Shown: positions 1-62,061 of the stretch, one piece after another | Layout: every line of letters starts with the position of its first letter | Position numbering within the stretch: position 1 is the first letter of the stretch | Source of the DNA: an uncultured Lachnospiraceae bacterium | Lineage (GTDB): Bacteria > Bacillota > Clostridia > Lachnospirales > Lachnospiraceae | Assembly (NCBI GenBank): GCA_947570615.1 | Contig: CANOVJ010000017.1 | Span: 1 to 62,061, forward strand | Reading direction: 5' to 3' | Length of the DNA: 62,061 bases | Notes under the pieces: model-generated | Database searches by the model: none | What the model was told of the DNA's origin: nothing | What the model saw: the letters and a program-made list of their open reading frames with translations, nothing else | Translations under genes and position numbers: made by a program

Positions 1-88
1 TGAATCTTCTTTCGAATTTTCAGGGTCGCATTGCTGTTTGATTGTCAAGGTTCAGATTTGTCTGTTGTCGCATTTCTCGAACGCAACT
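1..88 (-). other. Probable rRNA operon leader (partial, runs off window)
   Basis: Read on the minus strand, this stretch lies directly downstream of two tandem promoters and carries a sequence of the type CCTTGACAATC that, from memory, resembles the untranslated leader or spacer preceding rRNA genes in Clostridia. No open reading frame is apparent. The 16S gene itself would lie left of base 1, so the assignment is inference. Confidence 0.4.
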
Positions 89-93
89 CTGAC

Positions 94-122
94 ATAATAC
101 CACGGCTTTTTACATACGTCAA
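94..122 (-). promoter_or_regulatory. Sigma-A promoter P2, pointing left (probable rrn promoter)
   Basis: On the minus strand there is TTGACG (122-117), a 17-bp spacer, and TATTAT (99-94). It is the proximal member of a tandem pair, a common arrangement at rRNA operons. Confidence 0.6.
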
Positions 123-193
123 TATCTTTTTCTAAATTTTTGAAAAATATTTTTCTGCACTTGTCCGCACCGGACATCATGCCGTGGGTTTTT

Positions 194-223
194 ATCATAC
201 CACTGATTTCAAAATTTTGTCAA
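194..223 (-). promoter_or_regulatory. Sigma-A promoter P1, pointing left (probable rrn promoter)
   Basis: On the minus strand there is a perfect TTGACA (223-218), an 18-bp spacer, and TATGAT (199-194). It sits about 100 bp upstream of P2 in AT-rich DNA, which may act as an UP element. Both -10 boxes are preceded by GTGG. Confidence 0.6.
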
Positions 224-267
224 TACAAATTTTAACAAAAATAAAAATTAAAAATTAAAAGATTACA

Positions 268-296
268 TTGACAAATAAATCCTGCCCGGGTATAAT
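268..296 (+). promoter_or_regulatory. Perfect sigma-A promoter of the tRNA-Ser gene
   Basis: TTGACA at 268-273, a 17-bp spacer and TATAAT at 291-296 form a consensus promoter about 55 bp before the tRNA. An AT-rich tract lies immediately upstream. It is divergent from the leftward tandem promoters. Confidence 0.85.
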
Positions 297-350
297 AACT
301 CTTGCGTTTGACGCACATAATAATATTGAAACAGCATGTTTTCAGATTCT

Positions 351-438
351 GGAGAAATACTCAAGAGGCTGAAGAGGCGCCCCTGCTAAGGGTGTAGGTC
401 GTTTACGCGGCGCGAGGGTTCAAATCCCTCTTTCTCCG
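351..438 (+). tRNA. tRNA-Ser, anticodon GCT
   Basis: The acceptor stem pairs GGAGAAA (351-357) with TTTCTCC (431-437), with discriminator G at 438. The anticodon stem CGCCC/GGGTG encloses the loop CTGCTAA, giving anticodon GCT (reads AGC/AGU serine codons). A long variable arm, as expected of a class II serine tRNA, precedes the T arm, where GAGGG pairs with CCCTC around TTCAAAT. CCA is not encoded. It lies between its own promoter (268-296) and an intrinsic terminator (453-483), so it looks monocistronic. Confidence 0.93.
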
Positions 439-452
439 TTTTGCTGTTGTTG

Positions 453-483
453 AAAAAAGCATCTCCGGCGGAGATGCTTTTTT
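453..483 (+). terminator. Intrinsic terminator after tRNA-Ser
   Basis: GCATCTCC (459-466) pairs with GGAGATGC (470-477), and the stem is extended by A6/T6 tracts. The T-run follows directly. It separates the tRNA from pgi. The 158 bases from here to pgi hold no clear feature beyond a weak TTGTTA/TATGAA promoter-like pair near 575-604. Confidence 0.88.
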
Positions 484-641
484 CATATAATATTGCCCCC
501 CCTGTCTGCCTTGCGGAAATGATGAGGGATTCTCCGCAGGAATCCAATCTTCTTATTGAAAAACCCATATTCATTTGTTACACTTTAACTGATCAGGATA
601 TGAAAAATCATTCTAAAATAACAAAAGGAGTGTGCAACATC

Positions 642-1988
642 ATGAACAAAGTGACGTTTGATTATTCCAGAGCAGCCTCCTTCATTCAGGAGCATGAAGT
701 GGCCTCCATGAAGAAGCTGGCTTTGGATGCGAAAGAGGTACTGGTTTCCAAAACAGGTGCGGGCAACGATTTTCTCGGCTGGATCGACTTGCCTGAGAAC
801 TATGACAGAGAGGAATTTGACCGGATCAAAAAGGCGGCCGCCAAAATCCAAAGCGATTCCGAGGTACTGCTGGTGATCGGGATCGGCGGCTCCTATCTTG
901 GCGCAAGAGCCGCCATCGAGTTCTTAAGGCACAGCTTTTATAACACCGTAAGCAAAGAGCAGCGGAAAACGCCTGAGATTTATTTTGCAGGGAACTCAAT
1001 CAGTTCTACCTATATTAAACATCTCATGGACGTGATCGGGGACCGTGATTTTTCCATCAATATGATCAGTAAATCCGGCACCACCACAGAGCCGGCCATC
1101 GCGTTTCGGGTATTTAAGAAAATGCTGGAGAAGAAGTATGGCAGGCAGGAGGCCTCCAGGAGAATTTACGCCACCACCGACAAGGCACGGGGATCTCTGA
1201 AAAATCTGGCTGCAGAGGAAGGATATGAGAGCTTCGTGGTGCCAGACGATGTTGGCGGACGTTTCTCCGTGCTCACAGCCGTGGGGCTGCTCCCCATCGC
1301 CGTCAGCGGAGCGGATATCGATAAGCTGATGGAGGGCGCGCAGGCCGGACGCAGGGCCGCCCTGGAAGCTCCCTTCGAGAAGAACGATGCGCTTAAGTAC
1401 GCCGCTCTGCGCAATATCTTCTTAAGAAAGGGAAAGGTCATCGAGATTCTGGCCAACTATGAGCCCTGCGTTCATTATGTTTCCGAATGGTGGAAACAGC
1501 TTTATGGGGAGAGCGAGGGCAAGGATCAGAAGGGTATTTTCCCCGCCAGCGTTGACCTGACTACGGATCTGCATTCCATGGGCCAGTTTATTCAGGACGG
1601 CTCCCGGAATATGTTTGAGACGGTGATCAACATTGAGACAAGCCGGGAAGAAATCCTCCTCGAGGAGGAGCCTGTGGATCTGGACGGCCTGAATTACCTC
1701 GCCGGAAAGAGCGTCGACTTTGTCAACAAAAGCGCCATGAACGGCACCATTCTCGCCCACACGGACGGCCAGGTTCCCAACCTGATGGTCAGCGTTCCGG
1801 AGGTAAACGAGTATTACCTGGGGCAGCTCTTCTATTTCTTTGAGTTTGCCTGCGGCGTGAGCGGGTATCTGCTGGGCGTAAATCCGTTTAACCAGCCCGG
1901 CGTCGAGAGCTACAAGAAGAATATGTTCGCACTTCTGGGCAAGCCCGGCTACGAGGCTCAGAGGGAGGAGCTCCTTAAACGTCTGTAA
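642..1988 (+). CDS. pgi: Glucose-6-phosphate isomerase
   Basis: This is the cytoplasmic glycolytic enzyme interconverting glucose 6-phosphate and fructose 6-phosphate. The 448-residue product is of the short bacterial class typical of Firmicutes. Visible motifs are [11 protein letters not shown] near residue 80, SKSGTTTEP near 143 (phosphate binding), DVGGRFSV near 203 (first PGI signature) and the C-terminal [10 protein letters not shown] signature. The frame is open further upstream, back to the tRNA, but the ATG at 642 has AAAGGAG (624-630) about 11 bases before it and fits the family's N-terminus, so I chose it. The gene is preceded by the tRNA terminator and followed by a bidirectional terminator, so it is probably a single-gene unit. 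Confidence 0.96.
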
Positions 1989-2070
1989 GCTGCGGACACC
2001 GTATTCTGCAAAATTTCAGAGAACGGCAGAGTAATAGTAATCTGTCGTTCCCTGTATTTTAACTGTTCCA

Positions 2071-2110
2071 AAGGCTCCCCGAAAAGAAAAACCTTTCCGG
2101 GGAGCCTTAT
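2071..2110. terminator. Bidirectional terminator between pgi and the oxidoreductase
   Basis: AAGGCTCCCCG (2071-2081) pairs perfectly with CGGGGAGCCTT (2098-2108), with a possible GAAA/TTTC extension inside. It lies between convergent genes and has short A and T flanks on each side. Confidence 0.8.
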
Positions 2111-2132
2111 TACACACAGCGCAAAAGAATAT

Positions 2133-3386
2133 TTATTTCATAAGCTCCTCTTTCAGCGTATCCACATCCACCGTCTCGCCGCTTACTCTGGACTGCTCGG
2201 CCGCATACGCCATGATATGGCTCTCTATGGAGTTTTTGATGGCAGTACGGCTCTGCGCTTCGTCATTTTCGAAATTGCCGATAAAATCCTCCATCAGCAG
2301 GGAATCTCCGCCGCCGTGTCCGCCTCTGGGAACCGCAGTGCGGATCACCTTCTTCTCCACCGCCTCAAAGGCATTGGCGGAAAACCGGGTAATCTCAATC
2401 TGGTTCCCATCGTCCTCCGCCCGGATTTCCCCGTGCTCGCACATGATCTTCATGGTACGGCATACTCTGTCCGTAAAGCCGCTTAAGGTAAAGCTGGCGT
2501 GGACGCCGTTTTTAAACTCAATGATCGTCACCTGATGGTCGCACACCGTATTATCGCAGCGGTAAACGCACCTGCCATAAGGACCGGTCCGAAGCGCCTC
2601 CATAATCCCTTCCTCAGACTGATCCGGGCCAAGCACAGCCGCGGGCCAGAAACCTCTCATGGGAAGGTAAGCATGCACCGCGTTGAAGCGGCAGTTCTCC
2701 GCCACGGGACAGTCCAGACAACGGGCTGTGCTCCCGGCGGGCGCGTTTTCCTCCTTAAAATGTGCCAGGCTTCCGAAGGAAGAAACCTTTTTCGCCTCGC
2801 TCCCGGCAAACCACGCCAGGATGTCCATGTCGTGACAGGATTTCTGCATGATGATCGGGCTGCTGGTATCGCTTCTTCTCCAGTTCCCGCGCACGAAGGA
2901 ATGGGCGATATGGTAGCTTCCCACATTCTCATTGTGCTGAATGGCAACGATTCTCCCCAGCTCCCCTGAATCCAGTATCTTTTTGATGGTGCCAAAAAAA
3001 TTGGTGTAGCGCAGCACATGACACACCGTAATCCTGCGCCCCAGCCTCCCGGCCTCCTGGGAGATCTGAACGCACTCCTTCGGATCCGGAGAGATGGGCT
3101 TTTCCAGCAGAATATCATAGCCGCAGCGCAGCGCGGCCATGGCCTGGCCAAAGTGATCTCTGTCCATGGACGCGATGATCACAGCGTCGCAGAGCTTTCC
3201 TGCCTGAAAAAATTCCTCCGCATTCGTGTACTGCCGTTCCGGTTTTATGCCAAATTTTGAAGCGGCGATCTCCCTTCTCTCCTGATTCGGCTCTACTACC
3301 GCCACGATTTCGATGCCTTTCTTAAAATGGGCATATTCCGAATAGATCATTCCTCTCTGCCCTGCGCCGATTAACGCAAATTTCAT
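2133..3386 (-). CDS. Gfo/Idh/MocA-family NAD(P)-dependent oxidoreductase
   Basis: A 417-residue cytosolic sugar or cyclitol dehydrogenase-type protein. The N-terminus MKFALIGAGQRG is a Rossmann dinucleotide fold; LLEKPIS carries the family's conserved catalytic-site Lys-Pro (EKP); and SCHDMDILAW matches the H-x-x-D active-site region. An unusual cysteine cluster (CLDCPVAENC and CVYRCDNTVC) in the middle could bind metal, though that is inference. A longer in-frame start exists at 3497, but GAGGGAGG lies just upstream of the ATG at 3386 and the Rossmann motif starts there. Substrate cannot be read from sequence. It is convergent with pgi and divergent from the dehydrogenase at 3629. Confidence 0.85.
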   Translation of the reverse strand: MKFALIGAGQRGMIYSEYAHFKKGIEIVAVVEPNQERREIAASKFGIKPERQYTNAEEFFQAGKLCDAVIIASMDRDHFGQAMAALRCGYDILLEKPISPDPKECVQISQEAGRLGRRITVCHVLRYTNFFGTIKKILDSGELGRIVAIQHNENVGSYHIAHSFVRGNWRRSDTSSPIIMQKSCHDMDILAWFAGSEAKKVSSFGSLAHFKEENAPAGSTARCLDCPVAENCRFNAVHAYLPMRGFWPAAVLGPDQSEEGIMEALRTGPYGRCVYRCDNTVCDHQVTIIEFKNGVHASFTLSGFTDRVCRTMKIMCEHGEIRAEDDGNQIEITRFSANAFEAVEKKVIRTAVPRGGHGGGDSLLMEDFIGNFENDEAQSRTAIKNSIESHIMAYAAEQSRVSGETVDVDTLKEELMK

Positions 3387-3628
3387 CTTTCCCTCCCTCC
3401 GTTCTGCCGCCTGCGGGCGGCTCTCAATTCCAGACAGGAACTTTGTGCAGGAACACAAATTCCCCTTTTTTTCTGATGGTACTACAGGTTCCGCCAAATT
3501 CTATCCCTATTAAATCACATCCATGTCCAAAAGTCCATGCCGCACTTTTCTGAAATACTATCTGTTCAAACCCGGATATTTTATATATAATGAAAACAGT
3601 TCTATAATATTGCCAAAGGAGATGACTG

Positions 3629-4588
3629 ATGAAAATAGTTGTTCTGGAAAGAAACAGCGTGGGGCTGGATGTTTCCGTGGATGGAATAAAGGCACTGGGA
3701 GACGTGACCGTCTATCCCAACACCACCGCGGCCGATGTAAAGGAAAAGATCACGGACGCGGAGATTATTGTCGCAAACAAGGCGCCCTTAAACGAGGAGA
3801 CATTAAAGGACGCCCCGCACGTCCGGCTGATCTGTGAGTTCGCTACCGGCTACGACAATATCGACCTCGCATACTGCAAAAGCAGGGGGATAAAAGTCGC
3901 CAACGTGGTAAACTATTCCACAGACGCGGTAGTGCAGCATACCTTTGCCCTGTGCTTCTACGTTCTCGAAAAGCTCCGCCACTACGACGAATATGTAAAA
4001 TCCGGCGCATACGCGGCGCAGGATCGTTTTTCCAACTTTGACCTTCCCTTCACCGAGCTTGCCGGAAAAACCTGGGGTATTGTGGGAATGGGTAATATCG
4101 GAAGAAAGGCGGCGGCCGTCGCCCAGGCCTTCGGGTGCAGGGTGATCTTCTATTCCGCCTCGGGAAACAGCACGTGTACGCAGTACCAGCGGGTTGATTT
4201 CGACACGCTCCTGAAGGAATCAGACTTTCTCTCCCTCCACTGTCCTTTAAGTGATAAGACCAGAAACCTGATCGACCTGGCCGCCCTTAAGAAAATGAAG
4301 AGAACCGCCATTCTGATCAATGTGGCCAGGGGACCTGTGGTGAATGATCGCGATTTATACACGGCACTGACGGAAAACCTGATCGCCGGGGCGGGGCTGG
4401 ATGTGCTCAGCGCCGAACCCATCCGCCAGGACAACCCTCTCGGCAGCATTATGGACAGCAATAAGCTGATTATCACCCCTCATCTCGCATGGGCAAGCAT
4501 CGAGGCGCGCAACCGCTGTGTTTCGGAAACCTGCCTGAATATCGGGGCGTTTCTTAAGGGGGAGAACCGGAATATCGTAAACCCGTAG
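3629..4588 (+). CDS. D-isomer-specific 2-hydroxyacid dehydrogenase
   Basis: A 319-residue NAD-dependent dehydrogenase. The nucleotide-binding motif GIVGMGNIGRKAA is near residue 152, followed by INVARGPVV and the catalytic-region ITPHLAWAS near the C-terminus. The family includes glycerate, lactate and hydroxypyruvate dehydrogenases, and substrate is undetermined. AAAGGAG sits 7 bases before the ATG. A TATAAT at 3586-3591 with only a poor -35 could be the promoter. It is the first gene of a same-strand run of four (gaps 94, 16 and 23 bp) with S-adenosylhomocysteine metabolism genes, but a role there is not evident; it could equally be transcribed separately. Confidence 0.88.
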   Translation: MKIVVLERNSVGLDVSVDGIKALGDVTVYPNTTAADVKEKITDAEIIVANKAPLNEETLKDAPHVRLICEFATGYDNIDLAYCKSRGIKVANVVNYSTDAVVQHTFALCFYVLEKLRHYDEYVKSGAYAAQDRFSNFDLPFTELAGKTWGIVGMGNIGRKAAAVAQAFGCRVIFYSASGNSTCTQYQRVDFDTLLKESDFLSLHCPLSDKTRNLIDLAALKKMKRTAILINVARGPVVNDRDLYTALTENLIAGAGLDVLSAEPIRQDNPLGSIMDSNKLIITPHLAWASIEARNRCVSETCLNIGAFLKGENRNIVNP

Positions 4589-4682
4589 AATCAGGCCGCC
4601 GCTTCCGGCCTCTGCCCTGTATCCTTACATTCGGAAGCGGATCCGAAAAAGCGGGGATTTTACAGAAAGGACAAGAATCTGA

Positions 4683-5969
4683 ATGGGAATTTTACTGAAA
4701 AATATTCTGGCAGTCCTGCCGGAAAACGAAAAAGACGTGATAAAGCAGACGGATATTTACATTGAAGGCAGCCGGATTACAGGAATCGGCCACAGCCCGG
4801 AGGGATTTTCGGCAGAAAAGGTGATCGACGGAACGGACAGGCTTGCCATTCCGGGACTGATCAACTGCCACACCCACTCCTACATGGCCTTTATGCGCAA
4901 TGTGGCGGACGACTTAAGCTTCATGGACTGGCTCTTTGGCGCCATCGATCCCATCGAGCAGAAAATGACGGATGAGGACACCTACTGGGGCGCATGTCTG
5001 GCGATCATTGAGATGATGAAGAGCGGCACCACCTGCTTTAACGATATGCAGATGAATATCCACCAGACCACCCGGGCGGTAAAGGAGTCCGGCATGCGGG
5101 CCGTAATCTGCCGCGGCCTGGTGGGAAGCGGAGACGACGAGGGCGGGCAGATGCGACTGCGTCAGGCCTTTGAGGAGCGGGACGCGGCCAGAGACTGTGA
5201 GCGCCTCTCCTTCATGCTCGGCCCCCACGCTCCCTATACCTGCGACGACGCCTATATGCGCATTGTTTCAGAGGAAGCAAAAAAGAACCGCATGGGAATC
5301 CACGTGCATCTGTCGGAGAGCGAGAACGAGATCTCTCAGATTAAAGAAAAATACGGCATGTCCCCCATCGAGATGGCCGACCGTAACGGGCTGTTCGACG
5401 TGCCCGCCATCGCCGCCCACTGTGTGCAGATCACGGAAAGCGACATGGACATCCTCAAAGCCAGAAACGTCAGCGTGGTCACCAATCCCGCCAGCAATAT
5501 GAAGCTGGGCAACGGTTTTGCCCCCGTTCCCGACATGCTCGAGAAGGGAATCAACGTGTGCCTTGGAACCGACGGGGCTGCCAGCAACAACAGTCTGAAT
5601 CTGTTCCATGAGCTGAGCCTTCTGACGCTGATCCACAAGGGAGTCCGCAAAACTCCGCAGTGCGTCAGCGCGCAGGAGGGATTTCGTATAGCAACCCTCA
5701 ACGGAGCAAGGGCATTGGGGCTCGAAAAGGAGACTGGCTCCCTGGAGGAGGGCAAAAAGGCGGATATTGCCATCCTGGATCTGAACACCCCTTCCCTCAC
5801 TCCCAGAAACAATCTGCTTGCAGGCCTTTCCTATTCCGCCAACGGCTCCGAGGTGGATACCGTTATTATCGACGGAAAGATCACCATGGAAGGAAGAAAG
5901 GTTCTGACCCTGGATGAAAAACTGGTGTATCAGAAGGTAAACGAGATCATAACCCGAATGGGTATCTGA
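4683..5969 (+). CDS. mtaD: Amidohydrolase, MTA/SAH deaminase-like
   Basis: A 428-residue metal-dependent hydrolase of the TRZ/ATZ amidohydrolase group. Metal ligands are visible: H63-T-H65 in NCHTHSYM, H207/H209 in GIHVHLSES with E212, H246 in AAHCVQ and D297 in LGTDGAASN. The layout matches 5-methylthioadenosine/S-adenosylhomocysteine deaminases, which convert SAH to S-inosylhomocysteine. AAAGGA precedes the ATG. The next gene, an adenosylhomocysteinase homologue, starts 16 bp after this stop, which strongly supports a nucleoside-thioether substrate. Alternatives are a guanine- or chlorohydrolase-like deaminase. The substrate assignment rests on family and neighbourhood, not on a unique motif. 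Confidence 0.85.
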   Translation: MGILLKNILAVLPENEKDVIKQTDIYIEGSRITGIGHSPEGFSAEKVIDGTDRLAIPGLINCHTHSYMAFMRNVADDLSFMDWLFGAIDPIEQKMTDEDTYWGACLAIIEMMKSGTTCFNDMQMNIHQTTRAVKESGMRAVICRGLVGSGDDEGGQMRLRQAFEERDAARDCERLSFMLGPHAPYTCDDAYMRIVSEEAKKNRMGIHVHLSESENEISQIKEKYGMSPIEMADRNGLFDVPAIAAHCVQITESDMDILKARNVSVVTNPASNMKLGNGFAPVPDMLEKGINVCLGTDGAASNNSLNLFHELSLLTLIHKGVRKTPQCVSAQEGFRIATLNGARALGLEKETGSLEEGKKADIAILDLNTPSLTPRNNLLAGLSYSANGSEVDTVIIDGKITMEGRKVLTLDEKLVYQKVNEIITRMGI

Positions 5970-5985
5970 AAGGAGTATATCAAAA

Positions 5986-7233
5986 ATGAACAGCGAAATC
6001 AGAGACATTAACCTGGCCGAGTCAGGCGAGCGCAAAATCGAGTGGGTAAAGAGAAACTGCGACCTGCTGCGCACCCTGGAGGCCGAATTTGAGCAGTCAA
6101 AACCCTTTGCAGGAAAAAAGATCGCTCTTTCCGTACACCTTGAGGCCAAGACAGCCTACCTCTGCCTGGTGCTGAAGGCCGGCGGGGCGCAGATGTTCGT
6201 CACCGGCTCCAACCCCTTATCCACCCAGGATGACGTGGCGGCCGCACTGGTAAAGGCCGGGCTTGAGGTCCACGCCTGGTATGACTGCACCCCCCAGGAA
6301 TATGAGACCCACATTCGCCACGTGCTTGAGGCAGGCCCCAACATCATCATCGACGACGGCGGAGACCTGGTGAATATGATTCACACCAGTATGCCGGAGC
6401 TGATCCCCGCCATCATCGGCGGCTGTGAGGAGACCACTACCGGAATCATCCGTCTGGAGGCCATGAATAAGGCGGGCGAGCTGAAATTCCCCATGGTGAG
6501 AGTGAACAACGCCGACTGCAAGCATCTCTTCGACAACCGCTACGGCACCGGCCAGTCCGTATGGGACGGCATCAACCGTACCACCAACCTGATCGTAGCC
6601 GGAAAAATCGTAGTGGTCGCCGGCTATGGATGGTGCGGAAAGGGAACCGCCATGCGCGCCAAGGGCCTCGGAGCGAGAGTCATTGTGACGGAGATCGACC
6701 CCGTCAAGGCCATCGAGGCCGTGATGGATGGATTTGACGTGATGCCCATGAACGAGGCCGCACGGGTGGGCGACTTCTTTGTAACCGTCACCGGATGCGA
6801 CAGGGTCATCGACGAGGAAGATTTCGCCGTTATGAAGGACGGCGCAATCCTGTGCAACGCAGGCCACTTTGACTGCGAGATCGATATGGCCAGGCTTCGC
6901 GAGATCGCCCTGGAGACCAGAGAGCAGAGAAAGAACATCATGGGCTATAAGCTCCCTCAGGGACAGTGGATCTTCGTTCTGGCGGAAGGACGGCTTGTTA
7001 ATCTGGCGGCCGGTGACGGACATCCTGCAGAGATCATGGATATGAGCTTTGCCATCCAGGCTCTGTCCGCCAAATATCTGGTGGAGCACGGAAACGAGCT
7101 CTCCGAAAAGCTCATCGACGTGCCCGCGGTGGTAGATCAGGACGTGGCCAGAAGGAAGCTCGCCTTCCTCGGCAAGAAGATCGATTCTCTCACGCCGGAG
7201 CAGGAAAAGTATTTAAACAGCTATTCGCTGTAG
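5986..7233 (+). CDS. ahcY: S-adenosylhomocysteinase / S-inosylhomocysteine hydrolase-like
   Basis: A 415-residue NAD-dependent hydrolase cleaving S-adenosyl- (or S-inosyl-) homocysteine to homocysteine and a nucleoside. Seen: SVHLEAKTA (substrate-site His), TGSNPLSTQDDVAAAL, IDDGGDLVNMIH, the K/D pair in DCKHLFDNRYG, NAD motif GYGWCGKGTAMRAKGLGA, VTEIDPVKAIEA and NAGHFDCEID. The short form lacks the C-terminal K/Y tail of the eukaryotic and proteobacterial enzymes and resembles archaeal or Thermotoga-type members. AAAGGAG lies 10 bases before the ATG. Because a SAH-deaminase-like gene is translated immediately upstream, the true substrate may be S-inosylhomocysteine, as known for a methanogen pathway; that is inference. 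Confidence 0.92.
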   Translation: MNSEIRDINLAESGERKIEWVKRNCDLLRTLEAEFEQSKPFAGKKIALSVHLEAKTAYLCLVLKAGGAQMFVTGSNPLSTQDDVAAALVKAGLEVHAWYDCTPQEYETHIRHVLEAGPNIIIDDGGDLVNMIHTSMPELIPAIIGGCEETTTGIIRLEAMNKAGELKFPMVRVNNADCKHLFDNRYGTGQSVWDGINRTTNLIVAGKIVVVAGYGWCGKGTAMRAKGLGARVIVTEIDPVKAIEAVMDGFDVMPMNEAARVGDFFVTVTGCDRVIDEEDFAVMKDGAILCNAGHFDCEIDMARLREIALETREQRKNIMGYKLPQGQWIFVLAEGRLVNLAAGDGHPAEIMDMSFAIQALSAKYLVEHGNELSEKLIDVPAVVDQDVARRKLAFLGKKIDSLTPEQEKYLNSYSL

Positions 7234-7256
7234 AAACTAAAAGGAGGTACATTTCT

Positions 7257-7898
7257 ATGCAAGAAGCTATCAAGATCAGGTCCAAGTCACACCCCGATGT
7301 TGTGCTGCACACCATCCCGGGCCACTTTGTGACCCCCAACTCCCATGTTAATTATTTTCTGGACATGACCACCTTAAAGTCCAGGCTCAGCGAGGCTTCT
7401 GCGGCGGCCAGAGCCCTTGGGGAGCAAATCTCGGCGACCACCATCGTGGATACCATCGTCTGCATTGAGGGCTGTGAAATTATCGGCGCTCTGCTGGCCG
7501 AGGAGCTGACAAGAGCGGGGATCTATTCCATGAATTCCCACAAGACCATTTATATCGTGACTCCCGAGTACGCAAACTCAGGCCAGCTCATCGTCCGCGA
7601 AAACATGCTTCCCATGATCAGGGGCAAAAATGTACTTCTCCTGCTCGCCTCCGCCACCACCGGACAGACCATTGTAAAGGCAAGCCGCGCCCTCATTTAT
7701 TACGGGGCTAAAATCAGCGGGATCAGCGCTGTTTTCAGCGCCGCCAACAGCATCATGGGCATCCCCATCAAGTCCCTGTTTACCATCGCGGATATTCCCG
7801 ATTACAGGACCTATGAGGCGGAGGGCTGTTCACTGTGTAAGGCAAACAAACCCATCGATGCTTTTGCAAACGGATTTGGGTATTCCAAAATCGGCTGA
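7257..7898 (+). CDS. Phosphoribosyltransferase-like protein
   Basis: A 213-residue protein resembling the orotate/purine phosphoribosyltransferase superfamily in length and pattern: VDTIVCIEGCEIIGALLAEEL resembles the region before the PRPP loop, and LLLASATTGQTIVKASRALIYYGA sits where the D-D-x-x-T-T-G-x-T PRPP motif should be. The usual acidic pair in that motif is replaced (LLASATTGQT), which is odd and may mean weak or altered PRPP binding. Two cysteines near the C-terminus (CSLCKANKP) could bind metal. It starts 23 bp after the SAH hydrolase gene with AAAGGAGG, in the same operon, and is followed by a terminator. A role in salvaging the released base is plausible but unproven. Confidence 0.7.
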   Translation: MQEAIKIRSKSHPDVVLHTIPGHFVTPNSHVNYFLDMTTLKSRLSEASAAARALGEQISATTIVDTIVCIEGCEIIGALLAEELTRAGIYSMNSHKTIYIVTPEYANSGQLIVRENMLPMIRGKNVLLLLASATTGQTIVKASRALIYYGAKISGISAVFSAANSIMGIPIKSLFTIADIPDYRTYEAEGCSLCKANKPIDAFANGFGYSKIG

Positions 7899-7930
7899 TC
7901 GTTCTGGAAATAAGAGAAGTGCAGCACTTC

Positions 7931-7982
7931 AAAGGAAGGAGTACCCGGCTGTCCGTACCGTGCCGAGGCTCCTTCTTTTTTT
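7931..7982 (+). terminator. Intrinsic terminator of the SAH-recycling operon
   Basis: GAAGGAG (7935-7941) pairs with CTCCTTC (7969-7975), with an inner CGGC/GCCG stem, and is followed by seven T residues. Confidence 0.8.
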
Positions 7983-8013
7983 ATAAATACGCCATCCCCG
8001 TGGAGGTGCCCCG

Positions 8014-9786
8014 TTGAAGCGGATGTCTATTCACTCAAAATCAATTTATGTTCAGCTTGTTATGTATTCCCTTATCATCAGTCTGATCCCCATTGTCATC
8101 ATCAGCGGCCTTATGTTCCGGAAGCTGAAAAGCATGGTGATGGAGGAACTGCACGAATACCACGACCAGATCACCGCGCAATACTGTCAGAATCTGGAGG
8201 AAAAGCTTGAACAGTACCGGCTCAGCCTGGATTATCTGTCCAATAATACCATTATCCTGAACACCTTAACGGACGCCCAGGGCGATCCCTACAGGCGGGG
8301 CGTCACCATCAGCGAGGAGGTAAACAAATCCCTTCTCCTGGATCAGGCCAGCGAGGTCCGCAACTGCATGATCTACTCCATCATAGAGGATGTTCCGGTT
8401 TACGGGGGAAGCGTATCCATGATGCGGGAGGCCAGCCGGGAGGTGTGGTACCTGAAGCAAAGGGCCAGCACGGAAAACTGGTTCTGTTATTTTGCCCTGC
8501 AAAAGGAAAAGCCGGTTCTGTCCCTGATTAAAAACATCGAACAGCTCGACACCCTGAACCTGACCAAGACCCAGCTCGGCATCGTAAAGCTGGATATGGA
8601 CATGCAGCGCCTCTTCTCTCCCGCCCCCCTGGAAGGAGCCTCCCAGGCGGCCTACGACGTGATCGTCTATGACCAGGATTTCATCTTCTATTCCACCATC
8701 AGGGACGCGGAAAAGCTTCTTGAGGATTACAACGCTCTTCCCCGCGAAGGCTTAAATTCCGTCCGGGAGCTGGACACCTTCGTGATCCGGCAGCGGGAAC
8801 TCTCCGACTACGGCCTTGGCCTGTTGCTTTTGTTCGACAATAAGGAGGTTCTGGAAAGACAGCGGGAGAGCTGGATCATCGTGCTGCCCATGGCGCTGGT
8901 CCTGACCGCCATCGTCCTGTCCATCGCCCGGCTGTACAGTAAGAGCTTTTCCTCCCGGATTGAGCGGCTGGTCTGGAAATTCAAGCAGGCGGAGACGGGA
9001 GACCTGACCATACACGACCCCATCGAGGGGAACGACGAGATCGCGGTTCTGGACGGGCATTTCAGCCACATGCTCACGCAGCTGGATCAGCTGATTAAAA
9101 CCAACTACATCCAGCAGCTTGAAAACAAGGAAACCCAGCTTCGCAACCTGCAGCTTCAGATCAATCCGCACTTCCTGTACAACACGCTGGAAACCATCAG
9201 CTCCATCGCCGCCGTCCGGCAGGTATTCGTGGTCTGCGACATGTGCCAGCGGCTGGGGGAAATCTTCCGCTACAGCCTTGGCAAAAACTATGGAGAGATC
9301 GTACCCCTGCGCCTGGAGCTGGATCATATCAAAAACTATATTTTTATTCAGAAAATACGCTATGGAAACCGTTTTAAGGTGTGCTACAATATAGAGGCCG
9401 GAAGCGAGGATTACAGGATCATGCGTTTTCTTCTGCAGCCGATTGTGGAAAATGCCATCATCCACGGCCTCGCCGGAGGAAATCCGGCAGCTCCGGGAAC
9501 CCTGGAGATTTCCGTCTCTCTCCCCGCAAACGCCCTCACGATTCAGATCAGCGACAACGGAAAGGGGATGGAGGAGCAGAAGGTTGCGGAGCTCACGGCG
9601 TACATCAACCACACAGACAAAACGGAAGATACCGCCGGAAGCATCGGAATACGGAACGTACATCAGCGAATCAGGCTGGCCTGCGGCGGGGAATACGGCG
9701 TTTCCATAGAGAGCCGGCCCGGCGCGGGGAGCCGCTTCACAGTACGCCTGCCCATCATAAGAGGAGAAAACGATAATGAGACATAA
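8014..9786 (+). CDS. YesM-type sensor histidine kinase
   Basis: A 590-residue membrane sensor. Transmembrane helices lie at about 15-35 and 288-306 and bound a ~250-residue extracytoplasmic sensor. A HAMP segment follows, then the His_kinase motif QINPHFLYNTLE (H386) and an ATPase domain with VENAIIHG, DNGKGM and GIGIRNVHQR. The start is a TTG with GGAGG ending 7 bases before it; an ATG at 8023 is too far from that site. It overlaps the response regulator gene by 11 bp, so the pair is co-translated. Members of this family usually sense extracellular sugars and control neighbouring ABC importers, here most likely the LplBAC-type genes at 14923-18696. Confidence 0.92.
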   Translation: MKRMSIHSKSIYVQLVMYSLIISLIPIVIISGLMFRKLKSMVMEELHEYHDQITAQYCQNLEEKLEQYRLSLDYLSNNTIILNTLTDAQGDPYRRGVTISEEVNKSLLLDQASEVRNCMIYSIIEDVPVYGGSVSMMREASREVWYLKQRASTENWFCYFALQKEKPVLSLIKNIEQLDTLNLTKTQLGIVKLDMDMQRLFSPAPLEGASQAAYDVIVYDQDFIFYSTIRDAEKLLEDYNALPREGLNSVRELDTFVIRQRELSDYGLGLLLLFDNKEVLERQRESWIIVLPMALVLTAIVLSIARLYSKSFSSRIERLVWKFKQAETGDLTIHDPIEGNDEIAVLDGHFSHMLTQLDQLIKTNYIQQLENKETQLRNLQLQINPHFLYNTLETISSIAAVRQVFVVCDMCQRLGEIFRYSLGKNYGEIVPLRLELDHIKNYIFIQKIRYGNRFKVCYNIEAGSEDYRIMRFLLQPIVENAIIHGLAGGNPAAPGTLEISVSLPANALTIQISDNGKGMEEQKVAELTAYINHTDKTEDTAGSIGIRNVHQRIRLACGGEYGVSIESRPGAGSRFTVRLPIIRGENDNET

Positions 9787-11392
9787 CTTGCTGATCGTGG
9801 ATGACGAGGCCCTCATTCGTCAGGGTCTGCGCGCCCGCCTTACCTATTTGCAGATCGACGTGGACGAAATCCTCGAAGCCGACGACGGGACTCAGGCTCT
9901 CCACATCGTAAGAACCCATCCTGTGGATATCGTGATCACAGATATAAAAATGCCGGACATGGACGGCCTTACCCTGATCGAGGAAATCCGCAGAACGGGA
10001 AAGGAGGACATCCAGTTTATCGTCCTGAGCGGTTATGCGGAATTTTCCTATGCGGAGACCGCCATCCGCCTGGGCGTAAAGGCCTACCTCCTAAAGCCCC
10101 TCTCCAACGACGAGATCCGGGATACCTTCGACAAGCTCTATCGGGAGATGGAGGACAACGGCAGGGTGAGAAGCGCCCTTCTCTCCCAGCAGAAGCTTCG
10201 CAGACAGCAGCAGGAATATCTTCTGGAAAAGGAGGTCGGCGCTTTCTTCGCCGACCCGGCAGGCGCTCTGGCCAGCCCGGAGCGTTTAAAGCTCCTGCTC
10301 GCCCAGACGCTGTCCATACGCCTGCGGGAGAACGCGTGCATTTATCTGGCGGAGATCGGCGTGGATCAGGAGAGCTATCAGGACAGCGGGTTCGGCCAGA
10401 AGGACCATGAGCTGATCCGTTTTTCCGTGCGGAACGTTTTTTACGAGATCGAATCCTCCTGCGAAAAGCTGATCGTAAACGGCATGTCCGACTCCAACAT
10501 CCTCTACGCCGTCTTTCTGGGCGGGGAAGAAAAGCGGCTTCGCAACGAGATCGAGCGGATTTTTCTGAAAATGCGCTCCGTCCTGGAAAAGAAGATGGCC
10601 ATTTATCTGACCTTCGGCGTGAGCCGTCCCGCCAGGGAATTTCTTCCCCAGTCCGCCAGCCAGGCCCACAGCGCCCTTCAGCAGAGGATCGTTTACGGAA
10701 ACTCCAACCTGTATTTCTTTGAGGATATGAAGATCATGAGCCAGCAGGAGTTTCCCTCCTCCCAGATGCATCTGATCGACCAGTATATCCGCAAAAACGA
10801 AGTGTACAAGCTCAAGGCTCTGCTGGATGAAATCTTCTCGGAGGAGCTGATCCGCAGGCATGGAACGGCTTACCTGCGGATCATGTGGGTGCGGATTCTG
10901 AACATACTGTTTCATCACTATGACCAGCAGGCCGGAACGGGCGCGGGGCTTGAAAAACTGCTGAGCAACTTCAACCTTCCCGACCATATCAACTCCCTTT
11001 CGGAGATACGCCAGCAGGTCACGGAGATGATTCTGGAATGCATCCGCGCAGACCACGCGCCGGAGGCAAATGCCAGAAGCAAAATGCAGCTTGCCATCCG
11101 TTATATTCAGGAGCACTATAACGAAAACATCTCCGTCAACGATCTGGCGGAGCAGTATAACATGAGCCCCAATTATTTCTCCTCCGTCTTCAAAAAGGAG
11201 ATGGGCTCCTCCCCGGTGAGCTACATCACGCAGCTGCGGATGAAAAAGTCCATGGAGCTTCTTGAACGCTCCGACTTAAGCGTGGTGGATATTGCCAGAA
11301 AGGTTGGCTATGACGAGGGCCAGTATTTTTTCCGCGTCTTCAAGAAATATACGGGCATGACGCCCTTAAATTACAGGGAGGGGCGCAGATAG
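9776..11392 (+). CDS. YesN-type response regulator (receiver + AraC)
   Basis: A 538-residue cytosolic regulator. The N-terminal receiver carries LLIVDDE and the phospho-acceptor in IVITDIKMPDMDG (about D57), with the conserved Lys in YLLKPLSNDE. A middle region of unknown fold follows. The C-terminal ~100 residues are an AraC-type double helix-turn-helix (ISVNDLAEQYNMSPNYFSSVFKKEMG, then VVDIARKVGYDEGQYFFRVFKKYTGMTPLNYR). GAGGAG is 8-10 bases before the ATG. It is paired with the upstream kinase by an 11-bp overlap. A stem-loop (11377-11399) straddles its stop codon. Confidence 0.93.
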   Translation: MRHNLLIVDDEALIRQGLRARLTYLQIDVDEILEADDGTQALHIVRTHPVDIVITDIKMPDMDGLTLIEEIRRTGKEDIQFIVLSGYAEFSYAETAIRLGVKAYLLKPLSNDEIRDTFDKLYREMEDNGRVRSALLSQQKLRRQQQEYLLEKEVGAFFADPAGALASPERLKLLLAQTLSIRLRENACIYLAEIGVDQESYQDSGFGQKDHELIRFSVRNVFYEIESSCEKLIVNGMSDSNILYAVFLGGEEKRLRNEIERIFLKMRSVLEKKMAIYLTFGVSRPAREFLPQSASQAHSALQQRIVYGNSNLYFFEDMKIMSQQEFPSSQMHLIDQYIRKNEVYKLKALLDEIFSEELIRRHGTAYLRIMWVRILNILFHHYDQQAGTGAGLEKLLSNFNLPDHINSLSEIRQQVTEMILECIRADHAPEANARSKMQLAIRYIQEHYNENISVNDLAEQYNMSPNYFSSVFKKEMGSSPVSYITQLRMKKSMELLERSDLSVVDIARKVGYDEGQYFFRVFKKYTGMTPLNYREGRR

Positions 11393-11399
11393 CCCCTCC
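11377..11399 (+). other. Stem-loop spanning the stop codon of the YesN-type gene
   Basis: GGAGGGGC (11377-11384) pairs with GCCCCTCC (11392-11399), enclosing the stop region. No T-run follows, so it is more likely a 3-prime-end stabiliser or weak bidirectional terminator between convergent genes. Confidence 0.5.
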
Positions 11400-11432
11400 T
11401 CTCTCCGCCGGGGCGGCATTCCGGTCGTTCTC

Positions 11433-12341
11433 TCAGATCTGAATGGCCGGGCTTACGCACACCAGATTCTCCAGAACAGCCTCGTCCTCAAAGAGCTTTG
11501 GAATCACTCGCATATCCCGCCCGAATGCCGATAAGGGAATCTCCTCATCAAGGCGGCAGGTCATGCTCCCCGCCTTCCAGTCCAGCGTAACCAGATACCG
11601 CTCCCGGGGCAGTGCCTCATATCCCGGTTTCCCCGTCTGATGCAGCGAAAAGCGCACTCTTCCATCCTCAGCCTCCGTCTCCAGAAGGGGCCCCTTACAG
11701 ACCCACGTCCTGCCCCTGCGGATGGCTCTTTCCAGCTCCTGCGCGACCGCTCCGCCCTTCTCCCCCTCAATGTAGGTGGAGTAATGTCCGTGAAGGGAGC
11801 TGTTCCCGTGGAGATCCATCCCGCAGGTGGCCGCCAGATTCCAGCCCTCGAAGACCAGCTCCTCCCACAGGGCAAGCCCCTTTTCATTGACCTCGTGGAG
11901 AGGCTCCGGGTTGTTGAAAATCTCAATAAAGTCACAGCAGGAATAATCCGTCATGGTCATCTCAAACCGGCAGCCCCGGGCAAAGGGCCAGCCGTAGGAG
12001 AAAGGATGGGCAATGCCGCACAGCGCCCCCTTCTCCCTGGCGGCCCGAAAGAGCAGCTCCGGCTTATGGCGGTTAATATTCTCCCAGGGCACATACTCCG
12101 TCAGGTTCAGACAGAGAATATGGCCGTAGTAGGTGGTGTACTCCATGCCATAGATGGCGGAAAGTGCGGGGGCGGTATTTTCCAGGATCTGGCGCACCTT
12201 CCGGTGCCCGGAAATGGTATTGTGATCCGTCAGCGCGAAGGCGTCCACCCCGTCCGCCGCCATAAAGTCCACCAGCTCCTGACAGGTGAATACCGCATCG
12301 GATTCCGTGGTGTGATTATGTAATTCCAGCCTCTTATACAT
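11433..12341 (-). CDS. PHP-domain metal-dependent phosphoesterase
   Basis: A 302-residue PHP-fold hydrolase. Metal-ligand motifs are visible in order: ELHNHTTESD, FALTDHNTISG, YGMEYTTYYGHIL, GIAHPFSYG and CGMDLHGNS. The protein resembles stand-alone PHP proteins of the CehA/McbA-like group. Its start overlaps the end of the upstream 165-residue gene by 8 bp, implying translational coupling. It is convergent with the YesMN pair and belongs to a divergent unit opposite a second PHP gene at 13042. Probable role: hydrolysis of a phosphoester or related nutrient compound; the substrate is unknown. Confidence 0.82.
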   Translation of the reverse strand: MYKRLELHNHTTESDAVFTCQELVDFMAADGVDAFALTDHNTISGHRKVRQILENTAPALSAIYGMEYTTYYGHILCLNLTEYVPWENINRHKPELLFRAAREKGALCGIAHPFSYGWPFARGCRFEMTMTDYSCCDFIEIFNNPEPLHEVNEKGLALWEELVFEGWNLAATCGMDLHGNSSLHGHYSTYIEGEKGGAVAQELERAIRRGRTWVCKGPLLETEAEDGRVRFSLHQTGKPGYEALPRERYLVTLDWKAGSMTCRLDEEIPLSAFGRDMRVIPKLFEDEAVLENLVCVSPAIQI

Positions 12342-12831
12342 TTTCCCTCTCCTTCCCCTGGCGCGCCCGCACCGTCAGAGAATACTCCGTATTGTCCGAA
12401 AGCACTGTGAATGCCAGAATGATCACCTTCAAAACTCCTTCCAGGGCAGGCTGGGGAATACACCCCTGCGTCGCCTCGTCCCGGGTAAAATGCATATGCC
12501 TTTCCGAGAGCTGTCTGTGTATGCCGCCGATAAAGGTATCGTTGAGCATGGCCAGCGTATGGATCTCCGTCTTCATCTGATGATAGAGCGCGTCCTCAAG
12601 CTCCTCCTCAGTGGAAGGGCCGCCCCCGTATTCCTCTTTACAATAGGTAAGGAGTCTCTCCTGCATCTCCCCGGTCACCTCGCCCGGCTGAAAATGCTGT
12701 GGCCCAAAGGAGAATTCAATATCCAGCTCCTCATATGTGTGCTCCAGACAGACCGTATACGCAATCTGTCCCACAAAATCCCTGCACAGCTTTCCCTCCA
12801 CATGATAAATCGTCTGCATCTCATTTTCCAT
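12334..12831 (-). CDS. Conserved-looking hypothetical protein, 165 aa
   Basis: I do not recognise a family. The product is soluble, acidic in its first half and has no signal peptide or membrane helix. Residues around HTLAMLNDTFIGGIHRQL look helical, and a hydrophobic strand (VLKVIILAFTVL) lies near the C-terminus. An in-frame GTG exists at 12837, but AGGAGG lies 7 bases before the ATG at 12831, so I chose that. It is translationally coupled to the downstream PHP gene (8-bp overlap) and has a good promoter at 12867-12896. The context suggests an accessory to the PHP enzyme; no function can be assigned. Confidence 0.75.
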   Translation of the reverse strand: MENEMQTIYHVEGKLCRDFVGQIAYTVCLEHTYEELDIEFSFGPQHFQPGEVTGEMQERLLTYCKEEYGGGPSTEEELEDALYHQMKTEIHTLAMLNDTFIGGIHRQLSERHMHFTRDEATQGCIPQPALEGVLKVIILAFTVLSDNTEYSLTVRARQGKERENV

Positions 12832-12866
12832 CTGCACACCTCCTTGTGCTCTCCTGTCATTTATTG

Positions 12867-12896
12867 ATTATTATCATCCCTTTGCACAGCTGTCAA
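12867..12896 (-). promoter_or_regulatory. Sigma-A promoter for the hypothetical/PHP operon
   Basis: On the minus strand there is a perfect TTGACA (12896-12891), an 18-bp spacer and AATAAT (12872-12867); GATAAT at shorter spacing is an alternative. Facing the other way, TTTACA (12920-12925) and TACATT (12944-12949) may serve the PHP gene at 13042, with lower confidence. Confidence 0.65.
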
Positions 12897-13041
12897 GACT
12901 CCCCCGAAAATCGTAGAATTTTACAGTGTTTTTGTGAGATATGTACATTATACAGGGCAAAAAGTTCTGTTACAATTACCATTGTTCTAAAACCTTGTAC
13001 CGTTTTCAGGACAAACTGTCAATCAGAAAAAGGAGGCCCTC

Positions 13042-13956
13042 ATGGAAAAGAGAACATTATATGCGGATGGCGTATTCCGGCGCGGAAATCTCCACACCCA
13101 TTCCACCAGGTCCGACGGTGTGAATACGCCGGAGCAGGTGGCCCGCCATTACCGGGAAAACGGTTATGATTTTCTGGCCATCACAGACCACTGGGTCTAC
13201 GGCGTCCATCAGGATTTAAACCGGGATGATTTTCTGGTATTTCCGGGGACGGAGTTGGACATCGAGCTTCCGGGCAGAAAAGACCATCACATCGTGGGCT
13301 TTGGCCTGCCCGAAACCAACCGGATCCCGGACGGCTATACCTTCAAGGAGGAGCGCAGGGGAAACCGGCTCAGCACTGCCGAGCGGATCATAGAGTATTT
13401 CGGACAGATGGGGAACGTGGCCCTCTACGCCCATCCCTACTGGTCAAAGGTGGATTCCACCGACATCAAGTACCTCCAGGGGCTGATCGGCATGGAGATC
13501 TACAACCACGGCTCAGAGTACGAGGGAAACAACGGGAACTCGGAGACCTATTTTGATCACTTTCTTTTCGTGAGAAACAAAATCTTCTGTTTCGCCACCG
13601 ACGACGCCCATACCGGCGGTCCGGACAGCCTTGGCGGCTTTGTCATGGTCAAAGCCAGGGCATTTACCCATCGGGGTATCCTGGACGCCATAAAGGACGG
13701 GAGCTTTTACGCCTCCGCAGGCCCCCTTCTCCTGGATTTTTCTGTGGAGGATAATACCGCCAGGGTCTCCTGCGAGCCCTGCCAGGACATCTATTTCAGG
13801 ACGCCTCACCGGGGCGGACATCTGCACGGGGAGACGGACTGCCTGACACAGGGAAGCTTTGAGCTGAACGGGGACGAGGAATACGTACGGGTGGTTCTGC
13901 GCAATACAAAGGGCCAGAAAGCCTGGTCCCAGCCCATCTGGCTGTGGCTGTTCTGA
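13042..13956 (+). CDS. PHP-domain metallohydrolase (CehA-like)
   Basis: A 304-residue PHP hydrolase with the motifs GNLHTHSTRSDG (residues ~15), LAITDHWVYG, FPGTELDIE, ALYAHPYWSK, MEIYNHG and CFATDDAHTGG. The C-terminal ~60 residues are strand-rich. AAAAAGGAGG precedes the ATG by 7-8 bases. It is a distant paralogue of the divergent gene at 11433, sharing only the metal-site motifs. The EEP-family gene follows after 58 bp on the same strand. Two different phosphoesterase folds next to a sugar importer suggest phosphorylated or phosphodiester substrates, which is inference. Confidence 0.83.
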   Translation: MEKRTLYADGVFRRGNLHTHSTRSDGVNTPEQVARHYRENGYDFLAITDHWVYGVHQDLNRDDFLVFPGTELDIELPGRKDHHIVGFGLPETNRIPDGYTFKEERRGNRLSTAERIIEYFGQMGNVALYAHPYWSKVDSTDIKYLQGLIGMEIYNHGSEYEGNNGNSETYFDHFLFVRNKIFCFATDDAHTGGPDSLGGFVMVKARAFTHRGILDAIKDGSFYASAGPLLLDFSVEDNTARVSCEPCQDIYFRTPHRGGHLHGETDCLTQGSFELNGDEEYVRVVLRNTKGQKAWSQPIWLWLF

Positions 13957-14014
13957 AATTCCCGGGCGGACACATTCCGGTGTGATAGTCAAAAACAATC
14001 TGGAGGAAACATAC

Positions 14015-14791
14015 ATGCTAAAAGTAGTGAGCTTTAACATCCGCTGTGATTACGGCCAGGATGGTGAAAACAATTTCGAATACAGAAAACCCTTTATCAA
14101 AGAAAAGCTGGAGGCGGAGCGGCCTGATATTGTCTGCTTTCAGGAGGTCCTCCCCCACGTGGCCTGCTGGCTGAAGGAAATCCTGACAGACTTTTATGTG
14201 ATCGGATGCGGCAGAAGCGAGACGCTTGAGGACGAGCAGATGACGGTGGCTTACCGGAGGGAGAGGATCAATCTGATTTCCATGGAAACCTTCTGGCTCT
14301 CTCCCACTCCCGGCATTCCCGCCAGCCGCTATGAGGAGCAGTCCGTCTGTCCCCGGGTGTGCACCGAGGCGGTCTTTGAGGATCTGAAAGAAAAACAGGT
14401 CTTCCGCCTGGTCAACCTCCATCTGGACCACATGGGGACGAAGGCCCGCACGCTGGGACTTGAGCAGATTGTCAAAAAGGTGGAGAGCGCCGGTTCCTTT
14501 GCCGACGCCCCCGTGATTCTGACCGGTGATTTCAACGCGCAGCCCCAGGATCCCGAGCTGGCCCAGATGGACAGATGGAGCGCATACCGGCTCATAACCG
14601 GACAGATCGGCGTCACCTATCACGGCTTTACGCCCGGGGACGAGCCCGGCTCCATCGATCATTTCTATCTCCGGGACGGGAGCGCCTGCCGCCTCCGCGT
14701 CGATTCCCTGGAGAAGTGGGAAGATAGAAAAGGATCCGTCTGGCTCTCTGATCATTATCCAATCTGCACAACGCTTTCTTTTGAAAAATAA
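14015..14791 (+). CDS. Endonuclease/exonuclease/phosphatase (EEP) family protein
   Basis: A 258-residue cytosolic member of the EEP superfamily. The order of motifs is SFNIRCDYG, the metal-binding Glu in VCFQEVLPH, LVNLHLDHMG, LTGDFNAQPQDPEL and the C-terminal SIDHFYLR and SDHYPICTTL with the catalytic Asp/His. The set matches Mg-dependent phosphodiesterases and phosphatases rather than DNA repair exonucleases of full length. GGAGG lies 8 bases before the ATG at 14015; the frame extends upstream to 13982 without a good ribosome site. The gene ends before a long inverted repeat that probably terminates the PHP-EEP unit. Confidence 0.84.
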   Translation: MLKVVSFNIRCDYGQDGENNFEYRKPFIKEKLEAERPDIVCFQEVLPHVACWLKEILTDFYVIGCGRSETLEDEQMTVAYRRERINLISMETFWLSPTPGIPASRYEEQSVCPRVCTEAVFEDLKEKQVFRLVNLHLDHMGTKARTLGLEQIVKKVESAGSFADAPVILTGDFNAQPQDPELAQMDRWSAYRLITGQIGVTYHGFTPGDEPGSIDHFYLRDGSACRLRVDSLEKWEDRKGSVWLSDHYPICTTLSFEK

Positions 14792-14809
14792 TAATCTTTT
14801 ACCCTTCCG

Positions 14810-14851
14810 CTATGGATTAGTGTAGAATTGTCCACACTAATCCATAGTTTT
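14810..14851 (+). terminator. Long inverted repeat, probable terminator
   Basis: A perfect 14-bp stem (14810-14823 with 14834-14847) encloses a 10-base loop and is followed by TTTTG. It lies between the EEP gene and the importer promoter. The T-run is short, so an operator role for the importer is a live alternative. Confidence 0.6.
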
Positions 14852-14856
14852 GTCCA

Positions 14857-14885
14857 TTGTTTACAAATTCTCCTTTTTCTATAAT
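14857..14885 (+). promoter_or_regulatory. Probable sigma-A promoter of the importer operon
   Basis: A perfect TATAAT lies at 14880-14885, with TTGTTT 17 bp upstream (14857-14862). The weak -35 fits a promoter that needs an activator such as the nearby YesN-type regulator. Confidence 0.5.
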
Positions 14886-14922
14886 TAAAAAATCAAATAA
14901 AGAAGGAGGGAGGAGAAAACCT

Positions 14923-15870
14923 ATGGCAAGTGCTACAAGGCAGAATAAGTATAAGCCGCCCAAACAGCCCATATCAAAGAGACTGGTCCGGTACTGGCCC
15001 CTGTATGTGATGCTGATTCCCTGCGTGGTCTATTACGCGCTGTTGTGCTATGTGCCCATGGCGGGATCCGTGCTGGCGTTTAAGGATTATTCCTTCAAAA
15101 AGGGTATCTGGGGAAGCCCCTGGGTGGGATTTGATTATTTCAAAACCTTTTTTATGAGCTATGACGCTCCCCGGCTTATCAAAAACACACTGACCATCGG
15201 TGTGATCAAGTGTATCCTTGAATTTCCCTTTGCGATCATTCTGGCTCTGATGCTGAACGAGATCCTGAACATGAAATTCAAAAAGGTTGCGCAGACCATT
15301 ACCTATCTGCCCCATTTTTTATCTTCTGTAATCATTGTTACGATGATTCAGAAAATTCTGGCGCCAAACGTAGGTATCCTGAATCAGGCAATTTCAGCCC
15401 TGGGAGGGGACGGAAGCACATTCTTCCTGATGGAAGCGGATTATTTTTACACGATCCTGTTCTCGATGGATCTGTGGAGAAATATCGGATGGGATTCGAT
15501 CATCTATCTGGCCGCTATCAGCAGTGTGGACACGGCCCTCTATGAGGCGGCGGAGATGGACGGCTGCAACAAGCTCAAGAGAATGTGGCACATCACCCTG
15601 CCGGGCATCCGCGGCACCATCGGACTTCTGTTCATCATGGGAGTAGGCGGTCTTTTGTCCTCCGGCGTGGAGCAGATGTGGCTGCTTCGTACCCCCGGAA
15701 ATATGTCTCTTGCGGATACGCTTGACGTGTACGTGGTTCGGGTGGGTCTGCAGGGCGGACAGTTTGGCTACGCCACCGCAATCGGCCTGATACAGGGTCT
15801 GGTAGGACTGATTCTGGTAGTAACCTGCAACAAGATCTGTAAGAAAATGACAGAAGTAAGTCTCTGGTAA
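14923..15870 (+). CDS. ABC transporter permease, LplB-type
   Basis: A 315-residue inner-membrane permease for oligosaccharide uptake. About six hydrophobic helices are visible, beginning near YWPLYVMLIPCVVYYALL. The ATPase-coupling EAA-type loop reads YEAAEMDGCNKLKRMWHITLPGI. A frame extension back to 14857 runs through the promoter, so the ATG at 14923 with GGAGGGAGGAG upstream is preferred. It heads an operon with the solute-binding lipoprotein (33-bp gap) and a second permease. No ATPase gene is present, as is usual for this family, which shares a genome-wide MsmX-like ATPase. Confidence 0.9.
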   Translation: MASATRQNKYKPPKQPISKRLVRYWPLYVMLIPCVVYYALLCYVPMAGSVLAFKDYSFKKGIWGSPWVGFDYFKTFFMSYDAPRLIKNTLTIGVIKCILEFPFAIILALMLNEILNMKFKKVAQTITYLPHFLSSVIIVTMIQKILAPNVGILNQAISALGGDGSTFFLMEADYFYTILFSMDLWRNIGWDSIIYLAAISSVDTALYEAAEMDGCNKLKRMWHITLPGIRGTIGLLFIMGVGGLLSSGVEQMWLLRTPGNMSLADTLDVYVVRVGLQGGQFGYATAIGLIQGLVGLILVVTCNKICKKMTEVSLW

Positions 15871-15903
15871 AAGTTTAACCTGAATGACAAATGGAGGTTT
15901 CAT

Positions 15904-17724
15904 ATGAAAAAGAAAGTAGTAAAAAGATTGCTGGCTTTATCCCTGGCAGGGGTTCTGGCAGTGGGCATGTTAGCCGGATGCGGCGGCAGCGACAGCGGCT
16001 CATCCTCCACAGACGGCGCAGAGGCGGCGGACTCGGCTGATTCATCCGACACGGGCTCTGCCGACGCGGCGGATACTTCCGGCGACACGGATGCGGCGGA
16101 TTCTGCGGACGGCGCCGGCGGGGAGAGCACCTTTATTGCAGACCGCACCATCACGGTACAGGCCTATGTGGACGATATCGGATATTATCTTCCCGATGAT
16201 CTTAACAACACCCCTGTGATGCAGAAAATCACCGAGCTCACAGGCATCAAGCTTGACATCAGATATACCCCCGGCGACAGCGACGCCAAGGTGCTGGCTT
16301 CCCAGCTGGCGGCTGGAACCATTCCGGACGTGATTGTCAGCTACCTTGACAACTCCACCAGACCGGAGTTTCCCATCCTTTTAAAGGCGGCAAAGGAAGG
16401 CATGTTTGCGGACGTATCTGAATATATGAAGAATTCCAAAGTATATTCCAGATATTACGAGGATGGGTTCCTGCCCAACGACGCTTATAAGAACATCTCC
16501 TTCCGTGACGACCTGGACGGCGTTTATCTGTGGCAGTTAAACATCGCGGCTGTCGATAACACGCTGGAATGGATACCGGAAGAAGAATATCTGGGCGGAT
16601 TATATATCCAGAAGGCGATCGCCGACGATCTTGGGATCGACGTCATGAACATCCGCACACAGGATGAATTCTATGATCTGCTGGTCAGCATTAAAGAGGG
16701 CGGATACAAGGATGACAACGGTAACGATGTATATCCCTTAGGACCCAAATTCTGGGGCGGCTCCATGGACAGTATCGACTACGTGGTTCCGGGCTTTAAG
16801 TGGGGCGTGAGCCAGGATTACAACATCGACGACGAGGGCCATGTAAGACACGAGGCCGAGATGGACACCATCTACGACGAGATCAATTACGTGAGGAAGC
16901 TCCTGAATGAAGGGCTGATGAATCCCGAGTTCTTTACCATGGATTCCACCCGCGCGGAGGAGGTATGCAAAAATAAAAACTCCGCAATCATCGCCGACGT
17001 ACACAATTACCAGGATATCATTTATATGAGCGACGACTGGGTTCCGTTAGGACCTCTGAACGATATCTCCGGAGATAACAAAGATGTTACCCACGGGAAA
17101 ACCGGACGCGGCTGTATGGCAATCTCCGCAGAGGCTGAAAATCCGGAAGAAATTTTCGCATTCTTTGACTGGCTCAGCACCGTGGAAGGACAGCTCATTG
17201 CCCAGTACGGCGTTGAGGGCGTCAGCTTCGACATGGTTGACGGCAAGCCCGTTCTCAAGGATGAAGTTCTCAAGGCCATCGATGAAAACAATACCGATTA
17301 TCTGATCAACGAGATCGGAGCTGCTTTCGGCGGCGTAGCCAACTATTTCTTTACCTTCTGTATTACAAACGTTGACAACATTAACAACTTTGGCGAATCC
17401 CGTCCGGGCGCATCGGCCGGCACGGCCTACTCCAGAAGTGTGGAGATCGCAACGGACTACGCGAGGGAAAAGAAGCTGGTTCCCGGACTTAACGCATCCG
17501 CTTATCTGTCCGCGGACGAATTATCTGCCGTAAAGACCCAGATGGATCTCCTCAACTGGGATGAAGTGCTGACACAGGCCTTCTTCGCCAAGACAGACGA
17601 CGAAGTAAAGAATATCATAGAATCCTTCCGTGCGCAGTTGAAGGCGGCGGGAATCGAACAGTTTGAGGAATACGTAGAGAATATTTATAAGGAAGATCCT
17701 GAAGCTGTTAATTTCTATCATTAA
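15904..17724 (+). CDS. Extracellular solute-binding lipoprotein, LplA-type
   Basis: A 606-residue substrate-capture protein. The N-terminus has a lysine-rich start, a hydrophobic core and the lipobox MLAGC at about residue 25, followed by a ~50-residue low-complexity Ser/Asp/Ala linker that would extend it from the membrane. The remainder is a family-1-type binding fold, with Trp- and Tyr-rich stretches such as KFWGGSMDSIDYVVPGFKW expected at a sugar site. GGAGG precedes the ATG. It is placed between the two permease genes rather than after them, and is followed by a strong stem-loop that may raise its mRNA level. Substrate is unknown. Confidence 0.9.
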   Translation: MKKKVVKRLLALSLAGVLAVGMLAGCGGSDSGSSSTDGAEAADSADSSDTGSADAADTSGDTDAADSADGAGGESTFIADRTITVQAYVDDIGYYLPDDLNNTPVMQKITELTGIKLDIRYTPGDSDAKVLASQLAAGTIPDVIVSYLDNSTRPEFPILLKAAKEGMFADVSEYMKNSKVYSRYYEDGFLPNDAYKNISFRDDLDGVYLWQLNIAAVDNTLEWIPEEEYLGGLYIQKAIADDLGIDVMNIRTQDEFYDLLVSIKEGGYKDDNGNDVYPLGPKFWGGSMDSIDYVVPGFKWGVSQDYNIDDEGHVRHEAEMDTIYDEINYVRKLLNEGLMNPEFFTMDSTRAEEVCKNKNSAIIADVHNYQDIIYMSDDWVPLGPLNDISGDNKDVTHGKTGRGCMAISAEAENPEEIFAFFDWLSTVEGQLIAQYGVEGVSFDMVDGKPVLKDEVLKAIDENNTDYLINEIGAAFGGVANYFFTFCITNVDNINNFGESRPGASAGTAYSRSVEIATDYAREKKLVPGLNASAYLSADELSAVKTQMDLLNWDEVLTQAFFAKTDDEVKNIIESFRAQLKAAGIEQFEEYVENIYKEDPEAVNFYH

Positions 17725-17730
17725 GAAGAC

Positions 17731-17750
17731 GGGGCGGCTTCTGCCGCCCC
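17731..17750 (+). other. Intercistronic stem-loop after the binding-protein gene
   Basis: GGGGCGGC (17731-17738) pairs with GCCGCCCC (17743-17750) around TTCT. No T-run follows, so it probably protects the upstream lipoprotein mRNA or partly attenuates the downstream permease. Confidence 0.6.
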
Positions 17751-17778
17751 ACGCAATAACCAGGAAAGGATTAAGGCT

Positions 17779-18696
17779 ATGAGCACAACTAAGACTCACC
17801 ATAATAAAATTAAAGTAAATCGTGTGGACCGCCTGATTCAGTTTATCATTTACCTGATCATTATATTATTGTGTCTGATGATCCTCCTTCCCTGCCTGAA
17901 TGTGCTCGTGTTATCGTTTAACGACGGTAAGGATGCCGCCCGCGGCGGCATCTGGTTCTGGCCAAGGGAGTTTACCCTTGACAACTTTAAGGAAGTGTTC
18001 CATGATGGAAGCATCATGGACGCTTACGGAATCAGTATTGCCCGTACCGTGATCGGAACCTTTTTAAGCCTTCTGATCACCACGATGGCCGGTTTTGCGT
18101 TAAAGCAGAAGGATCTGCCGGGAAACAAGCTTCTGACTGTGCTGATCACATTTACCATGTTGTTCGGCGGCGGTATGATCCCTACCTATATTCAGTACAA
18201 TAATCTGCACCTTTTAAACTCCTTCTGGGTTTATGTGGTTCCCAGCCTGGTAAGCGTCACGTACCTTCTGATGGTGCGGACCTTCTTCGAGGGGATTCCG
18301 GACAGCCTGGAGGAATCGGCGAAGCTGGACGGCTGCGGGTACTTCAAGGTCTATACCACCATCATGCTTCCCTTAAGTAAGCCGGTAATCGCGGTTGTCG
18401 GGCTGTATACAGCGGTAAATCACTGGAACGACTGGTTTGCCGGGGCTTTCTATATGAACGATCCGTCCAAGTGGCCGGTGCAGACCGTGCTCCAGAACAT
18501 GCTGACAAAGGCAATGAGCGCACAGCAGGAAATCACCAGCGTCTCACAGGCGCTGGCGCAGGGCGCAAAATCCACCACCACAGACTCTCTGAAGATGGCG
18601 GCGGTGGTAGTAACTACGGTACCGATTCTGTGTATCTATCCTTTTATACAGAAATACTTCGCACAGGGCGCTATGATCGGCGCAGTAAAGGGATAA
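17779..18696 (+). CDS. ABC transporter permease, LplC/YtcP-type
   Basis: A 305-residue second permease of the same importer. The first helix is FIIYLIIILLCLMILLPC and about six helices are visible. The EAA-type loop reads LEESAKLDGCGYFKVYTTIMLPLSKP. The C-terminal FIQKYFAQGAMIGAVKG is characteristic of the MalG-like family. AAGGA precedes the ATG. It follows the binding-protein gene after 54 bp containing a stem-loop. A second stem-loop (18699-18717) begins three bases after its stop codon. Confidence 0.92.
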   Translation: MSTTKTHHNKIKVNRVDRLIQFIIYLIIILLCLMILLPCLNVLVLSFNDGKDAARGGIWFWPREFTLDNFKEVFHDGSIMDAYGISIARTVIGTFLSLLITTMAGFALKQKDLPGNKLLTVLITFTMLFGGGMIPTYIQYNNLHLLNSFWVYVVPSLVSVTYLLMVRTFFEGIPDSLEESAKLDGCGYFKVYTTIMLPLSKPVIAVVGLYTAVNHWNDWFAGAFYMNDPSKWPVQTVLQNMLTKAMSAQQEITSVSQALAQGAKSTTTDSLKMAAVVVTTVPILCIYPFIQKYFAQGAMIGAVKG

Positions 18697-18698
18697 TA

Positions 18699-18717
18699 CT
18701 GTGAAAATATTTCACAG
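18699..18717 (+). other. Stem-loop just after the permease stop codon
   Basis: CTGTGAAA pairs with TTTCACAG around ATA. There is no T-run. It is one of a series of stem-loops placed at or next to stop codons in this region. Confidence 0.5.
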
Positions 18718-18824
18718 GCGAATTTGTGCCTGCGGCCCAAATATCGCGGGCAGTGAAAAGGCATGGTTAATTTTATAACAAATCCGGGAGCACTCATGCT
18801 CCACTGACTGCTCTCATGTTAACA

Positions 18825-18875
18825 AAAGGCTGCCGCATTGAGATGGAATATTCATTCTGGTGCGACAGCCTTTTT
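18825..18875 (+). terminator. Intrinsic terminator of the importer operon
   Basis: GGCTGCCGCA (18828-18837) pairs with TGCGACAGCC (18861-18870) with one mismatch, followed by TTTTT and preceded by AAAA. It lies just before the kinase ribosome site and probably lets only part of the transcription through to the downstream catabolic genes. Confidence 0.75.
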
Positions 18876-18898
18876 GACGGAAAGGGGATGGAATTTTT

Positions 18899-19840
18899 AT
18901 GAATCAGAAAAAATGGGATGTTTATGTTTACGGGGACGTGAACATCGATATCGTGATTCCGGGCGTGGAAAAATTCCCCGAGCCGGGACAGGAGGAGGAG
19001 GTCCCGGTTATGGAAACCTTCGTGGGCGGAGGATCCGCCCTGTTTGCCCTGGGGATCGGGAAGCTCGGCCTTCGGCCTGTTTTTCAGGGGGAGATCGGGG
19101 ACGACTGCTACGGGGAGTTTATCCGCCGGAAGTTTAGGGAGGGCAATGTGGATCAGAGTCTTCTGAGAACCAGCTCCACTGAGAAAACCGGCATTTCCTT
19201 AAGCTTCACCAACGAGCACGACAGATGCTTCCTCTCTTACCGGGGAACGAACGCGAAGATACGCATCGAGGAGGTGGATCTTGCGCAGGCGGCGCAGGCC
19301 TCCCACATCCATGTTACAGGATATGCCGGCGAGGCCAACCATGATTCCTACCTGAAATTTTTGAAAAAGGTAAAGGCGGATACCGGCGCCAGCGTCTCCT
19401 TCGATGTAGGATGGGATCCCACCGGGGTGTGGAAACCGGAAATTTATGAGCTGTTCCCCTTTATTGACATTTTATTTATGAACCAGACCGAGGCGGCCCA
19501 CTACAGCCGTATGTCCTCCCCCCAGGAGACGGCGGCCGACTTCGCCAGACACTGCGGGACCTCTGTCATCAAGATGGGGAAAATGGGTTCCATCGCCGCC
19601 AGGGGCTCCGGTCAGTATCGGGCGGCTTCCTGTCAGGTGGAGGCGGTGGATACCACAGGCGCAGGCGATTCCTTCAACGCAGGCTTTATCTACGGCTTCC
19701 TGAAAGGAAAAAGCGTGGAGGAGTGCCTTAAGTGCGGGAACGGCTGCGGCGCGCTGTCCGTGACGGCCCTGGGCGGAAATACGGGCTTTCCGGATGAAAG
19801 GCGGCTGATGGAATTTATTGCTGCCCAGGACAGGCTATGA
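18899..19840 (+). CDS. PfkB/ribokinase-family carbohydrate kinase
   Basis: A 313-residue cytosolic sugar kinase. GDVNIDIVIPGV and the glycine-rich FVGGGSALFALGIGKLG near residue 40 form the N-terminal signature, and AVDTTGAGDSFNAGFIYGFL near residue 255 is the ATP-binding anion-hole signature with the catalytic Asp (GAGDSF). It would phosphorylate a sugar brought in by the importer. Its immediate neighbour is a GH4 glycosidase, many of which require 6-phosphorylated substrates, so the kinase could act on the disaccharide before cleavage or on the released sugar after it. AAAGGGGA precedes the ATG. Confidence 0.9.
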   Translation: MNQKKWDVYVYGDVNIDIVIPGVEKFPEPGQEEEVPVMETFVGGGSALFALGIGKLGLRPVFQGEIGDDCYGEFIRRKFREGNVDQSLLRTSSTEKTGISLSFTNEHDRCFLSYRGTNAKIRIEEVDLAQAAQASHIHVTGYAGEANHDSYLKFLKKVKADTGASVSFDVGWDPTGVWKPEIYELFPFIDILFMNQTEAAHYSRMSSPQETAADFARHCGTSVIKMGKMGSIAARGSGQYRAASCQVEAVDTTGAGDSFNAGFIYGFLKGKSVEECLKCGNGCGALSVTALGGNTGFPDERRLMEFIAAQDRL

Positions 19841-19892
19841 TGGACAAATTTTGATTTGAGCGCCCGCCTCGGGCGGGCAGATGGGAGTAAAA

Positions 19893-21251
19893 ATGAAAAT
19901 TACAGTAATTGGCGGCGCAGGCGTGCGCACGGTTATCTTTATCAACGGTCTCTTAAAGAGATACAGAAAGCTGCATATCGACGAGGTGGTTCTCTATGAC
20001 ATTCAGGAGGAAAAGCAGCGAGTCATCGAAAGGCTCTGCCGCCATGTGGTGGACAGAAAGCAGGAGGCCTTAAAGGTGCGGGCCGAATCCGATCCGGTGG
20101 CGGCCATCACAGGGGCGGATTATATCGTCACCACCCTTCGGGTGGGCGGCGATCACTCGCGGGTGGTGGACGAAACCATCGCTCTCGATCTCGGGGTGAT
20201 CGGGCAGGAAACCACCGGGGTGGGCGGTTTTTCCATGGCGGTGAGAACCATTCCGGTACTGAAGCAATACTGCGAGCTGATTAAAAAGCACGCGCCGAAT
20301 GCCTGGATCTTCAACTTTACCAATCCCTCCGGGCTGGTGACGCAGGCCCTGCGCAGTGCGGGATACGACCGCATCATCGGGATCTGCGACGCCCCGAGCA
20401 GCACCAAATTCCGCATGGCGCGGGATCTGGGCGTAACGGAGGACGAGCTGTACGTGGAGTTCTTCGGATTAAATCACCTCTCCTGGATTCGCAGCGTGAA
20501 GAAAAGGGGCGAGGAGATTCTTCCGGATCTGCTCGCGGACGACGCCTTTTTGAAGGGGGTACAGGAGTTTTCCATGTTTGACCCGGAGCTGCTGCGCTCC
20601 ATTGGCTTTCTGCCCAACGAGTACCTTTACTATTACTATCACCGCGAAAAGGCGCTGGCCAATATCCTCGCCTCCGGGGCTACCAGGGGGAAGACCATTG
20701 AGACGGTCAACCGGCAGATGATGGAGGAATTACAACAAACCGATATCGACGCCGACCCGGAAGGGGCGCTGCAGATCTTCCTGTATTACATGCAGATTCG
20801 GGAAAATTCCTATATGAGTATCGAATCCGGGCTGGAAAAGCGCCCTCTGCTTAAAAAGGGCGAGCTGGAGGTACCGGACGGTATGGGCTATGCCGGAGTG
20901 ATGCTGGACTGTATCGAGGGTATGCAGAGCAGGGAAGGAAAATATCTGGTGCTCTCCGTGGAAAATAACGGAAGCATCCCCGGCCTTAAGGATAACGATG
21001 TGATCGAAACCACCTGTCTGGTGTCCTGCGACGGAATCAGGCCGGTCAAGGTCCAGGATGTGCCGGAGCACTGCTATCTGCTCATGCGCATGATCAAAAT
21101 GTATGAAAAGCTCACCGTGGAGGCCATCGATACCCATTCCCGGGAAACCGCGGTGAAAGCCCTGATGCTGCATCCTCTGGTGAATTCTTATTCTCTGGCA
21201 AAGGCGCTGGTGGAAAAATACGACGAGGTGTATGGAGGGATTTTCCGGTAA
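19893..21251 (+). CDS. Glycoside hydrolase family 4 (6-phospho-beta-glucosidase-like)
   Basis: A 452-residue NAD- and metal-dependent glycosidase. The Rossmann motif ITVIGGAGVRT is at the N-terminus, the metal-site Cys lies in GICDAPSS (C165), and the second ligand in GLNHLSWI (H195). FLPNEYLYYYYHRE resembles the YLRYYY segment of 6-phospho-beta-glucosidases. The Cys motif C-D-A-P differs from C-N-x-P of known beta-6-phospho enzymes and C-D-M-P of alpha-6-phospho enzymes, so specificity is open. An ATG at 19881 has no ribosome site; GGGAG lies 5 bases before the ATG at 19893. A GC stem-loop at 19862-19878 precedes it. It sits 12 bp before the aminopeptidase gene. Confidence 0.85.
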   Translation: MKITVIGGAGVRTVIFINGLLKRYRKLHIDEVVLYDIQEEKQRVIERLCRHVVDRKQEALKVRAESDPVAAITGADYIVTTLRVGGDHSRVVDETIALDLGVIGQETTGVGGFSMAVRTIPVLKQYCELIKKHAPNAWIFNFTNPSGLVTQALRSAGYDRIIGICDAPSSTKFRMARDLGVTEDELYVEFFGLNHLSWIRSVKKRGEEILPDLLADDAFLKGVQEFSMFDPELLRSIGFLPNEYLYYYYHREKALANILASGATRGKTIETVNRQMMEELQQTDIDADPEGALQIFLYYMQIRENSYMSIESGLEKRPLLKKGELEVPDGMGYAGVMLDCIEGMQSREGKYLVLSVENNGSIPGLKDNDVIETTCLVSCDGIRPVKVQDVPEHCYLLMRMIKMYEKLTVEAIDTHSRETAVKALMLHPLVNSYSLAKALVEKYDEVYGGIFR

Positions 21252-21263
21252 GGAGGTGTCGCT

Positions 21264-22595
21264 ATGAAGGTTCTGATCAGGCCCTGTGCGGATACGAACA
21301 GGAAAACCGTCTCCTGTCCCCGAAATATCATGGGGAATATGTCGGATTATACTGCCTTTTTCAGAAAGCTTGGGAAAAATGAACGCGAAGGGTGTCAGAT
21401 TCTCTTTGAGGATTCTCAACCACAGGAGCAGCTGCAACCTGCCGTATCCGCCCTGTATGACGGCGCTTACCGTTTCTCAAAGGATGCTCTGCGCGCTCTG
21501 GAATCCTCCCAGATCTACCGGCAGCGGGACGCCCTGTCGGATTACGGGGAAGGGGAATTTATCTTCATCCTTCCCGATTGCGGACAGGCACAGCAGGACG
21601 CTGTCCGTCAGGGAGCCATGCAGGGGATCTGCCGTGGCCATGCGCGTACCCTGGGAAATCTCCCAAACAATTATCTGCACACAGAGGATCTGGCGGCCTA
21701 CGCCGTCTCCCTGTCCGGGGAGCTGGGAATCTCCTGTCAGGTTCTGAGAGAGAGGGAGCTGCAGGAGATGGGATGCGGCGGGATTCTTGCGGTATCCCGG
21801 GGGAATCCCTCCCAGGCGGCCATGGCGGTTCTTCGCTATCAGGGCGGCGGGGAGGGCGACGCTCCCCTGGCCCTGGTGGGAAAGGGGCTGATGTTTGACT
21901 CCGGCGGCTACCATCTGAAATCCATCGACGGCATGAAGGGAATGAAATACGATATGTGCGGCGCCGCCGGGGTGCTGGAAGCCATGGAGCTTCTGGTCAG
22001 GAGAGGGGTCAGGAAAAACCTGATCGCCGTCCTGGCGCTGGCAGAGAACGTGATCAGCCCCGAGGCCGTGAAGATGGGCGACGTGATCACTACTCTGGCC
22101 GGAAAAACCGTTGAAATCTACAACACGGACGCGGAAGGCCGCCTGGCGCTGGCCGACGGCATTACCTGGGCCCAGAAGCAGGGAGCCCACCTGGTAATCG
22201 ACCTGGCCACTCTGACCTGCTCTGCCCAGGCCGCCCTTGGGGATTCTTTCACAGGACTCTTTGTCAACGACGGGGAGACCTGTAAACAATGGGAGGACGC
22301 CGCCGGGAAAACCGGAGAAAAGTTCTGGCGTCTTCCCCTGGATCCCTCCTACCACCGACAGCTTGAATGGTCCATCTGCGCGGACTTCGCCAATTATGCG
22401 CCCGGAAAGGGCGGCGGGGCCAGCGTTGCCGCATGCTTCCTGGAAAAGTTCCTGGAGGAAGGGACGAAATGGATTCACCTGGATATGGTAGGCCCCTCAG
22501 TGATCCGCTCCGAGACAGACGAGATGGCGGAGGGAGCCAGCGGAGTATGTATCCACACCATACTGGCGTTTATCGAGGCGTCAGGCGCGCCCTGA
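21264..22595 (+). CDS. Leucyl aminopeptidase family (M17) metallopeptidase
   Basis: A 443-residue cytosolic aminopeptidase. The di-metal site is intact: K207 and D212 in VGKGLMFDSGG, D230 in MKYDMCGAA, and D289 and E291 with R293 in the signature NTDAEGRL. The N-terminal ~150 residues are divergent and relatively short compared with PepA. GGAGG precedes the ATG and the gene starts 12 bp after the GH4 stop, so they are co-transcribed. An aminopeptidase inside a glycosidase operon suggests that the imported substrate carries amino acids or peptides. A stem-loop covers its stop codon. Confidence 0.9.
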   Translation: MKVLIRPCADTNRKTVSCPRNIMGNMSDYTAFFRKLGKNEREGCQILFEDSQPQEQLQPAVSALYDGAYRFSKDALRALESSQIYRQRDALSDYGEGEFIFILPDCGQAQQDAVRQGAMQGICRGHARTLGNLPNNYLHTEDLAAYAVSLSGELGISCQVLRERELQEMGCGGILAVSRGNPSQAAMAVLRYQGGGEGDAPLALVGKGLMFDSGGYHLKSIDGMKGMKYDMCGAAGVLEAMELLVRRGVRKNLIAVLALAENVISPEAVKMGDVITTLAGKTVEIYNTDAEGRLALADGITWAQKQGAHLVIDLATLTCSAQAALGDSFTGLFVNDGETCKQWEDAAGKTGEKFWRLPLDPSYHRQLEWSICADFANYAPGKGGGASVAACFLEKFLEEGTKWIHLDMVGPSVIRSETDEMAEGASGVCIHTILAFIEASGAP

Positions 22596-22607
22596 ACGGG
22601 TCAGGGC
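22589..22607 (+). other. Stem-loop spanning the aminopeptidase stop codon
   Basis: GCCCTGA (22589-22595) pairs with TCAGGGC (22601-22607) around ACGGG. The stop codon is inside the stem. No T-run follows. Confidence 0.5.
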
Positions 22608-22640
22608 CGTTTATCATCTAACAAGAAAAAGGAGAACTGA

Positions 22641-24221
22641 ATGAATTTTACTTTTGACGGCAGCCTCTCAAGAGAGGTGCTTGAAAACTATTTATCCCGC
22701 TCAGTGACGGCCGCAGGGCTTATTGAGAGCGATACTCTGGAGGACGATCTGCGCGCCATCGCCAATCTGGGCGTAAAGTTTCTCGGAAGAGCCTCCGGGA
22801 TCTGGTATATGACCATGGACGACGAGGAGCACTTCCGCCTCTCTGCAAGGCTGGCCGAGAAGGTACACCGGCAGGATCCCGAGATCATCCTCCAGGCCTG
22901 TGTGTTTGAGTGGATTGTGGAGCGGATGAACGAGATCCGTATCCCCGCCTATGTGTTTGAGGCCTTCGGCCTTCCCGTGCAGGAGCGGTGTTTTCGCCTG
23001 GAGGACGCTCTGTTTGCTGACCGGAGCATCCGCTATCACGGTCTGCGGGACAATGATCCTGCCAGAAGCGGCGGAATTCCCGACCTGTCCGGAACGGAAG
23101 CCAGAATGTGGTTCTATTACCGGGCCACCCGCTACATTGACTGCGGCTATGAGGCCCTGCATATGGGACAGGTGCATCTCTACTCCGCAGGGGACCGGGG
23201 AATGGCCAAAACCTCCGAGCTCTTTCAGATGATCCGGGAGTACGCCCGCATTCACGCAAGGCGGCATAAGGTTCTCCTGGATGCCCACACCCACGGGGTC
23301 AATATCCGCGGGAAGCTGATGTTTGACTACCACGCCATGCCCTTTACCCGGGTTCCGCTTCTGGACGTTCCCGGTGAGGAGCTGGTTCTGGTGCGGGAGG
23401 GCTACAGCGAGGGCGGCGAGAATCCCAACGGCTGGTCCGCCGACACCATGCCCTACCTCATGGAGTTTGACAACTGGGGCGGCCTGGTAGTGGATGACCG
23501 GGAGTCTTATTCCCGTGACGTGCTTGCCTGGCAGGACTGGTGGGGATATGATCAGATTGCCTGGTTTGCCAACCAGCCCGAGGAGAGCCGGAACCATTTC
23601 CTGGAATACACCTACAAATGGACGGAGATCAACAATCCCAACGCCTACTTCGAACTCCCCTTCCGCCGGATGCTGAGTGACGGGGCTCTCACCATGCGGC
23701 GTATGGACAACGGTCAGACAGACCGGCAGACGAATTATCAGATCAACGAACCCGGCCCCGACTGTCCCATGGGCTTTGGACAGGAGCACATCGCCAGAAA
23801 GCTCTGGCAATCGGGGCATGCGCTGCGGGAGAAGGCCGCCAATCCGGAAATGCTCATCCGCTACGGCGCGGAAAATGTCTATGATGAGGAGACCGGCTTA
23901 AAGCTTCCGGAAAAAATCGTGGTGTACGGCAGTTTTCAGGCCCATGTGGGGGCTATTAAGAACGACTCCAACAGCGAGTTGACGCGAATGTATTATATCG
24001 GGGACAACACCTACACCCTGTCCGTGATCATGCCCTACGCCGGAACCTATGATTTTTCCATTTCTACCTATGGAACCCTCTCGGCCACCTATCAGGACGA
24101 CGGGTATCCCCGGAGCGGTTCGGGCAACAAGAGCTTTTTCACCACCGTCAGGGATAACACGGTGGTGCGGTTCCGCTACCGGTTCATTACCCATGAGGTG
24201 ACGGTGGAACTGTTTGAGTAA
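22641..24221 (+). CDS. Uncharacterised protein, 526 aa, possible glycosidase-like
   Basis: I recognise no family. There is no signal peptide or membrane helix. The first ~430 residues alternate helices with aromatic strands and contain conserved-looking acidic and aromatic segments (MWFYYRATRYIDCGYEALHMGQVHL, split here as RATRYIDCGYEALHMGQ; LLDAHTHGVN; MEFDNWGG; WQDWWGYDQIAWFANQ; YTYKWTEINNPNAYFELPFR), a style common in TIM-barrel sugar hydrolases. The last ~90 residues look like a beta-sandwich with YAGTYDFSISTYGT. AAAAAGGAG lies 7 bases before the ATG. It is the last gene of the kinase/GH4/aminopeptidase unit (45-bp gap). A carbohydrate-active role is inference from context and residue style only. 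Confidence 0.8.
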   Translation: MNFTFDGSLSREVLENYLSRSVTAAGLIESDTLEDDLRAIANLGVKFLGRASGIWYMTMDDEEHFRLSARLAEKVHRQDPEIILQACVFEWIVERMNEIRIPAYVFEAFGLPVQERCFRLEDALFADRSIRYHGLRDNDPARSGGIPDLSGTEARMWFYYRATRYIDCGYEALHMGQVHLYSAGDRGMAKTSELFQMIREYARIHARRHKVLLDAHTHGVNIRGKLMFDYHAMPFTRVPLLDVPGEELVLVREGYSEGGENPNGWSADTMPYLMEFDNWGGLVVDDRESYSRDVLAWQDWWGYDQIAWFANQPEESRNHFLEYTYKWTEINNPNAYFELPFRRMLSDGALTMRRMDNGQTDRQTNYQINEPGPDCPMGFGQEHIARKLWQSGHALREKAANPEMLIRYGAENVYDEETGLKLPEKIVVYGSFQAHVGAIKNDSNSELTRMYYIGDNTYTLSVIMPYAGTYDFSISTYGTLSATYQDDGYPRSGSGNKSFFTTVRDNTVVRFRYRFITHEVTVELFE

Positions 24222-24232
24222 GGGGCCATGAT

Positions 24233-24261
24233 CGAGCAGGAAGAGCCATCTTCCCTGCTCG
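24233..24261 (+). other. Stem-loop at the 3-prime end of the catabolic operon
   Basis: CGAGCAGG (24233-24240) pairs with CCTGCTCG (24254-24261), with an inner AAGA/TCTT extension and one bulged C. It precedes the main terminator at 24317-24364. Confidence 0.5.
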
Positions 24262-24316
24262 CCGCGCGGCCCGCATGCTGCCCTGGCGGCAAACTTCCAA
24301 TTGCGGGCCTGCGCAC

Positions 24317-24364
24317 AAAAAGAGAGCGGATGAACCTGTCCTGTTTCATCCGCTCTCTGATTTT
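24317..24364. terminator. Bidirectional terminator before rubredoxin
   Basis: A perfect 14-bp stem pairs 24321-24334 with 24345-24358. A-tract and T-tract flanks allow function in both directions between the convergent operon end and the rubredoxin gene. Confidence 0.85.
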
Positions 24365-24365
24365 C

Positions 24366-24539
24366 TCAGTTATAGTTGTTAATGCAGGGCTGGAACATGC
24401 TCTTGTTCACACCGCATAAGGGACAGCACCAGTCATCCGGCAGATCCTCGAAAGCTGTTCCCGGAGCGATTCCGTGCTCGGGATCTCCTTTTTCAGGGTC
24501 ATAGGTATACCCACAGGGATTACAAAAATATTTCTGCAT
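24366..24539 (-). CDS. Rubredoxin
   Basis: A 57-residue one-iron electron carrier. The two iron-binding pairs are FCNPCG (C6, C9) and CCPLCGV (C39, C42), with the family's [14 protein letters not shown] and AFEDLPDDW segments between them. The frame is open to 24620, but GGAAAGGAG precedes the ATG at 24539 and this gives the standard rubredoxin length. It passes electrons to rubrerythrin-type peroxidases in anaerobes; a rubrerythrin gene lies about 270 bp away on the same strand, separated by a terminator. Confidence 0.95.
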
Positions 24540-24742
24540 TGCAATACTCTCCTTTCCGTGTTGAATTTGGCCGATTTTCTCCGGCATTTTTATTTTATAA
24601 CTTTTGCGTGAAGGATTCAAGCTGAAAAATGCGAATTATAGCAGCGTATCTGAGGGAAAAGGTGATTGTTGTCATTATGGCCGGGACCAGAAAGAATTTT
24701 TATGATCAGTTGAAACAGTATATGAGGAAAATTCAGCTGAGA

Positions 24743-24776
24743 TAAGGGTATGCCAGATTGCTCCAGCATACCCTTA
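24743..24776 (-). terminator. Terminator after rubrerythrin
   Basis: TAAGGGTATGC (24743-24753) pairs with GCATACCCTTA (24766-24776). On the minus strand it follows the rubrerythrin stop by about 35 bases. Confidence 0.7.
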
Positions 24777-24811
24777 AATCCTCAAAAATGTCAGTTTTAC
24801 GACATTTCTTC

Positions 24812-25351
24812 TTAACCGAAGTATCTCTTAAGCAGACCCTCGAACGCCTTGCCGTGTCGAGCCTCATCGCGGGCCATCTCATGCACGGTGTCATGGATCG
24901 CGTCAAGGTTGGCGGCCTTTGCCCTCTTGGCAAGATCAAACTTACCGGCGGTAGCGCCGTTCTCGGCTTCCACTCTCATCTCAAGGTTCTTCTTCGTGGA
25001 GTCGGTTACCACCTCACCTAAAAGCTCCGCGAACTTGGCCGCGTGCTCTGCCTCCTCCCAGGCTGCCTTCTCCCAGTAAAGGCCGATCTCAGGATAGCCC
25101 TCTCTGTGAGCAACTCTCGCCATGGCAAGATACATACCAACCTCGGTGCATTCGCCGCTGAAGTTGGCGCGCAGATCCGCCATAATATCCTCGCTGGAGC
25201 CCTGAGCAACGCCTACCACGTGCTCTGCCGCCCATGTCATCTCCGCTCCCTGCGCGGTGAATTTCTCAGCGGGAGCGTTGCAGACGGGGCACTTCTCCGG
25301 CGCCGCGTCTCCCTCATGTACATAGCCACATACCTGACATACAAATTTCAT
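24812..25351 (-). CDS. rbr: Rubrerythrin, reverse type (N-terminal rubredoxin domain)
   Basis: A 179-residue non-haem di-iron peroxidase that detoxifies hydrogen peroxide in anaerobes. The rubredoxin-like iron site comes first (C5-x-x-C8, C21-x-x-C24), then the ferritin-like four-helix domain with iron ligands in [28 protein letters not shown] and [11 protein letters not shown]. The domain order is the reverse of classical rubrerythrin. AAGGAGA precedes the ATG. It lies 71 bp downstream of perR on the same strand with no terminator between, so the two are probably co-transcribed and PerR-controlled. Confidence 0.95.
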
Positions 25352-25422
25352 AGCTTCAATCTCCTTTTCTTTTTGAATGATATTGTGAAGTAATATTTAA
25401 TACGGTCTGATAACCAGGCCGA

Positions 25423-25806
25423 TTATTTCTCCGTACATTCGGCGCAACGCCCGTAAAACCAGGTAACCTGTCCCTCAATCTCGCCTGCGAAGCGCTCTCT
25501 CGCCGCCTGTGTCAGGCTCTGTGCAAAGGGCAGCTCCAGATCCCTGACGCATCCGCACTCTGAACAGACAAAATGATAATGAGGCGAAGTATCATAATCG
25601 AAATGATCCACCCCGTCGCCCACCCGGACTCTGACGATCTCTCCCATATCCGCCAGGAGAGTCAGGTTCCGGTACACCGTCCCCAGGCTGATATTGGGAA
25701 ATGTCCGGCGCACGCCCATATATACGATATCCGCGGTGGGATGGTCTTTTCTGGTAGCCAGAAATTTTTTAATGGAATCGCGCTGTCTGCTGTGCTTCAG
25801 ATTCAT
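25423..25806 (-). CDS. perR: Fur-family peroxide regulator (PerR-like)
   Basis: A 127-residue metal-dependent repressor. The N-terminal winged helix includes ISLGTVYRNLTLLADMGEI. The regulatory metal region is DHFDYDTSPHYHFVCSECG, and structural zinc cysteines are C-x-x-C in VCSECG and RCAEC. The D/H pattern and the neighbouring rubrerythrin favour PerR over Fur or Zur. A perfect palindrome of the Per-box type lies 19 bases upstream of the start and next to the -10 box, indicating autoregulation. No strong AGGAGG precedes the ATG at 25806; AGAGAGGAA does. Confidence 0.9.
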   Translation of the reverse strand: MNLKHSRQRDSIKKFLATRKDHPTADIVYMGVRRTFPNISLGTVYRNLTLLADMGEIVRVRVGDGVDHFDYDTSPHYHFVCSECGCVRDLELPFAQSLTQAARERFAGEIEGQVTWFYGRCAECTEK

Positions 25807-25824
25807 AACGGTTCCTCTCTGGTC

Positions 25825-25847
25825 AAAACAGTAATCATTACTGTTTT
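25825..25847. promoter_or_regulatory. PerR/Fur-type palindromic operator
   Basis: An 11-1-11 perfect inverted repeat with core GTAATCATTAC matches the TAATNATTA centre of Per/Fur boxes. It abuts the -10 box of the perR promoter. Confidence 0.8.
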
Positions 25848-25875
25848 ATTATAATGATTTTCCAGTTAATGTCAA
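25848..25875 (-). promoter_or_regulatory. perR promoter
   Basis: On the minus strand there is TTGACA (25875-25870), a 16-bp spacer and TATAAT (25853-25848). The operator lies immediately downstream, so a bound repressor would block polymerase. Confidence 0.85.
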
Positions 25876-25920
25876 CAGGTTTTTATAAATATATCATAAT
25901 CTGATGTCCCGGCCCCTTCC

Positions 25921-26649
25921 CTACTCCAGGATATTGCTGGTGATATAATCCACGCCCCACTCGGCCAGCCTCTGCGCGTCTGCGGGGTCGTCCACGGTCC
26001 AGCAGTTCACCTCGACGCCGTTCTCATGCATCAGCGCAAGCCCCTCTCTGGTCAGCGCCGGATAGTGGATATCCAGATCCAGCCTCCAGGGCTTAAGCCT
26101 TTCAAGGAGCTTTTCGTCGGCGGGATCCATGGTCAGGAACTGGAGCCTGGCATCCGGAACAAGCGCGCGCAGCTCCACCATATTCTCATGGGAAAAGGAG
26201 ATAAAAATGACGTTCTCCAGCCAGCCCTCCTGCCGGATCTGATCCATGATCCCCGCAATGGCCACCGGATCCATACGGTTTTTCAGCTCCAGCACGCAGG
26301 TTTTCTCATATTTGCGGCAGATTCTCACATACTCCCGCAGAAGGGGAACGCGCAGATCGCTTCGGGTCTTTTCCCCTCCGTCCAGATCGGCAAGCGTCAT
26401 CCCCCGCAGAACCGCGGAGTCTGTCTCCTCGATCACATGCTCCTCAAGCCCTACCCGCCGGGTATTATCATCATGGAAAATCACAAACGCGCCGTCCGCG
26501 CTGACATGCACGTCCGTCTCCACCCCGAAATAGCTCCGGTTCCCCGCCGCCACGAAAGCCGCGCAGGTGTTCTCCGTCTCCAGTCCGCTCACCCCGCGGT
26601 GGGCAACCATCCGCACCTGCGGCGTTTTGTTAAATTTAATGGTATCCAT
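25921..26649 (-). CDS. Glycerophosphodiester phosphodiesterase
   Basis: A 242-residue cytosolic GDPD-fold enzyme that hydrolyses glycerophosphodiesters to glycerol 3-phosphate and an alcohol. Catalytic motifs are MVAHRGVSGLETENT near the N-terminus, FGVETDVHVSADG and VIFHDDNTRR. The C-terminal VNCWTVDDPADAQRLAEWGVDYITSN is the usual barrel end. The frame reaches back to 26772, but GGGAG lies 8 bases before the ATG at 26649, where family homology begins. No signal peptide is present. It is divergent from the sensor kinase at 26871. Confidence 0.93.
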   Translation of the reverse strand: MDTIKFNKTPQVRMVAHRGVSGLETENTCAAFVAAGNRSYFGVETDVHVSADGAFVIFHDDNTRRVGLEEHVIEETDSAVLRGMTLADLDGGEKTRSDLRVPLLREYVRICRKYEKTCVLELKNRMDPVAIAGIMDQIRQEGWLENVIFISFSHENMVELRALVPDARLQFLTMDPADEKLLERLKPWRLDLDIHYPALTREGLALMHENGVEVNCWTVDDPADAQRLAEWGVDYITSNILE

Positions 26650-26870
26650 CCTTTTTACTCCCTTCTCCAAAACGCACCCGCCCCATATCTGCTTTTCGTA
26701 TGTAAATGCAGGGTGTCTTCTGTTTACTCTGATGATACTACAATCCCTCTCTTTCTTCAACCGGCATGGCAATTTATAAAATTTTTAGAGATTCCCCGGT
26801 TCTTTAATATCCATTCCCGGTTTCCTGTGCTATACTTGTCACAGAAACTGTTTCAAATACGGAGCTTATT

Positions 26871-28349
26871 ATGAAATTTAAAACCAGACTGGTCATTACA
26901 TTTCTCACCATTATCCTGCTGCCTCTGGTGCTGGCCTGCACCGCCTTCCTGTGTATCGGGGCGTTTCTGATTCGTGAGCCGGAGGAATTCGGTTTCCGCA
27001 ACAAGGATTACAATATGCTTTTGGAGCCCACCGAGGTTTTTCAGATTATCTCCGACGAGATCTTTCTGGAGGTGGAGGATATCCTGGAGAGGGATCCCGC
27101 CGCCCTGGAGGATACGCAGGTCCTCTCCGCCATCAACGAGAAAATCGTGAACAGATCCTCCTACATCATGGTTCGTCGGCAGGACGGGCTCTATTACGCG
27201 GGGAACGAGCTGGCCGCGCAGAAAATTTTCGATATGCTTCCGGCGTTCCAGGAGGGCAACGTGGGAAAGCAGCAGGAGCAGAGCGTTTATTACGACGACA
27301 TGAAAAAGCTGGTGCGGCAGATGGATTTTTATTTTCTGGACGGAAGCGAGGGGAGCTTTTTTATCATCACCCGCGCCAACTCCATCCTGTCCCGGAAGCT
27401 GTTCGTAGATATGGCCATCGCCATCATGGTGATCCTGATCTTTACCAGCCTCTTTCTCACCAACTGGATCAGCAGAGGGGTTTTTACCCCCATCAATCAG
27501 CTCAATATCGCCATGCAGAATATCGCGGAGGGCAATCTGGAGTACATGCTCCCGGATAAGGATGACGGGGAGATCGGCGAGCTTTACCGCAATTACGAGG
27601 ATATGCGGCTGCGCCTCAAGGAGTCCACGGACGAAAAGATCCTGGCGGAAAAGCAGAACCGAGAGCTGGTCAGCAATATCTCCCATGACCTGAAAACGCC
27701 CATAACCGCCATCAAGGGGTATGTGGAGGGCATCATGGACGGGGTGGCCGACACCCCCGAAAAAATGGACAAATATATCAGAACCATTTATAATAAGGCC
27801 ATGGATATGGACCGGCTCATCAACGAGCTGACCGTCTATTCGGGAATCGATTCCAACCGGATCCCCTACCATTTCCACAGAATAAATATTTCTGAATATT
27901 TCGGGGATTGTATTGAGGAGGTAGGCCTTGATCTGGAATCCAAAAATATCGGGCTGGATTACTCCAATCTGGCGTCGCCGGACACGCTGATCATCGCGGA
28001 TCCCGAGCAGCTTAAGAGAGTGATCAACAACATCATCGGCAACAGCGTCAAATACATGGACAAGGAGCGGGGACAGATCGACATCCGCATTCTGGACGAG
28101 CTGGATTCCATACGGGTGGAGATCGAGGACAACGGAAAAGGCATCGCCGCCAGGGATCTTCCCAAGATATTCGAGCGTTTTTACCGGACGGATACCTCCC
28201 GAAATTCCGCCCAGGGCGGAAGCGGTATCGGGCTCTCCATTGTGAAGAAGATCATCGAGGATCACGGCGGATATATCTGGGCCACCAGCAAAGAGGGCGA
28301 AGGAACCTGTATGCATTTTGTGATACGAAAATATCAGGAAGCTGAATAA
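26871..28349 (+). CDS. Sensor histidine kinase (HAMP, HisKA, HATPase)
   Basis: A 492-residue membrane sensor kinase. Transmembrane helices lie at about 8-32 and 178-200 around a ~145-residue external domain. A HAMP linker (VFTPINQLNIAMQNIAEGNLE) follows, then NISHDLKTPITAIKGY with phospho-accepting H272, and ATPase motifs VINNIIGNSVKY, DNGKGI and GSGIGLSIVKKI. GGAG is 7 bases before the ATG. It is paired with the OmpR-type regulator 18 bp downstream. It resembles cell-envelope stress sensors of Firmicutes, but its signal is unknown. Confidence 0.94.
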   Translation: MKFKTRLVITFLTIILLPLVLACTAFLCIGAFLIREPEEFGFRNKDYNMLLEPTEVFQIISDEIFLEVEDILERDPAALEDTQVLSAINEKIVNRSSYIMVRRQDGLYYAGNELAAQKIFDMLPAFQEGNVGKQQEQSVYYDDMKKLVRQMDFYFLDGSEGSFFIITRANSILSRKLFVDMAIAIMVILIFTSLFLTNWISRGVFTPINQLNIAMQNIAEGNLEYMLPDKDDGEIGELYRNYEDMRLRLKESTDEKILAEKQNRELVSNISHDLKTPITAIKGYVEGIMDGVADTPEKMDKYIRTIYNKAMDMDRLINELTVYSGIDSNRIPYHFHRINISEYFGDCIEEVGLDLESKNIGLDYSNLASPDTLIIADPEQLKRVINNIIGNSVKYMDKERGQIDIRILDELDSIRVEIEDNGKGIAARDLPKIFERFYRTDTSRNSAQGGSGIGLSIVKKIIEDHGGYIWATSKEGEGTCMHFVIRKYQEAE

Positions 28350-28367
28350 AAACAGGAGGAAATACGG

Positions 28368-29057
28368 ATGAGCAAAATTTTAATTATCGAAGACGAGGAA
28401 GCGATTGCCGATCTTGAAAAGGATTATCTGGAGCTGAGCGGCTTTGAGGTGCAGATCTGCAACCAGGGCGACGAGGGTCTGAAGGCGGCCCTGGCCGGAG
28501 AATTTGATCTGATCGTGCTGGATCTGATGCTGCCCGGCATGGACGGCTTTGAGATCTGCCGTCACATCAGGGAGGAAAAAAACATCCCCATCATCATGGT
28601 CTCCGCCAGGAAGGACGATATCGACAAAATCCGCGGACTGGGCCTGGGCGCCGACGACTATATGACCAAGCCCTTCAGTCCCAGCGAGCTGGTGGCCAGA
28701 GTGAAAGCCCACATGGCCAGATATAATCGTCTTGTAGGCTCCAACCAGAAAAACAACGATATCATTGAAATCCGCGGCATCCGTATCGACAAGACCGCAA
28801 GGAGAGTCATTGTGGACGGCACGGAAAAGGCCTTCACCGGAAAGGAATTCGACCTGCTCACGTTCCTCGCAGAGCATCCCAACCATGTATACACCAAGGA
28901 GGAGCTCTTCCGGGAAATCTGGGACATGGATTCCATCGGGGATATCGCCACGGTGACCGTGCATATCAAGAAAATCCGGGAAAAAATCGAATACGATTCC
29001 GCAAAGCCCCAGTATATCGAGACCATCTGGGGCGTGGGATACCGCTTCAAGGTATAG
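28368..29057 (+). CDS. OmpR/PhoB-type response regulator
   Basis: A 229-residue regulator. The receiver holds IIEDEEAI, the phosphorylated Asp in LIVLDLMLPGMDG (about D52) and the Lys in YMTKPFSPSEL. The winged-helix effector includes LLTFLAEHPNHVYTKEELFREIW and the end YIETIWGVGYRFKV. GGAGG precedes the ATG. It lies 18 bp after the kinase gene. The pseudouridine synthase follows 65 bp later without a clear terminator. Confidence 0.96.
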   Translation: MSKILIIEDEEAIADLEKDYLELSGFEVQICNQGDEGLKAALAGEFDLIVLDLMLPGMDGFEICRHIREEKNIPIIMVSARKDDIDKIRGLGLGADDYMTKPFSPSELVARVKAHMARYNRLVGSNQKNNDIIEIRGIRIDKTARRVIVDGTEKAFTGKEFDLLTFLAEHPNHVYTKEELFREIWDMDSIGDIATVTVHIKKIREKIEYDSAKPQYIETIWGVGYRFKV

Positions 29058-29122
29058 ACATCCTGCCCCGGGCCGATCCCGCCGGCCGGCAGCTTCGTCC
29101 CCCGTTTTGAGAAAACACAAGA

Positions 29123-29935
29123 ATGCTATGGAAAGCGTGCTACCCAGTGCAAAAGAACATTTTATTTGAAGACGAACACATTATAGTGGTTTACAAGCCG
29201 GCGGGAATCGCCACCCAGACTGCCAGAATCGGCCAGCAGGATATGGTCAGCGAGCTGAAAAACTACCTGTCCTCCCGCACCGGAGCCGGAAGCGTGCCTT
29301 ACCTTGGTATTGTCCACCGGCTGGACCAGCCCGTATCCGGGCTTCTGGTCTTTGCCAAAACCAGAGAGGCGGCGGCAGACCTGGGCAGGCAGATCACCGG
29401 CGGGCAGATGCAGAAATTTTATCACGCTCTTGTGTCGGGCGTCCCCGGGAAGGAGTCTGCAACGCTCACGGACTATCTCTTTAAGGACGGAAAAACAAAC
29501 CGATCCCTGATCGTGGGGGCGGATTTTCCCGGAGGGCGCAGGGCCGTTCTCACATACCGGCTGGTCAGAACCCTGATCGCCCTGGAGGACGACCTGGGCT
29601 ACCGGCAGTACAGGGCATATGTCCGCGCCTTACACGCAAAGCGCTCCGCTGATTTACCAAAGGAGCGGGAAATCTCTCTGGTGGAAATCCTCCTGCTCAC
29701 GGGCCGCCATCATCAGATCCGGGTTCAGATGGCGGGCGCAGGCCTGCCTCTTCTGGGCGACGGCAGGTACGGCGTCCCCGCCTCCAGAGAGCTGAGTCAG
29801 AAGGTCCACTGTCGAAGCGTGGCTCTGTGCGCCAGTAAGCTGACCTTTTATCATCCTGTTACCAGGCAGGAGCTCTCCTTCCGGCATCTTCCGGAGGATG
29901 ATATTTTCCAGCCCTTTTTTGCGGAGGGAATTTAA
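29123..29935 (+). CDS. RluA-family pseudouridine synthase
   Basis: A 270-residue RNA-modifying enzyme. The catalytic motif GIVHRLDQPVSGLLVFAKT (Asp in HRLD) is near residue 65, and the family segments FEDEHIIVVYKPAGI and LLTGRHHQIRVQMA are present. There is no S4 domain, so it is like the shorter RluA/RluC relatives. The target RNA cannot be told. No convincing ribosome site precedes the ATG, so the start is uncertain by a few codons; the KNILFEDEH segment is the first certain part. Confidence 0.88.
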   Translation: MLWKACYPVQKNILFEDEHIIVVYKPAGIATQTARIGQQDMVSELKNYLSSRTGAGSVPYLGIVHRLDQPVSGLLVFAKTREAAADLGRQITGGQMQKFYHALVSGVPGKESATLTDYLFKDGKTNRSLIVGADFPGGRRAVLTYRLVRTLIALEDDLGYRQYRAYVRALHAKRSADLPKEREISLVEILLLTGRHHQIRVQMAGAGLPLLGDGRYGVPASRELSQKVHCRSVALCASKLTFYHPVTRQELSFRHLPEDDIFQPFFAEGI

Positions 29936-29965
29936 GAATTTTTCTGTTATATTTCGCTCGAAACT

Positions 29966-30001
29966 ACCCATACTACCTGTAGAAAAATGGTGAGTATGGG
30001 T
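29966..30001 (+). promoter_or_regulatory. Inverted repeat overlapping the ribosome site of the AI-2E gene
   Basis: ACCCATACT (29966-29974) pairs perfectly with AGTATGGGT (29993-30001). The 3-prime arm holds the GGGT that, with the next GA, is the only plausible Shine-Dalgarno for the ATG at 30010, so the structure could gate translation. Confidence 0.5.
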
Positions 30002-30009
30002 GATTTATT

Positions 30010-31065
30010 ATGTGGAAAATAAATGTGACAGAGTCCGGCAAAAAATATCTGACTGCGGCGGGAGTAAGCCTTCTGGTTTTCCTGGCCATGAAATACGTAA
30101 GCCCCATCGCCTCTCCCTTTATTCTGGCCTTTGCTCTCTGCGCCCTGCTCAACCCTCTCGCGTCGGCGCTTCACAGAAAAACCAAAATCAGAAAGTCCGT
30201 TCTGGCAGGGCTTATTCTGCTTCTGGTCAGCGTCCTCTTTGTCATCCTGCTGTGGCTGCTTGTCTCCGCCCTCTTCACCGGGGGCGGCAAACTGGCCTGT
30301 CAGATGCCGGACTACCAGGAGGAGCTGTGTCTTCTGCTGGGCAATTGCTGTGACATGATGGAACAGCGTTTTGGCATCGACGGCGTTCAGATTGAAAATT
30401 TCGTGCTGGAGCAGGTGGACATCCTGATCGAAAATCTGGAGGTGAATATCCTTCCCGCGGTCATGGGCAAATCGGTGGACTATGTGATGAATATCGGCAG
30501 TGTGGTCAGCTTTATCGTCGTCATGATCATCGCCTCCCTTCTGATCGTAAAGGATTACGACATGCTGCTCTCGAAAATCAGGGAAAATCAGGACTTTAAC
30601 GGCATTCGGGAAATTGGCCGCAAAATCCTCCTCTATCTGAAAACCTTTGTCAGGGCCCAGATCATCATTCTGTGCATTATCAGCACAGTCTGCGCGGTTT
30701 CACTGACCCTGATGGGCATGAAGGGCGGGGTCCTCTACGGAATTCTGACAGGCGTCATGGACATGCTTCCCTTTATCGGCACCGGCATCATGCTCATTCC
30801 CCTGGCCCTCTACCATCTGATCAACGGAAGCTTCGTGCAGGCAGTCCTGTGTCTGGTTCTCTACGCCGTCTGCGCCCTGATCCGGGAGTTTTCCGAACCC
30901 CGGCTGATCGGCGACCGGGTAGGAGTCTGGCCGGCAGGAATTCTGTTCTCGGTCTTTGCCGGGCTTCATCTTTTCGGCATATGGGGGATCATCAAGGGGC
31001 CTCTTACGCTGATCATAATCTGTGAGACCTGCAAATATTTGTGGGGAAAGGGTGGCGAAACCTGA
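30010..31065 (+). CDS. AI-2E family transporter (YtvI-like)
   Basis: A 351-residue integral membrane protein with about seven to eight hydrophobic helices: an N-terminal pair (LLVFLAMKYVSPIASPFILAF), one near residue 75, one near 165, and a C-terminal group including GVLYGILTGVMDMLPFIGTGIMLIPLAL and PAGILFSVFAGLHLFGIWGI. This arrangement is typical of the PerM/YdbI/YtvI family. Substrate is unknown; in sporulating Firmicutes YtvI members have been linked to sporulation. The presumed ribosome site lies in a stem-loop. Confidence 0.88.
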   Translation: MWKINVTESGKKYLTAAGVSLLVFLAMKYVSPIASPFILAFALCALLNPLASALHRKTKIRKSVLAGLILLLVSVLFVILLWLLVSALFTGGGKLACQMPDYQEELCLLLGNCCDMMEQRFGIDGVQIENFVLEQVDILIENLEVNILPAVMGKSVDYVMNIGSVVSFIVVMIIASLLIVKDYDMLLSKIRENQDFNGIREIGRKILLYLKTFVRAQIIILCIISTVCAVSLTLMGMKGGVLYGILTGVMDMLPFIGTGIMLIPLALYHLINGSFVQAVLCLVLYAVCALIREFSEPRLIGDRVGVWPAGILFSVFAGLHLFGIWGIIKGPLTLIIICETCKYLWGKGGET

Positions 31066-31121
31066 GTCGCGCTGATATACTGGGATGGATGCAAAATATC
31101 CGGATCCGGGAGGAACGCTCT

Positions 31122-32702
31122 ATGCTCAGGAAAGCGGGGACTTTATTTTCAACTGCATATCTGTTACTGATTTTCGGCGTGTATCCTTTTTATATGAAGG
31201 AAGGCTATGTGGATATCGGCAGGGCAAAGTATGACTTTCTCATCTGCTGTTCTCTGGGGGCGGCCGCAATCCTGTCTGTGATCGCCCTTCTGCGGGGCGG
31301 GGTACATCTTCTGAAGCGCGCAGGCGGTGACAGAAGGTCCCCTTCGGGTCCTGTGTCCTTTACCGATCTGTCTGTGCTTTTGTACGCCGCGTCGGCGAGC
31401 TGCTCCTTTATCCTGTCCGATTACCGCGAACAGGCCCTGCGGGGGGCGGAAGGCTGGTATATGGGGCTGCTCCTTCTGCTTTCCCTGTGCAGCCTGTACT
31501 TTCTCATCTCCCGCCTCTGGAACGGCTCCCCCCTCGTCTGGTATGTGGCAATGGCCGCATCCCTTGCCGTTTTTCTGCTGGGAATTCTGGACAGGTTCAG
31601 CCTGTATGTAATTCCCCTCGCCATACGCCAGAGTAACTTTATCTCCACTCTTGGCAATATCAACTGGTTCTGCGGCTACTTATCTGTCCTGGCTCCCATG
31701 GGAATCTGTCTGCCCGTCTTTGGGCCCGGACAGACAGATCCCCATGAAGGCCGGGGCCGCTCCTTCCTCTCCCGTCTTTTTCGGCCTTTTGCTCTCCTGT
31801 ATACCGTAATCGCTTTTCTGGCCGGCTTCTGTCAGGGAAGCGAAAGCATTTTTCTGTTCTGGGGATCGCTTTTTTTCATCCTGCTCTGGATCACCGTCTC
31901 AGAAAGATCACGGCTTTCAAACCTCCTGCTCCTTCTTTTCCTCTGGTGTCTGGCCGCCCTGGGGATGCGGCTGTTACTATTTTTATTCCCGCAGGGGTAC
32001 AACTACGAGACGGAAAATCTGTGCGTCCTTCTGGCTCAGTCGGGCCTCGTACCGGCCGTGGGCCTTCCGGCCTTTGCAGGTTATCTGTACCTGAAAAAAA
32101 CCTCTTCCCATCCTGCCCCGGACAGACGCACGCTCAGAGCCGCCCGCCTGGTCATGGCCGCCCTTTCCCTGACGGCTCTTTTTCTGTGGCTGGGACTGTC
32201 CATATATAACACCCAAAAGGGTATTCCCCTCCTTGCCCGCAACAGCCTGTTTCTGTTAGACGCCTCCTGGGGAAACGGCCGCGGCGCGGCCCTGCGGGCC
32301 GGATACGCTCTCTGGAGCCAGATGCCTCTTACGGGCCGCCTCTTCGGCGCAGGACCGGACTGCTTTTCCTTCCTCGCCTACTCCCTGCCCGAAATCGCCT
32401 CAAAGCTTACGGACGCTTTCGGAACCAGCCGCCTGACCAACGCCCACAACGAGCTCCTCACCTCCCTGGTCAACATCGGTCTTTCGGGCACTGTCCTTTA
32501 CTACGCGGCCTTCCTCTCCTTCGCCGTCCGCTGTCTGAAAAGGGGCGCTCAGAACCCGTATCTGTGCGCCGCCGCAGTGTGCGTGCTGTGCTGCCTCTCT
32601 CACAATATGCTGAGCTTTTCCCAGGTGCTGAATCTCCCCTTCGCGTTCCTGATTATGGCCATGGGGGAAACCCTTCTGCGAAAAATTCCCGCAACCGGTT
32701 GA
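31122..32702 (+). CDS. O-antigen ligase/polymerase-like membrane protein
   Basis: A 526-residue protein with roughly twelve hydrophobic helices. A polar extracellular loop in the second half carries the segment GRLFGAGPDCFSFLAYSL and, further on, TNAHNELLTSLVNIGLSGTVLYY, a signature style of the Wzy/WaaL O-antigen ligase superfamily. It would polymerise or ligate a surface polysaccharide at the outer face of the membrane. The frame opens at 31041 inside the previous gene, but GGAGG 8 bases before the ATG at 31122 marks the likely start. No glycosyltransferases are nearby, so the glycan is unknown. Confidence 0.82.
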   Translation: MLRKAGTLFSTAYLLLIFGVYPFYMKEGYVDIGRAKYDFLICCSLGAAAILSVIALLRGGVHLLKRAGGDRRSPSGPVSFTDLSVLLYAASASCSFILSDYREQALRGAEGWYMGLLLLLSLCSLYFLISRLWNGSPLVWYVAMAASLAVFLLGILDRFSLYVIPLAIRQSNFISTLGNINWFCGYLSVLAPMGICLPVFGPGQTDPHEGRGRSFLSRLFRPFALLYTVIAFLAGFCQGSESIFLFWGSLFFILLWITVSERSRLSNLLLLLFLWCLAALGMRLLLFLFPQGYNYETENLCVLLAQSGLVPAVGLPAFAGYLYLKKTSSHPAPDRRTLRAARLVMAALSLTALFLWLGLSIYNTQKGIPLLARNSLFLLDASWGNGRGAALRAGYALWSQMPLTGRLFGAGPDCFSFLAYSLPEIASKLTDAFGTSRLTNAHNELLTSLVNIGLSGTVLYYAAFLSFAVRCLKRGAQNPYLCAAAVCVLCCLSHNMLSFSQVLNLPFAFLIMAMGETLLRKIPATG

Positions 32703-32754
32703 CAAAGCGCATAACTTTCACTAAAATCGAAATCAGACGTGACGAAGAAGAGGA

Positions 32755-32992
32755 TCAGTACAGACAGGAAGCCATCAGAGAGAGAATCCCTCCGGCCGGA
32801 CCCGGCCAGAGGCGCTGAAAGATTTTCAGGTGGAATGTCCGGAACCCGCCTTGGAGTCCTGTATGAAAATACAGCGTAGCACCGGCGATAACGGTAAGAA
32901 AAGAGAATGTCCATGACAAAGCGCCCTGCGGGGCTGCGGTTATGATGCATTAAGAAGGGTGGTACCGCCGGATTCCGGTCCCTTGTGGGGTG
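32755..32992 (+). promoter_or_regulatory. T-box leader of proS (tRNA-Pro sensing)
   Basis: A T-box element is present. Stem I is closed by ACAGGA (32763-32768) pairing with TCCTGT (32857-32862). The specifier side contains GGAACCCGCC (32841-32850) with proline codon CCC (or CCG). The antiterminator AAGGG (32955-32959) pairs with CCCTT (32980-32984) and its bulge carries TGGTACC, whose UGGU can pair with the ACCA end of uncharged tRNA-Pro (discriminator A). In this class of leader, uncharged tRNA turns the downstream synthetase gene on. A typical terminator with a T-run after the antiterminator is not evident. Confidence 0.88.
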
Positions 32993-32998
32993 GGAAAA

Positions 32999-33093
32999 GG
33001 TGTGCCGCCCTTTCGTTATAAAAATTCCCCCAAAGCCTGTGCCTGCGCGGCGGCCGGCTTTTCGGCACACCAGAATTCTGCCGCGCGGAAAAG
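32999..33093 (+). promoter_or_regulatory. Alternative stems between T-box and proS start
   Basis: GGTGTGCCG (32999-33007) can pair with CGGCACACC (33063-33071). GCGCGGC (33045-33051) can pair with GCCGCGC (33080-33086). CTTTTC (33058-33063) can pair with GAAAAG (33088-33093), directly next to the AGGAG ribosome site. The pairs are partly exclusive, suggesting a switch at the ribosome site rather than a simple terminator. Confidence 0.45.
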
Positions 33094-33101
33094 AGGAGAA
33101 A

Positions 33102-34532
33102 ATGGCTGAGAAAAAATTAGTGGAAGCCATCACATCCATGAGTGAGGATTTCGCCCAGTGGTACACGGATGTGGTGAAAAAAGCGGAGTTGATCGACTAC
33201 TCCAATGTAAAGGGCTGTATGGTGATCAAGCCTGCCGGATACGCGATCTGGGAAAATATCCAGCGCCAGTTGGACGAACGCTTTAAGGCGGCGGGCGTGG
33301 AGAACGTCTACATGCCCATGTTCATTCCCGAGAGTCTTCTGCAAAAGGAAAAGGATCATGTGGAGGGCTTCGCCCCCGAGGTGGCCTGGGTGACTCACGG
33401 CGGGCTCAACCCTCTCCAGGAGAGAATGTGCGTGCGCCCCACCTCCGAGACTCTGTTCTGCGATTTTTATAAGGGAGACATCCACTCCTATCGGGATCTG
33501 CCCAGAGTCTATAATCAATGGTGCAGCGTGGTGCGCTGGGAGAAGGAGACGAGACCCTTCCTGCGCTCCAGAGAGTTCCTCTGGCAGGAAGGCCACACGG
33601 CTCACGCCACCGCGGCCCAGGCCCAGGAGAGAACCGAGCAGATGCTGAACGTATACGCCGACTTCTGCGAAGAGGTTTTGGCGATTCCCGTGGTAAAGGG
33701 GCGCAAAACAGAAAAAGAAAAATTCGCGGGCGCGGAGGCTACCTATACCATAGAAGCGCTGATGCACGACGGTAAGGCCCTGCAGTCCGGCACCAGCCAT
33801 AATTTTGGCGACGGCTTCGCAAAGGCCTTCGGGATTCAGTTCACCGACAGGGATAATCAGTTAAAGTATGTCCATCAGACCTCCTGGGGTATGTCCACCC
33901 GGATCATCGGCGCCATCATCATGGTACACGGCGACGATTCCGGTCTGGTGCTGCCTCCCAGAATCGCTCCCACCCAGGTGATGATCATCCCCATCCAGCA
34001 GAAAAAGGAGGGCGTCCTCGCAAAGGCCTTCGAGCTGCAGGAAAAGCTGGGCGCTTTCCGTGTGAAGGTGGACGACAGCGACAAGAGCCCCGGCTGGAAA
34101 TTCTCCGAGCAGGAGATGCGCGGCATCCCTCTGCGGGTGGAGATCGGCCCCAAAGATATCGAAGCCGGAAAATGTGTGATCTGCCGCCGTGACAACGGGG
34201 AAAAGCTGGAAACCGCGCTGGATCAGCTGGAAGAGACAGTGGGAAGGCTTCTCGATCAGGTTCAGAACGACCTGCTGGCAAAGGCCAGAAGGCACCTTGA
34301 AGAGCACACCTTCACGGCGACCTCCAGAGAAGAGTTCGAGCAGATTTTCTCCGAGAAATCCGGCTTTGTGAAAGCCATGTGGTGCGGGGAGCAGTCCTGC
34401 GAGGAGGAAGTCAAGGACAGTCTTGGCGTTACCAGCCGCTGTATGCCCTTTGAACAGGAACAGCTCTCCGATACCTGCGCCTGCTGCGGCAGGCCTGCCA
34501 GAAAGATGGTCTACTGGGGAAAGGCTTACTGA
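33102..34532 (+). CDS. proS: Prolyl-tRNA synthetase, short archaeal/eukaryal type
   Basis: A 476-residue class II aminoacyl-tRNA synthetase that charges tRNA-Pro. It lacks the ~180-residue editing insertion of the long bacterial form. Class II motifs are seen in [28 protein letters not shown] with [28 protein letters not shown] (motif 2), and [25 protein letters not shown] (motif 3). The C-terminal zinc-like domain has [23 protein letters not shown] precedes the ATG at 33102; a frame extension to 32985 overlaps the T-box. It is controlled by the T-box leader upstream. Confidence 0.96.
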
Positions 34533-34577
34533 TCTGCGAGCCGGCCTGATATAATAAAATGGAAAACGGATACCGCC

Positions 34578-35915
34578 ATGACAATTTTTTTACCTGAAAA
34601 AGTCAGATACATCATAGATACCATCATGGAAGCCGGCTACGAGGCCTATGCCGTAGGCGGCTGTATCCGTGACAGCCTTCTGGGGAGGCAGCCGGACGAC
34701 TGGGATATCACCACCTCCGCCTCCCCTTATCAGGTAAAGCAGCTTTTTCCATGGACGCTGGACACCGGGATCCGCCACGGAACCGTGACCGTCATGCTGG
34801 AGAAGGAGGGATTTGAGGTGACCACCTACCGGATCGACGGCGACTACGAGGATGGACGCCATCCCAGGGAGGTCACCTTCACCGCCAGTCTCCTGGAGGA
34901 TCTTAAACGGAGGGATTTCACCGTCAACGCCATGGCCTTCAACGACCGGACCGGACTGGTGGACGCTTTCGGCGGCATCCGGGATATGCAGGACGGGATC
35001 ATCCGCTGTGTGGGCAGTCCCCGGGAACGGTTTTCGGAGGACGCCCTGCGCATGATGCGCGCCGTGCGTTTCAGCGCCAGGCTGGGCTACCGGATCGAGG
35101 AACAAACCCTGCATGCCATGAAAGCCCTTTCCCACAACCTTCGTCTGATCAGCGCGGAACGAATCCAGGCCGAGCTGACCAGGCTTGTGGTTTCCCCTCA
35201 CCCGGAAAATCTGAGGATCGCCTTTGAGACAGGAATCACCGCGGTCATTCTGCCTGAATTCGACGCCTGCATGGAAACCGCCCAGAACAATCCCCACCAT
35301 TGCTGCAGCGTGGGCGAGCATATCCTGAAGTCCATGCAGGGAATAAGACCGGATAAAATCCTGCGCCTTGCCATGCTTTTTCACGATATCGGCAAGCCCG
35401 CCGCCCAAACCGTGGATGAGAACGGGATCCATCATTTCCAAGGCCACCCTGCCCTCTCCGAGGAGCTCGCCCGCGGGATCCTGCGCCGTCTTAAATTTGA
35501 CAATTACACCATCTCGATGGTGACGAAACTGGTGCGTTATCACGACTATAACGTTCTGCCGGAGCCAAAATATGTGCGCAGGGCCATCCGGAAAACCGGG
35601 GAGGATATCTTCCCTCTCCTGTTCGAAATTAAGAAAGCGGATCTTCTGGCGCAAAGCGATTACCGGCGCGGGGAAAAGGAGGAGCTTCTTGCGTCCGTTC
35701 ACGCCGTTTATGAACAAATCCGCCGGGAAAACCAGTGCGTCTCCCTGAAGTCTCTCGCCGTCACCGGAAGCGATCTGATCCGGTCGGCGGGCATGGAGCC
35801 CGGGCCTGCGCTTGGCAGGACCCTTGACGGACTCCTCTCCATGGTGATCGAAAATCCCGCTCTCAATGAACGGGAAACTCTGCTTTCAATTGTCCGGGAG
35901 GGCGGCTTAAATTAA
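34578..35915 (+). CDS. cca: CCA tRNA nucleotidyltransferase with HD domain
   Basis: A 445-residue enzyme that adds or repairs the 3-prime CCA of tRNAs. The polymerase head has YAVGGCIRDSLLGRQPDDWDITT with the catalytic Asp pair, RRDFTVNAMAF and SEDALRMMRAVRFSARLGY. A C-terminal HD phosphohydrolase domain follows (LFHDIGKPAAQ, VRYHDYNV). CCA is absent from the tRNA-Ser gene at 351, consistent with a need for this enzyme. The gene starts 45 bp after proS, so co-transcription is likely. GGAAAACGGA before the ATG is a modest ribosome site. Confidence 0.94.
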   Translation: MTIFLPEKVRYIIDTIMEAGYEAYAVGGCIRDSLLGRQPDDWDITTSASPYQVKQLFPWTLDTGIRHGTVTVMLEKEGFEVTTYRIDGDYEDGRHPREVTFTASLLEDLKRRDFTVNAMAFNDRTGLVDAFGGIRDMQDGIIRCVGSPRERFSEDALRMMRAVRFSARLGYRIEEQTLHAMKALSHNLRLISAERIQAELTRLVVSPHPENLRIAFETGITAVILPEFDACMETAQNNPHHCCSVGEHILKSMQGIRPDKILRLAMLFHDIGKPAAQTVDENGIHHFQGHPALSEELARGILRRLKFDNYTISMVTKLVRYHDYNVLPEPKYVRRAIRKTGEDIFPLLFEIKKADLLAQSDYRRGEKEELLASVHAVYEQIRRENQCVSLKSLAVTGSDLIRSAGMEPGPALGRTLDGLLSMVIENPALNERETLLSIVREGGLN

Positions 35916-35918
35916 GTA

Positions 35919-35946
35919 ATACTTCACAGCGGTTACTCATATGATA
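35919..35946 (+). promoter_or_regulatory. Candidate sporulation sigma (SigE/SigK-type) promoter
   Basis: CATATGATA at 35938-35946 matches the SigK -10 pattern CATANNNTA and is close to the SigE -10 CATACANT. ATA at 35919-35921 lies 16 bp upstream, the SigE spacing. It stands 30 bp before a CotS-like gene, which makes mother-cell expression plausible. Confidence 0.5.
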
Positions 35947-35975
35947 GGATATGACACAATTTGGGGGTAATCGCT

Positions 35976-36965
35976 GTGAATGACAGAAGCGTCAGTCTGC
36001 TGGAAAACTATGAGATAGAGGTGCTTCGCTCCTGGAAAGGGCGGGGCGCTGTTCTCTGTGAGACAACACAGGGGACGCTGATCCTGAAGGAATACGCCGG
36101 GCACAGGGAAAAGGCCGCCTTTCAGGACGCTCTGCTTAACATGGTGCGGGAAAAGGGCTTTAAGAATGTGGAGAGTATCCTTAAAAATAAAGACCAGGAG
36201 CTTTTAACGCAGGATCAGGACGGGACTTATTATATCCTTAAGACCTGTTATGAGGGGCGGGAATGCAATGTGAGGGATCCGGAGGAATGCCGGCTCGCGG
36301 CCAGGACTCTTGCCGGATTCCACAACGCCGCCTGCGCGCAGGAGCCTTTCCCCGGCGCCTGTACGTCCCGTTCTGCCTGCGACGAATTTGAGAAGCATAA
36401 CAGGGAATTCCGAAGAGTGCGAAAATATTTGAAGGACAGGAGCCAGAAAAGCGATTTCGAGATCTGCCTGCAGCAGAGCTATGATTACTTTTTCAATCTG
36501 GCCCTGCAGGTCACCGAGGAGATGCGGTTCTTCCAGTGCGGCGCAAAGCGGGAGCGGGAGAATTATTTTATCTGCCACGGAGATTTCCAGCACCACAATA
36601 TCATCCTCTCCGGCGGCGAAATGTGTCTGATCAATTTTGAGAAATGCGCCTGTGACAGTCCTGTGCGGGATCTGTATCTTTTCATGAGAAAGCTTCTTGA
36701 AAAAAGCGGCTGGGCGGAGAAAACCGGTTTTGATCTGGTAAACGCCTACGACCAGACGCGGCCCATGGAAAAGGAGGAATACCGCCAGCTCTACTACCGT
36801 CTCGCCTACCCGGAGAAGTTCTGGAAGATCGTAAATTTCTACTACAATTCCGGGAAAGCCTGGATTCCGGGAAAAAATCTGGAAAAGCTTAAAAAGGTCA
36901 CGGACCAGGAGCCGGATAAGCAGGCGTTTCTGGAAAAATTTAAAGTCCGTTACGGCCTATCTTAG
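35976..36965 (+). CDS. CotS-family spore coat protein, kinase-like fold
   Basis: A 329-residue protein of the CotS/YutH aminoglycoside-phosphotransferase-like group. The Brenner motif FICHGDFQHHNIILSGGEMC and the metal-binding LINFEKCACDSPVRDLYLFMRK are where the kinase catalytic loop and D-x-D segment should be, but the second motif reads INFEK instead of IDF/IDW, so catalysis may be altered. Members are packaged in or required for the spore coat. The frame opens with a TTG at 35961, but GGGGG before a GTG at 35976 at good spacing makes the latter more likely. A sporulation-type promoter lies upstream. Confidence 0.85.
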   Translation: MNDRSVSLLENYEIEVLRSWKGRGAVLCETTQGTLILKEYAGHREKAAFQDALLNMVREKGFKNVESILKNKDQELLTQDQDGTYYILKTCYEGRECNVRDPEECRLAARTLAGFHNAACAQEPFPGACTSRSACDEFEKHNREFRRVRKYLKDRSQKSDFEICLQQSYDYFFNLALQVTEEMRFFQCGAKRERENYFICHGDFQHHNIILSGGEMCLINFEKCACDSPVRDLYLFMRKLLEKSGWAEKTGFDLVNAYDQTRPMEKEEYRQLYYRLAYPEKFWKIVNFYYNSGKAWIPGKNLEKLKKVTDQEPDKQAFLEKFKVRYGLS

Positions 36966-36966
36966 C

Positions 36967-36996
36967 CTTTTCTTCCGCACCTTTGCGTGGTATAAT
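36967..36996 (+). promoter_or_regulatory. Possible promoter of the PEGA lipoprotein gene
   Basis: A perfect TATAAT lies at 36991-36996, with only a weak TTTTCT-like -35 17 bp upstream. It overlaps the stop region of the CotS-like gene. Confidence 0.4.
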
Positions 36997-37037
36997 AGGG
37001 TGCGTGTTTAAAACAGAATATAAGGTGTGTATAAAAT

Positions 37038-38582
37038 ATGGAAAAAAAGCAAAATATACAAAAGCTGACAAAGCTCGCCCTGTGCGGCCTGTGTCTTGTA
37101 CTGACCGGGTGCAGCGCTCCCAGCCTGGCGCAGGAGTCCTCCTTTGAGAGTGCCTTCGAGAACACCGGGGAGCAGGAGCCTGTCGATATCTTCACCTCCT
37201 CGGCCACCGCGGTGGTGCAGGCCATCGACCAGGAGACCCGGTTCCTTGCGCTCTTCTGCGTGGAGCGCAACGAGAGCCTTACGCTGGCCTACGACGGGGC
37301 CACCGTGATACAGGATAAATATGGAAGTCCCATGTCCGCGGCCCAGCTTAAGGAGGGCGATATTGCTCAGATCACCTTCAATGAGGAGCTGGCAAGAGTC
37401 GGCAGCGTCACCCTCTCCGGGGATGCCTGGAGCTATGAGGGAATCGCCAGGTACACGCTCGGCGAGGGAGGCGGCAGTGTCACCATCGGGGAAGAAAGCT
37501 ACGGCATGGAAAGTAATGTGCTGGCCTTTTCACAGGGCCGGCCCATTGACGTTGCGCAGATCATCCATCAGGATGTGGTCACCTTTAACGGAATGGGAAA
37601 TAAGGTGATGAGCATCACGGTAGAGCAGGGGCACGGCTATCTGGAGCTGTTAAATGCCGACGCCGTTCTGGGCGGCTGGATCGAGGTGGGACAGACTCTC
37701 ATTTCTCAGATTGCGCCGGATATGCTCTTCACCATACCGGAGGGCAGCTACAGCGTCCGTCTGACGGCCACGGGCGTGGACGAGACGAGGGACGTGGTCA
37801 TCGAACGGGATCAGGTGACGTCTCTGGATCTGGGGGACATCGAGCTTCCCGCACCGGATGGAGGCGTTGTGATCTTTGAGGTCACCCCGGGCAATGCCGA
37901 GATCCTTGTGGACAACGAGACCATCAAAACCGATTACCCTGTAAGGCTTTCTCTGGGGATTCACATGGTGACTGCCAGGGCCTCCGGCTACGACAGCCTT
38001 TCGGAGTATATCCAGGTGGACGGGGAGGACACGCTCACCGTTAAGATGGATTTGCAGGAGCAGACCACCGTCTCCGGGAACAGCGTTTCGGACAGCGGGC
38101 AGAAGGAGGGGGCAAAAATCACCATTGAGGCTCCCGCGGGCGCAGATGTCTATCAGGATAACCTGTATATGGGAATCGCTCCGGTCACCTACGACAAGAC
38201 CCCCGGAGACCACACCATCACGCTGCGCAGGAGCGGATATATCACCAGGAGCTATAATATTACAGTTGCGGACGACGATAAGGATGCGACCTATTCCTTC
38301 CCTGATCTCGAGCCTGAGAATGCTTCGTCGGATTCCGTCAGCGGGAACTCTCTCGACAAGCCTGACGCGAAATCGGTGAGCGATAACAATATCAACAATT
38401 ACTATAATAATTATTACAACAATAATTATTATGACGGCAACAATAACGGCGGCGGCGGAAACGACAGCCCGGGCAGAGATGATACCGTCAGCGGGAACTC
38501 GGTCAGCGATAATTCGCTAAACGAAGGTTCCATTAACGATAATTCCGACAGCAATAAGACGGACGCAAAACCCCCGATCTGA
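37038..38582 (+). CDS. PEGA-domain surface lipoprotein
   Basis: A 514-residue exported protein. The signal ends in a lipobox, LVLTGC (Cys about 25). The middle is strand-rich and unrecognised. Two PEGA-like repeats follow, near residues 275-335 (FEVTPGNAEILVDNE ... GYDSLSEY) and 353-420 (IEAPAGADVYQDNLYMG ... SGYITRSY). The last ~100 residues are low-complexity: repeated SVSGNS/SVSDN units flank an Asn/Tyr-rich stretch and a Gly run. The family usually sits in the cell wall or outer surface, binding partners unknown. AAGGTG is the ribosome site. It precedes hup, which has its own promoter. Confidence 0.87.
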   Translation: MEKKQNIQKLTKLALCGLCLVLTGCSAPSLAQESSFESAFENTGEQEPVDIFTSSATAVVQAIDQETRFLALFCVERNESLTLAYDGATVIQDKYGSPMSAAQLKEGDIAQITFNEELARVGSVTLSGDAWSYEGIARYTLGEGGGSVTIGEESYGMESNVLAFSQGRPIDVAQIIHQDVVTFNGMGNKVMSITVEQGHGYLELLNADAVLGGWIEVGQTLISQIAPDMLFTIPEGSYSVRLTATGVDETRDVVIERDQVTSLDLGDIELPAPDGGVVIFEVTPGNAEILVDNETIKTDYPVRLSLGIHMVTARASGYDSLSEYIQVDGEDTLTVKMDLQEQTTVSGNSVSDSGQKEGAKITIEAPAGADVYQDNLYMGIAPVTYDKTPGDHTITLRRSGYITRSYNITVADDDKDATYSFPDLEPENASSDSVSGNSLDKPDAKSVSDNNINNYYNNYYNNNYYDGNNNGGGGNDSPGRDDTVSGNSVSDNSLNEGSINDNSDSNKTDAKPPI

Positions 38583-38625
38583 CGCGGAAAAAAGCCTGAA
38601 ATCTGTTAAAACAGGCAAATTTACC

Positions 38626-38654
38626 TTGACAAACATATTCAAAGACGCTATATA
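38626..38654 (+). promoter_or_regulatory. hup promoter
   Basis: TTGACA (38626-38631), a 17-bp spacer and TATATA (38649-38654) lie in AT-rich DNA. A weak GCCTG/CAGGC stem just upstream (38594-38616) may end the previous transcript. Confidence 0.75.
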
Positions 38655-38718
38655 TAGATATAGGCGTTTCAGAAGAGACATCTAAGAAAATCACTCATAT
38701 AAAGAGGAGGAGTTCGAT

Positions 38719-38994
38719 ATGAACAAAACAGAATTAGTAGCTGCTATGGCAGAACAGGCAGGCTTATCCAGGAAAGATGCAGAAAAGGCTTTAAAGGCTT
38801 TTACTGATGTTGTATCTGAAGAATTACAGAAGGGCGGAAAGGTTCAGCTGGTTGGCTTTGGTACCTTCGAGGTATCTCAGAGAGCTGCCAGAGAGGGCAG
38901 AAACCCCCAGACCGGCGAAGTGATGCCGATTGCCGCTTCCAGGGCTCCCAAATTCAAAGCCGGCAAGGCGTTAAAGGATCTGATCAACGCATAA
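38719..38994 (+). CDS. hup: HU-family nucleoid protein
   Basis: A 91-residue DNA-bending histone-like protein. The N-terminal helices MNKTELVAAMAEQAGLSRKD, the strand KVQLVGFGTFEVSQRAAREGRNPQTGE and the arm ending AASRAPKFKAGKALKDLINA are diagnostic. AGGAGG precedes the ATG. It has its own strong promoter and an intrinsic terminator, so high autonomous expression is expected. It begins the conserved block leading to ftsH. Confidence 0.98.
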   Translation: MNKTELVAAMAEQAGLSRKDAEKALKAFTDVVSEELQKGGKVQLVGFGTFEVSQRAAREGRNPQTGEVMPIAASRAPKFKAGKALKDLINA

Positions 38995-39010
38995 GAGATA
39001 AGAATTTTGA

Positions 39011-39037
39011 GAACCTGCCGGGGCAGGTTCTTTTTCT
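39011..39037 (+). terminator. hup terminator
   Basis: GAACCTGC (39011-39018) pairs with GCAGGTTC (39023-39030), followed by TTTTTCTT. Confidence 0.9.
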
Positions 39038-39116
39038 TGGCATAAAGAAACGATGGCTGGCGAAGCCCCCGGCATCCGTTTTGAAACATTCTTTTGTTCA
39101 GAGAAAGGATAAGGAT

Positions 39117-39356
39117 ATGAGACTGGATAAATATTTAAAGGTTTCCCGGCTGATCAGGCGGCGGACCGTGGCCAACGAGGCCTGCGACGCGGGCCGGGTT
39201 CTCATCAACGACAGGCCTGCCAAAGCCTCCGCCAACGTAAAGGAGGGGGACGTGATCACCATCGCGTTCGGAAACAGGGACGTTAAGGTGGAGGTCTTAA
39301 GCGTTCAGGAGACCGTCCGCAAGGAGGAGGCCAAAGAGCTGTTCCGCTATTTATAG
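39117..39356 (+). CDS. rqcP: S4-domain ribosome quality-control protein RqcP
   Basis: A 79-residue S4-type RNA-binding protein of the YabO/Hsp15 family. The S4 fold MRLDKYLKVSRLIRRRTVA ... VLINDRPAKASANVKEGD fills almost the whole protein. RqcP binds stalled large ribosomal subunits and supports C-terminal alanine tailing of stuck peptides. The frame opens at 39081, but AAGGAT precedes the ATG at 39117 and the S4 fold starts there. The hup-yabO-yabP-yabQ-divIC order is conserved in Clostridia. A terminator follows. Confidence 0.93.
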   Translation: MRLDKYLKVSRLIRRRTVANEACDAGRVLINDRPAKASANVKEGDVITIAFGNRDVKVEVLSVQETVRKEEAKELFRYL

Positions 39357-39357
39357 G

Positions 39358-39378
39358 AAGCGCCTCCCGGCGCTTTTT
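39358..39378 (+). terminator. rqcP terminator
   Basis: AAGCGCC (39358-39364) pairs with GGCGCTT (39369-39375) around TCCC, with five T residues (39374-39378) at the end. Two TATAAT hexamers (39403-39408, 39423-39428) downstream may belong to the yabP promoter, but no good -35 is seen. Confidence 0.8.
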
Positions 39379-39481
39379 CCGTACCGCCTCAAAATCTGAT
39401 TCTATAATCGCTTCTTTCCTAATATAATCTTGTAGGAGGCAATGCCTGCGCACCAGCTTTCGGAAAGGATATGGACTGATT

Positions 39482-39772
39482 ATGGAAGATTTGACCAATA
39501 TAAATAAACGGGCGCACAAGGTGACCATGAACAACCGCAGATCCTGCAGCCTGACCGGCGTCAACGACGTTTTGTCCTTCGATGAAAACGAGATCATACT
39601 GGAAACAGAACAGGGGATGCTGATGATCCGGGGCATGGAGCTTCATGTAAACAGGCTTACTCTGGATAAGGGGGAAGTGGATGTGGACGGACGTATCGAC
39701 AGCTTCACCTACTCCGAGCAGGCAGGCACAAACGGCAAGGGAGAATCCCTGCTGGCCAGACTGTTTAAATAG
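39482..39772 (+). CDS. yabP: Sporulation protein YabP
   Basis: A 96-residue protein of the YabP/YqfC family. The core RRSCSLTGVNDVLSFDENEI followed by a strand-rich stretch ending LDKGEVDVDGRIDSFTY is characteristic. It is a mother-cell sporulation protein required for late spore development in Bacillus, with unclear molecular function. AAAGGA upstream is the probable ribosome site. It is followed after 5 bp by yabQ, so the two are co-translated. Confidence 0.94.
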   Translation: MEDLTNINKRAHKVTMNNRRSCSLTGVNDVLSFDENEIILETEQGMLMIRGMELHVNRLTLDKGEVDVDGRIDSFTYSEQAGTNGKGESLLARLFK

Positions 39773-39777
39773 CGCCT

Positions 39778-40266
39778 ATGAGCCAGAGTATTGTCAGCGA
39801 AGTAACGTTTTTTCTGCATTCCTTTCTGATGGGCATTGTCATCACCTTTGTGTATGACGGATTTATCATTCTGCGCCGTCTGATCCGTCACAGCGATCTG
39901 CTTATCTCCCTGGAGGATATGATTTTCTGGATCGCATGCGCCATAGGCGTGTTCTATATGCTCTATGAAGAGAACAACGGGATTCTGCGGTGGTTTGCCG
40001 TGCTCGGGGCATCCCTCGGCATGATTCTCTACAAAAAAACCGTCAGCCCTCTGCTTGTGAGGGCCGCATCCTCCCTGATCCGCAAAATTACCCGTATTCT
40101 GGCGCGGATTCTCGGTTTTCTGCTGCGTCCCTTCCGTTTCGCAGTGCGCAAAACCGTCCATTTTTCAGCGTTTTCTCTGCGAAAAGGAAAAAAAGTCGGA
40201 AAACGCGCAAAAATTAAGTTGACGGCCAAATTGAAACTCCTTAAAATAACATTATGCGGACACTGA
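39778..40266 (+). CDS. yabQ: Spore cortex biosynthesis protein YabQ
   Basis: A 162-residue membrane protein. Three or four hydrophobic helices fill the first ~100 residues (SEVTFFLHSFLMGIVITFVYDG, EDMIFWIACAIGVFYMLYEE, LRWFAVLGASLGMILYKKTVSP). The C-terminal tail is very basic. YabQ is needed for cortex formation and localises to the forespore membranes in Bacillus. It starts 5 bp after yabP, and this pair is always adjacent in sporeformers, which makes the call firm. Confidence 0.92.
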   Translation: MSQSIVSEVTFFLHSFLMGIVITFVYDGFIILRRLIRHSDLLISLEDMIFWIACAIGVFYMLYEENNGILRWFAVLGASLGMILYKKTVSPLLVRAASSLIRKITRILARILGFLLRPFRFAVRKTVHFSAFSLRKGKKVGKRAKIKLTAKLKLLKITLCGH

Positions 40267-40384
40267 TTGCCGTCTCATCAAAGGGACGCCGCAGGTCAGA
40301 GGCCGCCCTGCTCCGGGAACAGGCCTGACATCAGTTGCGCCGATCCGGCAGGGAGGCGGAGGATTTCCGGGGAAAGAAGGTATC

Positions 40385-40693
40385 ATGGCAAGAAAAGCAG
40401 CATACAGAAAAAGACGCCAGAACCGTTTTGGTATGTTTCTGGCCTATATTGTGGTGATCATGCTGCTGATTGTGGTAGCCTTTGACAGTATAGAGCTGAA
40501 AGCCAAAAAAGCCTCCTACCAGCAGAGGGAGGCCGCACTGCTTGAGCAGATCGCCGCCGAGGAGCAGCGCGCACTGGAAATAGAGGAATTCGAAAAATAC
40601 ACCCACACCAAGAAATATGTGGAGGAGGTCGCCCGGGATAAGCTGGGTCTGGTGTACGAGGGGGAAATCCTGTTTAAGGACGACAACCAATAA
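40385..40693 (+). CDS. divIC: Cell-division protein DivIC (FtsB/FtsL-like)
   Basis: A 102-residue bitopic protein. The basic cytoplasmic N-terminus KAAYRKRRQNRFG leads into the single helix MFLAYIVVIMLLIVVAFDS, a coiled coil (LKAKKASYQQREAALLEQIAAEEQRALEIEE) and a C-terminal segment EVARDKLGLVYEGEILFK typical of septum-formation initiators. AAGAAGG precedes the ATG. It links FtsL and DivIB in the division complex. It is followed by a strong terminator, so spoIIE is separately controlled. Confidence 0.93.
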   Translation: MARKAAYRKRRQNRFGMFLAYIVVIMLLIVVAFDSIELKAKKASYQQREAALLEQIAAEEQRALEIEEFEKYTHTKKYVEEVARDKLGLVYEGEILFKDDNQ

Positions 40694-40731
40694 AAACAAC
40701 GGCCAACACGCTTCGTGAGTCGCCTTATTGT

Positions 40732-40759
40732 AAAAAAGCAGGTCATACCTGCTTTTTTT
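40732..40759 (+). terminator. divIC terminator
   Basis: GCAGGT (40738-40743) pairs with ACCTGC (40747-40752) around CAT, flanked by A6 and T7, making a long A/T-extended stem. Confidence 0.92.
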
Positions 40760-40788
40760 GTCACAATATTTTGTGTAGTTATCGCGGA

Positions 40789-40823
40789 TTGCGACAAATT
40801 CTTCCTTCCCTTCTATATATAAT
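40789..40823 (+). promoter_or_regulatory. Candidate Spo0A-controlled promoter of spoIIE
   Basis: A perfect TATAAT lies at 40818-40823. The nearest -35-like element, TTGCGACA (40789-40796), is too far for a normal promoter (21-23 bp), resembling the long-spacer Spo0A-activated spoIIE promoter of Bacillus. Its complement TTGTCGCA differs from the 0A box TTGTCGAA at one position. Confidence 0.4.
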
Positions 40824-40880
40824 ATTCTACTACAGAACACTTTATGTCTGCGATCAGAAATTGCGGATACCGGAAGGGGC

Positions 40881-42098
40881 ATGGATATTCATATGAAAAA
40901 ACAGTTGACAGGCGAAAGGGAAGAATTTAACACAATATTGCCGGAATATGGCAGGAGAAAGCTGCTCACCTATGCGGACTCTATCCGTGAGCTGGCGCAG
41001 AGCTTCCGGGATACGGAGAGCAGCAGGGAATATGTTCCCGGCGAGCTCGGCTCTGACAGAAGGGACTATATCTGGCAGAAGCGTCTGAATGAGAATAAAT
41101 GTCTGATGATCGAGCATCTCCAGGAAATGGCCCAGATCATGACGCAGCTTGCGGATGAGGCCAGAAGATGTGTGCCCATGGGGGAGCGGCGTTTCAGACA
41201 GATTTCCCACGCGCTGCGGGAGGTGGATATTCAGCTTAAGAACCTCTATCTGATCGAGAACGAAGCCGGACGCATGGAGGTTTCCCTCACCATGCGGAAT
41301 ATGAAAAAGAACAATCTCTCCTCGGAGGAGATCGGAGACCTGTTGTCCGTGCTTTTAAATATGCATCTGGTAAGCGCGCAGGATAACGCCTTCTTCGTGG
41401 GGGCCGGCTGGCAGACCTTTTTCTATGTGGAGGAGGCCCGGTTTCACGTGCTCACCGGCGTGGCCAAAGCGGTCAAGGAGACGGAGAAGATTTCCGGGGA
41501 CAATTATGCTCTCTTTGAGACCGACACGGGCAACTTAACCGCCGTTCTCTCCGACGGCATGGGCTCGGGGGACAAGGCCTGCACCGACTCCACCCTGGTG
41601 GTAGAGCTGATGCAGAAGTTTCTTGAGGCGGGCTTTCAGATGGATATCGCCATCCAGATGATCAACAGCGCCCTTCTGGCGGGCGGGGAGACCTCCAATA
41701 TGTCCACCCTGGATCTGTGCAGTATGGATCTCTACAGCGGGGAATGCCGTTTTGTAAAGGTGGGCAGCGCCGCATCCTACATAAAGCGGCAGCATCTGGT
41801 GGACCGGATCTCCTCCGGCAATCTGCCTCTGGGCATTTTCCAGAAGACGGAAATTGAGGCTGTCGGCCGGACACTCATGGACGGCGACTACATTGTGATG
41901 GTTTCCGACGGCATCCTGGACGCGCTCTCTCAGGGAATCGGGGAGGACATGCTCTCGGAGCTGATCGGCACCACGAACCTGGAAAATCCCGGGGAGATGG
42001 CCAACGCCATCCTGAATTTCTGTATCCACCAGGCCAGAGGGCGCATTCGGGACGATATGACGGTGCTTGTGATCGGAATCTGGAAAAAAGAAAACTGA
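40881..42098 (+). CDS. spoIIE: SpoIIE-type serine phosphatase, lacking the membrane domain
   Basis: A 405-residue PP2C-type phosphatase. Catalytic motifs are AVLSDGMGSGDKACTDS, GGETSNMSTLDLCSMDL, KVGSAASYIKR, DYIVMVSDGILDAL and the C-terminal IRDDMTVLVIGIW. SpoIIE dephosphorylates the anti-anti-sigma factor SpoIIAA and so activates SigF in the forespore. The usual protein is about 800 residues with ~10 N-terminal transmembrane helices; here only the central and phosphatase domains exist, and no helices are encoded in the 187 bp upstream. The position between divIC and tilS is the canonical spoIIE locus. Ribosome-site spacing is poor for both candidate ATGs (40881, 40893). Confidence 0.9.
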   Translation: MDIHMKKQLTGEREEFNTILPEYGRRKLLTYADSIRELAQSFRDTESSREYVPGELGSDRRDYIWQKRLNENKCLMIEHLQEMAQIMTQLADEARRCVPMGERRFRQISHALREVDIQLKNLYLIENEAGRMEVSLTMRNMKKNNLSSEEIGDLLSVLLNMHLVSAQDNAFFVGAGWQTFFYVEEARFHVLTGVAKAVKETEKISGDNYALFETDTGNLTAVLSDGMGSGDKACTDSTLVVELMQKFLEAGFQMDIAIQMINSALLAGGETSNMSTLDLCSMDLYSGECRFVKVGSAASYIKRQHLVDRISSGNLPLGIFQKTEIEAVGRTLMDGDYIVMVSDGILDALSQGIGEDMLSELIGTTNLENPGEMANAILNFCIHQARGRIRDDMTVLVIGIWKKEN

Positions 42099-42140
42099 CT
42101 CCTCTTTCCTTTTTCGGAAAAATCCGTTATATTATTGGAT

Positions 42141-43553
42141 ATGACAGATAAAGTATTGGAATATATTGAAAAGTACAAAATGATCCGGCCAGGAGACACC
42201 GTCGTGGCCGGAGTTTCAGGGGGCGCAGATTCTGTCTGCCTCCTTTTTATGCTGATGGAAATCCGCCGCAAAATCCCCTTTTCGCTCCGGGTGGTCCATG
42301 TAAATCACAAAATCCGCCCACAGGCCCATCTGGACGCCGATTATGTCAGAGCCCTCTGCGAAAAACATAATATCCCCTTTTTCCTGACGGAGGAAAATGT
42401 AAAGGAGCTGGCCAGGGAGCACAGGCGCTGTGTGGAGGAGGAAGGGCGCGCAGTCAGGTATCAGGCCTTTGAACAGGCCCTGGAGGGCAGGCCGGGAAGG
42501 ATCGCCGTGGCCCACAACGGCAATGACCGGGCGGAGACCATGCTGTTTCATCTGTTCCGCGGGACGGGGCTTACCGGCATGAGCGGGATCCGTCCTGTAA
42601 ACGGAAAAATCATCCGTCCCCTTCTGTGTCTTGAGCGGCATGAGATAGAGCGCTGGCTCCGGGAGCGTGAGATCCCTTTCTGTCAGGACGCCACCAACGA
42701 TCAGGACATCTATGCCAGAAACCGGATCCGGCACCATATCCTGCCTTATGCGGAGCAGGAAATCTCCCAGGGAGCGGTTTCCCATATGTGCCAGGCGGCG
42801 GATCAGCTCCTCATGGCCGAGAGCTATCTCTGCCGTCAGACCGATGAAGCCCTGGCACGCTGTGTGCGCCAGGACCCTGACCGGCGCGGCCGGATTCTGG
42901 TGGAGCTTCCCGCCTTTTTCAGGGAGGAGGAATATCTGCGGGGCCGGGTTCTTCTCTCCTGCCTGGAGCAGGCGGCCGGAGGCCGGAAAAATATCGCCTC
43001 CACGCATATCCGGGCAGTCGAAGCTCTTTTCCGCAGAAGGGGAAGCGGGCAGACACATCTTCCCTGCGGCCTGAAAGTTTATAAGGAATACGATGTGGGT
43101 ATGATACAGAAAAGGGATTATGAGGAAAAAGCCTCCTGGCCGGTCTCCTGCCAGGAGGCCGGGAGAAGCTTTGAGGCTCCCATCCCCGGATCCGTGTGCC
43201 TGCCCGGGATGGGAAGAGCTGAATTTACAGTATTTCCGCGCAATAATTCACAAAGAATTCCACAAAAAACATATACGAAATGGTTTGATTATGATAAAAT
43301 AGCTTCGGTTCTGATATTTCGTACAAAAAGAACAGGCGATTATCTTACCATCAACCGGAACATGGGCCGCAAATCCCTGCAGGACTATTTTGTCAATGAG
43401 AAGGTTCCCAGGGCGGAGAGGGAAAAAATCTTTCTCCTCGCGGAGGGCTCTCACATCCTGTGGGTTCCCGGCCTGCGGATCAGTGAATATTATAAGGTGG
43501 ACGATGCCACCCGCAGGATTTTGCAGGTAAGCTTTCCGGATCAGGAAATATAA
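42141..43553 (+). CDS. tilS: tRNA(Ile)-lysidine synthetase
   Basis: A 470-residue enzyme that converts C34 of tRNA-Ile(CAU) to lysidine, changing its identity from Met to Ile. The PP-loop ATPase motif VVAGVSGGADSVCLLFML is at the N-terminus, with VAHNGNDRAETMLFHLFRGTGLTGMSGI and RPLLCLERHEIERWLRE following. The C-terminal TilS domain ends with LTINRNMGRKSLQDYFVNEKVPRAER and ILWVPGLRISEYYKVD. A TTG at 42135 is an alternative start; neither has a strong ribosome site. It sits between spoIIE and hpt as in many Firmicutes. Confidence 0.95.
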   Translation: MTDKVLEYIEKYKMIRPGDTVVAGVSGGADSVCLLFMLMEIRRKIPFSLRVVHVNHKIRPQAHLDADYVRALCEKHNIPFFLTEENVKELAREHRRCVEEEGRAVRYQAFEQALEGRPGRIAVAHNGNDRAETMLFHLFRGTGLTGMSGIRPVNGKIIRPLLCLERHEIERWLREREIPFCQDATNDQDIYARNRIRHHILPYAEQEISQGAVSHMCQAADQLLMAESYLCRQTDEALARCVRQDPDRRGRILVELPAFFREEEYLRGRVLLSCLEQAAGGRKNIASTHIRAVEALFRRRGSGQTHLPCGLKVYKEYDVGMIQKRDYEEKASWPVSCQEAGRSFEAPIPGSVCLPGMGRAEFTVFPRNNSQRIPQKTYTKWFDYDKIASVLIFRTKRTGDYLTINRNMGRKSLQDYFVNEKVPRAEREKIFLLAEGSHILWVPGLRISEYYKVDDATRRILQVSFPDQEI

Positions 43554-43586
43554 ACTGCGCCAACGTAAGAGAAAGGAGTCATTGCT

Positions 43587-44111
43587 GTGGCTGAAAAGAT
43601 TAATACGCTTTTTTCAGAGGAGGAAATCAATGCGAGAATCAGGCAGATCGGGGAACAGATCAGCCGGGACTATGAGGGGGAGGAGGTTCATCTGATCTGC
43701 GTGCTCAAGGGCGGCAGCTTTTTCATGTGCGAGCTGGCCAAGCGCATCACGGTTCCCGTTTTTCTGGACTTTATGTCGGTCTCCAGCTATGGCGGAGAGA
43801 CGACCTCCAGCGGCGTTGTGAAGATCGTCAAGGATCTGGACGCCCCCCTGAAAGGGAAAAATGTGATCGTTGTGGAGGATATCGTGGATACGGGACGTAC
43901 CCTGAGCTATCTCCTGAACATGCTTAAGGGCAGAGAACCCAAAAGCCTTCGTCTGTGTACGCTTCTGGATAAGCCCGAACGCCGTGTGGTTGATGTTGCG
44001 GTGGACTATACGGGCTTTATCATCCCCGACAAATTCATTGTGGGATACGGGCTGGACTACGACCAGAAGTACAGAAATCTTCCCTTCATCGGGACAGTGG
44101 AATTTGAATAA
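43587..44111 (+). CDS. hpt: Hypoxanthine phosphoribosyltransferase
   Basis: A 174-residue purine-salvage enzyme making IMP/GMP from hypoxanthine/guanine and PRPP. The PRPP motif VIVVEDIVDTGRTLSYLL is near residue 93, with LICVLKGGSFFMCELA upstream and VGYGLDYDQKYRNLPFIG at the C-terminus. Translation starts at a GTG with AAGGAG 8 bases before it. It lies between tilS and ftsH, the usual order. It could use hypoxanthine derived from the inosine expected of the SAH route at 4683-7898. Confidence 0.97.
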   Translation: MAEKINTLFSEEEINARIRQIGEQISRDYEGEEVHLICVLKGGSFFMCELAKRITVPVFLDFMSVSSYGGETTSSGVVKIVKDLDAPLKGKNVIVVEDIVDTGRTLSYLLNMLKGREPKSLRLCTLLDKPERRVVDVAVDYTGFIIPDKFIVGYGLDYDQKYRNLPFIGTVEFE

Positions 44112-44153
44112 AATGTGTAAACCCGGGCCTTTCCGGGAAGTGAGGTAGTAAGA

Positions 44154-45992
44154 TTGAATAAAAGAAACAGAGGTTACAACGCGTATTTTATCCTGGTGCT
44201 CCTTTTGCTGGCGCTTCTGGTAATCCCCAGTCTGCTGGACACCGGCGCGACCGATTACACCAGAGGCGAGCTGCTGCAGGATCTGGAGGATGGAAACATC
44301 GTGTACGCCAGCATCTCTCCCAGCCGGGAAATGCCCGCCGGGGAGGTGGACGTCATCTTAAGCAGCGGCCCTGCCAGAACCCTGTATGTGACGGACGTCT
44401 CCGAGATCGAGCAGCTCCTGATCTCCTACGATCTGGATCCGGAGATCAAAAAGGTTCAGGAGGAAAGCTGGTTTCTGACCAGCGTCTTTCCGGTTCTTCT
44501 GGCGATCATCGTGATGGTTTTCTTTTTTGTGATGATGAACAGTCAGAACGCCGGCGGCAGCAATAAGATGATGAACTTCGGCAAGAGCCGGGCCAGACTC
44601 TCCATGGGGGACGGCAAAATCACCTTAAAGGATGTGGCCGGACTGAAGGAGGAGAAGGAAGAGCTGGAGGAGATCGTAGAATTTCTCAGAGACCCCGCCC
44701 GCTTCACCAAAGTGGGGGCAAGGATCCCCAAGGGGGTTCTTTTGGAGGGAGCCCCCGGCACCGGTAAGACGCTTCTCGCCAAGGCCATCGCCGGGGAGGC
44801 CGGCGTACCCTTTTTCAGCATCTCAGGCTCCGACTTTGTGGAAATGTTTGTGGGCGTGGGCGCTTCCAGGGTCCGCGACCTGTTTGAGGACGCCAAGAGG
44901 CATGCCCCCTGTATCGTGTTTATCGATGAGATTGACGCCGTAGCCAGACGCCGTGGAACAGGCATGGGCGGCGGTCACGACGAGCGGGAGCAGACCTTAA
45001 ACCAGCTTCTGGTGGAGATGGACGGCTTCGGCGTGAACGAGGGAATTATTGTGATGGCGGCCACCAACCGGGTGGATATCCTTGATCCCGCCATCTTAAG
45101 ACCGGGGCGCTTCGACCGCAAGATCAGCGTCAATCGGCCGGATATCGGCGGACGGGAGGATATCCTGAAGGTACATGCCAGAAACAAGCCTCTGGCGGAG
45201 GATGTGGATCTGAAGCAGATCGCCCAGACCACCGCAGGCTTTACCGGGGCGGACCTCGAAAACCTCCTCAACGAGGCCTCTATCGTGGCAGCCAGGGACA
45301 ACAGAAGCTTTGTGATCCAGGAGGATATCAAAAAGGCTTTCATCAAGGTGGGAATCGGCTCCGAGAAAAAGAGCCGGATCATCACCGACAAGGAGAAGAA
45401 GATCACCGCCTATCACGAGGCCGGGCACGCAATCCTCTTTCATGTGCTGCCGGATGTGGGGCCCGTCTATACGGTGTCCATCATCCCCACGGGGCTGGGG
45501 GCCGCCGGCTATACCATGCCACTTCCCGAAAACGACGAGATGTTCATCACCAAAGGCAAGATGCTCCAGGATATCATGGTATCCCTGGGCGGACGCATTG
45601 CGGAGGAAATTATTTTCGGCGACATCACCACCGGCGCATCCAGCGATATCAAGAAGGCCACCCAGGCCGCCAGAGACATGGTTACCAAATATGGCATGTC
45701 CCAGAATATCGGCGTGATCAATTATAACAGCGACGACGACGAGGTGTTTATCGGAAGGGATCTGGCTCACACCAAGAGCCACAGCGAGCTGATCGCAGGG
45801 GAAATCGACCGGGAAGTGCGAAGCATCATAGACGATTGCTACGAGAAGGCCAGGGCCATCATTTTAGAGCATTCGGACATCCTTCACGACTGTGCCAGGC
45901 TGCTTCTTGAGAAGGAAAAAATCGGAAGAGCGGAATTTGAGTCCCTTTTCAATAAGGAAGACCACTCTCCGGAGGCGTTCTTTGAGAGCTGA
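44154..45992 (+). CDS. ftsH: ATP-dependent zinc metalloprotease FtsH
   Basis: A 612-residue membrane-bound AAA protease that degrades misfolded membrane proteins and regulators. Transmembrane helices lie at about 11-28 and 107-128 around a short external domain. The AAA module has Walker A GAPGTGKT (199-206), Walker [10 protein letters not shown] and the arginine-finger region RPGRFDRK. The zinc site is HEAGH (421-425). Translation starts at a TTG with GTGAGGT 7 bases upstream. It ends the conserved block; a long 3-prime region with a perfect terminator follows. Confidence 0.97.
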
Positions 45993-46087
45993 TTGGCATT
46001 TTGCACAAAAACATGTGCATCAATTTGTGATATTTGTTAATCGTGAGTATTTACGCAAAAGGGGGCGTATGCTATTATAATACTCGT

Positions 46088-46178
46088 AACCCCCCAATAC
46101 ATTATATAGTTTTTGCTATACCCCATAAGAAAGAAATACCTTCTCTAAAAAGGACAGTAACGTGTTACTGTCCTTTTT
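46088..46178 (+). ncRNA. Possible small RNA downstream of ftsH
   Basis: A TATAAT at 46076-46081 would give a start near 46088, and a perfect intrinsic terminator ends at 46178, defining a ~90-nt transcript with two hairpins and no good reading frame. The -35 is poor (TTTACG at 20-bp spacing), so this could simply be the ftsH 3-prime region. Confidence 0.25.
46147..46178 (+). terminator. Perfect intrinsic terminator after ftsH
   Basis: A 14-bp stem pairs 46147-46160 with 46165-46178 around CGTG. The stem core GGACAGTAA is flanked by A5 and T5. Confidence 0.92.
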
Positions 46179-46259
46179 ACCGCCCTTTTTTCGTCTTACT
46201 ATCGTTCCAATTTAAGGAAAATGACGTATTTCTCCTGTAATATTCGGGCAGAATTTATA

Positions 46260-46288
46260 TTGCCTGATGAAATCACATAGTATAAAAT
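46260..46288 (+). promoter_or_regulatory. Promoter of the GH13 gene
   Basis: TTGCCT (46260-46265), a 17-bp spacer and TAAAAT (46283-46288), about 85 bp before the start codon. Confidence 0.55.
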
Positions 46289-46374
46289 AGATATGCTGAC
46301 TTTTCGACCGGAACTTGTCATGTTCGACAGATAACAGACTACAATATCAACACTACCAGGAGGCTGAACATAAC

Positions 46375-48435
46375 ATGCAGGCTGAGATTGACAGAAATGC
46401 CCTGTTTGGCGATACGACAGAAGACTACTTTTCTCCATCAGAGCCCAACCCCTACTCTCAGGTCACGATCCGTTTCCGCGCCGCCCGTCAAAACATTGCC
46501 AAAGTGTATGTGGTCCACTGCGGCGTCCGCTATTATATGCAGAAGGAACGGGAGGACGAAAATTTCTGTTATTTTTCCTGTCCCATGGAGGTGGAGGAGG
46601 AGGAATTTTCTTATTATTTTGAGGTTCACGGATGCGGCTGCCGCTGTATCTATGATGCCAGAGGCGCGGTGGATGACCCCGCACCCGAATATGCCTTTCG
46701 CGTGATCCCCGGTTTCAAAACCCCCGAATGGGCCAAAGGGGCCGTCATGTATCAGATTTACGTGGACCGTTTCTGTAACGGGGATCCCTCAAACGATGTA
46801 CTTACCTCGGAATATATGTATGTGGGCGATAAGACTGTCCGCGTGGAAGACTGGTACAAATATCCGGCTGCCATGGGCGTACGGGAATTTTATGGCGGCG
46901 ATTTGCAGGGTGTTCTGGACAAGATGGATTATCTGCAGGAGCTGGGCGTAGAGGTGATCTACTTCAATCCGCTCTTTGTCTCTCCTTCCAACCACAAATA
47001 TGATATTCAGGACTACGACAATATCGATCCGCACTTCGGCAGAATAGTATGCGACGAGGGAGAGCTGCTCTCCCCGGAGCAGAGCGAAAACTGCTCTGCC
47101 ACCAGATATATCAACCGGATCGCAAACCGGAAAAATCTGGACGCCAGCAATGCGCTTTTTATAAAGCTTGTGGAGGAGGCCCACAGCCGTGGGATAAAGG
47201 TGATCCTGGACGGGGTTTTCAACCACTGCGGTTCCTTCAACAAATGGATGGACCGGGAACGGATCTACGAAAACGTGGACGGGTATGAAAAGGGCGCCCA
47301 TATCTGTAAGGAGAGTCCCTATCACGATTACTTTCATTTCTATGACGAAAACGCCTGGCCCTACAATCCAAGCTATGACGGATGGTGGGGATACGATACG
47401 CTCCCGAAGCTGAATTACGAAAAGTCCAGGGATCTGTTCATGTACGTGATGAAAATTGCCGCCAAATGGGTTTCTCCTCCCTACAACGCGGACGGATGGC
47501 GTCTGGACGTGGCGGCCGATCTGGGACACAGCTCCGAATACAACCATTACTTCTGGAAAACCTTCCGCAAGGCTGTCCGGGAGGTCAATCCAAACGCCAT
47601 TGTGCTGGCGGAGCACTACGGCAATCCCAGGGAGTGGCTCGGCGGCCAGGAGTGGGATACCGTCATGAACTACGACGCCTTTATGGAGCCGGTCACCTGG
47701 TTTCTCACCGGTATGCAGAAGCACAGCGACGACTTCAGAGGCGATCTTTACGGCAACGTGGACAGCTTTCTGGGGGCCATGCGCCATCACATGGCCAGCT
47801 TTACCACTCCCTCCCTGCAGATTGCCATGAACGAGCTCTCCAACCACGATCATTCCCGCTTTCTGACCAGAACCAACAAAAGGGTGGGACGGACCAACAC
47901 GCTGGGGCCTCATGCCGCAGACGAGGGGGTAAATAAAGCCGTTCTGCGGGAAGCCGTGGTGATTCAGATGACCTGGCCGGGAGCCCCCACCCTTTACTAC
48001 GGGGACGAGGCAGGCGTGTGCGGCTTTACTGACCCGGATAACCGCAGAACCTATCCCTGGGGACGGGAGGATCACGATCTCATCCAGTTTCACAGGGATA
48101 TGATCCGGATCCACAGGGAAAACCGTGAGCTTTGCACCGGTTCTCTGAAATATATCGATCAGGACTATAATGTGATCGGCTACGGGCGATTCAACCGCCG
48201 GCAGGCCACTGTGGTTTTGGTCAACAATAACGACTACGAGACGCTCAGATCCGTCTGTGTCTGGACGCTGGGCATTCCCAAAAGCTGCGTCTTAAAGCGT
48301 CTGATGCTCACCACCGCGGAGGGCTACTCTGTGGCGGCGAGGACTTATCCGGTAGAGGACGGCCTGATCCGGATCAGTCTTCCTCCCACCTCGGCGGTCG
48401 TACTCAAATATGAAAATTCATCCGCTACAACGTAA
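46375..48435 (+). CDS. Glycoside hydrolase family 13 (neopullulanase/maltogenic amylase-like)
   Basis: A 686-residue alpha-glucan hydrolase without signal peptide, so intracellular. An N-terminal beta-sandwich precedes the barrel, as in the cyclomaltodextrinase/neopullulanase subgroup. Conserved GH13 regions are VIYFNPLFVSPSNHKYD, VILDGVFNHCG, DGWRLDVAAD (nucleophile D378), VLAEHYG (acid E413) and NELSNHDHSRF (H491, D492). The frame opens at 46315, but AGGAGG lies 11 bases before the ATG at 46375. Its 3-prime end overlaps the convergent AraC gene by 11 bp. It probably degrades imported maltodextrins. Confidence 0.92.
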   Translation: MQAEIDRNALFGDTTEDYFSPSEPNPYSQVTIRFRAARQNIAKVYVVHCGVRYYMQKEREDENFCYFSCPMEVEEEEFSYYFEVHGCGCRCIYDARGAVDDPAPEYAFRVIPGFKTPEWAKGAVMYQIYVDRFCNGDPSNDVLTSEYMYVGDKTVRVEDWYKYPAAMGVREFYGGDLQGVLDKMDYLQELGVEVIYFNPLFVSPSNHKYDIQDYDNIDPHFGRIVCDEGELLSPEQSENCSATRYINRIANRKNLDASNALFIKLVEEAHSRGIKVILDGVFNHCGSFNKWMDRERIYENVDGYEKGAHICKESPYHDYFHFYDENAWPYNPSYDGWWGYDTLPKLNYEKSRDLFMYVMKIAAKWVSPPYNADGWRLDVAADLGHSSEYNHYFWKTFRKAVREVNPNAIVLAEHYGNPREWLGGQEWDTVMNYDAFMEPVTWFLTGMQKHSDDFRGDLYGNVDSFLGAMRHHMASFTTPSLQIAMNELSNHDHSRFLTRTNKRVGRTNTLGPHAADEGVNKAVLREAVVIQMTWPGAPTLYYGDEAGVCGFTDPDNRRTYPWGREDHDLIQFHRDMIRIHRENRELCTGSLKYIDQDYNVIGYGRFNRRQATVVLVNNNDYETLRSVCVWTLGIPKSCVLKRLMLTTAEGYSVAARTYPVEDGLIRISLPPTSAVVLKYENSSATT

Positions 48436-49282
48436 TATTGTGATGTTCCGTTTCACTGTTATTCCTGAAATCTCTGGGGCTGCTCCCCAGAGATTTTTTA
48501 AATACCCTGGCAAAATAATTCCCATTGGAAAAACCGCTGGCCAGGGCGATATCCTCGATTCTGCGGTTGGTCTGTGTCAGGAGATTGGCCCCGTACTGAA
48601 GTCTGATCCTGGTGAGGTAATCCAGAGGGCTTATGTGGAGACTGCGTACAAACTCCCTGCACAGGTGGCTGGCTGACACCCGAAGACGCTCTGCCACCTC
48701 CTCCACCCCGCACAGGCTGGCGAAATCCGTCTCCATGATCTGGACGGCCTGTCTGACCAGAAAGGGAAGGGACGGCTGCGGTCCGCTCCTCTCCCACACA
48801 AGAGAGGTCAGAAAGTCCATGGCCAGGGAGGCCGCCAGAAAGGGATTGGCAATCTTTCCCGCCATGGAGAGCTGGTAGATATGCTCCAGCTTTTTTATGG
48901 GCGCATCCGTATCCGAAAGAGAAAGCAGCTCCGTGTGCCGTGAAATGATGAGGCGGTAATATTCCTCAACGGAGCTTCCCCGAAGGAGCACATAACCGAA
49001 ACGCCAGGGCGCGCCGCCCTCCTTATAATAGTAGGAGGTGTCCCCCGGAAGCCGCAGAAACATGGCTGTGCCGGGAGGTATCCGGTGCTCCTTTTTTCCG
49101 TCAAAATAAAAACCGCAACCGGAGAGGGTGTACTGGAACAGATACTGCGAATCCCTGTTTTTATTGTGCCAGCAGTAGGATGCCGAGTCCCTCTCCTCCA
49201 CCCCGATACTGAAGAGCTGAACGGGCGGATTGTCAATATCATCCAGAAACTGAAAGGCGTAGCCGCCGCAGGTATCAAACAT
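48425..49282 (-). CDS. AraC-family transcriptional regulator
   Basis: A 285-residue regulator. The N-terminal cupin-like sensor includes YLFQYTLSGCGFYFDGKKEHRIPPGTAMFL. The C-terminal double helix-turn-helix reads VEEVAERLRVSASHLCREFVRSLHISPLDYL and IEDIALASGFSNGNYFARVFKKSLGSSPRDFR. AAGGAG lies 10 bases before the ATG. It is divergent from the GH4 gene at 49412, the likely target, and converges on the GH13 gene with an 11-bp tail overlap. The effector is probably a sugar. Confidence 0.93.
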   Translation of the reverse strand: MFDTCGGYAFQFLDDIDNPPVQLFSIGVEERDSASYCWHNKNRDSQYLFQYTLSGCGFYFDGKKEHRIPPGTAMFLRLPGDTSYYYKEGGAPWRFGYVLLRGSSVEEYYRLIISRHTELLSLSDTDAPIKKLEHIYQLSMAGKIANPFLAASLAMDFLTSLVWERSGPQPSLPFLVRQAVQIMETDFASLCGVEEVAERLRVSASHLCREFVRSLHISPLDYLTRIRLQYGANLLTQTNRRIEDIALASGFSNGNYFARVFKKSLGSSPRDFRNNSETEHHNITL

Positions 49283-49411
49283 CAGAAATTTACTCCTTTT
49301 GCAAAAAACATCTTCTATCGTTTACCCGAAAAACCTGTTATTATAAAGGCATGATAGCATTACCCGGGAAAAGATGCAAATGTAAAATATGTACGGAAAA
49401 GGAGAAAAATT

Positions 49412-50893
49412 ATGAGCTTTAAAGTTGCTTTTATCGGTGCGGGCAGCATCGGCTTTACCAGACGTCTTCTGTCAGACATCCTGACGGTACCCGAACTGCG
49501 GGACATCGAGGTGGCGTTTACAGACATCAATGAGGAGAACCTGCGGATGGTCACGCAGCTCTGCCAGCGGGATATCGATTCCAACGGACTTTCCATCAAG
49601 ATACACGCGACGCTGGATCGCAGGGAGGCCTTTCAGAATGCAAAATATGTGATCAACTGTGTGCGGATCGGCATGCTCGAGGGCTTTGCCACCGATGTGG
49701 AAATCCCCTTAAAATACGGCGTGGATCAGTGCGTGGGCGATACCCTGTGTATCGGAGGAATCATGTACGGCCAGAGAGGCGTTCAGGCCATCCTCGAGTT
49801 CTGTAAGGATATCCGCGAGGTCGCGGACAAAGACTGTATCATGCTCAACTATTCCAACCCCAACGCCATGCTGACCTGGGCGGCCAACAAATACGGCCAT
49901 GTTCCCACATACGGCCTCTGCCACGGGGTACAGCACGGTCACAGCCAGATCGCTCAGGCTCTTGGCCGGGACAAAAAGGATGTGGATATCATCTGCGCAG
50001 GGCTTAACCACCAGACCTGGTACATCAGCGTAAAGGTTGACGGCAGAGAGATGAAGGATGAGCTCTACCCCTTAATGTGCCAGGCAGATTTTGCCAAAGA
50101 TGAAAATATCCGTCTGGATGTGATGAAGAATTTCGGGTACTATTCCACGGAGTCCAACGGCCATCTGTCCGAGTATCTCATGTGGTACCGCAAGCGCCCG
50201 GAGGATATGGAGAAGTGGATCAATTTTTCCAGCTGGATCCAGGGCGAGACGGCGGGCTATCTGCGCGTCTGCACAGAGTCCAGAAACTGGTTCGAGACGG
50301 ATTTCCCCAACTGGATGAAAGAGGATCCGAACAGCTATACCCCGGAGAAGCGCTCCGAGGAGCACGGCTCCTACATTATCGAGTCCCTGGAGACCGGAAG
50401 ACGTTACAGAGGGCATTTCAATGTGATGAACAACGGCGCCATCACCAATCTGCCGGATGAGTGCGTGGTGGAGGTCCCCTGCTATGTGGACGGAAGCGGC
50501 GTGAGCATTCCCAGGGTGGGCGATCTTCCCATGGGCTGCGCGGCCATCTGCTCCCAGTCCGTCTGGGTTCAGAAGCTGGCTGTCGAGGCCGCCGTACATG
50601 CGGATATCAACCTGCTCTATCAGGCCGGCATGATGGATCCCTTAACCGGCGCTGTCTGCACACCGGACGAGATCAAACAGATGATTGACGAGATGCTGAT
50701 CGCCGGAGAAAAGTGGCTGCCTCAGTATGCGGAGGAGATCGGGCGGGCAAAAGAGCGGATGAAGGGAGAGCTTCTGCCTTACCGCCCGGTGAAGGGTTTC
50801 AGTCTTAAGACCAGGACCGTCGAGGAGATGTCGGAGGAAAAAGAAAAGTACAGGGCGCTGGCTTCGGCGGCTGCCAAGGAAAATGTGAAGTAA
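49412..50893 (+). CDS. Glycoside hydrolase family 4 (alpha-galactosidase/glucuronidase-like)
   Basis: A 493-residue NAD- and metal-dependent glycosidase. The Rossmann motif AFIGAGSIGFTRRLL is followed by NYSNPNAMLTWA, the metal-site motif YGLCHGVQHG (C170-H-G-V) and AGLNHQTW (H200). The CHG-x form is the one described for alpha-glucuronidases and alpha-galacturonidases of GH4; alpha-galactosidases usually have CHSV. Substrate is therefore more likely an alpha-linked uronide, but this is inference. AAAAGGAG precedes the ATG. It is divergent from the AraC regulator and differs clearly from the GH4 enzyme at 19893. Confidence 0.9.
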   Translation: MSFKVAFIGAGSIGFTRRLLSDILTVPELRDIEVAFTDINEENLRMVTQLCQRDIDSNGLSIKIHATLDRREAFQNAKYVINCVRIGMLEGFATDVEIPLKYGVDQCVGDTLCIGGIMYGQRGVQAILEFCKDIREVADKDCIMLNYSNPNAMLTWAANKYGHVPTYGLCHGVQHGHSQIAQALGRDKKDVDIICAGLNHQTWYISVKVDGREMKDELYPLMCQADFAKDENIRLDVMKNFGYYSTESNGHLSEYLMWYRKRPEDMEKWINFSSWIQGETAGYLRVCTESRNWFETDFPNWMKEDPNSYTPEKRSEEHGSYIIESLETGRRYRGHFNVMNNGAITNLPDECVVEVPCYVDGSGVSIPRVGDLPMGCAAICSQSVWVQKLAVEAAVHADINLLYQAGMMDPLTGAVCTPDEIKQMIDEMLIAGEKWLPQYAEEIGRAKERMKGELLPYRPVKGFSLKTRTVEEMSEEKEKYRALASAAAKENVK

Positions 50894-50916
50894 GAAAGTT
50901 TACCTGCAAAAGTTAC

Positions 50917-50946
50917 GCCCGGAAAGGAATCGTTTCCTTTCCGGGC
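50917..50946. terminator. Terminator hairpin between convergent GH4 and CofE-like genes
   Basis: GCCCGGAAAGGAA (50917-50929) pairs perfectly with TTCCTTTCCGGGC (50934-50946). The T-run is weak on either strand, but the position between convergent genes supports termination. Confidence 0.7.
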
Positions 50947-50955
50947 TGTCTGTTG

Positions 50956-52146
50956 TCAGCTTACATAGTTGTCGAAGTAACCCTGAATCAGGATCACCGG
51001 GGTTCCCTTGTCGCCGGAGCCGCTGGTCAGGTCGCACAGAGAGCCGATCAGGTCGGTGAGCCTTCGGGGAGTGGTTCCCTGGGAGGCCATGTCGCCCACC
51101 AGATTATCCTTCTTTTCCCGGATGCGCTCTGAGATGGCTTCTCTGAGCGCTTCCCCGGAGAGATCCTTAAAATCGTTGTCCGCAAGGTATTTCAGCTTCA
51201 CCTCATTGGGCGTCCCCTCAAGGCCCGGGGTGCTGGCCGGGGATACGCAGGGGTCGGCAAGCTCCCAGATCTTTCCGATGGGATCCTTGAACGCGCCGTC
51301 GCCGTAAACCATGACCTCCACATGCTTTCCGGTTCTGACCAGGATTTCCTTCTGGATATCCATCACCAGACCGGTACATTCTCTGGGGAAGAGCTTGATG
51401 GTATCCTCCGTGGACTTGTTGGAGCCCAGAAGGCCGTAGCTCTCATTGCAGCCGCTTCCGTTTACAGGGCTGGTGAGGATATCGTCCATGCCCATCACCA
51501 CCTCTGCGCCTGCTGCCTTTAACAGCCTCTTCGTGCGCGCCCTGGTGTGGATATCGCAGTTTAACACCCTCTTCGCATAGGGGAGGATACTGCGGCAGTC
51601 GTTGGCAAAGATGATCTCCACCTCCGCGCCCGACTCTCTGATCAGGTCGCCGTAGTATTCCACATAGTCCACTCCCGTGAAGGGATGTCTGTTTTCACCA
51701 AAAAGCTCACGGTACCTTTCCAGTGTGAGGACGTCGCTGTAGGGATTCACTCCCGCCTCGTCAAGCTGATCCAGCGAAACCAGCGCGTTCCCCACCTCGT
51801 CGCTGGGGTAGCTGAGCATCAGGACCACCTTCCTGGCACCCATGGCAATCCCCCGCAGGCAGATCGCGAAACGGTTCCTTGACAGGATCGGGAAGATAAC
51901 TCCGATGGTCTCTCCCCCCAGCTTCGAGCGCACATCCTGGGCGATGGCTTCCACCGACGCGTAGTTCCCCTGGGATCTTGCAACCACGGATTCCGTCACC
52001 GCAATCACGTCCCTGTCGCGGATCTCGAACCCTTCCGCCTTTGCCGCCTCCAGCACGCTGTCAGTCACAATTTTTACCAGATCGTCGCCCTCCCTTATGA
52101 TCGGGCAGCGGATCCCTCTTGATATCGTTCCAACTTTTCTTTCCAT
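50956..52146 (-). CDS. CofE-like F420-0:gamma-glutamyl ligase family protein
   Basis: A 396-residue protein of the coenzyme F420-0:L-glutamate ligase superfamily. Visible family segments are DRDVIAVTESVVARSQGNY near residue 45, FPILSRNRFAICLRGIAMGA, a long middle region with NGSGCNESYGLLGSNKSTEDTIKLFPR and VYGDGAFKDPIGKIWELADP. Such proteins add glutamate to F420-0, but no other F420 gene is in the window and Lachnospiraceae are not known F420 producers, so it may ligate glutamate to another acceptor. The ATG at 52146 is 9 bases after GGGAG; the ATG at 52152 is only 3 away. Confidence 0.78.
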   Translation of the reverse strand: MERKVGTISRGIRCPIIREGDDLVKIVTDSVLEAAKAEGFEIRDRDVIAVTESVVARSQGNYASVEAIAQDVRSKLGGETIGVIFPILSRNRFAICLRGIAMGARKVVLMLSYPSDEVGNALVSLDQLDEAGVNPYSDVLTLERYRELFGENRHPFTGVDYVEYYGDLIRESGAEVEIIFANDCRSILPYAKRVLNCDIHTRARTKRLLKAAGAEVVMGMDDILTSPVNGSGCNESYGLLGSNKSTEDTIKLFPRECTGLVMDIQKEILVRTGKHVEVMVYGDGAFKDPIGKIWELADPCVSPASTPGLEGTPNEVKLKYLADNDFKDLSGEALREAISERIREKKDNLVGDMASQGTTPRRLTDLIGSLCDLTSGSGDKGTPVILIQGYFDNYVS

Positions 52147-52299
52147 ATCCATCTTCTCCCTTGGTAGATTTCAGATTCCGCCGGCATCCATATCAGCTAT
52201 CCCCAAAATCGCCGGGTTTATCCTTTCTTATTATAGTATAGTGAGGGAGAAAACAAAAGAATTATTTGAAAAAGTGTTATTACTGTAATCGCTTTTTGT

Positions 52300-52473
52300 T
52301 ATTTAAAAAAGCTGAGTCCTACGCGGCGTAATAGTTTATGGTAAAACCACACGTGGAGAAACTCATCCATGAGAACAGTACATGAAGTAAAACTGGATTT
52401 TCCGCTTAAGGAAATCAGGATGATCGTGGGAAGTCCGGACTTTAACCGGAACAGGGCGTACTGTCCGTCATAA
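52300..52473 (+). pseudogene. Decayed MerR-family regulator fragment
   Basis: Translating across frames gives pieces of a TipA-type MerR regulator: LSPTRRNSLW, then HVEKLIHENS in another frame, then VKLDFPLKEIRMIVGSPDF in the first frame again (compare the family pattern LGFPLKEIKEILDSPDF). Stops and at least two frame changes interrupt it and the recognition helix is missing. The third piece can be read from an ATG at 52369 to a stop at 52471, 34 codons. It fills the gap between the CofE-like and NUDIX genes and is probably not functional. Confidence 0.6.
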
Positions 52474-52494
52474 ACCTGCGTGCTCCGTGCCTTC

Positions 52495-52923
52495 TCAGAA
52501 AAACCCTCTGCGCCCGGCCTCTGCCAGAAGCTCTGGCTGGATATCGGGATACGTCCATCTGCCGGGCAGTTCATCAGTCAGTATAATCTTCTCGATCTCA
52601 CTGTGGAGCTCTCTCTCAAGCTTTGCTATTTCTGCGAAATAAAGCCCGCCAAAAGATTCCTGCTCCCCCGTCTCCTCCTGAGATGACACGCTGTACACAC
52701 ACACCGGCCTTATTGTATAATCCGTTGCGCCGGTTTCCTCCCACAATTCCCTGCGGGCTGTCTCCTCGATGTCCTCGCCGGGTTCTCTGTGTCCTCCGGG
52801 CACTTCCAGCGTATCTCTCTGCCAGTGCTTGCAGAATACCCACTGTCCCCTGTACCGGGCGATGATCACCGCGAATTTCAGGAGCTCATCCTCCGCCTGA
52901 TCGTAAATCTTAACCCGTTTCAT
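52495..52923 (-). CDS. NUDIX hydrolase
   Basis: A 142-residue pyrophosphohydrolase. The NUDIX box GHREPGEDIEETARRELWEETGA matches G-x5-E-x7-R-E-U-x-E-E-x-G-U near residue 43. The C-terminal DELPGRWTYPDIQPELLAEA is typical of small 8-oxo-dGTP or nucleotide-sugar type members; substrate is unknown. The ATG at 52923 overlaps the stop of the upstream GNAT gene by 4 bp and uses GGAGGAAGGGG inside that gene, so the two are translationally coupled. A frame extension to 52977 lies inside the GNAT gene. Confidence 0.92.
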   Translation of the reverse strand: MKRVKIYDQAEDELLKFAVIIARYRGQWVFCKHWQRDTLEVPGGHREPGEDIEETARRELWEETGATDYTIRPVCVYSVSSQEETGEQESFGGLYFAEIAKLERELHSEIEKIILTDELPGRWTYPDIQPELLAEAGRRGFF

Positions 52924-53957
52924 GCCCCTTCCTCCACCTTCATGACATAAATCTGACAGGGACACTGCTCTCCCCACAGGGTGGGAAAAACCTCGAACTC
53001 CTTAAACCCAAGGCTCTGATAAAATCTGTTGGTTTTGTCGTAATCCTCGTAGTGTCCCATCTGAACGGTTTTTACCTGCAAAAAGGAGTATCCTTCCCGT
53101 GCGGCGCACCTTCTGGCCGCCAGAAACAGCTCCCTTCCGGCCCCCTGCCTGTGGTATTCTTTCAGTACCCCCATGACAGCAAGCTCTGCCGTCTCTTTTC
53201 CGGTCTGCTTAAGGCACAGAAACCCCACAGGCACTTCCCCCTGAAACGTCGCGAAAAACAGCTGATCTGCGCTCTCTCTGATATACTCCTCCCGGGCGTC
53301 GGGAATCCCAAACCAGTCCGTCAGATCCTCCAGCACCTGCCTGGCGATGCGAACCTTCCGGGCCCGGTCTGTGAGCTGCCTTACCGCCCATCTCTGTCTG
53401 CGGGAGGCTTCATAGTCCTCCTTTAATATGGAATACCAGCATTCGTCGCACACGCCCAGATTATTCACGCCGTGGGCCTTCCATATTCCCTCCCGGGTCA
53501 TCCCGCTTTTGCGCATAACCCTGCCGGAATTGGGGTTGCGGGGGTCGTGGCAGGCGCTCACGCAGTTCATCCCCACTTCCTCAAAAAAGAACGCGATCAC
53601 CGCCCGCAGCGCCTCCGCTGTAATCCCCTGTCCCCACCAGTTCCTGCCGATACAGTAGCCCACATCCGCGCGCCCGGTATCGTTATCTGTTTTCACCGCC
53701 GCAATACTCCCGATGGGCTCATGGATTTCCTTCAGCTCAATGGCCCACTGATAATACTGCGGGTCATTCTCCTGATCGATCCAGCTTTTTATAACCATCC
53801 TGGAAACATCCTCGTTCGCATGGGTCGGCCAGGTGAGAAATCTGGTCACCTGGGGATCTGACGCCCAGTTGCGGAACATGGGCTGTGCATCCTCCGCTTT
53901 AAATGGACGCAGAATCAGGCGTCCGGTTTCGATTGTTCTGGTTCCTCTGTGGTTCAT
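52920..53957 (-). CDS. Tandem GNAT acetyltransferase (two domains)
   Basis: A 345-residue fusion of two GNAT folds. The first (residues ~1-180) is of the ribosomal-protein/RimJ type: RTIETGRLILRPFKAEDAQPMF, VGYCIGRNWWGQGITAEALRAV and RVMRKSGMTREGIW. The second (~195-345) has AELAVMGVLKEYHRQGAGRELFLAA with the acetyl-CoA loop and RFYQSLGFKEFEVF. GGAGAG precedes the ATG at 53957; the frame extends to 53987 without a site. It is coupled by a 4-bp overlap to the NUDIX gene. Substrates are unknown; a small-molecule or antibiotic-modifying role is possible but unsupported. Confidence 0.9.
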   Translation of the reverse strand: MNHRGTRTIETGRLILRPFKAEDAQPMFRNWASDPQVTRFLTWPTHANEDVSRMVIKSWIDQENDPQYYQWAIELKEIHEPIGSIAAVKTDNDTGRADVGYCIGRNWWGQGITAEALRAVIAFFFEEVGMNCVSACHDPRNPNSGRVMRKSGMTREGIWKAHGVNNLGVCDECWYSILKEDYEASRRQRWAVRQLTDRARKVRIARQVLEDLTDWFGIPDAREEYIRESADQLFFATFQGEVPVGFLCLKQTGKETAELAVMGVLKEYHRQGAGRELFLAARRCAAREGYSFLQVKTVQMGHYEDYDKTNRFYQSLGFKEFEVFPTLWGEQCPCQIYVMKVEEGA

Positions 53958-54020
53958 ATTCTCTCCTGTCTGTTCGCTCCTGCACACACGAAACCGGTTT
54001 CCTTTTTGTGACAGATCCCG

Positions 54021-55040
54021 TCACTGATCCTGTCCAAAGGGCACAAGGTCTCTGACGGCGTCTGCCGGACGGATCACTCTGTCCTCATGATCGATATCCA
54101 CCAGAGTGTAACGCTCGTTCCCCATCCCCAGCTCCTTCATATAAGAAAGCTGACGCAGGCCGTGACGGGTTTCAATGCGCTCCACAAGGGCATGACGCTC
54201 CTGCGGCGTCATAGCGTACACAATATCCACGCTGGCCTGATCCAGCGCCAGAATGTCCAGAGAGGCACAGATCCCCACGTTGGGCGTTACCACCGGCTCA
54301 GCATGGATTCCCTCGCAGTCACAGGAAACGGACATATTGCGCATCACGTTAATAAAGGCGATATTTTTGCCGAAATGGTCCACTACGGCTTTGGTGGATT
54401 CTGTCATGCGCTCCATAAACTCCTCGTCGCTGATATCCCACTGATCGCTCTGCCCGGGGGTAGTGTGAATCATGGCCTTACCCACCTTCCCGTCGGCGCA
54501 GCCGATTCCGATATTTTTGTTGGAGCCGCCAAAGCCGCCCTTTGTATGGCCCTTAAAGTGCGTGAGCGCAAGCAGGGAATCGTACTCTTTCAGTGTTTTT
54601 CCCACAGACATTTCCGTAAACCATTTTCCGTCCTTTACCGGAAAGAGAACGGCCCCGTCGGCGTCCATGATATCCACCTGCGTAAAATCCCATCCGTTGA
54701 CCCTGAGGGTTTCCCGGTGCTTTTCGGTGGTGTCCCGATCCCCCTCATAGTAGGAATTGGTCTCAATGACGGTTCCATCCGCCAGTTTCTGCTCCATCAG
54801 CGTCCGCACCCACTCACGTGGAATGATATTGGGACCATATTTCTCTCCGGTGTGGAGCTTGATGGCAATCCTTCCCTCCAGCGCCTGACGGATACGCTCA
54901 TAAATTCTGACCAGTCCCTGCGCGGACAGCTCGCGGGTGAAAAAGACAACCGACTCCTCCCCGGAGCGCTCCTCATACGGAACATAATGGTCTCCCCCTG
55001 TACCGGGAACCGGTTTTTTTATTTCTGTCGCTGTAAACAT
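54021..55040 (-). CDS. DUF362-domain protein
   Basis: A 339-residue protein of the DUF362 family, with the segments GRIAIKLHTGEKYGPNIIP, DSLLALTHFKGHTKGGFGGSNKNIGIGCA and VNVMRNMSVSCDCEG-like (read as INVMRNMSVSCDCEG). Cysteines there may bind metal. No ferredoxin domain is attached, unlike some relatives. Function is unknown. The ATG at 55040 is 10 bases after AGGAG; the frame continues to 55064. Its promoter has the 19-bp spacer typical of MerR targets, with a dyad between the boxes, and a MerR gene lies divergently 205 bp away. It is thus probably induced by that regulator. Confidence 0.85.
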   Translation of the reverse strand: MFTATEIKKPVPGTGGDHYVPYEERSGEESVVFFTRELSAQGLVRIYERIRQALEGRIAIKLHTGEKYGPNIIPREWVRTLMEQKLADGTVIETNSYYEGDRDTTEKHRETLRVNGWDFTQVDIMDADGAVLFPVKDGKWFTEMSVGKTLKEYDSLLALTHFKGHTKGGFGGSNKNIGIGCADGKVGKAMIHTTPGQSDQWDISDEEFMERMTESTKAVVDHFGKNIAFINVMRNMSVSCDCEGIHAEPVVTPNVGICASLDILALDQASVDIVYAMTPQERHALVERIETRHGLRQLSYMKELGMGNERYTLVDIDHEDRVIRPADAVRDLVPFGQDQ

Positions 55041-55106
55041 AACATTACTTCTCCTTTCTGTCAATCCTGCTTCCCTGCCTGTTTGACTTCCCTTTCATTT
55101 CATGTT

Positions 55107-55137
55107 ATCTTAATACCTGAACCTGACTTCAGGTCAA
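55107..55137 (-). promoter_or_regulatory. MerR-type promoter and operator of the DUF362 gene
   Basis: On the minus strand TTGACC (55137-55132) and TAAGAT (55112-55107) are separated by exactly 19 bp. Between and over them lies the dyad ACCTGAA-6-TTCAGGT (55115-55134). Overlong spacing with a central dyad is the hallmark of MerR-activated promoters. Confidence 0.8.
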
Positions 55138-55245
55138 TATGGAAGTGAATTTTCCAAAGGAATTTTTTAATGCCTGTCAGTCCCCGGACGATGGCTGTGG
55201 GCCAAAAGGCGGCGGAGCACAGGTTCTTTAAGAGGGGGCGTTTTA

Positions 55246-55686
55246 ATGTACACCATCGGACAGGTATCGGAGATGTTCCGGATCCCGGTTTCCACCCTGC
55301 GCTATTATGACAGAGAAGGGCTTTTTCCCGATATGCGAAGAAGCTCCGGTATCAGAATTTTTACCGACAGAGAGCTTGAACAGCTGCGCGTCATAGATTG
55401 CCTGAAAAAATCCGGACTGGAAATCAGGGCGATCCGGCAGTTTATGGAATGGTGCTCGCAGGGGAAGAGCACCTACGCTCAGAGGCAGGCGCTCTTTTTA
55501 AAACAAAAAGAGACAGTGGAAGCGGAAATCGCACGGCTGGAAAGGACGCTGGATATGATCCGCTTCAAATGCTGGTATTATGAACAGGCCATCGCAGACG
55601 GAAATGAGGAGCGGGTAAGCGAAATGCTTCCCGATAAGCTGCCCCCGGAAATACAGACGCTCTACGACCGCGCCCACCAGGAATAG
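55246..55686 (+). CDS. MerR-family transcriptional regulator
   Basis: A 146-residue regulator. The N-terminal winged helix is MYTIGQVSEMFRIPVSTLRYYDREGLFPD, followed by the second helix pair FTDRELEQLRVIDCLKKSGLEIRAIRQF and a dimerisation coiled coil (KQKETVEAEIARLERTLDMIRFKCWYYE). The C-terminal effector part is short, with one Cys in KCWYYEQ. AAGAGGGGGCG lies before the ATG. It faces the DUF362 gene across a typical MerR promoter, its probable target. Its stop codon abuts the stop of the convergent 828-residue gene with no base between. Confidence 0.93.
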   Translation: MYTIGQVSEMFRIPVSTLRYYDREGLFPDMRRSSGIRIFTDRELEQLRVIDCLKKSGLEIRAIRQFMEWCSQGKSTYAQRQALFLKQKETVEAEIARLERTLDMIRFKCWYYEQAIADGNEERVSEMLPDKLPPEIQTLYDRAHQE

Positions 55687-58173
55687 CTAATCCGCATTCC
55701 CTGCCGTCACAGGCAACGCCAGCTCCTTTTCCTGTACACAGTTGGACAGGTATTGGAACCTCCCATCCTTCCCCGGACGGACAGTGATCTGGTTTGTGAA
55801 GGCGCAGTCGGAGTCATAATCGGGCCACACGCCGTCCACCATGAGGGTGACGGTTCCATCCTCATTCTCCTTATAGTCGACCACCTCCCCAAAGGGCGGA
55901 TAGGGATTTACATGAATCCTTTCAAAGGGATAGCCGTCTCTCCCCTCATCGTACCCGCAGCATTTTCTGAGCTGCTCCCGGGATACCGGGAAATAAGCCG
56001 TCATAATCTCCTCATAGACTCCGGCCGGAATCTGCCCGTCCTTCACCTTCAGATTCTCCCCTGTATCCATGTGGTAAATATCCTCAAACATACATGACGT
56101 CAGGATCTTTTCCACACTGTCGCTGTCCCAGTTGGTGACAAGCATGTTATAGTTTACATAGCTTAATCCGGATATGTATTTTCCGGTCAGCTCCCGGCAT
56201 TTATCCGAAAGAGGACTTACCCGCCAATACTGCCTCAGGCTGGTGTGGATGGTCTCCTCCGTATACCTGTAGAAAAAGTATCCCTTTTCTGTGAGCCGGA
56301 TCTCGGCCACGTCGCTTACGGAGGCTCCCTGTATCTCGGGAACGCCTCCTTCCCTCCATCGGATCCCTGTATAGTAGATCTGTATCCGTCCCTGCCTGAA
56401 AAGAAAGGTTACAGACCCGATCAGTCCGTCTTTGCTTATCTCAAATACTGTGACCATGGAATCCTCTCCCCGCAGATACGCCGCGTAGAAGGTTTCCATT
56501 TTCTCACAGTTCTGCATATTGGTATTCTCCTCCACGCTCACCAGATCATTTTTTCCCAGCTCCTCCACCACTGCCCTGCGCTGCCTGGCGCTAAACTCAC
56601 CGACCCCGGAGGAAAGATCCGGCATATCCCTTATCCCTGCCTCCTGATAGATGGCCCGGACGGACTCGGCGGCCGCCAGTGCCTCCTGCTGCAGACGACG
56701 TTTTTCCTCATCCGAAAACAGGCAGTCCGCGGCCTGTGTGAAATACCAGTATTCCGACTCCGCGGAGGTTATACCGGATGTATCCTGTCCGGATAGATCC
56801 GGCCCGGATACATGCTCTGCGTATATCTCTGTCCACTCCTCCCGGGTCAGCCGGGGCGTGTACCATGTGGGCTCACAGTTATTTTCCGAAGGTATGACAC
56901 GGTTTGAGACATATTCCACGCCGCCATTCTCCAGCGGGCGGACCACCACCTCGTGGGCGTATGCCCTGGAAAGATCTTCATGGGGAAACACCGCATGGAC
57001 CGTCAGCGTAATCGTTCTGTCCGCGTTTTCCACGGCTCCCACCACCTCCGGAAAAGGGTACTGCGGATACTCCGTCTCATAGAATCCCCTCGGACGGTAC
57101 TCATAGGCCTCCTTCCCGGGATCCCAGGTCGTCTTCGCCCGCAGCGTCTCCTTTTCAATGCAAAGACAGGTCATGAGCACGCCCTCGAACTCCTCCTCCG
57201 GGATCCTGTATACCGCGCCCCTGTTCAGATTGGTGTCCGCGGGATAAGGTACGTCCCGTCCATAAATACGCGGATAAAAAATGTCGTACAGATCATAAAA
57301 ATCCAGCGCTCCGAAGTCATCCTCGTTCCAGTCCGTGAGAAACATGTTATTCCGTCCATAGCCGATGGGCAGAATATATTTTCGGTTCAGCTCTCTGTAT
57401 TTTTCCTCCAGCGGCTGTATCCGCAGGGCCGTATGCTCCTCCGTCCCGCTCATGGAAAGCACGTACATCTCCTGCGAAAACCAGGTTCCCGAGAACATCA
57501 GATACCCGTCCCGGGAATGATTCCAGTAATCCGCCGGGTAATTTTCGGTAATTTCCCTCCGCAGCGTTCCCGCCTTATTCCCCTGCATTCCGCCCTCTGC
57601 GACGCCGCTTCCGTAAGCGGTCTGCGGCTGTGCGCTCATTTCGTACCGGTAACAGCTTCTGGTTACATCCACCCTCCCATTCTCTGTGTGCAGATCGTAT
57701 CGTACCAGGCTCTGCGGATCGCTCACCTCCAGGATCGCGATCTCCGCCTCCTGACCACTGTCCACCTTTTCACAGAACTGCCTGACCTGCGCGGCCTGAA
57801 CCATATCAATCTGATTCCCGCTGTCAACAGCAGCATATCCGCTTTCTCCAAGCCGGGTTATGAGCTCCCGCAGTCTCTCCAGGTCAGACTGCCCTGCGCC
57901 ATCCACCGCCCCGCTGTCACCGCCCGGCTTTTCATGAAAGGATGAGAAGATCTCTGCAATTTTTTTCATATCCTGATTTTCCAGGTCCTGCGCCTCGTCC
58001 GAATCCGCAAAAGCTTCCAAGGACGGCGGCCTCCGGTCACTGCCGCGAAACGCCGCGACGGATACGGCCATAACGGCGACCACCGCGCCCGCGGCCGTGA
58101 CCGCCATAACGATTGCCGCCGCATTCAGGAATCTGCGAGTTCTTCTTCGATTGTGTCTGTCTTTTCTTTTCAT
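55687..58173 (-). CDS. Membrane-anchored uncharacterised protein, 828 aa, two similar halves
   Basis: I recognise no family. A very basic N-terminus (MKRKDRHNRRRTRRF) and one helix (LNAAAIVMAVTAAGAVVAVMAVSVAAF) anchor an extracellular domain. Two similar halves are visible: LREITENYPADYW ... LEEKYRELNRKYILPIGYGRNNMFLTDW ... AYAHEVVVRPLENGGVEYVSN matches IHTSLRQYW ... LSDKCRELTGKYISGLSYVNYNMLVTNW ... AFTNQITVRPGKDGRFQYLSN. A third copy of the last module is the fragment at 61288-61500. It lies divergent from blaI, with BlaI-type TACA/TGTA sites in the shared upstream region, so it may belong to the same regulon. No AGGAGG is obvious; GGGAGG lies before the ATG. Confidence 0.82.
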   Translation of the reverse strand: MKRKDRHNRRRTRRFLNAAAIVMAVTAAGAVVAVMAVSVAAFRGSDRRPPSLEAFADSDEAQDLENQDMKKIAEIFSSFHEKPGGDSGAVDGAGQSDLERLRELITRLGESGYAAVDSGNQIDMVQAAQVRQFCEKVDSGQEAEIAILEVSDPQSLVRYDLHTENGRVDVTRSCYRYEMSAQPQTAYGSGVAEGGMQGNKAGTLRREITENYPADYWNHSRDGYLMFSGTWFSQEMYVLSMSGTEEHTALRIQPLEEKYRELNRKYILPIGYGRNNMFLTDWNEDDFGALDFYDLYDIFYPRIYGRDVPYPADTNLNRGAVYRIPEEEFEGVLMTCLCIEKETLRAKTTWDPGKEAYEYRPRGFYETEYPQYPFPEVVGAVENADRTITLTVHAVFPHEDLSRAYAHEVVVRPLENGGVEYVSNRVIPSENNCEPTWYTPRLTREEWTEIYAEHVSGPDLSGQDTSGITSAESEYWYFTQAADCLFSDEEKRRLQQEALAAAESVRAIYQEAGIRDMPDLSSGVGEFSARQRRAVVEELGKNDLVSVEENTNMQNCEKMETFYAAYLRGEDSMVTVFEISKDGLIGSVTFLFRQGRIQIYYTGIRWREGGVPEIQGASVSDVAEIRLTEKGYFFYRYTEETIHTSLRQYWRVSPLSDKCRELTGKYISGLSYVNYNMLVTNWDSDSVEKILTSCMFEDIYHMDTGENLKVKDGQIPAGVYEEIMTAYFPVSREQLRKCCGYDEGRDGYPFERIHVNPYPPFGEVVDYKENEDGTVTLMVDGVWPDYDSDCAFTNQITVRPGKDGRFQYLSNCVQEKELALPVTAGNAD

Positions 58174-58249
58174 GAAAGCCTCCCTTTTACCACTGCACGG
58201 AATCAGACCGGTTCAGAGATGTAACCTCGTGATCTGCTTTGCTCAAGCT

Positions 58250-58264
58250 CTTACTTATGTAATA
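58250..58264. promoter_or_regulatory. BlaI-type operator site C (upstream of the 828-aa gene)
   Basis: TTAC-TTA-TGTAA contains the TAC-N3-TGTA half-site pair of BlaI/MecI operators. It is 77 bp upstream of the minus-strand start at 58173. Confidence 0.5.
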
Positions 58265-58271
58265 TTTTAAT

Positions 58272-58290
58272 TATTACATTTGTAGGGTTT
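58272..58290. promoter_or_regulatory. BlaI-type operator site A
   Basis: ATTACATTTGTAGGGTTT resembles the BlaI/MecI operator pattern TACA-N-TGTA followed by GATTT. It lies upstream of the blaI -35 box. Confidence 0.55.
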
Positions 58291-58309
58291 AAAGTCAAGC
58301 AAATTATGT
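58273..58309 (+). repeat. Direct repeat, left copy
   Basis: The segment beginning ATTACATTTGTA and continuing TTTAAAGTCAAGCAAATTATGT recurs in the same orientation at 61560-61597 with a few changes. It contains operator site A. Confidence 0.75.
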
Positions 58310-58316
58310 CCGAAGA

Positions 58317-58345
58317 TTGACATTTCCGCATTTTCACATTATAAT
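58317..58345 (+). promoter_or_regulatory. Consensus promoter of blaI-blaR1
   Basis: TTGACA (58317-58322), a 17-bp spacer and TATAAT (58340-58345) are a perfect sigma-A promoter. Operator B lies immediately downstream. Confidence 0.88.
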
Positions 58346-58348
58346 GTA

Positions 58349-58367
58349 TATTACAATCGTAAGATTT
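58349..58367. promoter_or_regulatory. BlaI-type operator site B
   Basis: TATTACAATCGTAAGATTT closely resembles, from memory, the B. licheniformis BlaI operator TATTACATATGTAAGATTT. It covers the expected transcription start of blaI, so BlaI would repress its own operon. Confidence 0.75.
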
Positions 58368-58382
58368 AAGGGGGGATTGCGG

Positions 58383-58769
58383 ATGAAAACGTTGCCACAA
58401 ATTTCAGAAGCCGAATTTGAAGTGATGAAAGTCATATGGAAACACGCACCGATCAGCACCAATGAAATCACCGAAAAACTGACGCAGACTACAAAATGGA
58501 GTCCTAAGACAATACAGACCCTGATCAGGCGGCTTGTAACCAAAGGGGCGCTTTCCTATCAAAAGCAGAGCAGGGTTTTCGTCTACACGCCCCTGATAGA
58601 ACAAAAAGAGTACGTCGGACAGGAAAGCCATTCTTTTCTTGAACGGTATTATGACGGAGATATTACAGCAATGCTTTCTGCCTATATCAAAGATGACAAA
58701 CTCTCCGAATCAGAAATTGACACGCTCCGTTCCCTTCTCGCAAAGGGTTCAAAAGACAGGGGGAAATAA
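58383..58769 (+). CDS. blaI: BlaI/MecI-family repressor
   Basis: A 128-residue winged-helix repressor. ISEAEFEVMKVIWKHAPISTNEITEKL and WSPKTIQTLIRRLVTKGAL form the DNA-binding domain, and the C-terminal helices (SHSFLERYYDGDITAMLSAYIKDDKLSESEIDTL) the dimer domain cleaved on induction. AGGGGGG precedes the ATG at 58383; the frame opens at 58317 within the promoter. Its stop is one base before the blaR1 start. Consensus promoter and operator B show autoregulation. Base composition is clearly more AT-rich than upstream genes, suggesting horizontal acquisition. Confidence 0.95.
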   Translation: MKTLPQISEAEFEVMKVIWKHAPISTNEITEKLTQTTKWSPKTIQTLIRRLVTKGALSYQKQSRVFVYTPLIEQKEYVGQESHSFLERYYDGDITAMLSAYIKDDKLSESEIDTLRSLLAKGSKDRGK

Positions 58770-58770
58770 C

Positions 58771-60585
58771 ATGGCAAATTTTGGAATACGCTTTTTCCTA
58801 TGTAATATTTTTATTTGTATCATCATAGGTTTTCTTATTATCGTAAAACGGGCATTTAAAAATTATTTGACCAGCCGGATGCAGTTCAATTTATGGTTTT
58901 TGCTGCTTGGGATTCTTGCAGTCCCGTTTGTTCCCTTTCGTCCGGCTTCTTTTACACAAATTTTCACATTACTTGACGTATGGAAAAATGCGGTATCATC
59001 AAACAAGGGGACGATTACAGAAGGTGTCCTGAATCCAAATACGTCCGGCGCTGTAAATCAGATGAATGATTTTGCACTGTCTGTCAGCAGGGAAACGCCC
59101 TCCATTATTGGATTGATTTTGTGTGGTATATGGCTGGTTGGCATTCTGGCTATGACTTTATTAGTGATAAAATCAGTATCCCGGTTAAACGCCATAAAAA
59201 AGTCTGCGCTTCCCCTGCAGAACAAGGATGTCCGTATTTTATATCATAACTGTTTAAAGGAAATGAAAATAAAAAGAAATATTCCCGTTTACAGCACCGC
59301 CTTCCTGAAATCCCCCGTTATTGTGGGATTATTCAACCCCCGCATTTATCTTCCCATCCACCTCATATCGGATTTTAATGCAGCGGATATGCGGTATATG
59401 CTGTTGCACGAATTACAACATTACAGGCACAAAGACGCACTGGCAAGTTATCTTATGAACTTTTTCGGCGTACTCTACTGGTGTAACCCATGTGTCTGGT
59501 ATGCACTGAAAGAAATGCGGAATGAACGGGAGGTTGCCTGTGATACATCCGTCCTGAAATTACTTGATGAGTGCGATTATGAAGATTACGGGAATACTCT
59601 TATCAATTTTGCGGAGAAAGTTTCACTTACGCCTTTCCCCTTTGCTGCCGGGATCAGCGGAAACATGAAGCAGATGCAGCAAAGAATTGCTAATATCTCC
59701 TCTTATAAAAAACCTTCTGCTTTCAGAAAATTAAAGGGATTTACTGCATTTGTCACGATTGGCGTTATTCTTTCCGGACTTGCCCCAATGCTCTCCACCT
59801 ATGCCGCAGAGCAGAGCCGGTATCAGTGGAATATTCCCTCCGACAAGGTTTCCACGATTGACCTGTCTTCCTGGTTCAGTGGATATGAGGGCAGCTTTGT
59901 ACTATATGATTTAAACGGCGATACATGGAAGGTCTATGACATGGAGCAAGCCACTTTAAGGACAGCCCCAAATTCTACTTACAAAATCTATGATGCGCTG
60001 TTTGGACTGGAAGAAGGTGTGATTGCGCCAGATGATTCTTTCATGGCATGGGACGGAACAAATCACCCATTTGAAGCATGGAACGGAAATCAGGATTTAC
60101 TTTCTGCCATGCGTGCTTCCGTCAACTGGTATTTCGAGGAAATAGACCGGCAGATCGGCGGGGCTGCCATTCAGGATTATATCCGAAAAATCGGATATGG
60201 GAATGAAACTGTAAATGCGGATCTTTCCGCATACTGGATGCAGGGGGATCTGAAAATCTCCCCGGTAGAGCAGGTGGAGCTTTTAACGGCTCTCCATGAC
60301 AACCGTTTTGGCTTTTCCACGGAGAATATAAATACCGTAAAAAATTCGATCTGTTTATTTTCGTCAGGAAATTTTTCATCGGAAGGCAAAAATTTTTACG
60401 GAAAAACCGGAACCGGACGTGTAGACGGTCAGGATGTGAATGGCTGGTTTGTGGGCTATGTAGAATCCGCTGACAACACATACTTTTTTGCCGCCAACAT
60501 CCAGGCCGCAGAAAATGCCACAGGCAGTAAGGCAGCAGAAATCTCCCTCTCCATCCTGTCTCATATGGGTATATGGAAACAATAA
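58771..60585 (+). CDS. blaR1: BlaR1/MecR1 beta-lactam sensor-transducer
   Basis: A 604-residue membrane sensor. Helices lie near 8-26, 40-57, 110-134 and 322-341. The cytoplasmic M56 zinc protease has HELQH (213-217) and NEREVACD (251-258). The extracellular C-terminus is a penicillin-binding sensor with S402-T-Y-K405, S450-V-N and K545-T-G-T-G, all three active-site motifs intact. A beta-lactam acylates the serine, which activates the protease and removes BlaI. GACAGGGGGAAA precedes the ATG at 58771. It overlaps nothing but is one base from blaI. No beta-lactamase gene follows. Confidence 0.95.
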   Translation: MANFGIRFFLCNIFICIIIGFLIIVKRAFKNYLTSRMQFNLWFLLLGILAVPFVPFRPASFTQIFTLLDVWKNAVSSNKGTITEGVLNPNTSGAVNQMNDFALSVSRETPSIIGLILCGIWLVGILAMTLLVIKSVSRLNAIKKSALPLQNKDVRILYHNCLKEMKIKRNIPVYSTAFLKSPVIVGLFNPRIYLPIHLISDFNAADMRYMLLHELQHYRHKDALASYLMNFFGVLYWCNPCVWYALKEMRNEREVACDTSVLKLLDECDYEDYGNTLINFAEKVSLTPFPFAAGISGNMKQMQQRIANISSYKKPSAFRKLKGFTAFVTIGVILSGLAPMLSTYAAEQSRYQWNIPSDKVSTIDLSSWFSGYEGSFVLYDLNGDTWKVYDMEQATLRTAPNSTYKIYDALFGLEEGVIAPDDSFMAWDGTNHPFEAWNGNQDLLSAMRASVNWYFEEIDRQIGGAAIQDYIRKIGYGNETVNADLSAYWMQGDLKISPVEQVELLTALHDNRFGFSTENINTVKNSICLFSSGNFSSEGKNFYGKTGTGRVDGQDVNGWFVGYVESADNTYFFAANIQAAENATGSKAAEISLSILSHMGIWKQ

Positions 60586-60623
60586 CAATCTGATCCCGTG
60601 CCCTCGGGCACACAAGAATGCTC

Positions 60624-61271
60624 TCATTTAAGTTGTCCGGACAAAATGTACCCCATAAAACAGTTGTGCAAATCTTTATCTGTTAATTGCTTAATCTCTT
60701 TCTTACCATCAAAGTATAGAATAATCTGCTCATCGAACTGTTCATCTCCGAACAAAATAACTTCCACAGAGTCCTCATGCCATGTGACCTCCCATATACT
60801 ACTGTGTATACTTTTACCATCATCAAACAGTTCAAAGTCTGCTTTGGATATTCTGCTTTTGCCCTCATAAAGAACCAGCCTGCCGGAAGCCGAACCAAAA
60901 GGAAAATCAGCCTCTCCGACAGCCTGTAAAACAAGTTCATAAGTTCCATCCGGTGAAACTGACGTGTCTGTCTTTGTTATTTTGTAATCTGACACATAGA
61001 CTAAACTCCCCCAAAACACGGCAATTGTAATAAAGATCATCAAAATCGTGTGTCCAATATAACCAACGCAAAAATCGCTGTCTGCCCGGTCAGACTCCTG
61101 CCGGAAGACATATGGATCTGCTGAATCGCTTTCCATGTTGCGGACCATCTCTTTACAGGCATCTTCCCATTCCGGTACGATATACTGATTTTCCTCTTCC
61201 TCTCCGCAGGCACAAAACAAAGTAACACATAACAGCATATGAATCCGTAAATTGAATTTCTTCTCTGACAT
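60624..61271 (-). CDS. Membrane-associated hypothetical protein, 215 aa
   Basis: I recognise no firm family. The N-terminus MSEKKFNLRIHMLLCVTLFCACG could be a lipoprotein-type signal (lipobox FCAC, atypical at -3), and a second helix GHTILMIFITIAVFWGSLVYV lies near residue 75. After it comes a strand-rich domain beginning TSVSPDGTYELVLQAVG and including WEVTWHEDSVEVILFGDE, a style seen in small Firmicute membrane proteins that follow an S-P-D-G-x-Y motif. GGAGGGG precedes the ATG at 61271. It lies 16 bp after the 70-residue ORF and behind two BlaI-type operators, so it is a candidate target of BlaI. Confidence 0.7.
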   Translation of the reverse strand: MSEKKFNLRIHMLLCVTLFCACGEEEENQYIVPEWEDACKEMVRNMESDSADPYVFRQESDRADSDFCVGYIGHTILMIFITIAVFWGSLVYVSDYKITKTDTSVSPDGTYELVLQAVGEADFPFGSASGRLVLYEGKSRISKADFELFDDGKSIHSSIWEVTWHEDSVEVILFGDEQFDEQIILYFDGKKEIKQLTDKDLHNCFMGYILSGQLK

Positions 61272-61287
61272 CCCAGGGCCCCTCCTT

Positions 61288-61500
61288 TCATTTTCCTGTT
61301 TGTGACAGTTCCAGTTCCTTTTGTTCAACCGTATCAGACAGATACCGGAATGGCCCATCCGGGAATAGCCGGACTACAATCTGATTTGTAAAAGCATAAT
61401 CCGGGCGGAAACTGTCTTGACCCATATATTTCAGCAAAACTTCTTCCGGTGTCGTCCCGTTCTGTCTTTTTCCTAAGTACCTATAAGATTTCATTTTCAT
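61288..61500 (-). pseudogene. Truncated paralogue of the 828-aa protein C-terminus
   Basis: A 70-codon frame whose second half, DYAFTNQIVVRLFPDGPFRYL followed by SDTVEQKELEL, matches the end of the 828-residue protein (CAFTNQITVRPGKDGRFQYL, then SNCVQEKELAL). The first ~35 residues have no counterpart there. No signal or anchor is present. It looks like a remnant of a larger gene truncated at its 5-prime side, now lying directly behind operators D and E. Whether the short product is made is unclear. Confidence 0.65.
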
Positions 61501-61531
61501 TTATTCTTTTCTTATCTCCATTGTTTCTAAT

Positions 61532-61547
61532 TCTTACGTTGGTAAGA
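61532..61547. promoter_or_regulatory. BlaI-type operator site D
   Basis: TCTTAC-GTTG-GTAAGA is a perfect 6-4-6 dyad of the same family as site B, followed by TTTA. It lies 32 bp upstream of the minus-strand ORF at 61500. Confidence 0.55.
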
Positions 61548-61558
61548 TTTATTTTAAA

Positions 61559-61577
61559 CATTACAACAGTAAGATTT
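61559..61577. promoter_or_regulatory. BlaI-type operator site E
   Basis: CATTACAACAGTAAGATTT shares TTACA-N3-GTAAGATTT with site B. It is in the same orientation as sites A and B and lies in the right copy of the direct repeat. Confidence 0.6.
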
Positions 61578-61597
61578 AAAAGTCAAGTAGATTATGT
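61560..61597 (+). repeat. Direct repeat, right copy
   Basis: ATTACAACAGTAAGATTTAA followed by AAGTCAAGTAGATTATGT matches the left copy at 58273-58309 over its whole length with scattered changes and a one-base difference in length. The two copies bracket blaI-blaR1 and the two small minus-strand frames. Confidence 0.75.
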
Positions 61598-61702
61598 ACT
61601 GCTTATGATAATCTCCCCACTTTCATAATCAATAGTTGATTCCATCTCTTTTTTGACTGTACGCAGAACATACCGACTATCCTCTTTTTATCATAACCCT
61701 GA

Positions 61703-61876
61703 TATGTATTCCAAAGAGATTGCCTGCGCAACCGGAATGAATTTCACTTAGATGACAAGGAGCAGTACATCCCTGACGAGAAGTTTAAGCTGTCCGGCGT
61801 GAAAAGCAAATCAGCTTTTATCCGGAAGCTGATTCTATACGGATATGTCTATAACGTGGATTACATTTTTTTATAG
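61703..61876 (+). pseudogene. Remnant of a MobC-like mobilisation accessory gene
   Basis: The frame YVFQRDCLRNRNEFHLDDKE and onward to KLSGVKSKSAFIRKLILYGY, then VYNVDY, matches the C-terminal part of MobC-type relaxosome proteins carried by conjugative and mobilisable elements (compare the pattern LSGVKNxSAYIRKMAxxGYIIxxD). It has no start codon or ribosome site in frame and ends at a stop at 61874-61876. It marks the residue of an integrated element next to the bla-type genes. Confidence 0.6.
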
Positions 61877-62061
61877 GAATACAATACGGAGCCGCCCAGA
61901 AGCGCACAGAAGCCAGACCGGGATGATAAACCCTTCCCGGTAATTCTCGGTCTGAAACGGGCTTTAAACGCAAAAAAACAGGAGTGCCGAAGCACCCCCA
62001 TTCCCTAAACTGTAGGTTTGTCAAACATTTGTTACATTGATGAAAGATAGTCGTCCAGCAC
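61877..62061 (+). other. Terminal non-coding stretch
   Basis: No supportable gene is seen. There is a short imperfect hairpin (GGAGTGC/GCACCCC) near 61981-61998 after a run of seven A residues. The minus-strand 68-codon frame across 61818-62024 overlaps the MobC remnant and has no ribosome site or recognisable domain. Confidence 0.4.

Follow-up and report, generated by a model that had tools for sequence, protein, structure and literature searches.

The blaP/blaZ-blaI-blaR1 divergons of B. licheniformis and S. aureus combine a repressor, a sensor-protease and operators at the promoters, with three operators between the divergent operons according to one account (PMC3305447). The locus described here lies in a window of 62,061 nucleotides, the whole of contig C17 (visible to position 62061), and shares these elements, but it has five candidate operators in two regions and no lactamase that was found. 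The staphylococcal mecA-mecR1-mecI divergon, which produces PBP2a, likewise has a BlaR1/MecR1-BlaI/MecI pair, and relatives of the locus have a MecA_N PBP under BlaI-type operators. However, most relatives are convergent rather than divergent, their PBP is nearer to PBP4(5) by score, their operon includes DUF6070 genes, and the window has no intact PBP. The relatives' transpeptidase resembles enterococcal PBP4(5) (NF051842; solved structures 6bsq and 6mka) in sequence and domains, but it adjoins blaI/blaR1 and scores below the curated cut-off (600 bits against 700 for the one protein scanned, with 445 bits for PBP2a, also below cut-off). Small BlaI regulons described in a clostridium are similar in having paired operators and outputs that include hypothetical or wall-synthesis genes, whereas their motif differs (GTCTAT/GACTAT) and DUF6070 is not among the genes named in the passages that describe them. 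In the titles and opening lines of abstracts that were searched, no Lachnospiraceae operon of the kind found in the relatives was mentioned.

The blaI/blaR1 pair

An intact regulatory pair, as claimed in a sequence-only reading of this DNA, is encoded on the plus strand. The repressor gene, blaI (58383..58769; 128 aa, ATG start), codes for a BlaI-type protein, as indicated by its match to PF03965 (5.4e-36) and its alignments with MecI and with the best solved relative, the 'Penicillinase repressor' 1p6r (105.8 bits), which we take to be that of B. licheniformis. In these alignments Ala-Tyr stands at the cleavage residues, where Asn-Phe is expected. The gene blaR1 (58771..60585; 604 aa) encodes an M56 metalloprotease with a penicillin sensor. 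The protein reached 653.8 bits (cut-off, 400) with the BlaR1 profile NF000326, aligns over nearly its full length with solved BlaR1 (8exs/8exp), and contains HELQH, STYK, SVN and KTGTG, consistent with a protease and a class-D-like sensor. Conservation of these motifs was high among 28 relatives (HE..H and SVN in 28/28, STYK in 27/28, KTGTG in 26/28), and BlaR1 is the only one of seven M56 places in its own genome that also matches PF00905. The closest plasmid match, from Priestia, was only 42.6% identical, which gives no close plasmid origin for BlaR1 there. Blautia producta carries blaI/blaR1, yet is described as not ampicillin-resistant.

Candidate operators and promoters

The BlaI-type operator motif is TTACnnnnGTAA; the window count used TTACNNNNGTAANATTT with at most one mismatch and gave 7 matches, compared to 0.15 expected, a number reached by none of 100 shuffles. 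Candidate operator C (58351..58362, plus strand; exact TTACAATCGTAA) directly follows the -10 of a blaI promoter that agrees with the consensus at 12 of 12 positions (TTGACA-17-TATAAT, 58317..58345, plus strand), and in the relatives' loci an operator was located within 200 bp of the start of 50 of 57 blaI genes. The leftward promoter of the gene for an 828-aa protein (TTGACT-17-AATAAT, 58270..58298, minus strand) matches 10 of 12 consensus positions and has TG before the -10. Candidate operator B (58274..58285, minus strand; TTACATTTGTAG, with one mismatch, GTAG) covers its spacer and -10, and candidate operator A (58251..58262, minus strand; exact TTACTTATGTAA), which is conserved across an alignment of the window with 8 relatives, lies downstream of the -10. 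The same layout, with one site over the -10 and the other after it, recurs at the leftward promoter of a decayed operon (TTGACT-17-TAATGT, 61558..61586, minus strand). This promoter was read by eye and was not listed by the promoter scan; its -35, TTGACT, is invariant in 12 aligned sequences. Candidate operator E (61561..61572, minus strand; exact TTACAACAGTAA) covers its spacer and -10, and candidate operator D is at 61534..61545 (minus strand; exact TTACGTTGGTAA). The consensus blaI promoter with its operator, and the four further sites, had all been proposed in the sequence-only reading and were located, and palindromic candidate operators stand, by sequence match, at the promoters of both the pair and its putative target.

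A genome-wide operator search, suggested in the same reading, found four exact matches in the whole genome (4.05 Mb, 94.8% complete), namely, A, C, D and E, all at the locus, and none was found upstream of a class-D-like gene on contig C20. Allowing one mismatch gave 43 matches (7 in the window) compared to 30 for a control pattern, and therefore no wider regulon is visible; there is little excess of operator matches outside the locus.

The DUF6070 protein

Operators A and B lie at the leftward promoter of the divergent 828-residue protein, as had been claimed. This membrane-anchored protein (55687..58173, minus strand) consists of two DUF6070 copies (PF19546, 609 bits; cut-off, 27), and all 76 of the 76 aligned members of the family fit PF19546. 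Its gene, the only one for DUF6070 found in its own genome, has a G+C content of 55% and a GC3 of 0.66, similar to the rest of the window. In the genus of the window, DUF6070 was matched at E up to 1e-30 in 12 of 37 genomes, counting this one; among the matches listed outside its own genome no segment is more than 63% identical to the 828-aa protein. The Pfam entry gives no function, and a literature search for DUF6070 found no paper naming the family. Comparison with solved structures by sequence gave nothing below E 0.2; structure prediction weakly suggests a cystatin/NTF2-like fold for the C-terminal domain. Besides blaIR1 itself, the 828-aa protein is the only intact putative output seen at the locus.

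Probable remnants of a mec-like operon

A minus-strand pair of frames had also been considered to be outputs. Operators D and E are indeed upstream of them, but both frames look like deletion remnants, each fused from two genes. The 244/215-aa frame (60624..61358, minus strand) appears to join the start of the relatives' p229 gene to an end supplied by the initial half of their C3 gene, with 60677-61037 matching positions 10497-10857 of relative L022 and 61036-61403 matching 12062-12429 of L022. The 70-codon frame (61288..61500, minus strand) has a PBP-leader-like start and a DUF6070 C-terminal end (DUF6070 377-411). A MecA_N-type PBP under the same operators was not found here; the PBP-leader-like remnant at 61421-61473, which matches L022 16804-16856 within the PBP gene, is all that was seen of one, and MecA_N had no match in the genome. 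The order in the relatives' operon is a PBP2a/PBP4(5)-like transpeptidase gene followed by the DUF6070, p229 and C3 genes.

The regulatory pair and the remnants are within a low-G+C block (58243..61633) that is homologous in pieces to the relatives' loci and whose left boundary falls shortly before operator A. Among 8 loci compared, homology to L022, L023, L024, L030 and L035 begins at 58243, and that to L022 stops at 61633. On the right flank, homology to the 8 relatives reaches 61892 at most (L035) and no further operator was listed; the D/E promoter faces left. Genes of the block have a G+C content of 0.42 to 0.44, compared to 0.535 in window positions 1-55686, and the block was probably imported.

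DUF6070 in related loci

The sequence-only reading had proposed a comparative search for blaI/blaR1 loci that lack a lactamase but have a homologue of the 828-aa protein, and such loci proved common. Matches to blaI/blaR1 defined 61 loci, in which intact DUF6070 was nearby in 43, an intact PBP in 22 and a class D gene in 3; contig ends truncate some of these loci, so that 'not seen' is not always 'absent'. One of those truncated, L137, is counted as a PBP remnant. Two related loci come from culturable carriers, L035 from Acetatifactor muris DSM 23669 and L025 from Parablautia muri D42-62. Of the recognisable effectors beside DUF6070, the most frequent was the PBP2a/PBP4(5)-like transpeptidase, with MecA_N, PBP_dimer and transpeptidase domains and with STFK, SDN and KTGT in 6 of 6 examined.

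Operators were found no more than 350 bp upstream of 47 of the 49 effector runs near blaI/blaR1 that were not at contig ends, and 36 of the 49 had at least two; the reversed motif preceded 1 of 49, and random positions gave 6.5%. The counts leave out L102, L104, L105 and L106, which lie on contigs already represented by L030, L025, L027 and L042, respectively, and 8 runs at contig ends; L150-L155 were mapped outside the counts. In one-per-genus Lachnospiraceae genomes, a BlaR1-type sensor co-occurred in 26 of 36 genomes with DUF6070 (Fisher p 3.5e-17), and DUF6070 was within 10 kb of BlaR1 in 18 of the 36, a distance count based on 38 DUF6070 places, a subset of all places with each genome represented at least once. 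The suggestion that the outputs are non-lactamase envelope proteins gains from the operators at effector runs and from this co-occurrence, although it does not extend to the 215-aa and 70-codon frames. Judged by sequence, candidate BlaI operators before such proteins are a conserved arrangement. Because operators precede nearly all effector runs and the reversed motif only one, it is very probable that BlaR1/BlaI controls DUF6070 as an output. In some loci DUF6070 belongs to a mec-like operon, and in many neither an intact PBP nor a lactamase adjoins it.

Proposed role and alternatives

We estimate a probability of about 0.7 that the locus is one through which Lachnospiraceae respond to beta-lactams via BlaR1/BlaI, with a DUF6070 surface protein as output. 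A beta-lactam would acylate BlaR1, the M56 protease of which would then inactivate BlaI; we infer that BlaI binds the candidate sites, and its loss would free three promoters, those of blaIR1 (C), the 828-aa DUF6070 gene (A and B) and the decayed operon (D and E). In relatives the D/E-type promoter would drive DUF6070 genes, partly behind a PBP2a/PBP4(5)-like transpeptidase, and the locus may therefore descend from, or overlap, a mec-like target-replacement operon. A mec-like lineage is also suggested because this transpeptidase is the commonest effector beside DUF6070 and a leader-like remnant is present here. In the window, the transpeptidase would have shrunk to that remnant, while the DUF6070 gene, native in its composition, would be under the A/B promoter of the low-G+C block. 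Our weakly held view is that DUF6070 is a membrane-tethered, non-enzymatic protein limiting wall damage while PBPs are blocked; it might restrain wall hydrolases or support the remaining synthases. More speculatively, and with some doubt on our part, DUF6070 could be a third kind of BlaR1/BlaI-induced effector, neither lactamase nor replacement PBP, that is, a tethered cystatin/NTF2-like wall preserver, acting for example via wall hydrolases, that outlasts the PBP as mec-like operons decay in gut Lachnospiraceae.

These possibilities are of interest because they link an uncharacterised family with the most familiar route of beta-lactam sensing and give it a testable role. The intact PBPs near blaI/blaR1 suggest that Lachnospiraceae have a PBP operon that is mec-like and probably inducible. 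If DUF6070 alone protects, these commensals would possess a penicillin response overlooked by lactamase and PBP screens.

It is possible, though on balance unlikely, that DUF6070 merely helps a co-transcribed PBP, in folding, membrane placement or as a partner, and that the resistance operon is in decay here and no longer beneficial. DUF6070 is intact in 16 of the 22 loci with an intact PBP, and the window, with two gene remnants, lies in a genome with no MecA_N match. However, 27 of the 61 loci, including a few truncated by contig ends, have an intact DUF6070 but no intact PBP that was seen next to it, and the reading frame of the 828-aa gene is open and its composition native. Among five related loci DUF6070 dN/dS was 0.04 to 0.27, and it was 0.18 to 0.27 in L027, L030 and L033, all of which have a PBP remnant, although this history may partly predate the loss.

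We see only a small chance that DUF6070 inhibits wall endopeptidases in the manner of IseA (YoeB), conferring beta-lactam tolerance rather than resistance. It seems similarly improbable that the operators near the 828-aa gene serve another leftward gene, with the 828-aa gene a bystander. Eight aligned relatives have the A/B region left of blaI with no DUF6070 on its left, the left gene in L022, L023, L037, L038 and L039 being a response-regulator-like frame, and the window's homology to five relatives stops at 58243. However, the next leftward gene is the 828-aa frame, which starts 78 bp from A; the scan listed no terminator-like site in the interval, and the protein's family occurs under BlaI operators elsewhere.

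The earlier claim that no beta-lactamase is present held for the 62-kb contig as searched for class A and class D enzymes, but contig C20 carries a class-D-like gene (blaCDD, 225.8 bits, cut-off 600; class D model, 167.2 bits, cut-off 250). That BlaI acts in trans on this gene as its true target, the DUF6070 sites being secondary, is the least probable alternative. In its favour are these matches, although both are below cut-off, and the class D genes near blaI/blaR1 in 3 of 61 loci (including L114, where the gene is under an operator, and L043, where it is the last gene of a run with operators before DUF6070). Against it, neither an operator with up to one mismatch nor a BlaI-type gene was found on C20, and the sole weak site in the gene's vicinity (L108 8772) is past its 3' end. 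Four weak PF13354 matches, considered as class A lactamases, fit D,D-carboxypeptidase, PBP3 or VanY-D models best, all below cut-off.

Distribution of the locus

A BlaR1 tree of 53 rows, of a quick kind and with long branches, placed the window in a 17-row clade in which DUF6070 was intact in 14 loci and a PBP in 2 (contig ends truncate L024 and L026); the changes on the tree (PBP, 9; DUF6070, 7) are not counts of gain and loss. A comparison with ProS used 17 of 33 loci. One 7-kb version of the locus is 98.3 to 98.7% identical across genomes of four genera. This near identity, between copies with mostly differing flanks, suggests that the version spread recently.

Regulatory pair, operators, and the 828-aa gene in the window

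The genes blaI (58383-58769) and blaR1 (58771-60585) at the right end of the window, which the sequence-only reading had described as intact, were both complete according to family models and alignment to solved relatives. The window is one entire contig (C17) of a 4.05-Mb genome (112 contigs; completeness, 94.8%). This genome has seven BlaI-type places and seven M56 places; none of the M56 places except blaR1 also carries a penicillin-binding domain (PF00905). The genus of the window takes in Parablautia muri, and a stretch of genome G218 from the same genus has sequence in common with L025, the locus of P. muri.

Three promoters between them carry five sites of the TTACnnnnGTAA type: A (58251) and B (58274; one mismatch), C (58351), which sits after a perfect blaI promoter, and D (61534) and E (61561). 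A/B and D/E share a layout of leftward promoters starting TTGACT, with one site over the −10 and one just past it; the scan did not list the D/E promoter, which was identified by eye. The window had seven matches with at most one mismatch versus 0.15 expected, a number reached in 0 of 100 shuffles. The earlier placement of putative operators at promoters held up. In a genome-wide operator search, all four exact matches to TTACNNNNGTAANATTT lay at the window locus; with one mismatch allowed, there was little excess over the genome as a whole (43 matches, 7 of them in the window, versus 30 for a control pattern).

The 828-aa protein encoded beyond operators A and B consists of two copies of DUF6070 (609 bits) after an N-terminal hydrophobic stretch, the latter read from the translation, and no other DUF6070 gene was found in this genome. 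The G+C content of the gene is 55% (GC3, 0.66), as in the rest of the window, whereas that of blaI, blaR1, and the minus-strand frames is 42 to 44%. DNA homology with five relatives begins at 58243, immediately to the left of operator A. A low-G+C block therefore adjoins a DUF6070 gene whose composition is native, and the leftward promoter of the block is directed into that gene.

Gene content and operators in related loci

Sequence evidence gives good support for control of DUF6070 genes by BlaI in the window and its relatives. A GTDB genome scan gave 33 BlaR1 loci, from Lachnospiraceae or other Clostridia where named, to which were added stretches taken from the genus of the window and from Lachnospiraceae genomes sampled at one per genus. 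Gene content was counted at 61 loci with a blaI/blaR1 match, some of them cut by contig ends. At least one intact DUF6070 gene was present at 43 of the 61 loci, and a class D gene was present at 3. An intact PBP2a/PBP4(5)-like transpeptidase (PBP) gene was near blaI/blaR1 at 22 loci and a remnant at 9, one of which (L137) was merely cut by a contig end; 7 loci showed neither PBP nor DUF6070, and 2 of these had a class D gene. The PBP of locus L022 combines MecA_N, PBP_dimer, and transpeptidase domains and scored below the cut-offs for PBP4(5) (600 bits; cut-off, 700) and PBP2a (445 bits; cut-off, 750). STFK, SDN, and KTGT were present in all six PBPs checked.

Among 49 effector runs within 12 kb of blaI/blaR1 (contig-end runs left out; the window's own two, the source of the motif, included), 47 were preceded by an operator at a distance of up to 350 bp, compared to 1 of 49 with the reversed motif, and two or more operators preceded 36 of them; a random position had a site in 6.5% of cases. 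The two exceptions were a DUF6070 remnant (L044) and a class D gene some kilobases off (L052). Operators were also found at 50 of 57 blaI starts (control, 2) and at 8 of 18 runs distant from blaI/blaR1 (control, 1). Further BlaI-type operators precede small frames that are unrelated and match no family above its cut-off (L039, 17567; L048, 13675), which are possible extra regulon members. Two similar 144-aa frames, limited to the DNA-binding portion of an OmpR-type response regulator, lie on either side of the L022 cassette (7002-7436 and 17229-17663), the left one under an A-type operator.

Of 200 genomes sampled at one per genus across the family, 36 had DUF6070, 35 had a BlaR1 relative (E value of at most 1e-60), and 38 had MecA_N. 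DUF6070 and BlaR1 occurred together in 26 genomes (Fisher P = 3.5e-17). DUF6070 was within 10 kb of BlaR1 in 18/36 genomes and PBP in 15/38, and all three were mutually adjacent in 9. As counterevidence, 10 DUF6070 genomes lacked such a BlaR1 and 9 BlaR1 genomes lacked DUF6070; some genomes are incomplete.

Probable decay and movement of the PBP-DUF6070 operon

The minus-strand pair had been proposed as a possible envelope output. Operators do lie upstream, but both frames (61288-61500 and 60624-61358) resemble gene remnants that have become fused. Reading leftward, separate pieces of the window matched the L022 promoter (61498-61633), PBP leader (61421-61473), DUF6070 end with the start of the operon gene p229 (61036-61403), and first half of the operon gene C3 (60677-61037), at the DNA level and also at the protein level. 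The bodies of the L022 PBP and DUF6070 genes were absent from the corresponding side of the window, and MecA_N had no match in the genome.

In the 17-row BlaR1 clade of the window, PBP was intact in 2 rows (L022 and L023) and DUF6070 in 14; the remaining rows were L044 and two loci that run into contig ends, L024 and L026. Different parts of the PBP gene survive in the remnants of this clade, which suggests that PBP was lost several times, separately. By eye, the start of the DUF6070 frame in L031 and L035 resembles the L022 PBP leader. Pairwise dN/dS values of the two DUF6070 genes across five related loci (0.15 to 0.24 and 0.04 to 0.27) are compatible with purifying selection, part of the history of which may predate PBP loss.

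Similarity to the window was compared for BlaR1 and one housekeeping protein, ProS, at 17 of the 33 loci. BlaR1 was nearer than ProS in L022 (92 versus 79%), L023 (92 versus 64%), L024 (91 versus 79%), L029 (89 versus 80%), and L031 (86 versus 78%), as well as in L028, L034, L035, and L039; the two differed by at most 2 points in L025, L027, L030, and L038, and BlaR1 was the less similar in L037, L041, L043, and L048. A 7-kb unit (operator-PBP-DUF6070-DUF6070-blaR1-blaI) was 98.3 to 98.7% identical across L123 (6950-13907), L133 (6643-13601), L143 (6666-14456), and 4 kb of L134 (33-4006; partial), which belong to four different genera and have mostly unlike flanks. Lysozyme-like, CHAP, and integrase genes lie close to some copies, and we infer that an integrative element may be the carrier.

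Relation to known systems and other features of the genome

Induction by beta-lactams is predicted here from the known BlaR1/BlaI mechanism, as set out in two reports (PMC9834060, PMC3305447). The principle of a lactamase-free BlaI regulon is not new, because a further report describes such regulons in Clostridium thermocellum (PMC8457756). As far as our literature searches show, the DUF6070 family as a BlaI output and a mec-like PBP-DUF6070 operon in Lachnospiraceae are new.

The genome also has a class-D-like, lipoprotein-like gene on contig C20 (L091, 1468-2439; 225.8 bits with the blaCDD model, under the cut-off); no operator was found upstream of it and no BlaI-type gene on C20. At 61985-62061 of the window, a hairpin was seen by eye, followed by a T-run and the final codons of a gene on the minus strand that is truncated by the contig end. 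The 17-mer TTATGATTGTAACATTT occurs on nine contigs of the genome (C5, C10, C19, C34, C39, C62, C63, C72, and C81), in seven of them 12 to 14 bases from the beginning of the contig, which suggests a multicopy repeat that breaks the assembly. The window also encodes, at 50956-52152, an F420-0 gamma-glutamyl ligase family protein (PF01996; 191 bits) in this Lachnospiraceae genome.
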